Below, piece by piece: positions 1 through 64,000 of a DNA stretch of 64,000 nucleotides. Each line of letters starts with the position of its first letter. The first letter of the stretch is position 1. Source of the stretch: Candidatus Latescibacterota bacterium (GTDB lineage Bacteria; Krumholzibacteriota; Krumholzibacteriia; LZORAL124-64-63). The stretch lies in contig JAUSBL010000114.1 in NCBI GenBank assembly GCA_030658975.1, positions 1 to 64,000 of the forward strand, read 5' to 3'. The position numbers and the translations under genes were made by a program. A model generated the notes under the pieces. That model was not told the DNA's origin. It saw only the letters and a list, made by a program, of their open reading frames with translations, and did not search any database.

Positions 1-789
1 GCGCCGCCGCCGCCGCCCCCCGCGCCGCCGGTGCCGCTGGCCGACGCGGATCTGCCGGACTTCGGTGACGTCACCGCGGACGAGGAATTCGAGCCCATGG
101 CCTACCGCCGCCGCCGCGGCAACGGCCGTGGCCTGTTGTACGCGCTGCTGGCCGTCGCCGTGCTGGCCGCGGCGGCCGTGGCGTTCCTGTCCTGGCAGTC
201 CGGCGCGCTGAAGCTGCCCTGGCCGGACCGCGACCGGTCCGGCGCCGAAACGCCGATCGTCGCGATCGCGGACACGACCGCGGCGCAGCCCGACTCCCTG
301 GCCTCGGCGGCCGCCGACACCCTGGCGGCGTCGGCCGATTCATTCGCCGTCGCCGTCGGCGACACCCTGATGGCCACGACTGCGGATCAGGACGAGGAGG
401 CCGCAGCGTCGGTCCCGTCCCCCGCACCCACCGGAGACCGCATCCTGCGCGCCGATCCCGCGCCTCGTGCGACCGAACCCGCGGCGGACCTCGCCGAGGC
501 TGCCGCCGACACTTCCCACCGGACATCGGCGTGGCTGCGCCCGTCGCTCGCCGCCGGCATCTACGTGCACGTCGGCTCGTTCCGCGACCTGGACCGCGCC
601 GGCCACCTGGCGCACGAACTCGAAGGCCGCGGCTTCGCCGCGCAAGCCCTCGACGCCGAGGTGAACCACGAGCGGTGGTTCCGCGTCTACACCGGTCCGT
701 ACGAAACGATCGAGGCCGCGCAGACCGCCGAATCGAAGTTGCACGCCGACCGTCTCGCCGATTGGACGATGGTCGTCCGGATCCACTGA
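1..789 (+). CDS. SPOR-domain protein with N-terminal TM segment (5' end outside window)
   Basis: Reading frame is open from base 1 (APPPPPPAPPVPLADADLPD...); TM segment GLLYALLAVAVLAAAAVAFL; C-terminal SPOR-like region GIYVHVGSFRDLDRAGHLAHELEGRGF...WFRVYTGPY. Confidence 0.8.
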   Translation, partial: APPPPPPAPPVPLADADLPDFGDVTADEEFEPMAYRRRRGNGRGLLYALLAVAVLAAAAVAFLSWQSGALKLPWPDRDRSGAETPIVAIADTTAAQPDSLASAAADTLAASADSFAVAVGDTLMATTADQDEEAAASVPSPAPTGDRILRADPAPRATEPAADLAEAAADTSHRTSAWLRPSLAAGIYVHVGSFRDLDRAGHLAHELEGRGFAAQALDAEVNHERWFRVYTGPYETIEAAQTAESKLHADRLADWTMVVRIH

Positions 790-2021
790 TGGGCGCCGCG
801 ACCGGCCGCAGCGATCCCCCGGCGTCCGGGCTCGCCGTCGCCCAGCTCGTCGAGGCCCTGGAGATGGGCGGGGCCGAGCGCCTCGCCGTCCAGATCGCCA
901 ACGCCCGCGCCGCCGCCGGCGACGCCTCCCACCTTTTCGTCATGACGGGACCGGGGCCCCTGTCCGGGGCCATCGACCCCGGCGTCCACGTGCGCTACCT
1001 CGGTTTCTCCCGCGCTTCCGTGCACAACCCCGTGCGCTTCGCCGCCTCGTTGTGGCGCGGCGAGAGGCTGCTGGCCCGCCGACTGGCGCGCGACGGCGTG
1101 CAGGTCGTGCAGTCGCACCTGCCCGGCGCGAACTTCTGGGGTCTGCTGCTGGCCCTGCGCGGGCGCTGCGCGGTCATCGCCACGGTCCACAACAACCGCG
1201 AGTTCGACTACGGGAACGCCGACCACCCGCTGCGCGCGCGCCTGCGCCGCCTGGCCTACCGGCTGATGCTGCGGCGCTGCGCCGCGGTGGTGGCCGTCTC
1301 CGAGGCGGTGGCCGTCTCGCTGCTGGAGGATCTGGGCGCCGGCCCCCGCGAGGCCGGCCGCCTGGTCGCGGTGCCCAACGGCGTGGTCGAGCCCGCACCG
1401 CTGGACGCGGCCGCCCGGGCGGCGGTCCGCGCCCGCTTCGGCGCCGCGCCCGGCGAGCTGCTGGTGATGGCCGCGGGCCGGCACTGCGAGCAGAAGAACT
1501 TCGCCGCCCTGATCGAAGCGGCCGCGCGGTTGCGCGCGATCGGCCTGCCCTTCCGTCTGGTGATCGCGGGCGAAGGTCCCCTGCGCCCCGACCACGAGGC
1601 GCTGCGCGAGCGCCTCGGCCTGGGCGACGCCGTGCAGTTCCCGGGCAACCTCGACGACTTCGCCAGCGTGCTGCAGGCGGCCGACGTGTTCGCCCTGCCT
1701 TCGCTGTGGGAGGGCCTGCCGCTGGTCCTGCTGGAAGCCCTGGCCGCGGGCGCGCCCGTCGTGGGCACGGACATCGCCGGCGTGCGCGACGTGATCGTCG
1801 ACGGCGAGAGCGGTCTGCTCGTGGCGCCCGGCGATGCGATCGCCCTGGCCGCCGCGATCGCGCTGCTGGTCGACCCGCAGCGCCGGGATCACCTGCGCGC
1901 CGGCGGCCTGGCCCTGGTCCGCGCGCGGTACTCCTTCGCGCGCGTCTCGCAGACCCTGGGTGAACTGTACCGCCGCGCGGCGGATCGCTCCCGTCCCTCA
2001 TCCCCGGAAAGACCGACATGA
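789..2021 (+). CDS. Glycosyltransferase family 4
   Basis: EMGGAERLAVQIANA N-terminus, GEGPLRPDHEAL, LPSLWEGLPLVLLEALAAGAPVVGTDIAGVRDVI; ATG at 789 chosen inside the longer ORF 531..2021. Confidence 0.85.
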   Translation: MGAATGRSDPPASGLAVAQLVEALEMGGAERLAVQIANARAAAGDASHLFVMTGPGPLSGAIDPGVHVRYLGFSRASVHNPVRFAASLWRGERLLARRLARDGVQVVQSHLPGANFWGLLLALRGRCAVIATVHNNREFDYGNADHPLRARLRRLAYRLMLRRCAAVVAVSEAVAVSLLEDLGAGPREAGRLVAVPNGVVEPAPLDAAARAAVRARFGAAPGELLVMAAGRHCEQKNFAALIEAAARLRAIGLPFRLVIAGEGPLRPDHEALRERLGLGDAVQFPGNLDDFASVLQAADVFALPSLWEGLPLVLLEALAAGAPVVGTDIAGVRDVIVDGESGLLVAPGDAIALAAAIALLVDPQRRDHLRAGGLALVRARYSFARVSQTLGELYRRAADRSRPSSPERPT

Positions 2022-2872
2022 CCTACCGCATCGCCGCCGTCTCCTTCCTGAACACCTGGCCCCTGATCGACGCCCTCGCGGAACTGGCGCCCGATCGCGT
2101 CCGGCTGACCAGCGCCGTGCCCAGCGACCTGCCCGAGCTGCTGCACGCCGACGAGGCCGACGCGGCCCTGATCCCGGTGGTCGAGTGGTTCCGCGGGGCG
2201 GGCGCCGAGATCGTGCCCGGCGTGGCCCTGGCCACCCACGGCCCCGTCGACAGCGTGAAGCTGTTTTCGCGGGTGCCGCCGACGGAGATCGCCGACGTGG
2301 TCGTGGACCGCGGTTCGCGCACCTCGGTGGCCCTGCTGCGCATCCTGTTCGCCGACCTCTACGGCGTGCAGCCGGACTTCCGGGTCGACGTGCCGCAGGT
2401 CGAGACCCTGCTGGACGAGCACGAGGCGGCCCTGGTCATCGGCGACCGCTGCTTCGCCGCCGAGAAGCGCTTCCGAGACGAGGGGCGCGACGACGTCCAC
2501 ATCGTGGACCTCGGCGAGACCTGGCGCCAGATGACGGGTCTGCCCTTCGTCTTCGCCGTCTGGGTCCTGGGCCGGGGCTTCGCGGCGCGCGCGCAGGCGG
2601 TCGAGCGCGCCGGGATCGTCGCCCTGCTGCGCGAGTCCCGCGACGTCGGCCTGACGCGGGTGGACCGGCTGGCCGCCCGCGCGGTCGCCGAGGGGCGCCT
2701 GGGGCCGGGCGGGGAGTGCTCCGCGGCCGCGTTCGCGGCCTATTTCGGCCGCTCGATGTGCTACCGGCTGGGCGAGGCGGAGCTGGCGGGCCTGCACCGT
2801 TTTCATACCCTGTGCGTTCGCCACCAGATCGTGCCCGCGGGGCGCGATGCTGACCCGGCTTGCGCGCAGTGA
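2018..2872 (+). CDS. mqnA: Menaquinone biosynthesis protein MqnA-like (chorismate dehydratase family)
   Basis: MTYRIAAVSFLNTWPLIDAL...VPSDLPELLHADEADAALIPVVEW; directly upstream of mqnC; overlaps previous stop (ATGA). Confidence 0.8.
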   Translation: MTYRIAAVSFLNTWPLIDALAELAPDRVRLTSAVPSDLPELLHADEADAALIPVVEWFRGAGAEIVPGVALATHGPVDSVKLFSRVPPTEIADVVVDRGSRTSVALLRILFADLYGVQPDFRVDVPQVETLLDEHEAALVIGDRCFAAEKRFRDEGRDDVHIVDLGETWRQMTGLPFVFAVWVLGRGFAARAQAVERAGIVALLRESRDVGLTRVDRLAARAVAEGRLGPGGECSAAAFAAYFGRSMCYRLGEAELAGLHRFHTLCVRHQIVPAGRDADPACAQ

Positions 2873-2883
2873 GGGAGACCCCG

Positions 2884-4044
2884 ATGTCCAGCCGCCCGGC
2901 CCCGGTCGAGACCTACACGCTGCCGCGCAGTTCCTCGCCCGTGGTCCTGGAACTGCTCGCCGAGGCGCTGACGCGCCGCCTGACCGGCGGCGAGCTGTTG
3001 CTGATGTTCGAGGAGGCGGCCCTGCACGACCTGGGCCGCACGGCCCACGCGCTGCGCCTGCAGCGCTGCGATCCCGAGCTGGTCACCTACGTCGTGGACC
3101 GCAACGTCACCTACACGAACCTCTGCTACGTGGACTGCGAGTTCTGCGCCTTCAACCGCCACAAGGGCGACGACGACGCCTACTGGCTGTCGCTCGACGA
3201 GATCCGCGCCAAGGTGCGTTCGGTCTTCGACGCCGGCGGCTCCCAGATCCTGCTGCAGGGCGGCCACCACCCCAACGAGAAGATCGAGACCTACGAGACG
3301 ATGCTCGCGGCGCTGAAGTCGGAGTTCCCGTCCCTGTGGATCCACGGCTTCTCGCCCAACGAGATCCAGCACTTCGCCAAGGTCTCGAAGCTGCCCACCC
3401 TCGAGGTGATCCGCCGCCTGCAGGCCGCCGGTCTGGACTCGATCCCCGGCGGCGGGGCCGAGATCCTCAACGACCGTGTCCGCACGCTGCTGGCGCCGAA
3501 GAAGACGACCGCGCGGGAGTGGATCGAGATCATGGAAGAGGCCCACTACCTGGGCCTGCCCACCACCGCCACGATGATGTTCGCCCACGTCGAGACCTAC
3601 CCCGAACGCATCGAGCACCTGCTGCGCCTGCGCGAGAGCCAGGACCGCACCGGCGGCTACACCGCGTTCATCCCCTGGACCTTCCAGAGCGGCCGCACCC
3701 CGCTGGCGGAGAAGCCCGAGCTCATGGCGCAGGTCGAGGCCCGCGGCTACCTGGGCGCCCAGGACTACCTGCGCACCCTGGCGATCGCGCGGATCGCCCT
3801 GGACAACTTCCCCAACATCCAGGCCTCGTGGGTCACCCAGGGCAAGAGCGTCGGCCAGCTGACGCTGCTGTTCGGGGCCAACGACCTCGGCTCGACGATG
3901 ATGGAGGAGAGCGTCGTGTCGGCCGCCGGCACCACCCACCCCCTGGCCCAGCGCGACCTGGACGAGATGATCCGGGGCGCCGGGTTCAGTCCCGCCCAGC
4001 GCGACAACGGCTACCGTGTGCTGAGGATGATCGGCGGCGATTAG
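2884..4044 (+). CDS. mqnC: Dehypoxanthine futalosine cyclase-like radical SAM protein
   Basis: CYVDCEFCAF radical SAM CxxxCxxC, GGHHPNEKIETYETML, TAFIPWTFQSGRTPL; ATG at 2884 inside ORF 2860..4044. Confidence 0.85.
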   Translation: MSSRPAPVETYTLPRSSSPVVLELLAEALTRRLTGGELLLMFEEAALHDLGRTAHALRLQRCDPELVTYVVDRNVTYTNLCYVDCEFCAFNRHKGDDDAYWLSLDEIRAKVRSVFDAGGSQILLQGGHHPNEKIETYETMLAALKSEFPSLWIHGFSPNEIQHFAKVSKLPTLEVIRRLQAAGLDSIPGGGAEILNDRVRTLLAPKKTTAREWIEIMEEAHYLGLPTTATMMFAHVETYPERIEHLLRLRESQDRTGGYTAFIPWTFQSGRTPLAEKPELMAQVEARGYLGAQDYLRTLAIARIALDNFPNIQASWVTQGKSVGQLTLLFGANDLGSTMMEESVVSAAGTTHPLAQRDLDEMIRGAGFSPAQRDNGYRVLRMIGGD

Positions 4045-5402
4045 AGGCCGGTCGTTTTGAGCCCGTTCCCGTTCGGCCCGCCCAGGTGCAGCCACTGGTC
4101 GCCGTAGACGGCGCGCGGGAACGCGTAGGGCACCAGCCCGTGCAGGAACTGGCGCAGCTTCAGGGCCAGGTGGTTGGCGTCGTGGGCCCCGTGGACGGTG
4201 CGCAGGAACCCCTCGAGCGTGTAGATCTGGATCTCCACCGGGAACCGGTAGGGCGGCAGGCCGGGCTCGTCGTTGGGGTGCAGGACGTCGAGATCCCCCT
4301 TGTAGACCTTGTAGCCCTGGCCGCTGTGACGGTTCAGGCGGCCGCGGTCGCCGGCGAAGCCGATCGTGTCGGTGATGTTGCGCCAGGCGACGGGGTTGCC
4401 CAGCACGCCGTTGAGCAGCGTCAGCAGCTCGACCACCGCGTCCTCGTCGTGGACGATGAACATCGCGCCGAGCAGGTCGGTGATCGCGTCGGGGTCGTTG
4501 ATCCCCTTGCGGATCATCTTCGAGAGGATCGAGCCGCTGCTGTCCTGGTCCTGGGCGTCCCAGCGGCGGCGCTCGATGACGCGGTGGCTGCCGTCGACGA
4601 TCTCGTAGGAGATCGGGGTCACCGTGCGCTTGAATCGGCAGTTGTAGTAGAGCACGTCCAGCGCCACGCGGCGGCCGGCCGCTTCCAGTTCCAGGAACAT
4701 CGAGCGGAACTGCCAGCGCTCCTGGCCGGGCTGGGGCCGCAGGTTGTAGCGGATCGTCTCCTTGTCGGGTCCCAGCTCGTAGCCGATCTCCACCGTGTTG
4801 GTGTCCACAGTGTGCTTCCAGAGCGCCTCGCACAGCAGATGCTCGATGTAGGCCTTGTGACGCGGGCCCTTCTGGATGTGGCGCGAGTGGTCGATGTCCA
4901 GCAGGAGCTTCGCCAGGTAGAGCTTGCGCTGGGCCTCGAAGCGGATGCGCGGGTCCTCGCGGCTGAACAGCAGCGACATGAGCGTGCGCAGGTCGTTGCA
5001 GGCGTTCACGGTGGCCTGCGGGCGCACGTGGGCCTGGGAAGGCGCCGGCAGCAGGGCCAGCAGGTCGCGCACGTAGGCGTCGGCCTCGGTCATCGACCGC
5101 AGCAGGTCGACGGCCCCGTAGCCCTCGCCGGGCGGCGTGCCTGGCGGGTTGAGCAGGCGGTGGATCTCGTCGCGGTAGGCCGCGTCGTCGTGCTCGATGC
5201 GGCGGGACATCTCGTGGAAGAAGCGGCCGACGCGCGAGGGACGCTGGGTGAAGGCCGGGTCGAGCAGGGGATGGGCCGCGTAGTCCACCGCCCAGGGGTC
5301 GCCGTCGTTGCGGGTCGCGAGGTGCGTGGCATCGACCCAGCGCTCGTACATCCGGCCCGCTTTCACTGCCGTGGCGACGGGGGAGGGGCGGCCCCTCCCC
5401 AT
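4041..5402 (-). CDS. RelA/SpoT nucleotidyltransferase-like domain protein with long N-terminal region
   Basis: C-terminal half resembles the RelA/SpoT synthetase fold: SILSKMIRKGINDPDAITDLLGAMFIV...VEIQIYTLEGFLRTVHGAHDANH; no classic HD hydrolase motif seen. Confidence 0.5.
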   Translation of the reverse strand: MGRGRPSPVATAVKAGRMYERWVDATHLATRNDGDPWAVDYAAHPLLDPAFTQRPSRVGRFFHEMSRRIEHDDAAYRDEIHRLLNPPGTPPGEGYGAVDLLRSMTEADAYVRDLLALLPAPSQAHVRPQATVNACNDLRTLMSLLFSREDPRIRFEAQRKLYLAKLLLDIDHSRHIQKGPRHKAYIEHLLCEALWKHTVDTNTVEIGYELGPDKETIRYNLRPQPGQERWQFRSMFLELEAAGRRVALDVLYYNCRFKRTVTPISYEIVDGSHRVIERRRWDAQDQDSSGSILSKMIRKGINDPDAITDLLGAMFIVHDEDAVVELLTLLNGVLGNPVAWRNITDTIGFAGDRGRLNRHSGQGYKVYKGDLDVLHPNDEPGLPPYRFPVEIQIYTLEGFLRTVHGAHDANHLALKLRQFLHGLVPYAFPRAVYGDQWLHLGGPNGNGLKTTGL

Positions 5403-5414
5403 TCGGCCGCGGCT

Positions 5415-6602
5415 CTAGATCATGTCCAGGGCACGTTCCAGATCGGCCTGCAGGTCGGCCGCGTCCTCGCAACCGACGGCCAACCGTACCAGATCATCGG
5501 TGATATCGGCCGCTTTGCGCTCGGCCTGAGGGATCCCCGCGTGGGTCATCGAGGCGGGGTGCTCGATCAGGGACTCGATGCCGCCCAGGCTCACCGCCAG
5601 GGTCGGGATCTGCACGTTGTTGATGACCTTCTTGCCGGCCTCCAGGCCGCCGCGCACGCCGAAGGAGATGACCGCGCCGGGCCCGTCCATCTGCGAAGCG
5701 GCCAGGGCGTGCTGGGGGTGGCTCTCCAGGCCCGGGTAGCGCACCCAGGCGACCTTCGGGTGGTTCTCCAGGAACGGCGCCAGGATCCTGGAGTTGGCCT
5801 GGGCCTTCTCCATGCGCAGGGCCAGCGTGCGCAGGCCGCGCAGCACCAGCCACGCCTGGTGGGGGTCCATCGTGCCGCCCATGTTCTTGTGGACCTTGGC
5901 GAGGCGGCGGAAAAGTTCGGGGTCGCGGGCGGTGACGATGCCCGCCACGACGTCGGTGTGCCCGTTGATGAACTTGGTCATCGAATGCAGGACGATGTCC
6001 GCTCCCATCTCCAGCGGCCGCTGCAGCAGGGGCGAGCAGAACGTGTTGTCCACGCACAGCAGGGCGCCGCCCGCGTGCGCGATCTCGGCGCAGGCGCGGA
6101 TGTCGGTCAGCTTCAGCGTGGGGTTCGAGGGGGTCTCGATGTAGACCAGCTTCGTCTCGGGGCGCATCGCCGCGGCCACGTTGCGGGCGTCGGACGAGTC
6201 GACGAAGGTCGCGCTCACGCCGTAACGCTTGTACTCGGTCTCCAGCACCATGCGCGACGGGCCGTACAGCGACTCGGTCGCCACGACGTGGACGCCCTGG
6301 CTCAGCAGCGCGAAGTAGACGGTGTTGACCGCGGCCATGCCCGAAGCCGCGCCCAGCGCGCCGCAGCCGCCCTCCATCAGGGCGATCGCTTCTTCGAGGT
6401 GGTCGGTGGTCGGGTTGCCGAGGCGCGTGTAGATGTGGCCCGGGTCGCGGCCGGCGAAGCGGTCGGCGCCCTCGTCGGCGTCGCGGAAGCGGAAGGTGGA
6501 CGACTGGTAGATCGGGATCGACACGGCCCCGGTCTCGGGATCGGGCCGCTGTCCGGCGTGGACCACCTTGGTGTGCATACCCATCTTATCGAGGTCGTGC
6601 AT
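5415..6602 (-). CDS. Cys/Met metabolism PLP-dependent enzyme (cystathionine gamma-synthase / methionine gamma-lyase family)
   Basis: IPIYQSSTFRF, YTRLGNPTTDHLEEAIALMEGG, LHSMTKFINGHTDVVAG (PLP lysine), SLGGIESLIEHPASMTHAGI; start at cat 6600-6602. Confidence 0.9.
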   Translation of the reverse strand: MHDLDKMGMHTKVVHAGQRPDPETGAVSIPIYQSSTFRFRDADEGADRFAGRDPGHIYTRLGNPTTDHLEEAIALMEGGCGALGAASGMAAVNTVYFALLSQGVHVVATESLYGPSRMVLETEYKRYGVSATFVDSSDARNVAAAMRPETKLVYIETPSNPTLKLTDIRACAEIAHAGGALLCVDNTFCSPLLQRPLEMGADIVLHSMTKFINGHTDVVAGIVTARDPELFRRLAKVHKNMGGTMDPHQAWLVLRGLRTLALRMEKAQANSRILAPFLENHPKVAWVRYPGLESHPQHALAASQMDGPGAVISFGVRGGLEAGKKVINNVQIPTLAVSLGGIESLIEHPASMTHAGIPQAERKAADITDDLVRLAVGCEDAADLQADLERALDMI

Positions 6603-6785
6603 GGGGTTTCCTTTCGGGGGCTGCTGCGGCGGATGCGCGGCCGGTCCGCGGCGGCATCCAGGATCGTACACCGGGAAATCGGGGCCGGTTCCGCCTTGTC
6701 GGGGAACCGGCGCCTCCCTATAATAGGCCCCCCGCCCTCGAAGGCAAGATCCTCGAAAGTCCACGTTTTTTCTGGAGGTTCCGAG

Positions 6786-9700
6786 ATGAAGGCAACCGTG
6801 GCGAGCCGGAGTGCTCCGATCGTCATCCTGGCGATTTTGGCCCTCGCGGCGACGGCGGCCGTCGCGGCGGAGCGCCCGCGCGACCCCTGGCCGTACCTGC
6901 CCTCGGACGACATCGGCGCCGTCGCCTGGCGCGCCGCCCATCCGACCTGGGACGGCCGCGGCGTCGTCATCGCGATCCTCGACACCGGCGTCGACGGCTA
7001 CGCCCCGGGACTGACCGCGACCTCGACCGGCGGCCAGAAGCTGCTCGACACGCGCGACTTCACCGACGAGGGCGTGTGGGAGGTGGTCGCGGTCGAGCAG
7101 GAGGACGGCGCCTTCGTCCACCCCGACGGCAACCGCCTCGAGGGGGTGGCCGCCCTCGCGGTGCCGCCGCCCTCCGACGACAAGGCCTACCCGGTGTGGA
7201 TGGGCGTCCTGGACGAGCCCCGCTTCCAGAACGTCGACGACCTGCAGGACGCCAACGACGACGGCGACCGCACCGACCGCTTCGCGTTCCTGGTCTACAC
7301 GGCCCCGCGCGCCGCGGTCGAGACGGCCCTGGGCGCCGGCCGCGGCCTGGACCTGCTGGCCGGCCTGAACGAGACGGCCGCCGCGGCCGTCGCCGCCGAG
7401 CGCGAAGGCGCGCGGGTCTGGCTCGTGGCCGTGGACACCGATGGTGACGGCCGCCTCGACGACGAGCGCCCCCTGCGCGACTTCCACGTCGACTGGGACC
7501 TGTTCGGGCTGCGCGGCCCCGACGCGCCGGACAGCCGCACGCTCATGGCCTGGTCGGTGAGCGTCACCGCCAACGAGGACTGGCTGGGCGCCCCCGAGGC
7601 CCCGACCGTCGCGTTCCACCACGACTCCGGTTCCCACGGCTCGCACTGCGCCGGCATCGCCGCCGGCTGCGAAGTCGGCGGCCAGCCCGGCCTGCACGGC
7701 GCCGCGCCCGGCGCCTGGCTGATCTCCTGCAAGATCGGCGACAACCGCCTCTCCGGCGGGGCGACGCGCACCGAGACCATGAAGAAGGCCTTCGAACACG
7801 CCGTCGACTTCGGCGAGCGCTACGGCCTGCCGGTCGTGGTCAACATGAGCTTCGGCATCAACTCGGTGGAAGAGGGCGAGGACACCATCGGCAAGTGGCT
7901 CGACGAGCTGCTGGCCGAGCACCCGGAGTTCACCGTCTGCACCAGCAACGGCAACGAGGGCCCCGGCCTCTCCACCAGCGGCATCCCGGCGACCAGCCAG
8001 AGCCTGATCGCGTCGGGCGCCTACCTGTCCCGCGCCACCGGCGAGGACCTCTACCAGGCCCGCCTGCCGCGCGCGACCCTGTTCGCCTTCTCCAGCCGCG
8101 GCGGCGAGACGCCCAAGCCCGATGTCGTGGCGCCGGGCTCCGCGCTGTCGACCGTGCCCGGCTACGTCGACGGCAGCGCCCGCTTCAACGGCACCAGCAT
8201 GGCCTCGCCGCAGACCGCGGGCGCGGTCGCCTGCCTGCTGAGCGCCGCCGCGCAGGAGGAGCTCGAGGTCCACTGGGGCATGCTGAAGCGCGCCCTGATC
8301 GCCGGCGCGAAGCCGGTGGACGGCCTGGCCCTGTTCGAGCAGGGGGGCGGCCTGGTCAACATCCAGGGCGCGTGGGACGTGCTGCGCCCGCTGGCCCGCA
8401 GCGAGTCGGCCCACCAGGTGCTCGACTGGCGCATCTCCGTGGATTGCCCGTTCCAGTCCGACGGCAAGTCCTCGGCCGCGTACTGGCGCACCCCCGGCGG
8501 CGCGCCGGTCGCGCCCGAGCGCGTGACCTTCTCGGTGAAGCCGGTCTTCCACCCCGACCTGGGACCCGACGAGAAGGACGCCTTCTTCCGCTCCTTCTCT
8601 TTCCGCAGCGAAGCGCCCTGGCTGCAGGTGCTCTCCCAGAAGCGGTACGTGCGCGGCGACATGGCGATGGACGTCGACGTCGCCTACGACGCCCGCAAGC
8701 TGCCGGCCGAGGGCGTCGTCAGCGCGCGCGTCATCGCTTCGCTCGACGGCGGCGACCTGTCCGGCGCGGCGGCCCGCGAGTTCGACCTCTGGAACACCGT
8801 CGTGTCCGGCGTCGCGGTCGGTCCGCAGGACGGTTTCGCGACGACCTTCACCGGCAAGGGCCTGCAGGCCTCGACCAACCGCCGCCACTACGTGCAGCCG
8901 CCGGCCGGCGCCACCGCCATGCGCTGCCGCCTCGAGGTCAGCCGCCAGATCGGCGCGATCAAGGGCGCGGGCGCCGCGCTGGAGATCTGCGACCCCGAGG
9001 GCGTCGTGCGTGGCGGCTGGGCCGGCTACGCGCGGCCCGAGACCAGCCCCGTCGTCGACATGACGGTCCTGCCGCCCGACCTGCGGCCCGGCATCTGGGA
9101 GCTGAACGTGTCGGCGGCGATCGGCAACCTGGCCGACACCGACTACCGGTTGACGGTCTCGTTCGACGGTTACCAGACCGATCCGCCCACGCTCGCCGCC
9201 CTGGCGAGCAAGGGCACGGGCAAGCCGGCCGAGACGGACCTCACGGTGACCCGCAGCTTCCCCGGCGTGTTCCGGGGCGCGGCGCGGGCGCAGATCGACG
9301 GCTTCCGCCGCGAGCGCGAGGTCGAGGTCGAGAAGGACGACACCTGGACCCACGACTTCGCGCTCGATGGGACCACGCCGCGCGCGGAGTTCCACCTGAC
9401 GATGGACGAGGCCACGGCCAACCTGCTGACCGACTGCGCCGTGAACATCCTGGACGCCGATGGCGCGGCCGTGTCGGCCGGCGCCTTCTCCGGCCTGGAG
9501 GCCGACGCGTCGGTGGCGCTGCCCGCGGGCAGCGACGGCGGCAAGTACACCCTGCAGGTGGTCGCCGCCTTCGCCCTGAAGAAGGACAGCGAGAAGTGGG
9601 GTTTCACGGCCGAGGAGCGCTACCTGTTCGCCGCCCCGTCGACGGGCAAGGTCGACCGCGCCGGCGGCGCACCGCTGCGCCTGTACTGCGGCGTGCCGGC

Positions 9701-9860
9701 GGAGCTGACCGTGGCGTTCGAGGACGGCTGGCCCGCGCCGCCCCAGGATCTGCACCCCTACGGCGCCGTGCGCTTCCTGGACACCAACCTGGATGACCGC
9801 GCGCCGGGCGACCGCGAGGGGCGCCTGGTGCTGGAGGTCCCGATCCGTCTGGAGGATTGA
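6786..9860 (+). CDS. Secreted S8 subtilisin-family peptidase, tripeptidyl-peptidase-II-like
   Basis: Signal peptide MKATVASRSAPIVILAILALAATAAVA; catalytic AILDTGVDG / HDSGSHGSHCAGIAAG / FNGTSMASPQTAGA; TPPII-like stretch LISCKIGDNRLSG. Confidence 0.88.
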   Translation: MKATVASRSAPIVILAILALAATAAVAAERPRDPWPYLPSDDIGAVAWRAAHPTWDGRGVVIAILDTGVDGYAPGLTATSTGGQKLLDTRDFTDEGVWEVVAVEQEDGAFVHPDGNRLEGVAALAVPPPSDDKAYPVWMGVLDEPRFQNVDDLQDANDDGDRTDRFAFLVYTAPRAAVETALGAGRGLDLLAGLNETAAAAVAAEREGARVWLVAVDTDGDGRLDDERPLRDFHVDWDLFGLRGPDAPDSRTLMAWSVSVTANEDWLGAPEAPTVAFHHDSGSHGSHCAGIAAGCEVGGQPGLHGAAPGAWLISCKIGDNRLSGGATRTETMKKAFEHAVDFGERYGLPVVVNMSFGINSVEEGEDTIGKWLDELLAEHPEFTVCTSNGNEGPGLSTSGIPATSQSLIASGAYLSRATGEDLYQARLPRATLFAFSSRGGETPKPDVVAPGSALSTVPGYVDGSARFNGTSMASPQTAGAVACLLSAAAQEELEVHWGMLKRALIAGAKPVDGLALFEQGGGLVNIQGAWDVLRPLARSESAHQVLDWRISVDCPFQSDGKSSAAYWRTPGGAPVAPERVTFSVKPVFHPDLGPDEKDAFFRSFSFRSEAPWLQVLSQKRYVRGDMAMDVDVAYDARKLPAEGVVSARVIASLDGGDLSGAAAREFDLWNTVVSGVAVGPQDGFATTFTGKGLQASTNRRHYVQPPAGATAMRCRLEVSRQIGAIKGAGAALEICDPEGVVRGGWAGYARPETSPVVDMTVLPPDLRPGIWELNVSAAIGNLADTDYRLTVSFDGYQTDPPTLAALASKGTGKPAETDLTVTRSFPGVFRGAARAQIDGFRREREVEVEKDDTWTHDFALDGTTPRAEFHLTMDEATANLLTDCAVNILDADGAAVSAGAFSGLEADASVALPAGSDGGKYTLQVVAAFALKKDSEKWGFTAEERYLFAAPSTGKVDRAGGAPLRLYCGVPAELTVAFEDGWPAPPQDLHPYGAVRFLDTNLDDRAPGDREGRLVLEVPIRLED

Positions 9861-9861
9861 T

Positions 9862-11142
9862 TCAGACCGCGGGGAGGGCCGCCGCCTCGCGCAGCAGGGC
9901 CTCGAGCCGATCCATGTGCGAGGCGCGCGCGTACCGCCGTTCGGCGGTGCGGCGCGCCTCTTCGCGTGAGGAGGGCGGCAGCGCGTCGGCGCGCGCCAGG
10001 GCCGCCGCCAGCGCCGCGGGATCGCCGGATTTGAACAGCACGCCGTCGACGCCGTCGCGCAGGTGCTCCGGGATGCCGCCGATGTTCGCGCCGACGACCG
10101 GCACGCCGGCCGCCAGGGATTCCAGCAGCGACAGCGGCCCGTTCTCGTACCATTCCGAGGGCAGCACCGTGAACCGCGCGCGGGCCAGCTCCGCGCGCAG
10201 GCGGTCCGGCGGCAGCGGGCCCAGGAACTCGACGCGTCCGGTCGCGAGACCGGCGGCGCGGGCCCGCAGTTCCGCTTCCTGGGGGCCGCTCCCGGCCAGC
10301 CGCAGCTGCGGCGCCGGCCGCGCTCCGGACGCCTCGGCCTGGCGTGACCACAGCTCGTGGGCCTCCAGCAGCGTGACCAGCCCCTTCTCCCGCGACAACC
10401 GCCCGAAGTAGAGGTAGCCGTCGCCGGGCGGCGCGGTGGCCGGCCGCCAGGCGTCCAGATCCACGAAGTTGGGCAGGTGCGTCAGGAGGTCGGCGGGCCA
10501 GCCCCACTCGGCGAACTTGCGGGCATAGAAGGCGCTCGGGCACAGGAAGCGGCCGACCGTCCGCCGGTAGAGCCGGCGCGAAGTGTGGTTGGCCGTCTCG
10601 ACCGCCGCCAGCAGCGACGCCGCCAGCGAGTCCTTGACGCAGCGGCCCAGGACCGCCTCGTAAAAACGGCCGCCGCGGCAGCGCTCGCAGACCTCGCCGT
10701 GGCGCAGCATGTGGATGGCCGGGCAGAGCAGGCGCAGGTCGTGCAGCGTCATGACGGCCGGGATCCCGTGGCGGCGCAGCACGGGCAGGATCGACGGGCT
10801 CAGGTGGTGGTAGGCGTTGTGCAGGTGCGCCACGTCCGGCTTCACCTCGCGCAGCAGCGCGTCGAGCCGGCGCGACGCCTCCCGGTTCCAGATCAGCGAA
10901 GCGGCGTCGCTCGCGGCGCCGCCGGTCCAGCGCGGGCGGCTGTAGTCCCGCGCCTTCACGAAGAAGCGGTCCCACGGCGAGGGCCGCGCGTGCTCGTCCT
11001 TCATCGCGAAGGGCACCACGTCCCAGCCGCGCGCGCTGAGGTCCTGCTCCTGCTGTACGAGGTAGCGACCGACGCCGCCGGCGGGTCCCACATCGTGGTA
11101 GAACTTGTTGATCAGCAGCAGGGTCGGGCGCGGCACGGTCAC
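9862..11142 (-). CDS. Glycosyltransferase family 4
   Basis: GGVGRYLVQQEQDLSARGWDV, VMTLHDLRLLCP, FGRLSREKGLVTLLEA, LLESLAAGVPVVGANIGGIPEHL; GTG start at 11142 overlaps Sir2 stop. Confidence 0.85.
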   Translation of the reverse strand: MTVPRPTLLLINKFYHDVGPAGGVGRYLVQQEQDLSARGWDVVPFAMKDEHARPSPWDRFFVKARDYSRPRWTGGAASDAASLIWNREASRRLDALLREVKPDVAHLHNAYHHLSPSILPVLRRHGIPAVMTLHDLRLLCPAIHMLRHGEVCERCRGGRFYEAVLGRCVKDSLAASLLAAVETANHTSRRLYRRTVGRFLCPSAFYARKFAEWGWPADLLTHLPNFVDLDAWRPATAPPGDGYLYFGRLSREKGLVTLLEAHELWSRQAEASGARPAPQLRLAGSGPQEAELRARAAGLATGRVEFLGPLPPDRLRAELARARFTVLPSEWYENGPLSLLESLAAGVPVVGANIGGIPEHLRDGVDGVLFKSGDPAALAAALARADALPPSSREEARRTAERRYARASHMDRLEALLREAAALPAV

Positions 11143-11927
11143 CTCGCGGACAGGAGTTGCGGCAGCGTCGTCTCGGCGCCGCCCGGCACGAAATCGTCGA
11201 CCCAGCCGCCGAGCCCGCCGGGTTCCAGGTTGAACTCGGCCACGTGCGCGCCGGATCGCCGGGCGATTCCGGCCAGTCCCGCGGCCGGATGCACGACGCC
11301 CGAAGTGCCGACCACCAGGAAGAGGTCGCAGCTCGCGGCGGCGTCGGCTGCGGCGCGCTGCACCTGCGGATCGATCATTTCGCCGAACCACACCACGCCC
11401 GGGCGCAGCAGCCCGCCGCATTCGTCACAGAGCGGCGGCAGCGGCAGCGGCACGCGCTCGTCGCGCGTCTCGCGGCCGCAGGCCGTGCAGCGCAGCGTCC
11501 ACAGCGAGCCGTGGTACTCGACCACCCGGCGGCTGCCGGCGCGCTGGTGCAGGCCGTCGACGTTCTGCGTCAGGATCGTCACCTCGGCGGTCAGCGCCTC
11601 GAGCGACACCAGGGCCGCGTGCCCGGGATTCGGCCGGCAGCCGGCCACCAGCCCGCGGCGCCAGTCGTACCAGCGCCAGACCTGGTCGGGATCCCGGCGG
11701 AACGCCTCGGGCGTGGCCAGATCCTGCGGCCGCACGTTCTCCCAGAGGCTGTCGGGGCCGCCGCGGAACGTGGGCACGCCGCTGGCCGCGGAGATGCCCG
11801 CGCCGCTGAGCACGGCCACCCGCGTGGTCGGGGTCAGGCGGGCGCGTAGCTGCGCGAGGACGGTCTCGGCGTGCGGCAAGGCGCGAATGCCTCCCCCGGT
11901 GTTGCGGTCGGCGGCGGTTCGCCGCAT
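11139..11927 (-). CDS. cobB: Sir2-family NAD-dependent protein deacylase
   Basis: VLSGAGISAASGVPTFRG, ILTQNVDGLHQRAGS, zinc motif CTACGRE...CDECGG, VVWFGEMID, VVGTSGVVHPAAGL. Confidence 0.9.
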   Translation of the reverse strand: MRRTAADRNTGGGIRALPHAETVLAQLRARLTPTTRVAVLSGAGISAASGVPTFRGGPDSLWENVRPQDLATPEAFRRDPDQVWRWYDWRRGLVAGCRPNPGHAALVSLEALTAEVTILTQNVDGLHQRAGSRRVVEYHGSLWTLRCTACGRETRDERVPLPLPPLCDECGGLLRPGVVWFGEMIDPQVQRAAADAAASCDLFLVVGTSGVVHPAAGLAGIARRSGAHVAEFNLEPGGLGGWVDDFVPGGAETTLPQLLSAR

Positions 11928-11978
11928 GATGGGTCGCTGTCGTCGGAACTGTCAACGCCGATCGGATCGGGGAGCGCC

Positions 11979-12908
11979 ATGCGCAGGGGTAGTGGCTCGA
12001 TGCCGATGGTGCTGCTCTTCGCCGCGCTCCTGGCCGTGCTCGGCGCATCCGGCGCGGCGGACGCCGCACCCCGCCTGGACGCCTGCGTGACCGTCGTCGC
12101 GGATCCGGGCGTGAACCCGGGCGTCGCACGCGCCTGTCGCGAAGCGCTGGCGCAGGCCTGGCCCGCGATGATCGCCGAGGTCTGGCCCATCGACGGCGCG
12201 CGCCCCCGCTTCGAGATCCGCCTGATGACCACCGGCGGCTTCCAAGCCCTGCACCGCGACCGTATCGCCGACTGGGGCGTGGGCCTGGCCGCGGACGACC
12301 GGGCCTGGGTCGACGTCCAGCGCTCGCTCGGCGGCGGCCGCACCGCGGCCCACGTGACGGTCCACGAGGCGGTCCACTGCCTGCTGCACCAGGCGCTGCC
12401 CGGCGTGACGGGCGTGCCGGCCTGGTTCCACGAAGGGCTGGCCCAGGATCTGTCGGGGGAGTGGCGCTTCCGCGACACTGTTTCCCTGATCCTCGACGGT
12501 CACGTTCCGGACCTGGCGAACCTCGAAACCGGATTTCCCGCCGACGCCGGACGCGCCGATCAGGCCTACCGCACCGGACTGCTGGCCGTGCAGTCCCTGC
12601 GCGCCTGGCACGGCCAGGATGTCGTGCCGCGCCTGGTCGTCGCCGCGCGCCGCACGGGCGACTTCCGCGAGGCGATGCGCGAGGTCACCGGCGCCCAGCC
12701 CTCCGTCTTCCGGGAGCGCTTCGCCGCCTCCGTGCGCGTGCGCTTCGGCTGGCTGGTCGCGGCGACCCGCTGGCCGACCTTCTTCGTGCTGATCGCCCTG
12801 ATCGCGGGTGTGGGCATCGCCGCCCGCCGCCGCCGCGACCGCCGGCGCTTCGAGGCCCTGGACGGCGCTCCGGCATCTCCTAACGATATCGAGAACGACC
12901 TTCACTGA
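11979..12908 (+). CDS. Membrane-anchored gluzincin-type metallopeptidase-like protein (peptidase MA-like)
   Basis: Signal peptide; HEAVHCLLHQALPGVTGVPAWFHEGLAQ; C-terminal TM segment FFVLIALIAGVGIA then RRRRDRRR. Confidence 0.65.
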   Translation: MRRGSGSMPMVLLFAALLAVLGASGAADAAPRLDACVTVVADPGVNPGVARACREALAQAWPAMIAEVWPIDGARPRFEIRLMTTGGFQALHRDRIADWGVGLAADDRAWVDVQRSLGGGRTAAHVTVHEAVHCLLHQALPGVTGVPAWFHEGLAQDLSGEWRFRDTVSLILDGHVPDLANLETGFPADAGRADQAYRTGLLAVQSLRAWHGQDVVPRLVVAARRTGDFREAMREVTGAQPSVFRERFAASVRVRFGWLVAATRWPTFFVLIALIAGVGIAARRRRDRRRFEALDGAPASPNDIENDLH

Positions 12909-13187
12909 CACGGGATTTCGTGGATGGAGGCTCACCTGCACCGAGGATACGCGACCACGATTTCTGTGGATATCTCCGCGACGCGCGGGACGCGAACTCA
13001 GTGCGATCACACGATTATGCAGAAGGCCCATGCAGGATGCGGGCACGTCGTCTGCGGTGACCGCCGTGCCGCGATCGACCCTGTCGGGGCCTGCCGGCGG
13101 GTTGCGCCCGGAACGGTCGGGACACCACGAGTCACCATGCAAGGCAATGGGAAATTCCAAGAAACATCCATTCTCACCATCCGATCA

Positions 13188-13215
13188 TTGACACGCGGCC
13201 CTGAATTCCCATAAT
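13188..13215 (+). promoter_or_regulatory. Putative sigma70-type promoter (TTGACA-N16-CATAAT)
   Basis: TTGACA 13188-13193 and CATAAT 13210-13215, upstream of the 13449 CDS in non-coding sequence. Confidence 0.4.
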
Positions 13216-13448
13216 TGCATCGACGGAGCGAGACCGCCGGGATATCCGGCACGCGAGATTGCGGCGAACAGGAGGTTCCCGCCTTGTTGGCACCGACCCG
13301 GTCGAATCTCCCAACACATTGTTGAATCTGAAGATACCGAGCCAGCGATTGGTATTGGCACGGGTGGCACCGATGTTGCTTTTCCTTCTTCAACATCGCA
13401 ACCGCCGACCGCGGCCAGAAACCGGACATCTCTGGAGAGGGCCAACAA

Positions 13449-14078
13449 GTGAATAACCGGCTGCAAAGGACGACATCCGGTCTGCTCTTCTGCCTGATTT
13501 TCGTGCTGCCGTCGCTGGCGGCCGGTCAGGTGGTGCCGGTCCCCTTCCACTGGTCCGCCCCGACCCAGGGCACGGAAGCCGTGAGCTACAACGTGTGGGT
13601 TTCCCGCAACGGCGACGCGCCGCGCATCGAGGCCACCGCACGGGACACGGCCTGGACGCTCGAGGCCTCCGTCGGCGTCGAATACCGCGTCTTCGTGCAG
13701 GGTGTCGACGCTCTCGAGCGCGACGGAGCCATGAGCCCGCCCTCGGACGTCGTCTACCTGCCGGAACTGCAGCCCGAGCAGGACGGCCCCCCTTCGTTCG
13801 CCGGACTCCGCCCCAACTATCCGAACCCCTTCAACCCCGAGACCACCATCCGCTACGGCGTCCCCGCCGGCGCCCAGGATCAGCGGATCGCTTTGGAACT
13901 CTACGACATCCGGGGCCAGAGGGTCCGCAGCTTCCAGCCCGCGGAGACCCCGGGCTGGCACACCATGGTCTGGAACGGCCGGGACGACTCCGGAACCTTG
14001 TTATCCTCCGGGCATTACATCGTCCGGCTGGTTTGCGGAGGGCGGGAGTCGACCTGGAAAATGACCATGCTGAAATAA
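13449..14078 (+). CDS. Secreted protein with FnIII-like region and FlgD Ig-like / T9SS-type C-terminal domain
   Basis: GTG start; signal peptide; LRPNYPNPFNPETTIRYGVPAGAQDQRIALELYDIRGQRVRSF...GWHTMVWNGRDDSGTLLSSGHYIVRL. Confidence 0.75.
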   Translation: MNNRLQRTTSGLLFCLIFVLPSLAAGQVVPVPFHWSAPTQGTEAVSYNVWVSRNGDAPRIEATARDTAWTLEASVGVEYRVFVQGVDALERDGAMSPPSDVVYLPELQPEQDGPPSFAGLRPNYPNPFNPETTIRYGVPAGAQDQRIALELYDIRGQRVRSFQPAETPGWHTMVWNGRDDSGTLLSSGHYIVRLVCGGRESTWKMTMLK

Positions 14079-14218
14079 GTCCCGATCCCGCCTTTTCCCG
14101 CCCCGCAAATCTGCTATCTTGAAGATTGACTGCTAACCTCAAGAAGACCGCGCGAGCCCGGCCGCTGTGAAGCAACGGCGGGTGATTTTTTGTCCGCTCG
14201 CCGGAGACGGGGAAGAAC

Positions 14219-16417
14219 ATGAATCTGATCAAGCTGAAGAAGCTGGCCAACTCGCGCCAGTTCACCGAACTCGAAGTGCTCTGGAGCGAGGCGCTCGACG
14301 AGCCCGAGGCCGAAGTCGAGGAGATGCTGCGCGTGGTCGCGCAGGTGCGCCGCCTGGGCGAGGAGGAGCGGGCCGACTCCATGCTCCAGGGCCTGCTGCA
14401 CGCGTTCGAGCAGCGCAACGGCCGGCGCGCCCGGCTCGACGTCGCCCGCCAGGCCGCCGTCCTGCTGCCGGCCTCGACCCTGCTGCGTCGCGAGCTGCGG
14501 CAGTTGGTCCCGGCGTTCCACACCGACTACGAGCACGCCGGCACGCTGACGTCGCGCCTGCTGGCCGAGGGGATCTCCCTGCCCGACGGCCTGGCCGTGC
14601 TGGACCGCTTCCTGCAGCTGAGGCCCGGTTCGTTCCTGAGCGACCGCTCCCATCTCGAGCCCGGCATGGTCGAAGAGGTCGACGCCGAGCACACCAAGCT
14701 GACCGTATCGTTCAGCGGCCGGCGCGAGGTCATGGAGCGGGCGCGCGTGGGCGAAGTGATCGTGCTGCCGCCGGACCACTTCCCGTCCCTGCTGCTCTAC
14801 CGTCCCGATGAACTGCGGCAGGCGGCCGCCACCGATCCCGAAGCCTTCGTCATCAAGGCGCTGAGGTCGACCCGCGACCGGACGCTCGCCCACCGGGAGC
14901 TGCGGACCCACTACGTGGCGCTCCACGGCGAGGACGGCTGGACGAACTGGTGGAAGAAGGCCCGCCTCGTCCTGAAGACCTCCACCCGCATCGAGATGAC
15001 CGGCTCCGGCCAGCCGACCTTCCACCTGCTGCGCCAGGAACGCACCTACGAGGAGCGCGTGCGCGAGCAGCTGCGCGGCCTGACCGAGCCCGCGCCCCGG
15101 CTGCAGTTCATCCTGGAACGCCTGGGCGAGGCGCGCCGCGACAAGTCCGTCTCGCACGAGATGGTCGGGGAGCTGGGCAACGCCGCCGCGCGCCTGGCCG
15201 CGCCGCTGCTGGAGAAGGACGCCGCGCTGACGCTGGCCTGCCTCGCCCTGCACGCCGAAGCCGCCGAACTGGGCGGCGACGTCGTGCCGGTGAACCCGCG
15301 GGCCGCCGCGCAGGTGATCACGCGGATCAACGAACCCGCGATCCTGCCCTCGCACCTGGGCGACCGCCTGCTCCAGCTGGTGCTGGCCTTCGTGCGGCGG
15401 GTCCTGCCGGAGCAGCAGTGGACCGTCTTCTGGGGCAGGGTGCTGCCCCGCACCGGTCGCATGACCGCCGACATGATGGCGCGCGAACTGCTCGCCGCCG
15501 GCCAGGAGCCCGTCCTGGTCGCGGCCCTGGAGGACGTGCTGTCCCACCCGACCGCCTCGCCCGAGGTGCTCGGCTGGCTGTGGCGCACCAGGTTCGCGGA
15601 CACCAAAACCGGTCAGTCCCTGGCCGCGATGAAGGGCCTGGGCGTGGGCCGCCTCATGAACGCCCTGCTGGACCTCATGGACGCGACCGGTCGGATGACC
15701 GCGCTGTCGGACGACAAGCGCCTGCGCAAGGTGCTGGAGCAGGGCCAGGAGGGCCTCGAGCTGCACGACGGCGAGCCGATCCGCATCTACCTGTCCGCCA
15801 CCGGCCCGGACGAGGCGCGCGAGCTGAAGGAGCGCATCGAGCGCAACGGCGGCATCCGCGCCAGCACCCGCACCAGCCTGCTGGGCTGGCTGCGCAACGC
15901 CCATCCCGAGGTCTTCGCCGAGATGTCGCGGCCCTGGGAAGAGGACGTCTACTACACGACGATGTCGGGCCTGCAGCACCGCCAGGCGGCGCTGGATGAA
16001 CTGGTCCAGGTCGACCTGCCGGCGGTCGCGCGCCAGATCGGAGAGGCCGCGAGCCACGGCGACCTGAGCGAGAACGCGGAGTACACCGCCGCCCTGGAGA
16101 AGCGCGACCAGATCACCAGCCGCGCCACGCGCCTGGAAGCTGAACTGGCCCGCGCCAAGATCATCGCCGACGAGATGGTGCAGTCGGCCTTCGTCAACGT
16201 CGGCACCCGCGTGCGCGTGCGCGACCTGGTGACCGGCGTCGAGGAGACCTACAGCTTCCTGGGCGTGTGGGACTCGCTGCCCGAAGCGGGCATCCTTTCC
16301 TACCGCGCGCCCCTGGCCATGGCCTTCATGGGCGCCCGGCCCGGCGACCAGGTGGAATACGGCGAGGAAGGCGAACGGCGGCACTGGGAGGTGCTGGAGG
16401 TCGGACCCGGCCTGTAA
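14219..16417 (+). CDS. greA: Long GreA/GreB-family transcription elongation factor fusion (732 aa)
   Basis: C-terminal IGEAASHGDLSENAEYTAALEKRDQITSRATRLEAELARAKII...GTRVRVRDLVTGVEETYSFLG is GreA-like; about 570 aa N-terminal extension. Confidence 0.8.
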   Translation: MNLIKLKKLANSRQFTELEVLWSEALDEPEAEVEEMLRVVAQVRRLGEEERADSMLQGLLHAFEQRNGRRARLDVARQAAVLLPASTLLRRELRQLVPAFHTDYEHAGTLTSRLLAEGISLPDGLAVLDRFLQLRPGSFLSDRSHLEPGMVEEVDAEHTKLTVSFSGRREVMERARVGEVIVLPPDHFPSLLLYRPDELRQAAATDPEAFVIKALRSTRDRTLAHRELRTHYVALHGEDGWTNWWKKARLVLKTSTRIEMTGSGQPTFHLLRQERTYEERVREQLRGLTEPAPRLQFILERLGEARRDKSVSHEMVGELGNAAARLAAPLLEKDAALTLACLALHAEAAELGGDVVPVNPRAAAQVITRINEPAILPSHLGDRLLQLVLAFVRRVLPEQQWTVFWGRVLPRTGRMTADMMARELLAAGQEPVLVAALEDVLSHPTASPEVLGWLWRTRFADTKTGQSLAAMKGLGVGRLMNALLDLMDATGRMTALSDDKRLRKVLEQGQEGLELHDGEPIRIYLSATGPDEARELKERIERNGGIRASTRTSLLGWLRNAHPEVFAEMSRPWEEDVYYTTMSGLQHRQAALDELVQVDLPAVARQIGEAASHGDLSENAEYTAALEKRDQITSRATRLEAELARAKIIADEMVQSAFVNVGTRVRVRDLVTGVEETYSFLGVWDSLPEAGILSYRAPLAMAFMGARPGDQVEYGEEGERRHWEVLEVGPGL

Positions 16418-16489
16418 CGTGGCAGGTTCGGTGTTCGCCAGGTATGCTGTGAATCCCGCAAAGGTCCCGACAACCCGGAGGTCCCGGTC

Positions 16490-17092
16490 TTGAAAGCGCT
16501 CCTGCTCGTCATGCTCGCCCTGGCGGCCGCCGTCGGCCTGGCCACCGCGTTGCTTCTGAGATCCGCCACCGCGGCCGGCGTCCAGCAGGCCGAGGCCACG
16601 CCCGACGCCGCCGCGGGTTCGTTCTACGACCTGAACACCCGCACGCTCGCGGGCGAACCCGCCGCCCTGGATCTCTACAAGGGCAAGGTCACGCTCGTGG
16701 TCAACACGGCCAGCAAGTGCGGCCTCACCCCCCAGTACGAGGGCCTCGAGAAACTGCACCGCGAACTGTCCGGCGCCGGCTTCGTCGTCCTCGGCTTCCC
16801 CAGCAACGATTTCATGGGCCAGGAACCCGGCACCCCCGAGGAGATCCGCGCCTTCTGCGACACCAAGTACCAGGTGACCTTCCCCCTCTTCGAGAAGGTA
16901 GCGGTCAAGGGCGACGGCAAGTGCGACCTCTACCGCTTCCTGACCGCCGGCGGTCTCGAAGAGCCTACCTGGAACTTCACGAAGTACCTCGTCGGCCGCG
17001 ACGGCCACGTCATCGCGCGCTTCGGCCCCCGGACGGCGCCCGATGACCCCGAACTCCGCACAGCTATCGATACTGCGCTAGCCCACCGCTAG
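16490..17092 (+). CDS. Glutathione peroxidase family (Cys-type) with N-terminal membrane/signal segment
   Basis: FYDLNTRTLAGEPAALDLYKGKVTLVVNTASKCGLTPQYEGLEKL, GFPSNDFMGQEPGT, WNFTKYLVGRDGHVIARF. Confidence 0.9.
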   Translation: MKALLLVMLALAAAVGLATALLLRSATAAGVQQAEATPDAAAGSFYDLNTRTLAGEPAALDLYKGKVTLVVNTASKCGLTPQYEGLEKLHRELSGAGFVVLGFPSNDFMGQEPGTPEEIRAFCDTKYQVTFPLFEKVAVKGDGKCDLYRFLTAGGLEEPTWNFTKYLVGRDGHVIARFGPRTAPDDPELRTAIDTALAHR

Positions 17093-17334
17093 TTCAGACT
17101 GCGGCATTGTCCCGGCGCATGCCCTATGCTGTGATGCGACTCGATACCACACATCCTGCCGTGACAGGGGACGCGCTCCGGACACCTCGTGTGTCCGGAG
17201 CGCTTGACCTTCCGGCCCCTTCGCCATCCTGGCTACGGGGCCTCCAGGACACCCCTGTCACGGCAGGATGTGTGGTATCGAGTCGAACAGCAGCATGGGC
17301 ATGAGCGGCACAATGTCGCACCCTGACCCAGCGG
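17086..17334. repeat. Imperfect extension of the copy-1 inverted repeat
   Basis: 17086-17136 aligns as reverse complement with 17286-17334 (shared CAGCAT..GGGCATG, ACAATG, CGCA, CTGA, AGCGG blocks). Confidence 0.7.
17137..17285 (-). repeat. Structured repeat element copy 1 (99-bp core 17162..17260 plus 34-nt perfect inverted arms)
   Basis: CGACTCGATACCACACATCCTGCCGTGACAGGGG (17137-17170) is the exact reverse complement of 17252-17285; the core holds two hairpins matching copies 2 and 3 on the minus strand. Confidence 0.9.
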
Positions 17335-17590
17335 CATAGAGGATCCCGGCCGTTTCATGGTCCCTTTCCTGTAGCGAGAGACATCTCGCCCAAGTGATCC
17401 ATATCCACGATGACAGGGGTGTCTGGAGGTTCCCTGCGCCAGGAGGGCGCAGGGAACCGTAAGTCAAGCGTTCCGGGCACACGAGGTGCCCGGAACGCGT
17501 CCCCTGTCATCGTGGATATGGATCACTTGGGCGAAGGTGCTCTCCCTACAGGAAGGGATCCATGACCCGGCCGGCATCCTCTATACCGCG
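17331..17590. repeat. Imperfect extension of the copy-2 inverted repeat
   Basis: 17331-17385 aligns as reverse complement with 17535-17590; includes the 3' end of the SDR gene and an inverted diverged copy of it. Confidence 0.8.
17386..17534 (+). repeat. Structured repeat element copy 2 (99-bp core 17411..17509 plus 34-nt perfect inverted arms)
   Basis: TCGCCCAAGTGATCCATATCCACGATGACAGGGG (17386-17419) is the exact reverse complement of 17501-17534; internal hairpins GGTTCCCTGCGC/GCGCAGGGAACC and GCGTTCCGGGCAC/GTGCCCGGAACGC. Confidence 0.92.
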
Positions 17591-18343
17591 CGGGTGATTG
17601 ATGGTGGCGGTCTTCTGGTCAGTCGGCCACAGCACCAGCTCGGAGATGTTCACGTGCGCCGGTCGTGTCACGCAGTAGAGGACCGCGTCGGCCACGTCCG
17701 CGGGCTGCAGGGGCGGGAAGTTGCGGTAGACCTTGGCGGCGCGCTCCTGGTCGCCGTGGAAGCGCACGAGGCTGAATTCGGATTCGACCATGCCGGGGTC
17801 CACGTTGCTGACGCGCACGCGCGTGCCCTTCAGATCGATGCGCATGCCGTGGCCGAGGGCCGAGACGGCGGCTTTCGTGGCGCAGTAGACGTTGCCGTTG
17901 GGGTAGACCTCGTGGCCGGCGATCGAGCCGATGTTCACCACGTGGCCGCGGTCGCGGGACGCCATGCCCGGCAGCACCGCGCGCGACACCCACAGCAGGC
18001 CCTTGACGTTGGTGTCGATCATCTCCTCCCAGTCCACGTGGTCGCCCTGGTGCAGCGGGTCGAGGCCGCGGCTCAGGCCGGCGTTGTTGACCAGCACGTC
18101 GATGTCGCGCCACGCCGCGGGCAGCGCCGCCACGGCGGCGTTCACGGCGTCGCGGTCGCGCACGTCCAACTCAACCGTCAGCGACGGCGCGCCGAGGTCG
18201 GCGGCGAGTTCCTCGAGCCGTTCGCGGCGGCGCGCGACCAGGATCAGGCGCGCCCCTTCGCGCGCAAAGGCGCGGGCGCAGGCTTCGCCGATGCCGGAGC
18301 TGGCGCCGGTGACCATCACGCAGGTGTCCTTGAGGTTCGTCAC
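17546..18343 (-). CDS. Short-chain dehydrogenase/reductase (SDR)
   Basis: VMVTGASSGIGEACARAFAREGARL, VNNAGLSRG, VYCATKAAVSALGHGM, VNIGSIAGHEVYPNGNVY. Confidence 0.9.
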   Translation of the reverse strand: MTNLKDTCVMVTGASSGIGEACARAFAREGARLILVARRRERLEELAADLGAPSLTVELDVRDRDAVNAAVAALPAAWRDIDVLVNNAGLSRGLDPLHQGDHVDWEEMIDTNVKGLLWVSRAVLPGMASRDRGHVVNIGSIAGHEVYPNGNVYCATKAAVSALGHGMRIDLKGTRVRVSNVDPGMVESEFSLVRFHGDQERAAKVYRNFPPLQPADVADAVLYCVTRPAHVNISELVLWPTDQKTATINHPRGIEDAGRVMDPFL

Positions 18344-19929
18344 GTCGTGGTCCTTTCATTCCCGGTCTCGCGGTAGGTCGCCCAGGCGACGCCCAGCTTG
18401 CGCAGGCGCGCCCGCAGCGTGTGGGGGTTGACGCCCAGCAGCTTGGCCGCGCCGTGGCGTCCCTCGATGCGTCCGTGTGTCGCGGCCAGGGCGATCGCCA
18501 CGTGCCGGCGCACGGCTTCGTCGAGGCTGACGATGTCGCCGGCCGGCGGGGCGGACGAGACGTCCGGCGCGGCCGCGCCCCCGGGGTGCGGCTGCAGGGA
18601 GGTCGCCGCGCCGAGCGCGGCGGCGATCTGCAGGCCCGCGCCGTCGCCCAGGATGGCGGCGCGGTCGACGACCGACGCCAGCTCGCGCACGTTGCCCGGC
18701 CACGCGTAGGCCGACAGCAGGGCCAGGTCCGCGGCGGTGGGCGACTGCAGGCGCAGTCCGAAGCGCATCGCGGCGCGGCGGGCGAAGTGCGCCGCCAGGG
18801 CGGGGATGTCCTGGCGCCGTTCGCGCAGCGGCGGCAGCACCACCGGGAAGCCCGCGATGCGGTACCAGAGGTCCTCGCGGAAGCGCCCGTTCTGCACCAG
18901 GGCGGGCAGGTCGCGGTGCGTCGAGGCGACGATGCGCACGTCCACCTTGACGTCGCGCTCGCCGCCGACCCGCTCGAACGTCCCTTCCTGCAGCACGCGC
19001 AGCAGGCGCACCTGGGCGGGCAGGGGCAGCTCGCCGACCTCGTCCAGCAGCAGGGTGCCCTGGTCCGCGCGCTCGAACCAGCCCCGCCGCGAGGCGGTGG
19101 CGCCGGTGAAGGCGCCCTTCTCGTGCCCGAAGAGTTCCGAGTCGATGAGTTCCGGCGGGATCGCCCCGCAGTTGACCCGCAGGAACGGGCCGTGCCGGCG
19201 CGGCGACTGCTCGTGGATGGCGCGGGCGATGACCTCCTTGCCCGTGCCGCTCTCGCCCAGGATGAGCACCGGCACTCCCGAGCGCGCCACCAGGGCCACG
19301 CGCGCCATGACGGGTTCCAGACCGCTCTCCACGCCCACGATCGTGTCGGTCAGATCGGCGCGCCCCAGACGCGACAGGGCGGAGCGCTTGTCGGCCTCCG
19401 CGGCCGCGCGCAGCGCCGACAGTTCGCGCAGACGGTGGTCGTTCTCCAGGGCCGTGGCGAAGGCCCGCTGCAGCTCGGTGAACAGCATCAGGTGTTCGGG
19501 CGCAAACATCTGCGGCGCGCGGGCCCGCAGCTGCAACACGCCCTGCGGGTCGGGGCCGTCGCCCAGGGGGGCGGCCAGCCACTCGCCACCGTCCGCCGCG
19601 GGACCCACCGGGCAGCCCTCGCCGTCGGGAGCCGCTCCGTCGCGCAGGTGCTGCGCCCCGGACCGCCGGGCCCACACGCGCAGGCGCCGGACCGTGGCGG
19701 CGGGCAGCGGGGACGCCGTGCGGCTCGGGGCGCCCTGCCCTTCGCCGCCGAGTTCGGCCGTCCAGGTGAGCAGCTGCGCCGCGGCCTCGTCGGGCACGGC
19801 GACCGCCAGGCGGTCGACGGGCAGCTCGTCGGCGAGGATGCCGCCGATCGTGGCCAGGGATTCCTCAAGGGCCGTGTGCCGGCAGATGGCGCGCCAGACC
19901 TCGAGCATGACCAAGCGTTGGTCTTGCAT
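18340..19929 (-). CDS. Sigma54-dependent regulator (GAF-like N-terminus, AAA+, Fis-type HTH)
   Basis: ILGESGTGKEVIARAIHEQSPR, LFGHEKGAFTGATASRRG, VDVRIVASTHRDL, AWPGNVRELASVVDRA, C-terminal KLLGVNPHTLRARLRKLG. Confidence 0.9.
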   Translation of the reverse strand: MQDQRLVMLEVWRAICRHTALEESLATIGGILADELPVDRLAVAVPDEAAAQLLTWTAELGGEGQGAPSRTASPLPAATVRRLRVWARRSGAQHLRDGAAPDGEGCPVGPAADGGEWLAAPLGDGPDPQGVLQLRARAPQMFAPEHLMLFTELQRAFATALENDHRLRELSALRAAAEADKRSALSRLGRADLTDTIVGVESGLEPVMARVALVARSGVPVLILGESGTGKEVIARAIHEQSPRRHGPFLRVNCGAIPPELIDSELFGHEKGAFTGATASRRGWFERADQGTLLLDEVGELPLPAQVRLLRVLQEGTFERVGGERDVKVDVRIVASTHRDLPALVQNGRFREDLWYRIAGFPVVLPPLRERRQDIPALAAHFARRAAMRFGLRLQSPTAADLALLSAYAWPGNVRELASVVDRAAILGDGAGLQIAAALGAATSLQPHPGGAAAPDVSSAPPAGDIVSLDEAVRRHVAIALAATHGRIEGRHGAAKLLGVNPHTLRARLRKLGVAWATYRETGNERTTT

Positions 19930-20030
19930 CGTGGGACCTCCTCAGATCCAGATCATATGTCGGGATCCCGTCATATATGAAGGAAAAGTTCCATGATATT
20001 TGACAGAAACCGGATCGCGGGCTGGTGATT

Positions 20031-20049
20031 ATAATATAACGTATATTAT
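20031..20049. promoter_or_regulatory. AT-rich inverted repeat in the divergent regulatory region
   Basis: ATAATATA-ACG-TATATTAT, perfect 8-bp arms, in a 70% GC background. Confidence 0.5.
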
Positions 20050-20147
20050 GACAACATGTTGCACTCTTAAGGTGGCTGCGCACGGATCTTGTAAGTCATC
20101 ATGATTCGAGCTAGAATCTCGTCGGGGTCCGCACCGGAGGGCACGTC

Positions 20148-21227
20148 ATGAAAATCCGCATCCTGGGCATCACCGCCGTTCTCGTCCTGGCCGTCGTCGC
20201 GGTGCTGCTGTCGGGCGCGGCCCGCGGGGCGCCCAAGCCCGTCGAATTGCTGAACGTGTCCTACGATCCCACGCGCGAGCTCTACCGCGACGTCAACGCG
20301 GCTTTCGCCGCGCACTGGCTGGCGAAGACGGGGCAGGCCGTGACCATCAATCAGTCCCACGGCGGGGCCGGCAAGCAGGCCCGCGCCGTGATCGACGGTC
20401 TGCAGGCCGACGTCGTCACCCTCGCCCTGGCCTACGACATCGACGCCATCGCGAAGCACACGAGCTACCTGCCGGCGGACTGGCAGCAGCGTCTGCCGCA
20501 CAACTCGTCGCCCTACTCCTCGACGATCGTCTTCCTGGTGCGCAAGGGCAACCCGAAGCAGATCCGCGACTGGGACGACCTGCTGAAGCCGGGCGTCGCG
20601 ATCGTGACCCCCAACCCGAAGACCTCGGGCGGCGCGCGCTGGAACTACCTGGCGGCCTGGGCCCACGTCCTGCGCCGCGAACTCGGCGACCTGGCCAAGC
20701 TGCACGACCCGGCGGCCGCGGCCGAGGTCCAGGCCGCGCAGGCCGCGGCGCAGAGCTTCGTGGCCGAGTTGTTCAAGCGCGTGCCGGTGCTCGACTCGGG
20801 CGCCCGCGGATCGACCAACACCTTCGCCCGCAACGGCATCGGCGACGTGCTGCTGGCCTGGGAGAACGAGGCCTTCCTGGCCGTTAACGAGCTGGGCGCC
20901 GGCGACTTCGAGATCGTCGTGCCCTCGGTCAGCATCCTGGCTGAACCGCCGGTCACGGTCGTGGACCACTGGGCCCGACAGCACGGGACGCTCGAGATCG
21001 CGCAGGCGTACCTGGAATTCCTCTACTCGCCGCAGGGGCAGCGCCTGGCGGCGCGCCACTACTACCGGCCCGTCTCCCCCGAACACGCCGACGCGGCGGA
21101 CATGGCCCGCTTCCCCGCCCTGACCCTGATCACCGTCGACGACGTCTTCGGCGGCTGGCAACAGGCGCAGCGGGCCCACTTCGACGACGGCGGGATCTTC
21201 GACCGGATCACGGCGGGCGGCCAGTGA
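20148..21227 (+). CDS. sbp: Sulfate ABC transporter substrate-binding protein
   Basis: [66 protein letters not shown]; followed by two permeases and an ATPase. Confidence 0.93.
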
Positions 21228-21264
21228 CCCGGCGCCGGCAGGCGGCCCCGCGGACGGTCACGGC

Positions 21265-22107
21265 GTGAAGCGCGGCCGAACCAGGCGCCGCGTCGGCGTG
21301 CTGCCCGGGTTCGGCCCGACGCTCGGGATCACCGTGTTCATGGTCAGCGTGGTCGTGGTGATCCCGTTGATGGGCCTGTTCGTGCGTTCGGCCGGGCTGG
21401 GTTTCGGCGGGGTCTGGGAGACGGTCACGACGCCGCGGGTGCTGGCCGCCTTCCGGCTCAGCTTCGGGGCGTCGCTGATCGCCGCGACGATCAACGCGGT
21501 CATCGGTTTTCTCGTCGCCTGGACCCTGGTGCGCTACGAGTTTCCCGGCAAGCGCGTCGTCGATGCGCTGGTCGATCTGCCCTTCGCCCTGCCGACGGCC
21601 GTCTCGGGCATCGCCCTGACGGCCCTGTTCGCACCGCAGGGCTGGGTCGGGCGCCTGCTCGCGCCGCTGGGGCTGCCGGTGGCGTTCACGCCCCTGGGCG
21701 TGACCGTGGCGCTGGTGTTCATCGGCCTGCCCTTCGTCGTGCGCACGCTGCAGCCGGCGCTGATGGACCTCGACGCCGAGGTCGAGGAGGCCGCGGCCGT
21801 CCTGGGCGCGGGAAGGCTGCAGATCCTGAGCAAGGTCATCGTGCCGACGGTCCTGCCGGCCCTGCTGACCGGCACCACGCTGGCCTTCGCCCGCGCGGTC
21901 GGGGAGTACGGTTCGGTCGTGTTCATCTCGGGCAACATGCCCAACAAGACCGAGATCGTGCCGCTGCTGATCGTCGCCAAGCTCGAGCAGTACGACTTCG
22001 CCGGCGCGACCGCGATCGGGGCCGTGATGCTGGTGCTGTCGTTCGCGATCCTGCTGGCGGTCAACCTGCTGCAGGGCTGGACGGGCCGCTACCGCGAGGG
22101 GAACTGA
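21265..22107 (+). CDS. cysT: Sulfate ABC transporter permease CysT/CysU
   Basis: Multi-TM; DLPFALPTAVSGIALTALFAPQGWVG, EEAAAVLGAGRLQILSKVIVPTVLPALLTG, EYGSVVFISGNMP. Confidence 0.9.
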   Translation: MKRGRTRRRVGVLPGFGPTLGITVFMVSVVVVIPLMGLFVRSAGLGFGGVWETVTTPRVLAAFRLSFGASLIAATINAVIGFLVAWTLVRYEFPGKRVVDALVDLPFALPTAVSGIALTALFAPQGWVGRLLAPLGLPVAFTPLGVTVALVFIGLPFVVRTLQPALMDLDAEVEEAAAVLGAGRLQILSKVIVPTVLPALLTGTTLAFARAVGEYGSVVFISGNMPNKTEIVPLLIVAKLEQYDFAGATAIGAVMLVLSFAILLAVNLLQGWTGRYREGN

Positions 22108-22108
22108 G

Positions 22109-23023
22109 ATGGCCGGCGCCGGCGGCAGGCATCGTGCGGCATCGCGGCCCCGGCAGGGCGTGGGCGAGTCCGCGCCGGTGCGCCGCCTGCTGATCGCCGC
22201 GACGCTGCTCGTGCTGGGATGCGTGCTGGTGCTGCCGCTGGTCACGGTCTTCGCCGAGGCGTTGCGCGGGGGGCTGGGCGCCTACCTCGCCAGCTTCCGC
22301 GATCCCGAGGCGCTGGCGGCGATCCGGCTGACCCTGCTGGTCGCCGCGATCGCGGTGCCGGTGAACGTCTTCTTCGGTTTGTCCGCCTCCTGGGCCATCG
22401 CGAAGTTCTCGTTCCCGGGCAAGCGGCTGCTCATCACCCTGATCGATCTGCCCTACGCCGTATCCCCGGTCGTCAGCGGCCTGGTCTACATCATGATCTA
22501 TGGCGCCAACGGCGTGTTCGGACCCTGGCTGGCGGCCCACGACCTGCAGGTGATCTTCGCGGTGCCCGGCATCGTGCTGGCGACGATCTTCGTGACCTTC
22601 CCCTTCGTCGCCCGCGAACTGATCCCGCTGATGGAGGAGCAGGGCACCGAAGAGGAGCAGGCGGCCATGACCCTCGGCGCGAGCGGCTGGCAGACCTTCC
22701 GGCGCGTCACCCTGCCGAACGTGCGTTGGGCGCTGCTCTACGGCGTGATCCTCTGCAACGCGCGCGCCATGGGCGAGTTCGGCGCCGTGTCGGTGGTCAG
22801 CGGCCACATCCGCGGCAAGACCGCGACGATGCCGCTGCAGGTCGAGATCCTCTACAACGAGTACAACTACGTCGCCGCGTTCGCCGTGGCCTCGCTGCTG
22901 GCGATGCTGGCGCTCGTGACCCTGGTCGCGAAAGCCGTGGTGGAACGGCGGGCGGGCGCCGCGGCGGCCCAAATCACGACGACTGAAATCGAGACGGCAC
23001 TCCAGCCCCATGAGGCGTCATGA
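22109..23023 (+). CDS. cysW: Sulfate ABC transporter permease CysW
   Basis: [72 protein letters not shown]. Confidence 0.9.
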
Positions 23024-24105
23024 GCATCGAGGCCCGGAACATCACCAAGACCTTCGGCGCCTTCCGCGCCCTGAACGACGTCAGCCTGACGGTGCCCACG
23101 GGCCGGCTGATGGCCCTGCTCGGCCCCTCGGGTTCGGGCAAGACCACGCTGCTGCGGATCATCGCCGGCCTGGAGCAGGCGGACCACGGCAGCGGCCAGG
23201 TCCTGTTCGACGACGCCGACGTGGCGGTGCGGCCGGTGCGCCGCCGCGGCGTGGGCTTCGTGTTCCAGCACTACGCCCTGTTCCGGCACATGACCGTGTT
23301 CGACAACGTGGCCTTCGGCCTGCAGGTCCGCCCGCGCCGGGAGCGTCCGGACAAGCAGGAGATCCGCGCGCGGGTCGGCGATCTGCTGCGCATGGTCCAG
23401 CTCGACACCCTGGCCGACCGCTACCCGGGCCAGCTCTCCGGCGGCCAGCGCCAGCGCGTGGCCCTGGCGCGCGCGCTGGCGGTCGAACCGCAGGTCCTGC
23501 TGCTGGACGAGCCCTTCGGCGCGCTGGACGCGAAGGTGCGCAAGGAGCTGCGCGTCTGGCTGCGCCGTCTCCACGACGAGCTGCACGTCACCAGCGTCTT
23601 CGTCACGCACGACCAGGACGAGGCGCTCGAGGTCGCCGACCGGGTCGTGGTCATGAACGAGGGACGCATCGAGCAGGAGGGCACGCCCGACGAGGTCTTC
23701 CACCACCCCGCCACGGAGTTCGTCATGAGGTTCCTGGGCGAGGTGAACCAGTTCCACGGCCGCGTCGACGCGGGCCGCGTCGCGTTCGCGGACGTCGAAC
23801 TGGATGCCGGCGACCACGGCCGCCTGGCCGGCCCGGCGCGGGTGTTCGTGCGGCCGCACGAGTGGGACGTGTCGTTGGCGCCGCCGTCGCAGGCGGCCAT
23901 CAGGGCGGTCGTGAAGCGGGTGCAGAGCGCGGGCCCGGTCGCCCGCCTGGAACTGCTGACGGCCGACGGGGCGCTCCTCAACGCGGAGCTGCCCCAGGAA
24001 CTGCTGGCCCAGCTGGGGCTGGGTGCGGACACGGAGGTCTACGTCACGCCACGGCGCCTGCGCGTCTTCGCCGAAGACCGCAAGCCGCCGGCGGCCGGCG
24101 CCTGA
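23020..24105 (+). CDS. cysA: Sulfate ABC transporter ATP-binding protein CysA
   Basis: [85 protein letters not shown]-terminal TOBE-like region. Confidence 0.93.
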
Positions 24106-24111
24106 AGCGCC

Positions 24112-24735
24112 TCAGCGATAAGCGGCCTTGACGGCGCCCCACGTGGCGGCCTCGTTCGCGACCACCTCGCCCTCCAGCGTCAGCATGATCGCGAGGTCGC
24201 CGTACGCCGGCGTGAGCGCGTTCCAGGGTCCGAATTCCCCCGTCTCCGAGATGTACCGCACGCCCCCGGCGTACGGGTCGCCGTTCTGGAAGTAGGCCAC
24301 CCGGCCCTGCTTGGCGGATGCCGTGTAGCAGGCGATCAGGTAGTCGCCGGCCGGCAGGTTCAGCGTCGGGGTCGTGAAGTCGAAGGTGATCCACGACGTC
24401 CCCGTCGAGAAGTTCAGCACCTGCGACCGGGTCGCCAGCACGGCGCCGCCGAGGGTGCGCACCTGGGCGTAGACGGTGTCGCCGGCGCCCAGCGGCGGCA
24501 CGCCGCCGGCGGCCAGGCCGTCCAGGACCACCTGGAAGGACACGGTGTACAGAGCCCCGTCGCACTCGTTGTGGAAGCTCTGCCCCTCGCCGGCGATGAA
24601 TCCGCCGGCGCTCATGCCGAGCCAAGCCTTGCCGCCGTTGGCGTTCACGTCGAGGGTCGCCGGACAACCGACGGCGTTGACGGCCGTGGTCGCCACCAGG
24701 GCGATCAGCAATGCTCCCGTGATCCGTGCGTGCAT
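24112..24735 (-). CDS. Secreted protein of unknown function with C-terminal TWGAVKAAYR
   Basis: Signal peptide MHARITGALLIALVATTAVNAVG; C-terminal motif shared with 25513..26067. Confidence 0.65.
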   Translation of the reverse strand: MHARITGALLIALVATTAVNAVGCPATLDVNANGGKAWLGMSAGGFIAGEGQSFHNECDGALYTVSFQVVLDGLAAGGVPPLGAGDTVYAQVRTLGGAVLATRSQVLNFSTGTSWITFDFTTPTLNLPAGDYLIACYTASAKQGRVAYFQNGDPYAGGVRYISETGEFGPWNALTPAYGDLAIMLTLEGEVVANEAATWGAVKAAYR

Positions 24736-24875
24736 GATGGCACCTCCCGCTCTGGGAAGGACCCGGCCTGTTGCACCGCAGCGGGGAACCGTCGGTTCGT
24801 CCCGGGAAACCCCGGGAAGCCGGCGCCCCGTTCGCGGGACCGGTCGATGGGGATCCTCGCAAGGATCGGGCCCTG

Positions 24876-24905
24876 TTGACGCCGGAGCCGCGCAATCCCT
24901 ACCTT
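24876..24905 (+). promoter_or_regulatory. Putative promoter TTGACG-N18-TACCTT for the 24939 CDS
   Basis: Position and following leader match the arrangement upstream of the 25513 CDS. Confidence 0.4.
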
Positions 24906-24938
24906 GCAGACTGATCGCCCATCACGCTCGGAGCCACG

Positions 24939-25427
24939 ATGACATGTTTGTCGCGGTCCGCCCTACGCCGGTGGTCATGGGTCGTCTGCCTGCCCGTCGC
25001 CATCGCCTTCGGCGCCTGCTCTCCGACCGTCTGGCCGTCGCTGGACAGTGAAAACGACAACCGCTTCAGCGGTCCCTGGAACGGCGTCTACGAAGGCACC
25101 GGGGTCTTCAACAACCCCGGGCTCCAGATCACGAACCGGCATGTCAACGTCACGGTGCAGGTCACCGATCTCGGCAGCAACTCCATCCGCGTCCAGCTCT
25201 TCTTCAGACCGCCGACCAACGAATACTCGCCGGTCCTGCGTCTGGAAGGTTCCCTGAGCACCGTCGATTATGCCGATCTGCTCAACTACCATGATATGTT
25301 CTATCACCACGCGAGCCTTACGCGCACCGCCGCCGGGGCGATCTCGGGCCTCATGGAAGTGCAGGGGATCGACGAGCAGGCGTTCTGGTCCTGCACCGTG
25401 CGCGTGAATCCCGTCGCGGCTCGGTGA
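24939..25427 (+). CDS. Small lipoprotein of unknown function
   Basis: Signal peptide with lipobox AIAFGAC; conserved leader upstream. Confidence 0.6.
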   Translation: MTCLSRSALRRWSWVVCLPVAIAFGACSPTVWPSLDSENDNRFSGPWNGVYEGTGVFNNPGLQITNRHVNVTVQVTDLGSNSIRVQLFFRPPTNEYSPVLRLEGSLSTVDYADLLNYHDMFYHHASLTRTAAGAISGLMEVQGIDEQAFWSCTVRVNPVAAR

Positions 25428-25449
25428 AGCCCGGCAGGGGTGGGCTCTG

Positions 25450-25479
25450 TTGACACCGTGGCGGGAGAGTCCGTAGACT
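25450..25479 (+). promoter_or_regulatory. Putative promoter TTGACA-N18-TAGACT for the 25513 CDS
   Basis: Same spacing and following leader GATCGCCCATC....TCGGAGC....ATG as upstream of 24939. Confidence 0.45.
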
Positions 25480-25512
25480 CAATATGGATCGCCCATCGCC
25501 ATCGGAGCAGCC

Positions 25513-26067
25513 ATGATCGGATTGCTGAGAACCGTCGGGATCCTCGGTGCCGTGAGCGTGTTCGGCCTCGTCGCCCCGACGGCGCGGGCGGATACTTACG
25601 TGTACGAGGTGCACGACCTGCCGTTGAACTACGGACACATGTTCGACTTCGGGGCGGAATTCACAGGCATCACCGAAGTCTCGATCCGCGCGGTCGGGAT
25701 CGGAGGGCGCGTGTACTATTCCTGCCTCGACCCGACGCACGACGGCTGGTACGACCTGCATCTGACCGTACGCGTGGGCAACTCCTACATCCACTTTCCT
25801 GTCTGGTACCAGGTCGCTTACGACGTGACCGCCGTGGCGGACGTCGAGGGATCGGGCGAGGGGCTCTGTGATGGGGATGACATGTGTTTTATGAACGCGT
25901 CGTACAGGCCGAGCGGCTTGTCGGATATCTTTTGCGGGCCGTCGGAAGAGGAGGGCCTGACCATCTCGCGGGTGGAGCTCACGATCACGGCGAATTCCGT
26001 CACGCCGACCGAAAGTTCGACCTGGGGCAGGGTGAAAGCGATGTACCGTAGTGCTACGGGGGAGTGA
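25513..26067 (+). CDS. Secreted protein of unknown function with C-terminal STWGRVKAMYR
   Basis: Signal peptide MIGLLRTVGILGAVSVFGLVAPTARA; C-terminus TESSTWGRVKAMYRSATGE. Confidence 0.65.
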   Translation: MIGLLRTVGILGAVSVFGLVAPTARADTYVYEVHDLPLNYGHMFDFGAEFTGITEVSIRAVGIGGRVYYSCLDPTHDGWYDLHLTVRVGNSYIHFPVWYQVAYDVTAVADVEGSGEGLCDGDDMCFMNASYRPSGLSDIFCGPSEEEGLTISRVELTITANSVTPTESSTWGRVKAMYRSATGE

Positions 26068-26157
26068 TCCGATCCCGACCGGCGGCGGGCCGCGGTTGAG
26101 TCGCGGCGTGATCTGCTTTTTCGCGGTAATCGCTATCGCCAGACACTTTCGGATTCA

Positions 26158-28035
26158 TCATATGGCATCACTGCGATCAACCCAGCGACGTAAAAATAGC
26201 TCGGCAGCAATCACCAGACCGAGCTCATTCCCGCAATTAATCTGATTCCGTTGATGAGCCTCGAACAACTGCTGTAATTTCCGTCCATCCCAAAATGTGC
26301 GGTTCATCACTGACGATGAGTGAATCAAATCTCCATAGTATTCTTTTAGTTGCATTCTTAATGCATCATCGAAATTAGCAGCTGTCGTTGGAGCGCATTT
26401 ATTACTTGATAGTTTTTTAGCCAACTGTGCCATGGTTAGGCGCCAACGCGGCGCAGTAGGAAGCAAACCGGTATTTCCGATCTTAATGTTGCAAACTTCT
26501 GGAATCAATTTCTTGAATACCTTGACATAGGCATGATGTCCCCTTCGCCATTTCATAGGTATCGAGATACTGCGTTCGAACACTTCCTGGTCATAGAAGT
26601 GGCTATCATCTGCGAAAAATGACCTATCACTCAGGGCGCCCATAATCGTCCATCGGCGTACTCGATTGTGGAAAATCCACTGCTCCGTACGCCAATTATT
26701 TGGGACTTCCGCATAGTTTTGATCTAAATCACCCAGGATCATGTCCCGAAGCAACGGCGCACGAGGGTAGAGATGATCTGCAAGCATATTCCTATGGCCG
26801 TACTTTGTCTCTATATAGAGAGCAATATCGCTGTTATTCTTGTTGTGCTCCAACAAAGGATGGGCAGCTCTAGGGCCACGGCCCAGTCTGTACTCCATCC
26901 ATCCCTTCATGTTCTTGTAGCTCGGGCCCAGCATGCTGCCGCCCAGGATGGCGTCACCAGCAACTCCGTTAAGTACGAGATTCGCTCGTTCCCGCAGATC
27001 CTGACAACGCTTGAGACCTACCGCTAGGTTAATTGTCATTGCGCCGTTTGTAGTTGCAGAAAAGTTGGATGCGTATTCCGGAATTACTTCCGGCTCAAGG
27101 GGGTAAGCTAGATGGTTGATATTGAGAGTCCGGCATACTTCTCTCGCTGTCGCAAGATCTGTCGAGTTCTTCCCCCCAAACGTCCATGCTTGGATGTCAG
27201 GTATTTCCTGCGCGGTTAATGTGGTCACAAGTCGCGAGTCGTATCCGCCCGATAAGCCAGACACAATATTATCACCGCGCTTCACAATCCTTGGGGTAGC
27301 CGCCAACAGTGCTTCGCACACGGAATCTACCCGTTGATCCAAGCCAATATCTGAAGGCATTTCGTGTATTTGCCCAAAATTCCAATAAGTCTTCCGCTGA
27401 GACTTACTTCCATCGAATGAAATGTCCATACTCGTCGCGGCGTCGAGAACTTCCACACCTCTGACCGGCGTGCTTTGGCCGAAATATTGGCCGTATGTGA
27501 GAAATAGCGAAATCGCGTCTTGATCCGGTTCGGTCTTCACAATACCACATGATGCGACGGGGCCCAACAATGTGGCCAAGGCGTAGCTGTCGTTGTTACG
27601 ACACACATGGAGTGGCGCATATCCGCAACGACTTGTTCCGGCAACAAGACGATTGTGCCTAGCATCACATATGATAGTTGAAAACTGCCCGGTGAGTCGT
27701 GAAAACAAATCCATGCCATAGGCTCGGTACGCATTACATACGACTTCTGCATGGTGCTGAATGGATATCAGGCGGTCACAATCCTTATCAATCTGCCCGG
27801 TCGCAATAAAACCATCGACGACACAAGTCAGCCCCGCATCATGCTGAATGCAACATTTCCCAGTAAGTTCATCATCACTACGTACTGTTAATCCGATATA
27901 GATTTGATCGGGAATGATTTCAAAAGTATGGCTTCTCTCCCAAGAATAGATAGCCATCGAATTTGCTAGATTTCTGGCAATCTGGCCGGCGCGGTTATTT
28001 GCCGCCGACATTAATAGACCATAGACGCCTGGCAA
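26158..28035 (-). CDS. Asparagine-synthase-family protein lacking the N-terminal Cys nucleophile
   Basis: GATase-like N-terminal half (FSRLTGQFSTIICDARHNRLVAGTSRCGYAPLHV), PP-loop VSGLSGGYDSRLVTTL, VLNGVAGDAILGG; TTG start preceded by GGGAGG; begins MPGVYG; clearly lower GC than flanks. Confidence 0.75.
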   Translation of the reverse strand: MPGVYGLLMSAANNRAGQIARNLANSMAIYSWERSHTFEIIPDQIYIGLTVRSDDELTGKCCIQHDAGLTCVVDGFIATGQIDKDCDRLISIQHHAEVVCNAYRAYGMDLFSRLTGQFSTIICDARHNRLVAGTSRCGYAPLHVCRNNDSYALATLLGPVASCGIVKTEPDQDAISLFLTYGQYFGQSTPVRGVEVLDAATSMDISFDGSKSQRKTYWNFGQIHEMPSDIGLDQRVDSVCEALLAATPRIVKRGDNIVSGLSGGYDSRLVTTLTAQEIPDIQAWTFGGKNSTDLATAREVCRTLNINHLAYPLEPEVIPEYASNFSATTNGAMTINLAVGLKRCQDLRERANLVLNGVAGDAILGGSMLGPSYKNMKGWMEYRLGRGPRAAHPLLEHNKNNSDIALYIETKYGHRNMLADHLYPRAPLLRDMILGDLDQNYAEVPNNWRTEQWIFHNRVRRWTIMGALSDRSFFADDSHFYDQEVFERSISIPMKWRRGHHAYVKVFKKLIPEVCNIKIGNTGLLPTAPRWRLTMAQLAKKLSSNKCAPTTAANFDDALRMQLKEYYGDLIHSSSVMNRTFWDGRKLQQLFEAHQRNQINCGNELGLVIAAELFLRRWVDRSDAI

Positions 28036-28250
28036 AGTCAGCCTCCCTGCTTATGCTCCCTGTGAATCATTTTCAATTATCGCCGAAATACCGTCATGCC
28101 GCAATGAAATACTGCTACTGATCCCTTGCGGACAGGCTCGTGCACGAGGTCAGGCCGTGGGGTGTTGTCTAATTGCAACGGGTTGACGGTTGACACGCAG
28201 GCAAGCTCCCTTGAGAGTGTCCGGGTGGCGCAAATAAAGGGAGATGACGG

Positions 28251-30197
28251 ATGTGTGGTATCTGTGGAGTGGTAGGACGGTTGGACGAGCGAGAGATCGG
28301 TCTGATGACCGACTCGATGGCGCATCGCGGCCCCGACGGGCGCGGCGTCCGCACTTTCCCGGGTGAGCCTCCGGCGGCGCTCGGACACCGGCGCCTCGCG
28401 ATCATCGATCCAACCCCGGCAGGCGCGCAGCCGATGTCGTTCGCCGATCGCTGGTGGATCACCTACAACGGCGAGATCTACAACTTCCGGGAGCTGCGCG
28501 CCGACCTCGAGCAGCGCGGTGAGCGGTTCATCTCAGACTGCGATACCGAGGTGATCCTGCGCCTCTTCGCACTCGAAGGGCCGGCGATGCTCGAGCGGCT
28601 CAACGGCATCTTCGCCTTCGCGATCTGGGACAATCGGGACCGGAAGCTGTTCCTCGCGCGTGACCGGCTCGGCGTGAAACCGCTCTACTGGACGCAACGC
28701 GAAGGCGTCTTCGCCTTCGCCTCCGAGTTGCGCGCGCTTCTTCCGCTGATCGGCCGGCCGACGCTCGACGAGACGGCGATCGCCGACTATTTCATGTTCC
28801 TCTGGGTGCCCGACCCGAAGACGGCGTTCAAGGAGATCCGCAAACTGCCTCCCGGCCACTTCGCGTGGGCCGGAGCGACGACGTTCACGACACACCAATA
28901 CTGGGATCTGCAGTTCTCGCCTGAGAACCTGCCCGAGAGCGAGTGGCGCGACCGCGTCGCCGAAACCGTCGAACGGTCGGTGCGGCGCCAGATGGTGAGC
29001 GACGTGCCGCTCGGGGCGTTTCTCAGTGGCGGCGTCGACTCGTCCGCGATCGTCGCCGCGATGTCCGAGCAAGGACAGCAGCGCGTCAGCACCTACACCG
29101 TCGGCTTCGACCAGGAGGATCTCCGTCACGAGATCGTTCCCGACGATCTCGTTCATGCACGCCGCATCGGGAAGCTATTCAAGACCGACTACTTCGAGTA
29201 CATCCTCAAGCCCGATGTCCTCGACCTGCTGCCGAAGGCGGTGTGGCACTTGGAGGAGCCGGTGGCCGACCCCGCCGCGATCTCGACTTACTTGATCTGC
29301 CGGGAAGCCTCGACTCGCATGCCTGTGATGTTGAGCGGCATGGGCGCCGACGAGATCTTCGCCGGCTATCCCCGCTACCTCGCCTACGGCATCTCGCGCT
29401 CGCTCGACCGCATTCCGAGACCCGTCAAACGTGGCCTCGAGTGGCTCGTCTCGGGCGCCGCCCACCCCGGCCGGCCCGGGCGGCTGCGCGGCCCGCGGCG
29501 CAACCTGTGGAAGTTCATGCGCGGGGCCAGGCTGTCTCCCACCGAGCGCTATCTCGCCTTCTCGACGTACTATTCAACGTCCGAGCTCGGGTCGTTGCTG
29601 ACGTCGGGCTTCGCCGAGAGCATCGGTGCGTACGACCCGCTTACCGGGCACCGCGCACTCTTCGATGACGTGGGTGACGTCGACGAGCTGAGCAAGCTCC
29701 TCTACGTCGACGCCAAGACGTTCCTGCCGTGCCTCAACCTCACCTACACCGACAAGATGGCGATGGCCGCGTCCGTCGAGGTGCGGGTGCCGCTCCTCGA
29801 CGACGAGCTCGTCGCCCTTGCCGCACGGATCCCTTCGCAACTCAAGCTCCACGGTCGCCAGAGGAAGTACATCTTCAAGAAGAGCCAGGAGGCGGCGCTG
29901 CCGCACGACATCGTCTGGCGCAAGAAGGCCGGCTTCGGCGCCCCGATCCGCTCCTGGCTCGTGAAGGATCTCGCACCGCTCTTGAGCGATGCGCTTTCGG
30001 AGGGAACGCTCGCCCGTCGCGGGATCGTCGAGCCGGCAACGGTAGCCCGTCTGACCGCTGACAACATCTCCGGCCTCGCAGACAACAGTCTGCAGCTCTA
30101 CGCTCTGCTCAACCTGGAGCTGTGGATGCAGACGTTCCTCGATCGCACCTGGCGGTTCGAAGACCTCCCGGGCGCACCCATCGCCTTACCGACCTGA
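28251..30197 (+). CDS. asnB: Asparagine synthase (glutamine-hydrolysing)
   Basis: MCGICGVVGRLDE (Cys2), MAHRGPDGRG, YNGEIYNFRELR, GAFLSGGVDSSAIVAAMSE, MLSGMGADEIFAGY. Confidence 0.93.
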   Translation: MCGICGVVGRLDEREIGLMTDSMAHRGPDGRGVRTFPGEPPAALGHRRLAIIDPTPAGAQPMSFADRWWITYNGEIYNFRELRADLEQRGERFISDCDTEVILRLFALEGPAMLERLNGIFAFAIWDNRDRKLFLARDRLGVKPLYWTQREGVFAFASELRALLPLIGRPTLDETAIADYFMFLWVPDPKTAFKEIRKLPPGHFAWAGATTFTTHQYWDLQFSPENLPESEWRDRVAETVERSVRRQMVSDVPLGAFLSGGVDSSAIVAAMSEQGQQRVSTYTVGFDQEDLRHEIVPDDLVHARRIGKLFKTDYFEYILKPDVLDLLPKAVWHLEEPVADPAAISTYLICREASTRMPVMLSGMGADEIFAGYPRYLAYGISRSLDRIPRPVKRGLEWLVSGAAHPGRPGRLRGPRRNLWKFMRGARLSPTERYLAFSTYYSTSELGSLLTSGFAESIGAYDPLTGHRALFDDVGDVDELSKLLYVDAKTFLPCLNLTYTDKMAMAASVEVRVPLLDDELVALAARIPSQLKLHGRQRKYIFKKSQEAALPHDIVWRKKAGFGAPIRSWLVKDLAPLLSDALSEGTLARRGIVEPATVARLTADNISGLADNSLQLYALLNLELWMQTFLDRTWRFEDLPGAPIALPT

Positions 30198-30220
30198 CCG
30201 GTCCAGAGCTCACCCTCTAC

Positions 30221-30351
30221 AGATCCCGACCCTCCGTGACAGGGGTGTCTGGAGGTCCTCAGCGCCAGGAGGGCGCTGGGGACCGTAAGTCAAGCGCGCC
30301 GGGCACACGATGTGCCCGGCGCGCGTCCCCTGTCACGAAGGGTCGGGATCT
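30221..30351 (+). repeat. Structured repeat element copy 3 (99-bp core 30237..30335 plus 25-nt arms, one mismatch)
   Basis: TGACAGGGGTGTCTGGA...GTAAGTCAAGCG...GTCCCCTGTCA framework identical to copy 2; hairpins GGTCCTCAGCGC/GCGCTGGGGACC and GCGCGCCGGGCAC/GTGCCCGGCGCGC. Confidence 0.92.
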
Positions 30352-32419
30352 ATTGGGTCCAGCGCGTGAGCCAGGCCATGACCTCATCGTGCCACTGGAT
30401 CGAGTTCGCCGGCTTCAGCACCCAGTGGTTCTCGTCCGGGAAGTACAGCAGCCGCGCCGGCACGCCCAGGCGGCGCAGGGCGGTGAAGGTGCTCAGCCCC
30501 TGGGTGTCGACAACGCGGTAGTCCAGCGCACCGTGCACCACCAGCGTGGGCACGCTCCAGTTCTGCACGTAGTCCACGGGGTTGTGCAGTCCGAAGCCCG
30601 AGCCTTCGGTCCACGGCGTGCCGCCGTGCTCCCACTCGGGGAACCACAGTTCCTCGGTGTCATAGTAGGCCATGCGCTCGTCCAGGTTGCCGTCGTGGCA
30701 GACGAAGGCCCGGAACTTCTTGCCGAACGGCTGGCCGTGCATCCAGTTGATCATGTAGCCGCCGTAGCTCGCGCCCGCGGCCACGACGCGGCTGCCGTCC
30801 AGCCAGGGGTAGTCCGCGAGGGCCGCGGCCAGGCCCTTCTCCAGATCTTCCAGCGGCCGGTCGCCCCAGTGGTGCCGGATGGCGTCGGTGAAGGGCTGCC
30901 CGTAGCCGGTGGAGCCGTGGAAGTCGACGGCCAGGGTGGCGAAGCCGGCGCCCACGTAGGCCTGCGGGTTCCAGCGGTAGTGGAAATCGTTGCCGAAGCT
31001 GCCCTGCGGGCCGCCGTGCACGAGGAAGGCGACGGGCCAGGTGCGGCCCGCGGCCGCGGCCTCGGCCGTCCAGTCGTAGGGCTTCACCAGGTAGGCGTGC
31101 ACGACCTCGTCGTTCCAGCCCCTGAAGGTGAACTGCTCGGGCTCACCCATCCGGCAGGCGGCCAGCGCGGCGTCGTTGATGTGCGTCAGGCGGCGCTCGT
31201 CGCCGCCGGCGGGGGCGCAGGTGTAGAACTCGTCGGGCGAACGCAGGTGGTTCTTCGCGTAGAGCAGGCGCTTGCCGGCCAGGCGCGGCGAACCGTTGTT
31301 GCCGTCGCGCACGACCAGGCGCGCCTTGCCCGAGGCGACGTCCAGCGCGAAGATCGCGTGCTGGCCCAGGTAGGGAGCCGTGACGTAGATCGACTTGCCG
31401 TCGGCCGACCACAGCAGCGAGCCGGGGCTGAGCGCCAGGTTGTCGTAGTCCAGCTCCAGGCGCCGCTCGGTCCCGTCCGGCCAGCCGCGCAGGACGACGT
31501 GGTAGCGGTCGGCCTCGTAGCCGGGACGGTCCATGGCCAGCCAGGCCAGGGTCTTGCCGTCGGGCGAGAAGAGGGGCTGGGTGTCCTGGGCCTCGTTCGC
31601 CTCGGTCAGGCAGAGGCGGCGGCTCGGGCTGTCGGTGCTCACGGCGTAGAGGTCGTCGTCGGTGCTCCAGGCGGCCTCGCTGCCGTCCTTGACCCGCGCG
31701 GCGAAGACCAGCGTGCGGCCGTCGCGGCTGAAGGCGAACTCCTCGCTGCCGCCGAAGGGCAGCGTGGGCGTGTCGGCGTCCAGGCCGGGCGTCAGGTCGC
31801 GCACCTGCTCGTCGGTCCCGGCCCAGGGGCGCAGGAAGACGTGGTTGCGCTTGCCGTCCTCCCAGGTGTCCCAGCGCCGGAAGAACAGCTCGTCGTAGGT
31901 CCGGCCGGTGGCGACGGTCGCCGCCTTGGCGGCGTCGCGCGCGACCGTCTCGGCGATCGTGGCGTCGGGGTAGACGGCCAGCGAGAAGGCGTAAGCCTCC
32001 AGCTGCGGCACGACCTCGAAATTCTCGACGCCCAGGGGCAGACGCGTGACCTGGACGGCTTCGCCGCCGCGCGGGTCGATCGTCCAGATCTGCGAGGACT
32101 CCGAGCGCGTGCTCAAAAAGGCGATGCGGCCGTCCGGCAGCCAGCGGCCGTTGAAGTCGGAGGCGGGGTCGGCGGTCAGGCGGCGCGGTTCCGACTTGCC
32201 GTCCAGGGCGACGAGCCACAGGTCGGTGCGGCCGCGGTTCGCGGCGAGGTCGGTCGTGCGCAGCGTGAAGAGCACCTGCGTCCCGTCGGGGGAGACCCGG
32301 GGGTCGGAGAGGCGCTGCATCGCCAGCATGTCGTGGACGGAGAAGGGGTGCGGGTCGGCGGCGAGGCTCGGACTCGCAAGGGCGGCCAGCAGCACGGTCA
32401 TCAGCACGAGGTGGCGCAC
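30350..32419 (-). CDS. S9 prolyl oligopeptidase-family peptidase
   Basis: Signal peptide; PFSVHDMLAMQRLSDPRVSPDGTQVLFTLR; catalytic VVAAGASYGGYMINWMHGQ; C-terminal LYFPDENHWVLKPANSIQWHDEVMAWL. Confidence 0.9.
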   Translation of the reverse strand: MRHLVLMTVLLAALASPSLAADPHPFSVHDMLAMQRLSDPRVSPDGTQVLFTLRTTDLAANRGRTDLWLVALDGKSEPRRLTADPASDFNGRWLPDGRIAFLSTRSESSQIWTIDPRGGEAVQVTRLPLGVENFEVVPQLEAYAFSLAVYPDATIAETVARDAAKAATVATGRTYDELFFRRWDTWEDGKRNHVFLRPWAGTDEQVRDLTPGLDADTPTLPFGGSEEFAFSRDGRTLVFAARVKDGSEAAWSTDDDLYAVSTDSPSRRLCLTEANEAQDTQPLFSPDGKTLAWLAMDRPGYEADRYHVVLRGWPDGTERRLELDYDNLALSPGSLLWSADGKSIYVTAPYLGQHAIFALDVASGKARLVVRDGNNGSPRLAGKRLLYAKNHLRSPDEFYTCAPAGGDERRLTHINDAALAACRMGEPEQFTFRGWNDEVVHAYLVKPYDWTAEAAAAGRTWPVAFLVHGGPQGSFGNDFHYRWNPQAYVGAGFATLAVDFHGSTGYGQPFTDAIRHHWGDRPLEDLEKGLAAALADYPWLDGSRVVAAGASYGGYMINWMHGQPFGKKFRAFVCHDGNLDERMAYYDTEELWFPEWEHGGTPWTEGSGFGLHNPVDYVQNWSVPTLVVHGALDYRVVDTQGLSTFTALRRLGVPARLLYFPDENHWVLKPANSIQWHDEVMAWLTRWTQ

Positions 32420-32519
32420 TTCGGATTCCTCCCGGTGTCGGCAGAGGGGGCGGCAACAACCGGAGAATGATAAGCGATGGCGATCCGTGATGCGAGGGGA
32501 GCCGACGCACCGCCCCCGA

Positions 32520-32548
32520 TTGACATCTCGTGCTGGTCCCGCTACCCT
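32520..32548 (+). promoter_or_regulatory. Putative promoter TTGACA-N17-TACCCT at the head of the polysaccharide locus
   Basis: TTGACA 32520-32525, TACCCT 32543-32548. Confidence 0.35.
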
Positions 32549-32688
32549 GGTAGGATCTGTGTCGCGAGAGATCCCGAGGCGGGGTCGTTTCTTTCTAATA
32601 TGTTTATTGACAGTATGTTGTTGGATGGGCGGTGGAGCGCTTCGCGGCGCCGTGTGGTGGGGACGACTGGCGGCAACGAGGAGTGTTG

Positions 32689-33534
32689 ATGAGCAAGCTA
32701 ACGGACCAGAACTATTGGGACCGCTTCCATGAAGAGATCTGCGTCCCGAAAACTGCCGCGGTCGAACGCACGAACAAATCGCTGGCCCGACGTCTGCTTG
32801 GAGAGCGGCTGTATTCGTTCCGATCCAGCTATTCGGAATATCGCCTGTACGAAGTGATCCTGAAGAAATTCCTACCCCGCCAGCCCGGGCTCAAGGTCGT
32901 GGAGTTGGGAAGCGCACCAGGGGGATACCTGGTCGAGCTTCATCGGCGGTTCGGCTACGACCCCTACGGCATCGAGTATTCCGAAGTCGGGGTAGCGAAC
33001 AACCGCAAGACATTCGTCGCCAATGGTATCGATCCCGAGCAGGTGATCCGCGGCGACGTTACCTCGCCGGAGATCCAGCGAGACTGGCGGGAAGCGTTCG
33101 ATTTAGTGTTTTCGCTCAGCTTCATCGAGCATTTTTCCGATCCGGACCGGATGATCGACGCACACGTCGGGCTCCTCAAGAAGAACGGATTTCTGGTCAT
33201 CGTCGCGCCCAATCTCAACGGTTTGAACAAGAGAATCTACGGTTTCTTCAATTCTGCTGACCTCGCCGCCCATAACCTCGCGATCACGAATCTGGCCGCT
33301 TTTCGGGACCTTTTCAGCGAAGTGCCCGTCGAGCCCCTGTTCTGCGGGCTGTACGGCACTTTCTCCTTCCAGATGTACAAAATCCTGCCAGGCGCGAAGC
33401 GCACGCTGCTGCTGAAGATCGGCAAGCAGTTGCAACAAGGTATCAACATCCTGTACCGGCTGGTGTTGCGGGACCGAGGCTGGGAATCGGATTCTCTCAG
33501 CCCCTTCATGGTCTTCATCGGACGCAAGCTGTAG
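32689..33534 (+). CDS. Class I SAM-dependent methyltransferase
   Basis: LKVVELGSAPGGYLVELHRRFGYDPYGIEYSEVGV, FDLVFSLSFIEHFSDP. Confidence 0.85.
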   Translation: MSKLTDQNYWDRFHEEICVPKTAAVERTNKSLARRLLGERLYSFRSSYSEYRLYEVILKKFLPRQPGLKVVELGSAPGGYLVELHRRFGYDPYGIEYSEVGVANNRKTFVANGIDPEQVIRGDVTSPEIQRDWREAFDLVFSLSFIEHFSDPDRMIDAHVGLLKKNGFLVIVAPNLNGLNKRIYGFFNSADLAAHNLAITNLAAFRDLFSEVPVEPLFCGLYGTFSFQMYKILPGAKRTLLLKIGKQLQQGINILYRLVLRDRGWESDSLSPFMVFIGRKL

Positions 33535-33669
33535 AGCGGACCGTGGCCGCGGTCGATCCCGGGGAGCCGATAATTCGGCTTGCCCGTGCGGAAGCGTGCT
33601 TTACCCTTGAGTCGGACGGCCGATAGATCCCCCGATGGAATAGCATTGCAACACGAGGAGATAGCGCCC

Positions 33670-35856
33670 GTGAAGATCCTCGCCCAGACCCTCAAGGACG
33701 GAGCCGTGCGCCTGGTGGAAGCGCCGGCGCCCCTGCTGCCGCCGGGATGCGTGCGCGTGCGCACCATCTACTCGGCCATCAGCCCCGGCACCGAAGGCAA
33801 CAAGGTGGTCACCGGCCGCATGTCGCTGCTCGGCAAGGCCCGGTCGAAGCCGGACCAGGTCAAGCAGGTGCTCGACATGGTCGGGCAGCTCGGCCTGAAG
33901 AACACCATCCAGAAGGTGCGCGACAAGCTGGAGGGGGCGCAGCCCCTGGGCTACAGCCTCAGCGGCGAGGTCCTGGAGGTGGCGGCGGACGTCGAGGGCT
34001 TCGCGCCGGGCGACCTGGTCGCCTGCGCCGGCGGCGGATACGCCAACCACGCCGACGAGGTGGTGGTCCCCGTCAACCTGGTCGCCCGGGTGCCTGACGG
34101 CGTGCCGGCCGACGCTGCGGCGATGACCACGCTGGCGGCGATCGCCCTGCAGGGCGTGCGGCTGGCGGCGCCCACCCTGGGCGAGCACGCGGTCGTCATC
34201 GGCCTGGGCCCCATCGGGCTGCTGGCCTGCCAGCTGCTGAAGGCCAACGGCTGCCGCGTCTTCGCCACGGACATCGATCCGGTGGCCATCGAGCGCGCGC
34301 GGCCCTTCGCCGACGGCGCCGCGAACCTCGGCAGCGATCCCGCCGAGGCCATGATCGGGGACTTCAGCCGCGGCCACGGGGCCGACCTCGTGCTGATCTG
34401 CGCGGCCACGGCCGGCGACGAGCCGGTCCGCATGGCGGGCCGCATCGCGCGCCAGCGGGGGAGGATCGTCGTGGTCGGCGCGGTGGGCATGAACCTGCCC
34501 CGCAACGACTACTACGAGAAGGAACTGTCCTTCAGCGTGTCCTGCTCGTACGGACCGGGCCGCTACGATCCGTCGTACGAAGAGGGCGGCCTGGACTACC
34601 CCTACGGATTCGTGCGCTGGACCGAGGGCCGCAACCTGGAAGCGGTGCTGGACCTGGTGGCCGCCGGCCGCTGCGATCCCCTCGCCCTGGTCACCCACCG
34701 CCTGGCTTTCGACGACGCGGCCCGCGCCTACGAGATGATCGCGACGCGCAGCGAGGCCTACTGCGGCATCCTGCTGGAATACCCGGCGCAGCGCCACCGT
34801 CTCGACGGTCCGCTCGTGCTGCGCCCGGCTGCAGCGAAGGGGGGCGACCGCATCGGCGTCGGCTTCTGCGGCGCGGGCTCCTTCGCCCAGACGTTCCTGC
34901 TGCCGCCGCTGAAGGGCGACCGGCGCGTCCGCTTTTCGTCGATCTCCACGCGGACGGGTCTGAGCGCGGCCGACGTCGGCCGCCGTCTCGGCTTCGCGAC
35001 GGCCGTGTCCGACGACGCGGCGGTGATCACCGACCCGGCGACCGACGCGGTGTTCGTGGCCACCCGCCACGACGAGCACGGCCCGCTGGTCCTGCAGGCG
35101 CTCGCGGCCGGCAAGCACGTCTTCGTCGAGAAGCCGCTGTGCCTGACCATGGACCAGCTGCGCGCGATCGCCGTGAAGTCCCGCGAACTGTCCGACGCCG
35201 GGAACCTGCCGATCGTGCAGACCGGCTTCAACCGCCGGTTCAGCCAGGCGGCGGTCCACGCCCGCAAGCACTTCGGGCGCGAACCGGGGCCGCTCGCGAT
35301 CATGTACCGCGTCAACGCGGGCCGCATCCCGCGCAACCACTGGATCCAGGACCCGACGCAGGGCGGCGGGCGCATCCTGGGCGAGGTCTGCCACTTCATC
35401 GACCTGATGCAGTACCTCTGCGGCGCCGATCCGGTGTCCGTGTCGGCCATGTGCGTCGAGACGCGCAACGGCGCAGCCACGCCCGAGGACACCCTGACGG
35501 TCAACCTGCGCTTCGCCGACGGATCGGTCGGCAGTCTGGGCTACTTCGCCGAGGGGCCCAAGGCGATGCCGAAGGAGCAGGTCGAGGTCTTCGGGGCGGG
35601 TCGCGGCGCCGTCATCCAGAACTTCTCGGGCGTCACGCTCTGGGGCGGCCGCGGCAAGATCCGCCATCGCTGCGCGGGCAAGGGGCACGCCGAGGAGTGC
35701 GTCGCGTTCCTGGACGGCATCCGCGACGGCGTCGCGCCGATCCCGCTGACCTCCCAGCTGGCGACCACGCTGGCGACGCTGCGGATCCTGGACAGTCTGG
35801 CCGCCGGCGGCGCGGCGCTGGCCGTGGATCCGGCCGACCTGGAAGCCCGCGCGTGA
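33670..35856 (+). CDS. Bi-domain oxidoreductase (zinc-type alcohol dehydrogenase + Gfo/Idh/MocA)
   Basis: N-terminal MDR half (AVVIGLGPIGLLACQLLKANGCRVFATDID) and C-terminal Gfo/Idh/MocA half (VGFCGAGSFAQTFLL...GKHVFVEKPLCLT) in one 728-aa ORF. Confidence 0.87.
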   Translation: MKILAQTLKDGAVRLVEAPAPLLPPGCVRVRTIYSAISPGTEGNKVVTGRMSLLGKARSKPDQVKQVLDMVGQLGLKNTIQKVRDKLEGAQPLGYSLSGEVLEVAADVEGFAPGDLVACAGGGYANHADEVVVPVNLVARVPDGVPADAAAMTTLAAIALQGVRLAAPTLGEHAVVIGLGPIGLLACQLLKANGCRVFATDIDPVAIERARPFADGAANLGSDPAEAMIGDFSRGHGADLVLICAATAGDEPVRMAGRIARQRGRIVVVGAVGMNLPRNDYYEKELSFSVSCSYGPGRYDPSYEEGGLDYPYGFVRWTEGRNLEAVLDLVAAGRCDPLALVTHRLAFDDAARAYEMIATRSEAYCGILLEYPAQRHRLDGPLVLRPAAAKGGDRIGVGFCGAGSFAQTFLLPPLKGDRRVRFSSISTRTGLSAADVGRRLGFATAVSDDAAVITDPATDAVFVATRHDEHGPLVLQALAAGKHVFVEKPLCLTMDQLRAIAVKSRELSDAGNLPIVQTGFNRRFSQAAVHARKHFGREPGPLAIMYRVNAGRIPRNHWIQDPTQGGGRILGEVCHFIDLMQYLCGADPVSVSAMCVETRNGAATPEDTLTVNLRFADGSVGSLGYFAEGPKAMPKEQVEVFGAGRGAVIQNFSGVTLWGGRGKIRHRCAGKGHAEECVAFLDGIRDGVAPIPLTSQLATTLATLRILDSLAAGGAALAVDPADLEARA

Positions 35857-37097
35857 GCACCGGTCTCTGCAACCAATACGCCGCGATCGCCGGCCGCATC
35901 TGGGCCGGCGCCGCGGCCGCGGGATTCCGCGGCAGCGATCCCTACGACGGACTCAACAGTCGCCTGCTGGCGCCCCTGCTGGGCCGGTCGCGCCTGCTGC
36001 GTCTCGCGGTCATCCAGGGCGTCAAGCGCTCGCCGCTGGACGTGCGTCCCCTGCTGCGCGTCCCGCCGGGGTTGAACCCCAAGGGGCTGGCCCTGCTGCT
36101 GCATGGCGCCGCGGTGTGGCCGGACGCCGACGATGGCGACGGCCGCCGCGCCTGGCTGGCCGACGCTTTGCTCTCTTCGGCCTCGCTCCCGGACGGGCGG
36201 CCCGCCTTCGGCGATCGCACCGTGATCCCGGGTCTGGCGGCGCGAGCCGGCGCGGACCGGGAGCTGCTGCCCGCACGCCTCGGCTGGGGCTACGACTTCC
36301 CCTGGCAGAGCCGCGCCTTCCTGCAGCCGGCCTTCTTCCCGACCGTCGTGGCCACGAGCTTCGTCGTGGACGCCCTGGCGGTGGCTGGCAACGACGTGGC
36401 GATCGAGCCGGCCGCCCGCTTCGTGGAGACGGACCTGCGCCGCCACGAAGACGCCGACGGCCTCTGCTTCAGCTACTCGCCGGGCGACGATACGCGGGTC
36501 TACAACGCCTCGCTGTTCGGCGCCCGGATCCTCGCACAGGCGGCGGCGCACGGCGGCCCGGACGCCTCGGCGCGGCGCGAGGCGGCCCGGCGCGCCACGG
36601 ACTGGGTCGTCTCCCGCCAGCGCGAGGACGGGTCGTGGGTCTACGGCGAGGCGGCGCACTGGGGCTGGATCGACAACCTGCACACGGGCTACAACCTCGA
36701 GACGATCGACCGCCTGGCGACGCTGCTCGGCGACGACCGCTGGGAGGAGGCCCTGCGGCGCGGCCTGGACTTCTACCGGCGCGCCCTGTTCCTCGAAGAC
36801 GGGACGCCCCGCTACTACACGACGTCGCTGTACCCGCTCGATCCGCACAGCTTCGCCCAGGGCGCGCTGACCTTCCTGAGCCTGCGCCGTCTGCAGCCCG
36901 ACGCGGTCGCGTTCGCCGACCGCATCCTGGGCCGTGGGATCGAAGAGCTCTGGGACGAGCGGCGCGGCGGCTTCCGCTTCCAGAAGCACCGGCGCCACAC
37001 GCAGCCGGCCATCCACCTGCGCTGGTCGCAGGCGTGGATGTTCAGGGCGCTCTGCGCCCGTCTCGCCCTGCATCGCGAGGGAGTGTCCGCCCCATGA
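35853..37097 (+). CDS. Polysaccharide-locus protein, probable alpha/alpha-barrel carbohydrate-active fold
   Basis: QREDGSWVYGEAAHWGWIDNLHTGYNLETIDRLATLLGDDRWEEALRRGLDFYRR repeats; overlaps neighbours within the operon. Confidence 0.5.
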   Translation: MSTGLCNQYAAIAGRIWAGAAAAGFRGSDPYDGLNSRLLAPLLGRSRLLRLAVIQGVKRSPLDVRPLLRVPPGLNPKGLALLLHGAAVWPDADDGDGRRAWLADALLSSASLPDGRPAFGDRTVIPGLAARAGADRELLPARLGWGYDFPWQSRAFLQPAFFPTVVATSFVVDALAVAGNDVAIEPAARFVETDLRRHEDADGLCFSYSPGDDTRVYNASLFGARILAQAAAHGGPDASARREAARRATDWVVSRQREDGSWVYGEAAHWGWIDNLHTGYNLETIDRLATLLGDDRWEEALRRGLDFYRRALFLEDGTPRYYTTSLYPLDPHSFAQGALTFLSLRRLQPDAVAFADRILGRGIEELWDERRGGFRFQKHRRHTQPAIHLRWSQAWMFRALCARLALHREGVSAP

Positions 37098-38116
37098 AGA
37101 TCTGGTTCGACGCCGACAACGGCCCCCACGTGCTGATCATGCGCCCCCTGGTCGGGGAGCTGCGGCAGCGCGGCCACGAAGTGGTCTTCACCGCCCGCGA
37201 CCGGACGAGCACCTGCGAGCTGCTGGATCTCTACGGCCTCGAGTACATCAAGGTCGGCGGCGCCTACCGCCCGGGCATCTCGGGCAAGGTCGCCGGGACC
37301 CTCGGCCGCGCGGAGGCGCTGATGCGCGCCGCGCGGCACCTGCGCGCGGATGTGTCCTTCGGCCACGGGTCGCGGGCCCTGCCGATCGCGTCGCGCCTGT
37401 TGGGCGTGCCCACCGTCACGATGTACGACTACGAGTGGGTCGACCCGCGTCTGTTCAACCTGTTCTGCAAGCGCATCCTGCTGCCGCGCGCGATCGACCG
37501 CGAAAGGGCCGCCGCGGCCGGGCTCGCCGTGGACAAGGTCGTCTTCTACGATGGCCTTAAGGAGGAACTGTACGTCGCCGGCGGGGAACGCGACGGCACC
37601 GTGGCGCGGGAGCTGGGCCTGCGCGAGGAGGCGATCCGTATTCTGCTGCGCCCCCCGGCGACGACGGCCCATTACCACAACCCGGAGTCGGAGCTGCTGC
37701 TCGCGGAGCTCCTGCGCGTGATGGGGACGCGGCCCGACGTGCAGATGGTCTTCATGCCCCGCGGCCCCGAGCAGCTGGCCTTCGTGCCGGCCGATTTCCG
37801 GGGCCAGGTCATCGTGCCCGACAGGGTCTACGACGGGCCGAGCCTGATCGCGGCGATGGATCTGGTGATCAGCGGCGGCGGGACGATGACCCGCGAGGCG
37901 GCGGTGCTGGGCGTGGCCTCGTACAGCTTCTTCCGGGGGCGCGAGGGGCGGGTCGACGAGTGGCTGGAGCGTACCGGCCACCTGGTGATGCTGAGGTCGG
38001 TCGGGGAGATCGCGGCGAAGCTCGTGCTCGCGCAGAAGCCCACCGCGAGCAGTTACGTGATCAATACGGGCCTGGTCGGGCAGGTGGCCGACGCCATCCT
38101 GGCCGCGGCGCGCTGA
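37094..38116 (+). CDS. DUF354 domain protein (GT-B-like)
   Basis: MKIWFDADNGPHVLIMRPLVGELRQRGHEVVFTARD; SGGGTMTREAAVLGVASYSFF. Confidence 0.8.
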   Translation: MKIWFDADNGPHVLIMRPLVGELRQRGHEVVFTARDRTSTCELLDLYGLEYIKVGGAYRPGISGKVAGTLGRAEALMRAARHLRADVSFGHGSRALPIASRLLGVPTVTMYDYEWVDPRLFNLFCKRILLPRAIDRERAAAAGLAVDKVVFYDGLKEELYVAGGERDGTVARELGLREEAIRILLRPPATTAHYHNPESELLLAELLRVMGTRPDVQMVFMPRGPEQLAFVPADFRGQVIVPDRVYDGPSLIAAMDLVISGGGTMTREAAVLGVASYSFFRGREGRVDEWLERTGHLVMLRSVGEIAAKLVLAQKPTASSYVINTGLVGQVADAILAAAR

Positions 38117-38128
38117 CCGGCCGCTGCT

Positions 38129-39223
38129 TCACCCCGCGAGTTCCAGCAGCGCCTCGACGATGCGCCCGGCCGTGTGGCCGTCCCAGAGGTCGGGGATCCG
38201 CCCCTGCTTCCACTGTCCGGCGGTGATCCGCGCCAGCTGCCCGGGCAGCGAGGCCAGCGTCGCCAGTTCGTTGGTGCCCTCGGTGATGGTGATCGGGCGT
38301 TCGGTGTTCGGGCGCAGCGTCAGGCAGGGGATGCCCAGCCAGGTGGTCTCCTCCTGGATGCCGCCGGAGTCCGTCAGCACGAAGCGGGCGTTGAGGGTCA
38401 GGTTCACGAAGTCGTCGTAGGGCATGGGCCCGGCCAGGTAGACCGGGTGCGGCGCCCGGTCGGCGCCGGCGCCGATCCCGTGAGCCTCGAGGATCTTGTG
38501 CGTGCGCGGATGCACCGGAAAGACGATCGGCGCCTCGACCGCCAGCAGGGCGTCGAAGATGCGGCGCAGCGACTCGGGATCGTCCACGTTCGAGGGGCGG
38601 TGCAGCGTGACCAGCCCGTAGCTGCCCTTGGCCAGGCCGAAGCGGGCCGGCACGTCGCGGTCCCGGACCCGCTCGACCGCCAGAGCCAGGCTGTCGATCA
38701 TGATGTTGCCCACCAGCCGGACCCGTTCCGGGGCCACGCCCTCGCGGGCCAGGTTCTCGTCGGCGTCCCGCGAGGGGGTCAGCAGCAGGTCGCTGATGGC
38801 GTCGGTGACGAGGCGGTTGATCTCCTCGGGCATGGACCAGTCCCGGCTGCGCAGGCCCGCTTCGACGTGGGCCACGGGGATCCAGAGCTTCTTGGCCGTG
38901 ATCGAGCAGGCGAGGGTCGAGTTCACGTCGCCGACGACCACCACCAGGGCGGGTTTCAGCTCCAGGCAGACCTTCTCGAAGGCGATCATCACCTGGCCGG
39001 CCTGCTCGGCGTGGCTGCCGGCGCCGATGCCCAGGTGGACGTGCGGTCGCGGGAGGCCCAGCTCCTCGAAGAACACGTCGGACATGTTCTTGTCGTAGTG
39101 CTGTCCGGTGTGGACCAGCAGGGGTTCGCAGCGGTCGAGGTGCTTCTGCAATTCGTGCCAGATCGGGGCGATCTTCATGAAATTGGGGCGAGCGGCCGCG
39201 ACCAGGAGGAATTTCGGCAGCAT
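38129..39223 (-). CDS. wecB: UDP-N-acetylglucosamine 2-epimerase (non-hydrolysing)
   Basis: ARPNFMKIAPIWHEL, VHTGQHYDKNMSDVFFEELGLP, VVVVGDVNSTLACS, HVEAGLRSRDWSMPEEINR, TDSGGIQEETTWLGIP. Confidence 0.92.
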   Translation of the reverse strand: MLPKFLLVAAARPNFMKIAPIWHELQKHLDRCEPLLVHTGQHYDKNMSDVFFEELGLPRPHVHLGIGAGSHAEQAGQVMIAFEKVCLELKPALVVVVGDVNSTLACSITAKKLWIPVAHVEAGLRSRDWSMPEEINRLVTDAISDLLLTPSRDADENLAREGVAPERVRLVGNIMIDSLALAVERVRDRDVPARFGLAKGSYGLVTLHRPSNVDDPESLRRIFDALLAVEAPIVFPVHPRTHKILEAHGIGAGADRAPHPVYLAGPMPYDDFVNLTLNARFVLTDSGGIQEETTWLGIPCLTLRPNTERPITITEGTNELATLASLPGQLARITAGQWKQGRIPDLWDGHTAGRIVEALLELAG

Positions 39224-39482
39224 GGGCGACTCCGGGCTGTTAGCGGTGTGGATGTTGGCGGATGGAAATGTAAGCGTACACGCTAAAAATGTCACGATCT
39301 AACCCGTAAGAGCCCGATGTTGCTCATGGAAAGTCTGATTGCGGCACCGAGCATTACGAAGGTACATCTGTCGGACGTACCTGTTCGAAAGTGACGGAAG
39401 CCGGCGGATTGACGGTCATCACTGGCCGATGATAGAATCAGAGGAATTCTGTGGTCGTGAATTGACAGAAGGGGATGGGCCC

Positions 39483-40622
39483 GTGACCAAATCAGTCGTG
39501 ATGGCTGAGTCTTCGGACATTTACCACGATTACCGCGTGCAAAAGGAAGCCGGAACGCTCGCCGGCAACGGCTGGCGCGTGACCGTCTACGGGTTCCGCG
39601 GTAGCCGGCAGCGTCCGCAGGCGCCGTCGTCCGCCTACGAGGTCCGGACCCTGCCCGTCGTGTCGCGCAGCAGCCGACTCTTGCGCAACCTGTCGATGAT
39701 CGCGAACATCGGGCTCATCAACCTGCGCCTCCTGTTGACGAGAGCGGATGCCTATCATGCGCACAATACGATGTTCCTGGGCGGCATGTGGCTGTCGGCC
39801 CGCCTCCATCGCGGCGTGTTCATCTACGACGCCCACGAAGTGCAATGGGAGCAGGGCCGATCCCTGGCGTGGCTGGAAAAAAGATTCATCCGACGAGCCG
39901 ACGGCATCATCAACGTCGCCGCGGGCCGCGCCCGCGCGATGGCCGAGCGTTACGGTCTGCGCGAGGAAGACATCACTATCGTCGCCAACTATCCGGTCGT
40001 GGACCGTGGCGCCGCGCTCCGACCGTATGCTGCCCCGGTCGGCACGGTGCGACTCGTGTACAGCGGCGGCTACGATCTGCAGAGCAATCGACTCGACCTC
40101 CTGCTGCGTGCGATGCAGCGGGTGCCCGGAATCGATCTCCACATGATCGCATTCGGGTATCGGGATTCCGAGATGCAGCTCAAGACACTGGCGAATGAGC
40201 TCGGGATCGAGGAGCGGGTCGTGTTCCACGGACTCGTGCGGCCGGACGAGGTGATGGGCGCGGTGGCGCAGTACGACGTGGCCGTGAACATGCTCACGAA
40301 CCCGCAGGACCACCTGTCGATCCGGCACAGCAGCGTCAACAAGATGTACGAGTACATGGCGGCGGGCATGCCGACCTTCTGCTCGAACTTGGACTCCTTC
40401 GTCGATGAGTTCGTCGTTCCCGGCGCGGCGATCGCCGTCGATGCGACCGACACCAACAGCATCGCCGAGGGCCTGCGCAAGTTCCTGTCGCTTCGGGATT
40501 CGTTACCGCAGATGAGTGCCCGCGCGCACGATCTGGCGCGGGAGAAATACAACTGGCGCAGCCAGGAGATCAATCTGCTCGATCTCTACCGCCGTCTGAT
40601 CGGGGAAGGGGCCCGGCCATGA
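39483..40622 (+). CDS. Glycosyltransferase family 4
   Basis: RVQKEAGTLAGNGWRVTVYGF; YDAHEVQWEQG; MYEYMAAGMPTFCSNLDSFVDEFV; GTG start 39483 preferred over ORF start 39339. Confidence 0.8.
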   Translation: MTKSVVMAESSDIYHDYRVQKEAGTLAGNGWRVTVYGFRGSRQRPQAPSSAYEVRTLPVVSRSSRLLRNLSMIANIGLINLRLLLTRADAYHAHNTMFLGGMWLSARLHRGVFIYDAHEVQWEQGRSLAWLEKRFIRRADGIINVAAGRARAMAERYGLREEDITIVANYPVVDRGAALRPYAAPVGTVRLVYSGGYDLQSNRLDLLLRAMQRVPGIDLHMIAFGYRDSEMQLKTLANELGIEERVVFHGLVRPDEVMGAVAQYDVAVNMLTNPQDHLSIRHSSVNKMYEYMAAGMPTFCSNLDSFVDEFVVPGAAIAVDATDTNSIAEGLRKFLSLRDSLPQMSARAHDLAREKYNWRSQEINLLDLYRRLIGEGARP

Positions 40623-40653
40623 GCACGCCACTGGTCGGACTGGAGGATGCCGG

Positions 40654-42218
40654 ATGAGCATCGCCGCGAACCTGCAATCCATCCTCGATACCGCGGACGG
40701 TGGTACGGGCATGGACGTCATCATCGTCTCGACGACCTCCGCCGACCAGGCCGCCTACTGGCAGCGCCGCCTGGAGGCCGGCCGCGGCCAGGTGTGCCGG
40801 CCGGACGCCCTGATCCTGGCGATCCACGAGGACTGGCCCGGCGGCGCCGGGAACGGTCTGGGCACGCTCTACGCCGTGCGCGAGGCCGCTCGTCTGGCCC
40901 GCGACCGGCACGCCGTCGATCTGGCGGCCCGTCTAGGGGAAGGCGCCGCGGTCGGTCTCTACCACACGGCGGGCAAGGGCACCCGGCTCGCCCCGCTGCC
41001 CGGCAGCGAGGGCGGCAACAAGCCGGCGGTGAAGCTGCCGGGGCTCGTGCGTCTCGCGGACCGCGTCGAACCGCTGACGATCCTCGAGGCCGTGATCCGG
41101 CAGACCGCCGTGTACGCCCCGATGCGCCGCGGCCGGCTCAGCGTCTTCTGGGGCGACCAGGTGTTCATCCCCTCCGCGCCGCCGCCGGTCCGGCCCCGGC
41201 ACCACGTCGACATCCTGGCCAAGCTGGGAGTCATGCCCGACGCCGCGGCCTGGCGCCGCGACGGGCTCGACCGCTACGGCCTGGTGGCCGTCGGCCCCGG
41301 GGGCGACGCCGTCCAGGTGGAGAAGGTGTCGCACACCGCCGCCGTGGCCCTCGTCGACGCCGGCGTGATGCGCGTCGACGGCGGCATCGGCGTGAGCCTC
41401 GGCTCCTTCAGCCTGTCGGCGGCCATGCTCGCGGCGCTGGACGCCGAGTTCGCGACCGAACTCGCGGCCCGGACCGCCAAGCTCGACACCGACCCCCATT
41501 TCTGGATGCCCATGACCCTGCCCGAGCCGGTCTATCTGGAGATGATGGCGGCCAAGGGAGAGCCGGCCGCGAGGTCGCGCGCGCACTACCGGCGCCTGGC
41601 GGACTTCGTGGCGGGATTCCGCGGCGCCCGCGCCGGGGAGCCGCTGTTCGGCTGCGTCGATGTGGGCGCCGGCTGCTACTGGTGGGACTACGGCACGCTG
41701 GCGAACTACCGGGCCAGCGTCCGCCGGCTCCTCGACGACGACCAGGAGGCCGGCGCGATGCGCGCGTTCTTCGCCTCCTCCGCGGCCGGCGCGGCCGAAT
41801 TCCGGGACGGCAGCCTGCTGATCGATTGCCGCATCGGCGGCGGCAGCATCCGCGGCTCGGTCCTCGTCGGCGTGACGGCCGGGCGCCTGGACGTCGACGG
41901 CGCCGTGCTCGTCAACGTGGTCGCCCCGTCGATCGCCGGCCGCGACCTCGTCCTCTACAACGTGTTCGAGACCGCCGACCTGGCCCCGGCCCCCGGCAGC
42001 GTCCGGGCGGACACGTACCTGCCGGACGGCGGCCGGGTCTGCATGTGGACCCGCCTGGACCGCGACGGCAAGGACGACTGGGACGTGGTGCTGCCCGGCA
42101 ATGCCCTCAGCCATGCCCAGCTCTGCGAACTGAACGCGACCCTGACCCTGGACGCCGCGGCGGAGTCGGCCCGGCGGCACCGCCTGCTGGCGGCGGCGGC
42201 GATCGAAGGGGATGGCTG

Positions 42219-42219
<1 letters not shown>
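40654..42219 (+). CDS. Sugar nucleotidyltransferase-like protein (candidate GDP-sugar pyrophosphorylase)
   Basis: HTAGKGTRLAPLPGSEGGNKPAVKLPG (GxGTRLxPL...KPAV signature), FWGDQVFIPS; C-terminal left-handed-helix-like repeats IGGGSIRGSVLVGVTAGRLDVDGAVLVNVVAP; upstream of manA. Confidence 0.6.
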
Positions 42220-43403
<1,184 letters not shown>

Positions 43404-43405
43404 CT

Positions 43406-44371
43406 TTGCTTTCACGACACGCGGATATCCTGGTGACCGGCGCTTCCGGTTTCGTCGGCAAGCAGCTGATCGCGCGCCTGGCCCGGGAACATCCCGGCGC
43501 GGCGATCGTCGGCACCGATATGCAGGCACTGCCGGATGACGGCGGCCGCTGCGCCCACGTCGCCCTGGACATCACCGACCTGCGAGCGGTCCGCGATCTG
43601 ATCGCGCAGCAGAAACCCGCCCTGGTCTTCCACCTGGCGGCCCAGTCGCACGTGCCCACGTCGTTCCAGCAGCCCGTGCTCACCTGGAACGTCAACCTCA
43701 TGGGCACGCTGCACCTGCTGGAGGCGCTGAAGGCCGCGCGGCCCGACGCGCAGTTCGTCTTCGTCGGTTCCGCCGAAGCCTATGGCCGCGAGTTCCTGGC
43801 GGGCGTCCCGATCGCGGAGAACACCCTCTTCGCGCCGATGAACCCCTACGCGGCCAGCAAGGCGGCCGGCGACATCCTGGTCCGGCAGCAGGCCGCCGAG
43901 GGCCTGCGGACGGTCGTATTGCGTCCGTTCAACCACGTCGGTCCCGGCCAGCGCCAGGACTTCGTGGTGTCGGCGTTCTGCTCCCAGATCGCCAGGATCG
44001 AGCGGGGGCTCCAGGAGCCGGTCATCATGGTGGGGAATCTCGAGGCGCGGCGGGACTTCCTGGACGTGCGCGACGTCCTGGACGCCTACGTCGCCGTGGT
44101 GGGCGAGGGGACGGCCATCCCATCGGGGACTGCGTACAATCTCTGCTCCGGCCGGACGGTCACGATCCGGGAGGTCCTGGACGATCTGCTGAGCCTGAGC
44201 GGAGTTGCGATCGACGTGCGGGTCGACCCCGCGCGGTTGCGGCCTTCGGACATCCCGGTCGCCGTCGGCGACGGGGGGGCGGCGCGCGCCGCGTTCGGCT
44301 GGGAGCCGCGGATCCCCTGGCAGAAGACCCTGGCCGATACGCTGGACTACTGGCGCGCAGCGGTCGGCTGA
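43406..44371 (+). CDS. rmd: GDP-4-dehydro-6-deoxymannose reductase-like epimerase/dehydratase
   Basis: ILVTGASGFVGKQLIARLA, AQSHVPTSFQQPVLTWNVNLMGTLHLLEAL, AYGRE...MNPYAASKAAGD, RPFNHVGPGQRQDFVVSAF; TTG start; gmd nearby. Confidence 0.8.
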   Translation: MLSRHADILVTGASGFVGKQLIARLAREHPGAAIVGTDMQALPDDGGRCAHVALDITDLRAVRDLIAQQKPALVFHLAAQSHVPTSFQQPVLTWNVNLMGTLHLLEALKAARPDAQFVFVGSAEAYGREFLAGVPIAENTLFAPMNPYAASKAAGDILVRQQAAEGLRTVVLRPFNHVGPGQRQDFVVSAFCSQIARIERGLQEPVIMVGNLEARRDFLDVRDVLDAYVAVVGEGTAIPSGTAYNLCSGRTVTIREVLDDLLSLSGVAIDVRVDPARLRPSDIPVAVGDGGAARAAFGWEPRIPWQKTLADTLDYWRAAVG

Positions 44372-45558
44372 ACGCTCTGGTAGAGTTCGGTGATCTTCCG
44401 CGCGAACAGTTCCCAGGTGTAGTTCTGCAGGACGTGGTCCCGGATCGCCCGGCGGTCCCATTTCCTGGCGAGCGCGTCGGTCAGCGCGGCGGCCAGGGCG
44501 TCGACGTCGCCGGGCGGCACCAGGATCCCGCAGGTCGGCTCGATGATCGTTTCCGGCAGACCATCCACGCGGCTCGCGATCACCGGCAACCCCACCGACA
44601 TGGCCTCGATCGTCGCCACCGGCATGCCCTCCGACAGCGTGGGCAGGCAGTAGACGTCCGACTGCTGCATCTCCCTGATCATGTCCTCGTGCGACAGCCG
44701 CCCGGCGACGGAGACGCGGTCGGCGATGCCCAGCTCGGCGGCCTGCCGCTCCAGGCTCTCCTTGAGCGGGCCGCCGCCCACGAACAGCAGCGACGCCGTC
44801 CGCTGCAGATCCTGCGGCAGCCTGGTGAACGCGTGCAGCAGCAGCTGGTGGTTCTTGCGCGGGATCAGCTGCGCGACCGTGACGATCCGGTGGCCGAACT
44901 CCGTGCGGGTCGCGTCGGGCTTGAACAGCTCGACCTCGACCCCGTGGTAGATGATGTGGGTGTTTGGGTGGGTCAGGCCGGCCAGCTCCGCGTTGCGCTG
45001 CGTGGATTGGCAGTTGAACAACAGCGCCGAGGTCTTGCGCAGCTCCTTGATGACGTAGTCCCGGTGCGGGAACTCGTGCAGGTAGTAGTTGGCGTCGTTG
45101 CCGATCCCCTGGGCGACCACGGGGATGCCGTGCTCCTGCCCCATCAGCGAGGCGCAGACGCCCTCCGGCGACAGCCAGGGCGTGTGGATGACCTCGGGCC
45201 GGAACTCCCGCACGACCCCGGCCAGGTGGTCCCGCAGCTGGCGGTACATGAACCAGCCCTCGTAGCCCCAGAGCAGCTTCTTCGGCCCCCACGTCCAGCG
45301 GGGGTAGGTGGCCGGGATCCCCTGCACGACGTCGGCCCGGGGGGCCGCGGCGCGCTCGTCGTACCAGGCCTTCAGCAGCCCGGGCCGGGCGACGGACTTC
45401 TTCAGCAGGGACGGCGGCGGCACCATGCCGAGCGGGCAGACCACCCGTACGTCGTGTCCCGTGAATTCGTGCAGGGCGACCGTGCCGCGGATGTTCCAGG
45501 GACCCGCCAGCCAGTTGACCGTGTTGGGGAACATGCTCGCGATCCAGAGGACTCTCAT
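44347..45558 (-). CDS. Glycosyltransferase family 4
   Basis: VAQLIPRKNHQLLLHAFTRLP; LPTLSEGMPVATIEAMSVGLPVIASRVDGLPETI; 3' end overlaps rmd by 25 bp. Confidence 0.87.
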   Translation of the reverse strand: MRVLWIASMFPNTVNWLAGPWNIRGTVALHEFTGHDVRVVCPLGMVPPPSLLKKSVARPGLLKAWYDERAAAPRADVVQGIPATYPRWTWGPKKLLWGYEGWFMYRQLRDHLAGVVREFRPEVIHTPWLSPEGVCASLMGQEHGIPVVAQGIGNDANYYLHEFPHRDYVIKELRKTSALLFNCQSTQRNAELAGLTHPNTHIIYHGVEVELFKPDATRTEFGHRIVTVAQLIPRKNHQLLLHAFTRLPQDLQRTASLLFVGGGPLKESLERQAAELGIADRVSVAGRLSHEDMIREMQQSDVYCLPTLSEGMPVATIEAMSVGLPVIASRVDGLPETIIEPTCGILVPPGDVDALAAALTDALARKWDRRAIRDHVLQNYTWELFARKITELYQSVQPTAARQ

Positions 45559-46697
45559 GACCGGGTGCCGCCTCTCAGGAGTTTTTCGTAGAGCGCGACC
45601 GTGCGGTCGCCGACCTCGCGGGCGCTGAAACGCTTCACGGCTTCCTCCCGCGCGCCGGCGCCCATCCGGTCGCGCAGGCCGGGGTCGAGCAGCACCTCGC
45701 GCAGCGCTGCGGCGAGGGCTTCGGCGTCGCCGGCGTCGACCAGACGCCCGTGGACCCCGTCGCGGACCAGGTAGGGGACGCCGCCGACCTTCGTGCCGAC
45801 CACCGGCTTGCCGGCGGCCATGGCCTGCTGGACGGTCATCGGCGAGGTCTCGGCATACGACGGCAGAGTCACGAGGTAGGCCTCGCTGAACTCCCGGGTC
45901 AGCTCCGCTTCGGAGAGGAAGCCGCGGAAGTGCACGCGGTCCTCCAGCCCGAGGGTCCTGACCTGCTCGTGCAGCCCCGCGTGGTAGTCCTTGTCGCTGA
46001 CGATCCCGGTGATGTGGATCTGGAACGGCACGCCCTGGTCGCGCAACCGGGACGCGGCGTCGATCAGCACCTCGATCCCCTTGCGGGGGTAGATCGTGCC
46101 CGCGAACAGCACGCGGCCCGGCACGGGCGCGTCCGGCACCTCGAAGTAGCCGCTCTCGATGGGGTTCTCGACCACCTCCGCCAGCTTGTCGCCGACCTCG
46201 GTCAGGGCGTCGCGTGCGTAGATGCTGCTCGGGACGAAGACGTCGATGCCGCGCCGGGCCAGCTTCGCCAGGGTCTCGAACTGCCAGTACCGGAAGCGGG
46301 CCTTGATCCCCGGATAGTGCACGCCCTCGTTCTTGAAGATGGCGTGGATCGTCGCCACGGTGGGGTACGGCAGGCCCGACGCGATGTAGGATTCCTGGCC
46401 GCTCTCCTGGCAGTGCACGAGATCGGGATCGATGCGGCGGATCGTCCGCCGCGCCCGCAGCACGCTCATGATCCGGAAGGTCGGCAGGCTGAAGCGCTGC
46501 TGTCGCGGGACGTGGTGGATCACGACGTCGCCGTCCCGGACCGTGGATTCGCGGCCGACGGCGCTGAGCGAGACGACGTGGAGTTCCAGACCCTCCCTGC
46601 CGCGCAGACCCCGGACCATGTTGGACATGACTTTTTCCACGCCGCCGCTGGTGTACTGCGGATCGACGGGGTAGGGACCGAAAAGGACGACTTTCAC
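45555..46697 (-). CDS. Glycosyltransferase family 4
   Basis: TSGGVEKVMSNMVRGLRG; FAGTIYPRKGIEVLIDAASRL; LPSYAETSPMTVQQAMAAGKPVVGTKVGGVPYLV. Confidence 0.88.
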   Translation of the reverse strand: MKVVLFGPYPVDPQYTSGGVEKVMSNMVRGLRGREGLELHVVSLSAVGRESTVRDGDVVIHHVPRQQRFSLPTFRIMSVLRARRTIRRIDPDLVHCQESGQESYIASGLPYPTVATIHAIFKNEGVHYPGIKARFRYWQFETLAKLARRGIDVFVPSSIYARDALTEVGDKLAEVVENPIESGYFEVPDAPVPGRVLFAGTIYPRKGIEVLIDAASRLRDQGVPFQIHITGIVSDKDYHAGLHEQVRTLGLEDRVHFRGFLSEAELTREFSEAYLVTLPSYAETSPMTVQQAMAAGKPVVGTKVGGVPYLVRDGVHGRLVDAGDAEALAAALREVLLDPGLRDRMGAGAREEAVKRFSAREVGDRTVALYEKLLRGGTRS

Positions 46698-46773
46698 GGC
46701 GAGCCCTTCAGACCGAGACCGCTGCCTCGGCAGCGGTCCGCGGTTCGGGACGGGACGGTGGATGGCGGCGCGG

Positions 46774-47880
<1,107 letters not shown>

Positions 47881-47942
47881 TCAGGATCGGTTTCGGCCGC
47901 CACGGCCGCAAGTTGAGCCCGAAGTCGCTGTCCGGACTCGCT

Positions 47943-47971
47943 TTGACACCCGGTCTGGTTCCTGGTATCAT
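47943..47971 (+). promoter_or_regulatory. Putative sigma70-type promoter TTGACA-N17-TATCAT for the 48042 epimerase
   Basis: TTGACA 47943-47948, TATCAT 47966-47971, 17-bp spacer. Confidence 0.55.
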
Positions 47972-48041
47972 CATCGATCGTGCTTCTCCATCGCGTGATT
48001 CCCATTCCAGGCGCCAGGCGCCGGAGCGGACGGCGGTACTC

Positions 48042-49013
48042 ATGAGCATCGAACAGAGCTATGCCGGCAAGACCGTCCTGGTGACGGGCGGCGCGGGCTT
48101 CATCGGCTCCCATCTGACCGACCGCCTGGTGGCCCTCGGCGCCCGGGTCCGGGTCCTGGACGACCTGTCGGACGGCAGGGCCGACAACCTGGCCGGGTCG
48201 ATGGCCGCCATCGAGTTCCGCGAGGGCTCGATCACCGACCCCGAAGCGCTCGACGCCGTCATGCCGGGCTGCGACATGGTGTTCCATCTGGGCGCCAACG
48301 CCTCGGTGCCCCGCTCCAGCGAGCGTCCCGACTACGACTTCAACGCCAACATGGCCGGCACCTTCCAGGTCCTGGAGGCCGTGCGGCGCCACCGCGCCGG
48401 GCGCCTGCTGTTCGCCTCCTCGGCGGCCGTCTACGGCGAGCCCCAGACCGAGAGCGGCCAGATGGGGGAGGACCATCCCCTGGTGCCGAAGTCCCCCTAC
48501 GGCGGCACGAAGCTCGCCGGCGAGTTCATGATTGACGCCTACACCCGCTGCTACGATCTCGATCACCGGCGCGTGCGCATCTTCAACACCTTCGGCCCGC
48601 GGCAGCGCAAGTACGTGATGTTCGACCTGCTCGAGAAGCTGCGGCGCGACCCGACGCGGCTCGAGGTGATCGGCACCGGCGACCAGCAGCGCGACTACAA
48701 CTACGTCGAGGACACGGCGACCGCCCTGCTCGTGGTGGGGGCCCATCCCGCGGCGCGGGGGCGCGTCTACAACATCGCGGGGGGCCGGCCGGTGAGCATC
48801 CGGGCGCTGGTCGACCACATCATCGAACTGACCGGCATCCCCCGGCCCGACATCCGCTACACGATGGAGAGCTGGCCCGGCGACGTCGTGCGCATGGTGG
48901 CCGACACGACCCGCATCGGCCGGGAACTCGACTACCAGCCCCGGGTGGGGCTCGAGGCCGGCATCCGGCACCTCATCGACTGGCACCGCGAGCAGTTCTC
49001 CCCGCCCTGGTAG
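48042..49013 (+). CDS. NAD-dependent epimerase/dehydratase (UDP-glucose 4-epimerase-like)
   Basis: VLVTGGAGFIGSHLTDRLVALGARVRVLDDLSDGRADNL, YGEPQ..KSPYGGTKLAGE, FNTFGPRQRKYVMFDL. Confidence 0.9.
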   Translation: MSIEQSYAGKTVLVTGGAGFIGSHLTDRLVALGARVRVLDDLSDGRADNLAGSMAAIEFREGSITDPEALDAVMPGCDMVFHLGANASVPRSSERPDYDFNANMAGTFQVLEAVRRHRAGRLLFASSAAVYGEPQTESGQMGEDHPLVPKSPYGGTKLAGEFMIDAYTRCYDLDHRRVRIFNTFGPRQRKYVMFDLLEKLRRDPTRLEVIGTGDQQRDYNYVEDTATALLVVGAHPAARGRVYNIAGGRPVSIRALVDHIIELTGIPRPDIRYTMESWPGDVVRMVADTTRIGRELDYQPRVGLEAGIRHLIDWHREQFSPPW

Positions 49014-49076
49014 CCGCCGGGATCCGGGATTTCATCCGTCAGGATTTAACTTGCGACCCGGCCCTGGTTGGCCGAT

Positions 49077-49100
49077 ATTCTATACCAATAGGTATTGAAT
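49077..49100. promoter_or_regulatory. Operator-like inverted repeat ATTCTATACC-AATA-GGTATTGAAT
   Basis: 10-nt arms with one mismatch, 22 nt upstream of the GTG start of the DUF1858/SBP gene. Confidence 0.5.
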
Positions 49101-49121
49101 AGACCCAACCAGGAGGCTCCC

Positions 49122-50375
49122 GTGACTCCCGCCCAGATCACCCCGGAAATGACCCTCTTCGAGGTCACCGAGCGCTATCCCGAGACGATCCCGGTCCTGG
49201 TGGACCAGGGTTTCAGCCACGTCGCCGACCCCGCCCGTCGCGCCTCCCACGGCAAAATGGTGACCCTGTCGCAGGCCGCGCAGATGCGGGGCAAGGACCT
49301 CGACGCGCTGCTGGCCAGCCTCGGCGGCGCGGTCGCCAGCGCGAAGAACAGCGCCGACCTGACGCTGCAGACGGCCGACGACGGGCGCATCTTCCCGACG
49401 TCGGGCGACATCCGCGTGGCGGGCCTGGTGCCCTGCCCCGTGCGCCTGCCGTTGCTGGAGGCCTTCGACGCCGCCCGTCTCGATGTGGAGCAGCGGTACG
49501 GCGTCACCGTCGGCCACCGCCTGGCCGCCGCCAGCATCGGCATGGACGCCGTGCAGAAGGAGATGGCCGAACTGCGCGACGAGGCCGACCTGCCGCACGT
49601 CTTCGTCTCGGCCGGCTTCGAGGCCTTCTTCGACCGCCGCAACCTGGCCCGCTTCAAGGACCGCGGCGTCTTCATCGACCGCTCGCCGCGCGGGGTCAAC
49701 GCCGACTTCGACGGCCTGGACCTGAAGGATCCCGACGGCCACTACGCGATGATCGCCGTGGTGGCGGCGGTGTTCCTGGTCGACAAGGCGCAGCTGGCCG
49801 AGGGGGAGCAGATCCCGCGCACGTGGGCGGACGTGCTGTCGCCGCGCCTGGAGCGGCGCGTGGCCCTGCCGGTGGGGGACTTCGACCTCTTCAACGGCAT
49901 CCTGCTGACGACGTGGAAGCGCCACGGCGACGAGGGCGTGCGCGCCCTGGCGCGCAGCCTGCTGCGCTCGCAGCACCCCAGCCAGGCCGCCGGCCGCTTC
50001 AGGGCGGGCCGCGGCGAGGCGCCCCTGGTGTCGGTCATCCCCTACTTCTTCTCGCGCATGGCCCGCCTGAACCCCGGCGTCGAGGTGGTGTGGCCCGACG
50101 ACGGCGCGATCATCAGCCCCATCTTCCTGCTGGAACGCCGCGACGCGCCGCCGGCGGCGCGCGAGCTGGCCGACTTCTTCTTCTCGCGCGCGACCGGCGA
50201 GATCCTCAGCCACCGCGGTCTGTTCCCGTCGCTGCTGCCCGAAGTGACCAACGAGCTGCCGGCCGGCGCGACGTGGCAGTGGCTCGGCTGGGACACCATC
50301 CGCGAGCACGACCTCGGCGAGCTGATCCCGCGGCTGGCCGGCGTGTTCCACGACGCGACGGGAGGCGAGGGATGA
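49122..50375 (+). CDS. DUF1858-like N-terminus fused to periplasmic-binding-protein-like (iron-type) domain
   Basis: TPEMTLFEVTERYPETIPVLVDQGFSHV is DUF1858-like; ALPVGDFDLFNGILLTTWKRHG, LADFFFSRATGEILSHRGLFPSL resemble ABC solute-binding proteins; no signal peptide visible. Confidence 0.65.
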   Translation: MTPAQITPEMTLFEVTERYPETIPVLVDQGFSHVADPARRASHGKMVTLSQAAQMRGKDLDALLASLGGAVASAKNSADLTLQTADDGRIFPTSGDIRVAGLVPCPVRLPLLEAFDAARLDVEQRYGVTVGHRLAAASIGMDAVQKEMAELRDEADLPHVFVSAGFEAFFDRRNLARFKDRGVFIDRSPRGVNADFDGLDLKDPDGHYAMIAVVAAVFLVDKAQLAEGEQIPRTWADVLSPRLERRVALPVGDFDLFNGILLTTWKRHGDEGVRALARSLLRSQHPSQAAGRFRAGRGEAPLVSVIPYFFSRMARLNPGVEVVWPDDGAIISPIFLLERRDAPPAARELADFFFSRATGEILSHRGLFPSLLPEVTNELPAGATWQWLGWDTIREHDLGELIPRLAGVFHDATGGEG

Positions 50376-51145
50376 GATTCGTGACCGTCAGCGGGCCGCC
50401 GTCCTCGGGCAAGACGGCGGTGATCCTCAAGACCATCGCGCACGTGCGCCAGGACGGCCCGCACGGGCCGGGTCTGCGCGTGGGCGTGGTGAAGTTCGAC
50501 TGCCTCAGCACCCAGGACGACGAGACCTACGCGCGCCACGGCCTGCCGGTGCGCAAGGGCCTGTCGGGCGCGCTCTGCCCCGACCACTACTTCGTCAGCA
50601 ACGTCGAGGAGTGCGTGCAGTGGGGCCGCGGCGAGGGTCTGGACGTGCTGGTGAGCGAGAGCGCCGGCCTCTGCAACCGCTGCTCGCCCTACATCCGCGA
50701 CGTGCTGGCGGTCTGCGTCATCGACAACCTCTCGGGCATCGACACGCCGCAGAAGATCGGCCCGATGCTCAAATCGGCCGACATCGTGGTGATCACCAAG
50801 GGCGACGTGGTCAGCCAGGCCGAGCGCGAGGTCTTCGCCGCCCGCGTGCGGCGCGTCAACCCCAAGGCCCGCATCCTGCACGTCAACGGCGTCACCGGCC
50901 AGGGCAGCTTCGAGTTCGCCTCGCTGTGGCGCGAGGGCCAGGAAGTGGACACCGTCGAAGGCCGGCGTCTGCGCTTCAGCATGCCGGCGGCTTTGTGCAG
51001 CTACTGTCTGGGCGAGACGCGCATCGGCGCGCAGTACCAGCTCGGCAACGTGCGCAAGATCGATCTCGGCACGGCCGGCGCCAACCTCGAGGTCGACGCC
51101 GACCGCCAGCGCGGCGCGCCGCTCAGCGGCGGACAGGGGGCGTGA
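50372..51145 (+). CDS. HypB/UreG/CobW-like GTPase with Cys motifs
   Basis: FVTVSGPPSSGKTAVILKTI P-loop; ESAGLCNRCSPYIRD; VITKGDVVSQAE; CSYCLGETRIG; overlaps upstream stop. Confidence 0.7.
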   Translation: MRFVTVSGPPSSGKTAVILKTIAHVRQDGPHGPGLRVGVVKFDCLSTQDDETYARHGLPVRKGLSGALCPDHYFVSNVEECVQWGRGEGLDVLVSESAGLCNRCSPYIRDVLAVCVIDNLSGIDTPQKIGPMLKSADIVVITKGDVVSQAEREVFAARVRRVNPKARILHVNGVTGQGSFEFASLWREGQEVDTVEGRRLRFSMPAALCSYCLGETRIGAQYQLGNVRKIDLGTAGANLEVDADRQRGAPLSGGQGA

Positions 51146-52113
51146 TGGTGCACCCCGACCTGCTGCGCGGCCTGACCACGGGCGGCCTGCGGACGCAGTG
51201 GCCCTACGCCGAGGGGTTCCTGGGCGAGCGCGGGGTGGAGCTGCCCGAGGCTCCCGTGGTGCCGCTGGCCGACTGCTGCGACGAGGCGCTGCTGGCGGAC
51301 CTCGCGGCCTTCCTGACCGAGATGGAGGCCTTCCTGTCCGGCGAGGAGGAGACCGTCGGCGCGATCACGATCCTCGGCGGCCGCGACAAGCGCGGCGAGC
51401 CGGAACCGGTGCGCGAACTCGTCGTGAGCAAGGGCGACGTCGTCTGCATCGTCGGGCCGACCGGCTCGGGCAAGAGCCGCCTGCTGGCGGACATCGAGTG
51501 GGTGGCCCGCGGCGACACGCCGACGGGCCGGCGCGTGCTGGTCGACGGCCGCGAGGGGGACGAGCGCTGGCGCGCCGGCGGCGACCGCAAGCTCGTCGCC
51601 CAGCTCAGCCAGAACATGAACTTCGTCATCGACATGGGCGTGGGCGACTTCCTGGCCCTGCACGCCGAGAGCCGCCGCGCCGACGACATCCCCGCCAAGG
51701 TGGACCGCATCTGGCAGGAGGCCAACGCGCTGGCGGGCGAGCCCTTCGCGCTGGACACCCCGGTCACCAGCCTCTCGGGCGGCCAGTCGCGCGCGCTGAT
51801 GATCGCCGACACGGCCGTGCTGTCGCACTCGCCGGTGGTGCTGATCGACGAGATCGAGAACGCCGGCATCGACCGCCGCAAGGCCCTCGAGGTGCTCGTC
51901 GGCCAGGACAAGATCGTGCTCATGGCCACCCACGACCCGATCCTCGCCCTGATGGGCGACCGCCGCGTGGTCATCGGCGGCGGCGCCATGCGCGCCGTGG
52001 TCGAACCCAGCGACGCCGAGCGCGCCAACCTCGTGGAGCTGCGGGCGCTGGACGCGCGGCTGATGGAGCTGCGGGGACGGCTGCGGCGGGGGGAGCGGTT
52101 GGATGTGATCTGA
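51145..52113 (+). CDS. Stand-alone ABC-type ATP-binding protein
   Basis: IVGPTGSGKSRLLADIEW, LSQNMNFVIDMGVGDFL, TSLSGGQSRALMIADTAVLSHSPVVLIDEIENAG, LMATHDP; no permease follows. Confidence 0.8.
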   Translation: MVHPDLLRGLTTGGLRTQWPYAEGFLGERGVELPEAPVVPLADCCDEALLADLAAFLTEMEAFLSGEEETVGAITILGGRDKRGEPEPVRELVVSKGDVVCIVGPTGSGKSRLLADIEWVARGDTPTGRRVLVDGREGDERWRAGGDRKLVAQLSQNMNFVIDMGVGDFLALHAESRRADDIPAKVDRIWQEANALAGEPFALDTPVTSLSGGQSRALMIADTAVLSHSPVVLIDEIENAGIDRRKALEVLVGQDKIVLMATHDPILALMGDRRVVIGGGAMRAVVEPSDAERANLVELRALDARLMELRGRLRRGERLDVI

Positions 52114-52221
52114 CCTGATGGACGATTGACGCCATGACCTGGATATGCGATGCTTTCGATGTCATCCTTCCCCTGATTTTGAAGTCCCATGTTTGCGACG
52201 ATCGCCGAGAGGAGCCACACC

Positions 52222-53175
52222 ATGTGGAAGCGCCTCGCCATGTTGTGCCTGCTGCCCCTCCTGCTCGTCGGCTGCAACGACGAGGACTGCGCCGAGTGTC
52301 CCGATCCCGCCCTGCAGCCGACGATGGCCAACCTCTGGCCGCACGAGGACGGCACCGGGTGGATCTACGACCTCGTACACAACGTGTACTGGCGGCCCGT
52401 CGCACCCGATCCCGTCGCGCCGATGCCGACGTTGCAGGAGCTCCACGACGCGCTGTCCGTGGCGCCCGATGGCAACGCGTACGAGGTGAGCCGCGGTCTG
52501 TTCCGGCTGCGGTTCGAGGGCGAGGTGACGACCGCGTCGGGCGTGACGGCGCAGAGCCTCGTGGGGACCTACTTCGACGACGACGATCCGCGGCGCAACT
52601 GGAACGCAGGCGCCGCGGACGGCGAGCGCCGACTGCTGCGGTTGATCGCGCGCGGACGCCCGGATCTGCGGGACCGGATCCTCGCACGGCTCGGCGAGAC
52701 AGAGGCCGATCTGAAGAATATCGAACGGTCGTCCGGGTTCTACTTCCTGCACGGCTACGCGTTCGCCTATGAGGACAGTGGCTACTACGGATACGGCGAT
52801 GGCAATGAAAGCCACAGTTGGGTCTATCTCGAAGGCGATCTCGAAGTCGGAGCGCAGTTCTCGATGCAGCTCGTCCCGGACCTCATCGATGACATCTGGC
52901 TCTACGGCCAGGTATGGTCGATCGCCGACCGGACCGTAGCCGGCGTCGAGTGGCGCAACGTCCTGGAGTGCATGTACGCGATCGACATGGGCATCCAGGA
53001 GGCGACCAACGACGAGGGCGAGGTGGTCGGCCACTACAGGAGCTACATCTACTGCGCGACCTTCTTCGCACCCGGCTTCGGGCCGATCATGAGCCGGGAG
53101 CGGTCCTACTTCCCGGGAGTGGAGCCGGAGTGGGAGTGCAGGATCTATGAGTGGAGCAACGTCATCGCCCGCTGA
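52222..53175 (+). CDS. Lipoprotein of unknown function (tandem paralogue A)
   Basis: MWKRLAMLCLLPLLLVGCNDEDCAECPDP lipobox; homologous along its length to the next CDS. Confidence 0.75.
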   Translation: MWKRLAMLCLLPLLLVGCNDEDCAECPDPALQPTMANLWPHEDGTGWIYDLVHNVYWRPVAPDPVAPMPTLQELHDALSVAPDGNAYEVSRGLFRLRFEGEVTTASGVTAQSLVGTYFDDDDPRRNWNAGAADGERRLLRLIARGRPDLRDRILARLGETEADLKNIERSSGFYFLHGYAFAYEDSGYYGYGDGNESHSWVYLEGDLEVGAQFSMQLVPDLIDDIWLYGQVWSIADRTVAGVEWRNVLECMYAIDMGIQEATNDEGEVVGHYRSYIYCATFFAPGFGPIMSRERSYFPGVEPEWECRIYEWSNVIAR

Positions 53176-53236
53176 CCGCCGATCCCGTCACCGGCGACGT
53201 GAAACGGAAACGGATCTTCGACGAGGGGAGCTCTAA

Positions 53237-54178
53237 ATGTGGAAACATCTCGTCCTGCTGTGCCTGCTGTCCCTCCTGCTCGTCGGCTGCAACGACGATG
53301 ACTGCGCTGAGTGTCCCGACCCCGCGCCGCAGCCGACGATGGCCAACCTCTGGCCGCATGAGGACGGCACCGGGTGGGTCTACGATCTCCAGTACCGGCT
53401 CTACGAGGGCCCGTCCCCGTCGGAAACGGCTCCCCCCTTGCCGTCGCTGCAGGATCTTCATGCCGACTTGGCCCAGCCCCTGGAAGGCGATCCCCTCGAA
53501 GAAGAGCAGGTGCTGTACCGGCTGCGGTTCGAGGGCGAGGCGACGATCGGTCCCGGCGCCGTGGCACAGAACCTGGTCGGGACCACGTACTTCGAATCCA
53601 GCCCGCCACTGCAGTCGCGCAGCGATCGTCGGCTGCTGGGGCTGGTCGCGCGCGCCCGACCGGACCTGCAGCCGCAGATCCTCGCTGCGTACGGCGGCAC
53701 CGCGGACGACCTCAAGGCTGTCGACGGCGCTGCGATGTATGCCCTGGGCAGCTGCGCTTTCGCCTACGAGGACAGCGGGTACTATGCGTACGGCGGTTCC
53801 GGCGCGCACCACAGCTGGATCTTCCTCGAAGGCAGCCTGCGCGTGGGTTCGGAGTTTTCGCTGCAGCTCCTCCCCGGATTCACGGACGACATGTGGCTCT
53901 ACGGGCGGATCTGGTCGATCGGCGACCGTACCGTGGACGGCGTCGCGTGGTCCAACGTTCTGGAATGCATGTACGCCCTCGACCTCGGCGTTCAGGTGGT
54001 GACCGACGACCAGGGCGAGCCCATCGGCGAGTTCCGCTCGTACATCTACTTCACGACGCTCTACGCGCCCGGATTCGGCCCGATCATGAGCGTCGAGCGT
54101 CACGTGCTCGGCTCGGACTCCGTCCTGCAGGATTGGGAGTCGGTCGTCCGCGAGTACCGCTGCACCATCGAGCGGTGA
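53237..54178 (+). CDS. Lipoprotein of unknown function (tandem paralogue B)
   Basis: MWKHLVLLCLLSLLLVGCNDDDCAECPDPAPQPTMANLWPHEDGTGWVYDL. Confidence 0.75.
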   Translation: MWKHLVLLCLLSLLLVGCNDDDCAECPDPAPQPTMANLWPHEDGTGWVYDLQYRLYEGPSPSETAPPLPSLQDLHADLAQPLEGDPLEEEQVLYRLRFEGEATIGPGAVAQNLVGTTYFESSPPLQSRSDRRLLGLVARARPDLQPQILAAYGGTADDLKAVDGAAMYALGSCAFAYEDSGYYAYGGSGAHHSWIFLEGSLRVGSEFSLQLLPGFTDDMWLYGRIWSIGDRTVDGVAWSNVLECMYALDLGVQVVTDDQGEPIGEFRSYIYFTTLYAPGFGPIMSVERHVLGSDSVLQDWESVVREYRCTIER

Positions 54179-54185
54179 CCGCGTC

Positions 54186-54215
54186 GGCCCGGGGGATGAC
54201 CGCGTCCCCCGGGCC
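54186..54215 (+). terminator. Strong GC hairpin downstream of lipoprotein B
   Basis: GGCCCGGGGGA-TGACCGCG-TCCCCCGGGCC starting 8 nt after the stop; no T-tract. Confidence 0.5.
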
Positions 54216-54353
54216 GAATCGCTGTATCGATTATTCACACCAAGCCGCCAGGACGCCGACTTCCTCGCGGCGCGCAATTCTTATCTATATGTGATATAAA
54301 GAGTTATGACTCATGTTGACGATACGCAGCCGCACCGTCATCGGGTATGATGC

Positions 54354-55748
54354 TTGCGATACCCCCGGATCATCCCACGGGAGGGAAGCATGACCCGGAC
54401 GACTCGTCGCACCAACACCCTGATCATCGCGACCCTGCTGGCGTTGGCCCTGCCCTGTCTTGCGGCGGCCGACGACGGCGGCCTCACCCTGCAGGCCATC
54501 GAGGTCCGCGGCAACGACCGCACTTCGTCCGCCGTCGTCGCACGCCAACTCGGCCTGAGCCCCGGCCAGCCGGTCGACGGCGCGCTGCTGACCGCGGCGG
54601 TGGAGGATCTGCGCCGCCGCGAGCTCTTCTCGAGCGTCGCCTTCCACACCCGCCCCGGCGACGAGCGCGGCGCCGTGGTGCTCGTGCTCGACGTGGTCGA
54701 GCGCGGTCCCGATCTGCGCTTCGGCACCGGCCGCTCGGACCTCGACGGCTGGTACCTGATCCCGGTCGAGCTCTCCCTGGACAACGCGCTGGGCCGCGGC
54801 GAAGAGGCTGCCGTGCTGGTGCGCCTGGGCTACCGCCACTCCGGCCTGGCCGCCCATTATCGCGAGGGCACCGCTCCCGGCGACACCTGGCGCTGGGGCC
54901 TGGACCTGTCCTCGCTCACGACCGACCGCGTCTATTTCGACGGCGGCGTCGAGTACGCCCACCGCGTCGAGCGCCAGGGGTTCGGCCTGACGCTGGGCCG
55001 CCGTTTGGGTCGCGCCTGGAGCCTCGAGACGGCGCTGCGCCTCGAAGGGGCCGAGGCCGATTCCACCGGCGAGGTCTGGCAGAATGAAGAACGTCTGGGC
55101 GCGGTCAGGGGCGACGAGGTCGCCTTCGCCGACCTGCCCGTGGACATCGCGGCGGCCGTGGGCCGGCGCGAACGCACGCTCCTGCGCGCCGACCTGGTGC
55201 TGGACACGCGCGCGGGGCAGTGCGCGGGCGCGCCGGCGCGCGGCGTCTGGGGCCGGCTGCGCCTGCAGCGCACCGCGGAGCGCGACGGCGGCGGCTTCGG
55301 CGCCGCGAGCGCCGACCTGCGCCTGTACCGGCCGGCCGGCGGCGGCGTGCTGGCCTGTCGCGCGCTGCTGGCGACCGTGGGCCGCGACGCCCCCTTCTAC
55401 GACCGCCTCTACCTGGGCGGGCTGTACTCGGTGCGCGGCGTGCCGAGCCAGTCGCTCAGCGCGCCCGGCGGCGGCACCTGGTCCTGGCTGACGTCGCTGG
55501 AGTACCGCGCGGCGCTGATCGGTGGCGCCGCCGATCCCCGGCTGGCGGGAGCGCTCTTCGTCGACGCGGGCCGCGCCGGTGGACCCGGTGACGCGGTGGC
55601 CGGTGACACTGCAGCGAGCATGGGCTGGGGCCTGCGCTGGCGCCTGCTGCCCGACGTGCGCCTGGGCTTCGACGTCGCCGTGCCGCTGGCCGCTGCGCCG
55701 GCGGACGAGTCCTGGCACGCGCACGCCGCCCTGGGATGGACCTTCTGA
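54354..55748 (+). CDS. BamA/TamA-like outer membrane protein (POTRA + beta barrel)
   Basis: LTLQAIEVRGNDRTSSAVVARQLGLSPGQPVDGALLTAAVEDLRRRELFSSVAF; barrel YLGGLYSVRGVPSQSL and final aromatic GWTF; start could be ATG 54390. Confidence 0.75.
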   Translation: MRYPRIIPREGSMTRTTRRTNTLIIATLLALALPCLAAADDGGLTLQAIEVRGNDRTSSAVVARQLGLSPGQPVDGALLTAAVEDLRRRELFSSVAFHTRPGDERGAVVLVLDVVERGPDLRFGTGRSDLDGWYLIPVELSLDNALGRGEEAAVLVRLGYRHSGLAAHYREGTAPGDTWRWGLDLSSLTTDRVYFDGGVEYAHRVERQGFGLTLGRRLGRAWSLETALRLEGAEADSTGEVWQNEERLGAVRGDEVAFADLPVDIAAAVGRRERTLLRADLVLDTRAGQCAGAPARGVWGRLRLQRTAERDGGGFGAASADLRLYRPAGGGVLACRALLATVGRDAPFYDRLYLGGLYSVRGVPSQSLSAPGGGTWSWLTSLEYRAALIGGAADPRLAGALFVDAGRAGGPGDAVAGDTAASMGWGLRWRLLPDVRLGFDVAVPLAAAPADESWHAHAALGWTF

Positions 55749-56389
55749 TGGGCGCGCGCGCCATCCTGACCGCGACGGCGTTCGCCTTGCTGCTCGCGCT
55801 GGGCGGCGGCGGATCCGCGCGCGCGCAGGCGCCGCGCATCATCGCCCTGGAGCCCGCCCGCACCGATTCGCTGCTGGTCTGCCGCCTGCGCACCGCGGGA
55901 CTGCCCGGCCCGGAGATCCTCTCGACGCTGCGCAGCGGCCTGTCTTCGGCTGTGGACCTGCAGTTCGAGGTGCTCGACGGGCGCGGGCGCGCCATCGACG
56001 GCCACGTGCTGCGCCTGCGCCTGGACTACGACCTCTGGGACGAGGTCTTCAGCATCGCGCAGGGCGATCGCGGCGCGACGCGCCTGCCCGACGACGCGGC
56101 CCTGCAGGCCTGGTTCGACCGCACGCCCTGGCTGCCGGTCGCGCCGCTGGCGGCGCTGGCGAATGCCGGTCCCCTGCGCCTGCGCGCCGCCCTGCGGCTG
56201 CACGCGATCGCGCCCAGCGAGCGCGAGCGCCTCGGCGAGGTCGTCTCCGGCCCGGACGGGCAGGAAGTGTCGCTGGGACTGGGCAAGCTGATCCGTTACT
56301 TCTACCGCGGCGGCGCGCGCGCGGGCGACGGCGCCACGGCCGACTCGTCGCCGTTTGCGCCCGGGGAGCTGGCACATGCACGGGATTAG
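55748..56389 (+). CDS. DUF4390-like secreted protein
   Basis: Signal peptide; VDLQFEVLDGRG...LRLRLDYDLWDEVFSI; encoded directly upstream of an NtrY-like kinase. Confidence 0.65.
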   Translation: MGARAILTATAFALLLALGGGGSARAQAPRIIALEPARTDSLLVCRLRTAGLPGPEILSTLRSGLSSAVDLQFEVLDGRGRAIDGHVLRLRLDYDLWDEVFSIAQGDRGATRLPDDAALQAWFDRTPWLPVAPLAALANAGPLRLRAALRLHAIAPSERERLGEVVSGPDGQEVSLGLGKLIRYFYRGGARAGDGATADSSPFAPGELAHARD

Positions 56390-57787
56390 GACACGCCTGT
56401 TCGCGGCCATCCTGCTGGCCGCGCTGGTGCCGGCGGTGCCGGCCGCGCTGCTGGTGCGCGACCTGCTGCAGCGCAGCCGGGACGCGTCGCTTGAGCGCCA
56501 CCTGGTCGACGGCCTCGAAGCGGGCATGGAGGAGTCGCGCCTGGCCCTGGCCGCTTCCCGCGAGGTGCTGGAGTCTGCGGCCGCCGAACTGGCCGCCGGC
56601 GGCGCGTCGGGCGTCGTCGTCCTGGACGTCGACGGCACGCCTGCGCCGCAGCTGGTGCCGCCCGCGGCGGTCGTGGACGCGGCGCGGCGGGCCGACCCCC
56701 GGTCGCAGCCGGTCGGCGACTGGCTCGTGATGCGCCGCGCGAACACCGACGGCGAAGAACTGTATCTCGTGCAGCTCCTGCCCGCGGGCCTGGCCGACCG
56801 CGCCGGCCGCCTCGCCGACGCCCTGGCCACGGCCGCGGCCCTGCGCCTGGACCGCGGCGCGATCCTGCGCGGCTACGTCACGCCCTTCCTGCTGATCTAC
56901 GCGGCGCTGCTGCTGGCGGCGCTGGGCCTGGCCGCCCTGCTGGCGCGCGGCGTCGTGGGGCCGCTGCACGCGACCGCCCGCGCCGCCGACCGCCTGGCCG
57001 CCGGCGACCTGGAAGCGCGCGTCGAAGCCGACGGTCCCGGCGAGGTGGGCGCCCTGGTGCGCGCCTTCAACGGCATGGCCGCGCGGCTGGGCGCGCAGCG
57101 CCGCGAACTGGCCCGCCTCGAGAAGCTGGCCGCCTGGCGGGGCATGTCCCGCATCCTCGCGCACGAGATCAAGAACCCGCTGACGCCCATCCTGCTGGCG
57201 GTGCAGGAGGCGCGCGGCAGCTACCGCGGCCCCGACATGGCGCACGCCGCCGTCCTGGCCGACTGCGAGACGATCGTGCGGGAGGAGGTCGAGGGGCTGC
57301 GCCGGCTGGTCGCTTCGTTCGCCGACTTCGCGCGCCTGCCCGCGCCGGAGCCCCGCGACGACGACCTGCGGCCGCTGCTCGACGACCTGGCCCGCCTCTA
57401 CGGCGATCGCCTGCGCATCGGGTCGCTCGCCGGCCCGCTGCCCGGCCGCTTCGACGCCGAGGCCCTGCGCCGCGCCCTGGTCAACCTGATCGACAACGGC
57501 CTGGGCGCCTGCGCCCGCGCCGGCCGGCCCGAGCGCGTGGAGCTGCGGGCCGCGCACGCCGACAACGCCCTGGTCGTCAGCGTCGGCGACGAGGGCGACG
57601 GCATCCCGCCGGAGAACCTCGAGCGCGTGTTCGACCCCGACTTTTCGACCCGCGGCGGCATGGGCCTCGGCCTGGCCATCGTGCGCGGCGTGGTCGACGG
57701 CCACGACGGGCGCATCTTCCTGGACTCGCAGCCCGGCCGCGGCACCACCGTCACCGTCCTGTTGCCGACTCCCCCGCAGGAGGCCCG

Positions 57788-57791
<4 letters not shown>
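56376..57791 (+). CDS. Membrane histidine kinase (NtrY-like: TM, HAMP, HisKA, HATPase)
   Basis: HAMP RAADRLAAGDLEARVEADGPGEVGALVRAFNGMAARL; H-box RILAHEIKNPLTPILLAVQEAR; NLIDNGLGAC; GMGLGLAIVRGVVDGHDGRIF. Confidence 0.88.
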
Positions 57792-59202
<1,411 letters not shown>

Positions 59203-59206
<4 letters not shown>

Positions 59207-59829
59207 ACGCCCGACGCACCCTGCGACATTTGAGCGCGATCGTCCTGCTGACCTGCCTCGCCGCCGCCGCGCCCGCCGTGGCCGCCGACTGGGAAGGCGG
59301 CCGCTGGCTGCTCGGTTTCGACATCGTTTCGAGCACGGTCGGCGCCAACGAGGACGCCAACGACCTGTTCATCGAGGAGACGGCCCCCGGCGCCGGCATG
59401 CAGATCGGCTACCTGTTCACGCCGAACTTCCAGCTGCGCCTGTTCGTCGCCGCGGCCGAACACGAAACCAGCGACCCGGACGTCAAGATCCTCTTCGGCG
59501 GCGGCACCCTCGACGCCGTCTACCTGTTCCGCGCCGGCCAGAAGGTCCGTCCCTACGTGTTCGGCGGTCTCGGCGGCTTCTCGCTGGAGTCGCAGCAGGC
59601 CGACCTGCTCTACGAGGCCGAGGGCCCGGGCATGGCCCTGGGCGGCGGCGTCCACGTGATGCTGGGCCGCAAGGTCTCCCTGCACGGCGCACTGCGCTAC
59701 GAGGCGATCAACTGGGACAAGGTCACCGCCACCTACGACGGCCCCGGCGGCTCGGCGTCGGTCACGGTGCCGGTCGACGAGGAGGGGACGGCGGGGAAGG
59801 TGCTGGTGGGAATCGTTTTCTGGCTGTAG
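59203..59829 (+). CDS. Small outer-membrane beta-barrel protein
   Basis: Signal peptide; barrel-like alternation ending GKVLVGIVFWL; AGQKVRPYVFGGLGGFSLESQ. Confidence 0.7.
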
Positions 59830-59949
59830 GTGCGATCATGCCGGTGTCGGAAACAGTGGAGGGACGCCCCGGCGTCCTCCACTTGCTCCGAGTTGTGATC
59901 GATGAGCGGATGCCAGTATAATCCTCCCACATTGATTGGGAGGTGACGG

Positions 59950-61308
59950 TTGCAGTTCTCCCCCAGATCGGATGCCATGAAATACCTGCTATGCGCCGGG
60001 ATCCTTCTGTTGGGCCACCCGTGTCTCGCCGTCGAGGTTGGGTTGTACTTCGATGAAGCCGCGACGCAGACCTCATGCCCGAACGGATTGTTGACTCAGC
60101 AGGATTTGTATCTGGTCATGACCGGCATCGGTGATGATGTGAGCGTTGCCGGATGGAAGGCCGTGATCAGACATGGCCGCTCGACATTCAGCTCAGCTAC
60201 GGACATCCACAGCGGCGGAGTCAATCGGCGGCAGCATCCCGTCTATGAAGTGGACTTGGCGACGCCACTTAGTGGCTCAACTCTCGTGCTAGCCAGATTC
60301 AGCATCGTCGCTCTCGTGCCTGACACTCTGACGGTTGGCATTCTGGATGGTATGGCATTCCCTGCTGAGCAGGGTCTCGACTATTCAACGTCACCTGCGC
60401 AGAGGAGCAGCGAGGCGCGCGCCGTCGTAAGCCATCCTTCTACTATCGGTGTTGTTGCTGGCCAGTTGGCTGCGCTGACGGCGCGGGAGATCGTCGTGCC
60501 TGAATTAAGGCCGGTGAATAAGGAAATGCCTCGAATGATAACGCGGCGGAATGGAGACGGTGAGTCCATGTCACTGGAGTGGTATGAGCATCTGTTGTAC
60601 GTTTCGGATTTCTGCATCATCGGCACGATCATCGACATCGATTACCGATGCGGCGATAGCGGCTGGTGTGAAACATCGGGCGTTGGTGTTGCTTTGCTCG
60701 ATGTCGAGCGATCCTACTGGGATCTCGGCTCGCCGACCACCTATGTGCTTTTGCAGGCGGCAAATGTCGACGGATGTGGTCGTTTGATCAACCCGATGGG
60801 ATTCGACGATTACCAGATCGGCGGCAAATACCTGATTCTCGGCGATGAAAGTCGAGGCCATGCCCTGGCCTACGAGCCTGGCGTATTCCTGTATAACGGC
60901 TCGGAATATTCGCGGCCGGCCGGCATGACGATGGAGTTCGAATCGCCAGAACTGCTCGCATCCGAACATGCGACCATGCGGGACTATCGGCAACAATTGC
61001 TCGATGCGGATTTGGTGGCCGTGATCGAAGTCGTGCGCAGGATCGAAAAAGTCGATGATAATCGGACCTTTACCTATCGCGTCGTGCCGGACGTCTGCTT
61101 CAAGGGCGTCGCCGGACCCGACACGCTGTTTGTGTCCTACCGCCGCCGCGGGTATTCCGGTTGGAAGAGTTTGTCTCTTCCGCCGCCCTTCGCACCCGGC
61201 CGTGAGTTTCTGGTGTTTCTCGAGGAGATGGACGGGGAAGGGTACGTTCCGCTGTACGGCGACCTCAGCGCGGTGAAGCTCGGGCCGACAACCCCGGATG
61301 TCCATTAA
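59950..61308 (+). CDS. Secreted protein of unknown function
   Basis: ATG 59977 gives signal peptide MKYLLCAGILLLGHPCLAVEVG; TTG 59950 has a better-placed GGGAGG; lower GC than flanks. Confidence 0.6.
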   Translation: MQFSPRSDAMKYLLCAGILLLGHPCLAVEVGLYFDEAATQTSCPNGLLTQQDLYLVMTGIGDDVSVAGWKAVIRHGRSTFSSATDIHSGGVNRRQHPVYEVDLATPLSGSTLVLARFSIVALVPDTLTVGILDGMAFPAEQGLDYSTSPAQRSSEARAVVSHPSTIGVVAGQLAALTAREIVVPELRPVNKEMPRMITRRNGDGESMSLEWYEHLLYVSDFCIIGTIIDIDYRCGDSGWCETSGVGVALLDVERSYWDLGSPTTYVLLQAANVDGCGRLINPMGFDDYQIGGKYLILGDESRGHALAYEPGVFLYNGSEYSRPAGMTMEFESPELLASEHATMRDYRQQLLDADLVAVIEVVRRIEKVDDNRTFTYRVVPDVCFKGVAGPDTLFVSYRRRGYSGWKSLSLPPPFAPGREFLVFLEEMDGEGYVPLYGDLSAVKLGPTTPDVH

Positions 61309-61473
61309 TCGGGGCGAGGTGCGATTATATCAGCATTTGGATAATTTCTCACATCACTGCGGAATAATCCGGATCATTCCGCAGTGTACTTCTAAATTCT
61401 CCAGAACGGTCAACGGTGTAGGGTCGATAACTTCATAAGTTGAGTACTGCCATCGTATGACCGTCGGCTCTTC

Positions 61474-63033
61474 CTAGGCGCTGGCTTTGTAGGCGACCAG
61501 CCGGTCCCGCCCGCTCTGCTTGGCAGCATAAAGCGCCCCATCCGCCGCCCGCAGCAGTTCCAGCGCGGTGTACCCGTGTTCGGGCGCCGCCGCGACGCCG
61601 GCCGAAACGGTGATCGGGCCGAGGTTGCGTTCACCGTGCCGGATCTTGAGACTTTTGATCAGGATGCGGATCTCTTCCACGCGCTTCTGCGTGTCCGCCA
61701 GCGGGGAGTCCGGGAAGACGAGGACGAACTCCTCTCCGCCGTAGCGGCACGAGATGTCGCCCTGGCGGAGCGAGGAGGTCAGCACGGTCCCCAACTCGCG
61801 CAGCAGCAGGTCTCCGGCGTCGTGCCCGAAGGTGTCGTTGAAATGCTTGAAGTGGTCGAGGTCGAGCATCACGACGCTCAGCGGCGACTTCCTGCGTTGC
61901 GCCCGGTGCAGCTCGCGGTCCAGGCTGTCGTCGAGGTAGCGCCGGTTGAACAGTCCGGTCAGCGGGTCGCGGGTGGCCTGATTGCGCAGTTTTTCCTGAA
62001 GTCTCAGGTTGAACAGCGAGAGCTTGAAGGATTCGCTGAGCATGAGTGCGAGATTGCGCCGGTTGATCTGCTGTTCGCTCGTTCCGGTGCCGTCGGCCAT
62101 GAGACAGAACAAGCCCAGGGATTCCCCCTGCACGGCCAGGGGGATGCAGAGGTAGCCCGTCTCCGGTTCAGCGAGGAAGTGGCGGCACAGCAGGCTCGAC
62201 TGCGGATCGAGGACCTCGTGGGGCTGGCCTCGCCGCATCGCCCAGCAGTCGTCCATCGTGAAACTCGCCGCCATCCGCGTCGTTTCGCCCCAGCTTGCGA
62301 TCAGTTCGTATTCCGGAGCGCCCTCATGTCGGATCGCGAGACCGCCGTCCATGCCGGTGAACAATTCTTCCACCATCAGGACGATCACCCGGTAGGCTTC
62401 TTCCTGGGTCGAACAGGTCTGGAGCAGGTCGTTCATGCGGAACAGCGCTTGCATCTCGGAGTCGCGCTTCTTGAGCGCCGACACCAGGGCGGCCAGGTCC
62501 GCGTTGGCGGCGTGCAGGCTGGCATCGACGCGCCTGCGTTCGGTGATGTCGCGGATGTTGCATTGGATCACGCGCGCGCCGTTGACCAGGTACACGTTGC
62601 TGACGAACTCGACCTCCCGGATTTCCTTGGTCTTGGTTTCCAGGGGCAGGTTTTCGTGGCGGGAATATTCGGTGGCCTGCAGTTTTTGGAACGATTCCCG
62701 GCTGGCGGCGATATCCCGGAACGGTCCGAGTTCCCAGAGCTTCCTGCCGACCAGTTCGTTGTGGGCGTAGTCCAGCAGCGTTTCCAGGTAGGGATTGGCA
62801 TCGATGATCACGCCCGAATCGGCATCCAGGATGAGGATGCCGTCCTTGGCGGTTTCGAAGAGTCGCCGATACCGGGTTTCGGAGGCTTTGACGGCGGCGC
62901 CGAAGACTTCGTATTCTGGGTCGTGGCTGTGGGCGGATAGATTGTTCAGTTTTATTTCCAGCTCAGCCAGGCGCGCCCGCAGGGCGGCATTCACCGCATG
63001 GAGTTGGGATTCTGCATTCGAAGGCATGGGCAT
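61474..63033 (-). CDS. PAS-GAF-GGDEF diguanylate cyclase
   Basis: PAS region [36 protein letters not shown]-like middle; [39 protein letters not shown] (RxxD I-site 5 aa before GGEEF). Confidence 0.92.
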
Positions 63034-63194
63034 CCTCCATGTCCCGATCCAGATGACAAGTAACCCTCAACTCCGATAATTCGCAACAGGACGACCGCAT
63101 TGGCGTCGATCGGATCGGCAGTCGCTCGCTCCAATTTTCCACGCGGTAAGAACCGATTGCGGATGGATCATGGTTCGTCGTATCCGCGACACGA

Positions 63195-63223
63195 GCGGGG
63201 GCGGCCCTTCGGACCGCCCCCGC
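63195..63223. terminator. GC-rich hairpin between the DGC gene and the 63250 CDS
   Basis: GCGGGGGCGGCCC-TTCG-GACCGCCCCCGC. Confidence 0.45.
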
Positions 63224-63249
63224 GCATTTCCGTGTTCGTGTGGAGCGGG

Positions 63250-64000
63250 CTAGGCCCCGCCGCAATCCACGTCGAACTGCGCCTCGTCCCAGCACGACTC
63301 CTGCCCGTTGCGGTAGTCGGGCACCTGCAGGCTGCCGGTGCCGTCGGTCTCGTTCCAGCGGATGAACCAGACGCCGTCGGTGCCGGCGTCGACGTAGTCG
63401 ATCCGGTTCAGGGCGCCGGCCTCGGTGAAGGTCAGCGAGTCGCCGGCGTCGGGGCCGTGCAGGACCTCGAGCGCCAGCTCGTGGCCGTCGGCGTCGTCCC
63501 GCCAATGCACGCTGGCGGCGGCCGGATCGCCGGGCAGCGAGAAGTCGTAGAAGGTCCAGTCGCCGGTGTCGCCGTCGTCGCGCGTCGTGCCGTCGAACCA
63601 GAGCTCGTTGGCGATGCCTTCGTGCGGGACCGTCACGCGCAGGGCCCAGGCCACCTCGTCGCCCTGGATGACGCCGCGCAGGCGGACCTGCGCCTCCTCG
63701 TCGCCGCGCACGTAGGTGTAGACCCAGATCCAGGAGCCGTCGGGCTGCAGGGTCGGCACGGTGTGCAGCGCCAGGGCGAAGGCCGCCACCGGCGGCGTCA
63801 GCACGAGCTGCGTCGTCGCCGAGACGATCACCGCGCGCAGGTAGGCGTTGAAGAAGTTCTGCTGGCCGATCGCCTTGTTCTCTCCGTCCTCGAAGAAGCT
63901 CAGGTCGATGCCGAGGCGGCCGGCGTCGGGAAGCGTGGGGGCCCGGTCCTGCGGCTGCGGCTCCGGGTCGGGGGCGTTCAGGCCCTGCTCGGCGCAGCCG
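63250..64000 (-). CDS. Lipoprotein-like hypothetical (5' end outside window)
   Basis: Frame stays open upstream of the listed start (63831) to the window edge and reads GCAEQGLNAPDPEPQPQDRAPTLPDAGRLGIDLSFFEDGENKAIGQQNFFNAYLRAVIVSATTQL; GC resembles a lipobox end. Confidence 0.6.
   Translation of the reverse strand, partial: GCAEQGLNAPDPEPQPQDRAPTLPDAGRLGIDLSFFEDGENKAIGQQNFFNAYLRAVIVSATTQLVLTPPVAAFALALHTVPTLQPDGSWIWVYTYVRGDEEAQVRLRGVIQGDEVAWALRVTVPHEGIANELWFDGTTRDDGDTGDWTFYDFSLPGDPAAASVHWRDDADGHELALEVLHGPDAGDSLTFTEAGALNRIDYVDAGTDGVWFIRWNETDGTGSLQVPDYRNGQESCWDEAQFDVDCGGA

Follow-up and report, generated by a model that had tools for sequence, protein, structure and literature searches.

A short C-terminal tag on unrelated exported proteins of Krumholzibacteriota, a probable sorting signal that the Type 9 Secretion System may read

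Two exported proteins encoded in a 64,000-nucleotide stretch of a Candidatus Latescibacterota genome (the window, meaning the whole stretch analysed) share a short C-terminal tag with the consensus (P)VE..[ST]WG.[IV]K..[LM]YR-stop and a 10-residue core. As judged from the sequences, the tag is real, C-terminal, conserved at the protein level, modular and old, and is carried by exported proteins; the same data strongly suggest that it sorts them. Because dozens of unrelated exported proteins share the same ending, the tag is very probably an undescribed address label. The explanation that we find best, and moderately probable, is a short C-terminal sorting tag, free of a membrane helix and borne on a flexible linker, which is probably read by the Type 9 Secretion System (T9SS) or by a PorV-family shuttle.

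A sequence-only reading of the window had pointed to two open reading frames with a common tail motif, and both were found in place, together with a protein bearing an ordinary T9SS type A C-terminal domain (CTD):

24112..24735, minus strand: tagged exported protein 1, 207 aa, with signal peptide, beta-sandwich body, linker and C-terminal tag (open reading frame)
24673..24735, minus strand: signal peptide predicted for protein 1, residues 1 to roughly 21 (a hydrophobic core in the translation and a modelled helix at 2-17)
24115..24165, minus strand: C-terminal tag of protein 1, residues 191-207, VVANEAATWGAVKAAYR, with the stop codon immediately after (pattern match)
24115-24144, minus strand: tag core of protein 1, TWGAVKAAYR (pattern match)
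25513..26067, plus strand: tagged exported protein 2, 184 aa, with signal peptide, unrelated body, tag and five extra residues (open reading frame)
26020..26049, plus strand: tag core of protein 2, TWGRVKAMYR (pattern match)
26050..26067, plus strand: extension SATGE and stop of protein 2, missing in three homologues (homologue comparison)
13449..14078, plus strand: protein with an ordinary T9SS type A sorting domain, matched at 13818-14060 (TIGR04183, E = 8.5e-7, above the curated cut-off)

The motif had been placed at or near the C-terminus, which describes both cases: protein 1 ends with the tag, while protein 2, ending in VTPTESSTWGRVKAMYRSATGE, has five further residues. As the three distant homologues of protein 2 all carry the tag and end straight after [YF]R, SATGE is either a local extension or a sequence error of the assembly, lying outside the tag. 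The bodies had been taken to be unrelated rather than homologous throughout, and BLASTP agreed: the two proteins have only their last 17 residues in common (10/17 identical, E = 2e-4), with no other significant similarity, and we therefore regard the bodies as unrelated. At the DNA level, the pattern for [ST]WGx[IV]KxxYR with up to two mismatches matched twice in the window, compared with 0.15 expected. Between the two tagged genes lies a gene for an untagged 162-aa protein (24939-25427, plus strand) with a lipobox-like FGACS near its N-terminus, for which a family search gave no family; adjoining the tagged genes are two divergent genes (26158-28035, minus; 28251-30197, plus) whose translations read as asparagine-synthase-like.

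Homologues of protein 1 were matched in 22 of 38 family genomes, and all 24 that were aligned, at identities down to 22-33%, have the tag at their end, or a variant still recognisable as the tag. Across 25 homologues, the tag residues W, K and R are conserved at 96%, 88% and 96%, compared with a mean of 44% for the body.

The window's own genome (G000; 3.23 Mb, 133 contigs, 92% complete) was scanned with DNA patterns, each count being set against a reversed-pattern control. Without a stop codon, the pattern gave 22 matches and the control none; an in-frame stop follows the arginine directly in 21 of the 22, where chance would give 3 in 64 (p ~3e-27), the sole exception being protein 2 of the window with its SATGE extension. 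A relaxed pattern that included the stop and allowed up to three mismatches gave 67 matches vs 8 for the control, about 45-50 of which we read as real tails, including variants such as SWSxxKSLYR and DWGSVKSMYR. Codons and stop codons of the tag differ freely between the genes of these relaxed matches; therefore, the tag is conserved as protein and not as DNA, and repeated 3' gene ends are ruled out as its cause. The predicted enrichment of the tag at the C-termini of secreted proteins was borne out, the tag being almost exclusively C-terminal and a signal-peptide-like N-terminus being present in 27 of 27 complete tagged proteins of G000, compared with 32 of 77 untagged neighbours (p = 8e-9) by a crude hydrophobic-core test, not SignalP; the untagged set consisted of genes of selected neighbourhoods called with a simple in-house gene finder. 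By the same kind of crude hydrophobicity test, 138 of 148 tagged proteins overall have such an N-terminus. Six tag or near-tag genes lie within ~8 kb at one locus of G000 (L192, C103:30000-46000, locus positions 5092-13334), where the gene at 10233-10865 ends in SWGAVKALY with the final R absent, a natural variant that could show whether this residue matters.

A logo over 176 tails gave W 100%, K 100%, R 97%, Y 96%, G 93%, I/V 98% and L/M 80% for the core, frequencies that are inflated by the search patterns, and E 60%, P 50% and V 42% for the upstream positions, which lie outside those patterns and are unaffected by them. The bodies to which these tails are attached are diverse: 146 sequences fell into 76 families (BLAST, E = 1e-3), with NCBIfam and Pfam domains that include PPC, lamin-tail, ExeM nuclease, redoxin/ResA and CBM_4_9, as well as choice-of-anchor J and F of NCBIfam. 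Elsewhere, the choice-of-anchor J/F, PPC, lamin-tail and ExeM domains bear other C-terminal signals. Among 47 tagged proteins searched against NCBIfam release 20.0, no model matched more than two members, and those that matched were body domains; Pfam likewise matched bodies, with no model covering the tail, so the tag is not a catalogued sorting domain. A literature search, in which subscription journals and bioRxiv were thinly covered, returned no paper that deals with the motif or with secretion by members of these phyla. Having no description in NCBIfam, Pfam or the literature found, the tag is very probably undescribed.

An AlphaFold model of protein 1, built with 25 sequences, had a pLDDT of 87 and a beta-rich body mostly above 90, after which a linker modelled as disordered (192-196) leads to a short helix of low confidence (199-206) over the tag; a second tagged family was modelled with a similar layout and a cohesin-like body. 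Neither modelled family has a transmembrane segment near the C-terminus or a CTD, and the tails lack a hydrophobic stretch in the logo and in both models. Since an amphipathic-helix statistic on the tails was non-significant against permuted positions, the helix is taken from the low-confidence models only. A fold search with the body of protein 1 returned weak, mixed beta-domain matches. A tagged family of ~180-200 aa recurs at loci L078, L095, L103, L171, L173 and L187, with four members in tandem in L078, and its body resembles cellulosomal cohesin modules in the predicted structure.

Beyond this genome, at least one strict match was found in 79 of 80 genomes of the phylum (Krumholzibacteriota), with two control matches altogether; genome G006 has none and G042 has one. 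A scan of an 85,462-species collection returned at least 116 stretches with the tag, and twelve of the genomes among the matches listed have 2 to 81 strict matches each and no control matches. The scan demanded tag plus stop, so that the C-terminal position is there by construction, whereas the signal-peptide-like N-termini and the upstream PVE of its matches are independent of the search pattern. Organisms named among the matches listed are Candidatus Eisenbacteria, Krumholzibacteriota, Effluviviaceae (phylum Effluviviacota) and Aegiribacteria, along with one 'Poribacteria' and one 'Gemmatimonadota' assembly and many labelled just 'bacterium', and none of the matches listed is labelled Bacteroidota or another well-sampled phylum. 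The assembly WVZY01 (L106), labelled 'Latescibacterota', was not counted as another phylum, because its genome (G083) has SprA at the coordinates of G079, which lies within the window's phylum.

Of the known C-terminal signals, the closest in behaviour is the T9SS type A CTD (TIGR04183, Por_Secre_tail), likewise a C-terminal signal on Sec-exported proteins that occurs dozens of times per genome on many bodies, some of them common to both. Type A CTDs, whose proteins are carried by PorV, have a near-invariant lysine near the C-terminus (PMC10994853), and the tag resembles them in this lysine, in its basic last residue and in the L at -3. However, the type A CTD has a profile of its own and folds as a beta-sandwich of 70-80 residues, whereas the tag comprises ~10-17 residues predicted to be helical; the 47 tagged proteins gave no match to TIGR04183 or other CTD models at E = 0.1, and the distinction that had been drawn between the tag and the C-terminus at 13449..14078 was upheld by the TIGR04183 match of the latter. 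Among the features of T9SS CTD substrates, a Sec signal peptide, by the crude hydrophobicity test, and a genome with SprA, PorV and PorU are present, but the folded domain of ~43-80 residues is not. Type B CTDs, a second signal class of one machine, are carried by PorP-like shuttles (PMC12618676), alternative shuttles of the PorP/SprF kind, and G000 has several PorV-family proteins; yet type B CTDs are folded domains, and the gene for the shuttle is often their neighbour, whereas tag genes show no enrichment near PorV-family genes. The shortest known CTDs, the 43-55-residue ones of Prevotella intermedia (PMC11969387), offer a precedent for a shortened T9SS signal, but they have three strands and motifs B, D and E, none of which the tag has.

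The tag also recalls PEP-CTERM, MYXO-CTERM, GlyGly-CTERM and LPXTG in that many unrelated exported proteins share a short region of homology at the C-terminus, as described phylum-wide for MYXO-CTERM (PMC11980579). In these systems a signature is followed by a membrane helix and a basic tail, MYXO-CTERM (PMC11980579) and GlyGly-CTERM (PMC3237569) being tags that end with a membrane helix, whereas the tag has no such helix. With the BAM beta-signal of outer-membrane barrels it shares shortness, C-terminal position, aromatic and hydrophobic residues and presence on exported proteins; it differs in ending with R or K (R 97%) rather than an aromatic residue and in its predicted helix after a linker, and a barrel fold was absent in the two tagged families modelled.

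That the T9SS or a PorV-family shuttle reads the tag is a plausible reading, to which we lean slightly. In its favour are the T9SS components and type A CTDs of the tag genomes, the bodies shared between both signals and the proximity of their genes. All 77 phylum genomes tested have SprA, as do all 12 other tag genomes, with weak matches in three of the latter; PorV-family proteins occurred in each of 11 genomes, and so did C25 (PorU-type) peptidases. In G000, a PorU homologue adjoins a PorV-family gene. Type A CTD tails number 93 in G000 and 37-150 in ten other genomes. Homologous bodies end in the tag or in a type A CTD within G000 (L005 and L210, 40% over 171 aa, E = 2e-38), an alternation also seen within single loci (L171, L110), and a tag gene and a CTD gene were at most 2 kb apart 12 times vs 4.3 expected (p = 8e-4). 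This body sharing and proximity fit a common destination, cause and common descent being inseparable here. G000 and the ten other genomes have many PorV-family copies (8-19 matches each), and the Aegiribacteria genome G080 has 22 C25 peptidase matches. One same-strand cluster of G000 (L236, C133:66000-80000, locus positions 4496-13999) runs from a TonB-dependent-receptor-like gene through a protein with a PorZ-like C-terminal end (CTD), a PorV-family gene and a type A CTD gene to a tagged protein; it was dropped as evidence for a PorV link, since 124 tags in six genomes showed no neighbourhood enrichment for PorV-family genes.

Under the T9SS reading, the tail, probably a short helix, would in the periplasm present W, I/V, L/M and Y together with the invariant K and the C-terminal R. 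It would be bound by an outer-membrane sorting machine, most likely the organism's T9SS or a member of its set of PorV-family shuttles, that brings the protein to the cell surface or beyond it; the linker may or may not be cut. The tag would then form a third, much shorter class of T9SS signal beside the type A and type B CTDs.

Against the T9SS reading stand the lack of CTD-model matches among the tagged proteins examined, a tail far below the shortest CTDs in length, the lack of enrichment of tag genes near PorV-family genes, and the near-absence of SprA from the tag-rich genome G087, which has 20 tags and 86 type A CTDs but only a trace SprA match. The same observation on G087 speaks for the tag as a sorting signal with a different reader, an undescribed machine that would work apart from the T9SS and have a receptor, protease or ligase of its own; we consider this reading rather unlikely. 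Such a machine would suit a tail unlike all known signals and without a model in the catalogues, and it would suit tag numbers that do not track CTD numbers across genomes; G006 has a T9SS and 133 CTDs with no strict tag. The sequence-only reading had proposed looking for co-occurrence with a secretion gene, and this was done for T9SS parts: they were present in all tag genomes tested, but their presence is non-discriminating because the T9SS also occurs in G006, a relative without strict tags. Because T9SS genes also occur in genomes with no strict tag (G006) or just one (G042), the co-occurrence is confounded by shared ancestry. Nevertheless, no candidate for a separate machine emerged, body families are common to tagged and CTD proteins, which also neighbour each other above expectation, and T9SS-type components occur in every tag genome tested. 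In a related form, which is possible though doubtful, Krumholzibacteriota, Eisenbacteria and some neighbouring phyla would have, in parallel with the T9SS, a sorting pathway defined by the ~10-residue tag and served by a dedicated receptor or protease of the outer membrane.

Alternatively, the tail might be a docking peptide by which proteins are clipped to the outer membrane or cell surface through a receptor or scaffold there, the proteins leaving by another route or staying in the periplasm. A tail modelled as a short helix on a disordered linker would be free for receptor binding, and some tagged bodies, redoxin or haem-type, could work in the periplasm; however, many others are extracellular in type (ExeM, PPC, lamin-tail, choice-of-anchor) and no receptor was found, and we hold docking to be improbable, although sequence hardly separates it from our best explanation. 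The common ending might also have no role in sorting: the tail could help the protein to fold or to stay stable, could mark it for degradation, as C-terminal peptides can serve as degrons or folding aids, or could be a repeated 3' gene end. The 76 unrelated body families, nearly all exported, and the disordered linker between body and tail make this very improbable.

PEP-CTERM, MYXO-CTERM and the T9SS CTDs each led to a processing or secretion machine. In phyla that are largely uncultured, the tag described here marks dozens of exported proteins per genome, mostly without other annotation, and would assign many hypothetical proteins at once to the surface or secreted class. As a signal read by the T9SS it would be the smallest of its kind known and would show how little of a CTD is needed; if the T9SS does not read it, a new sorting machine would exist to be found.
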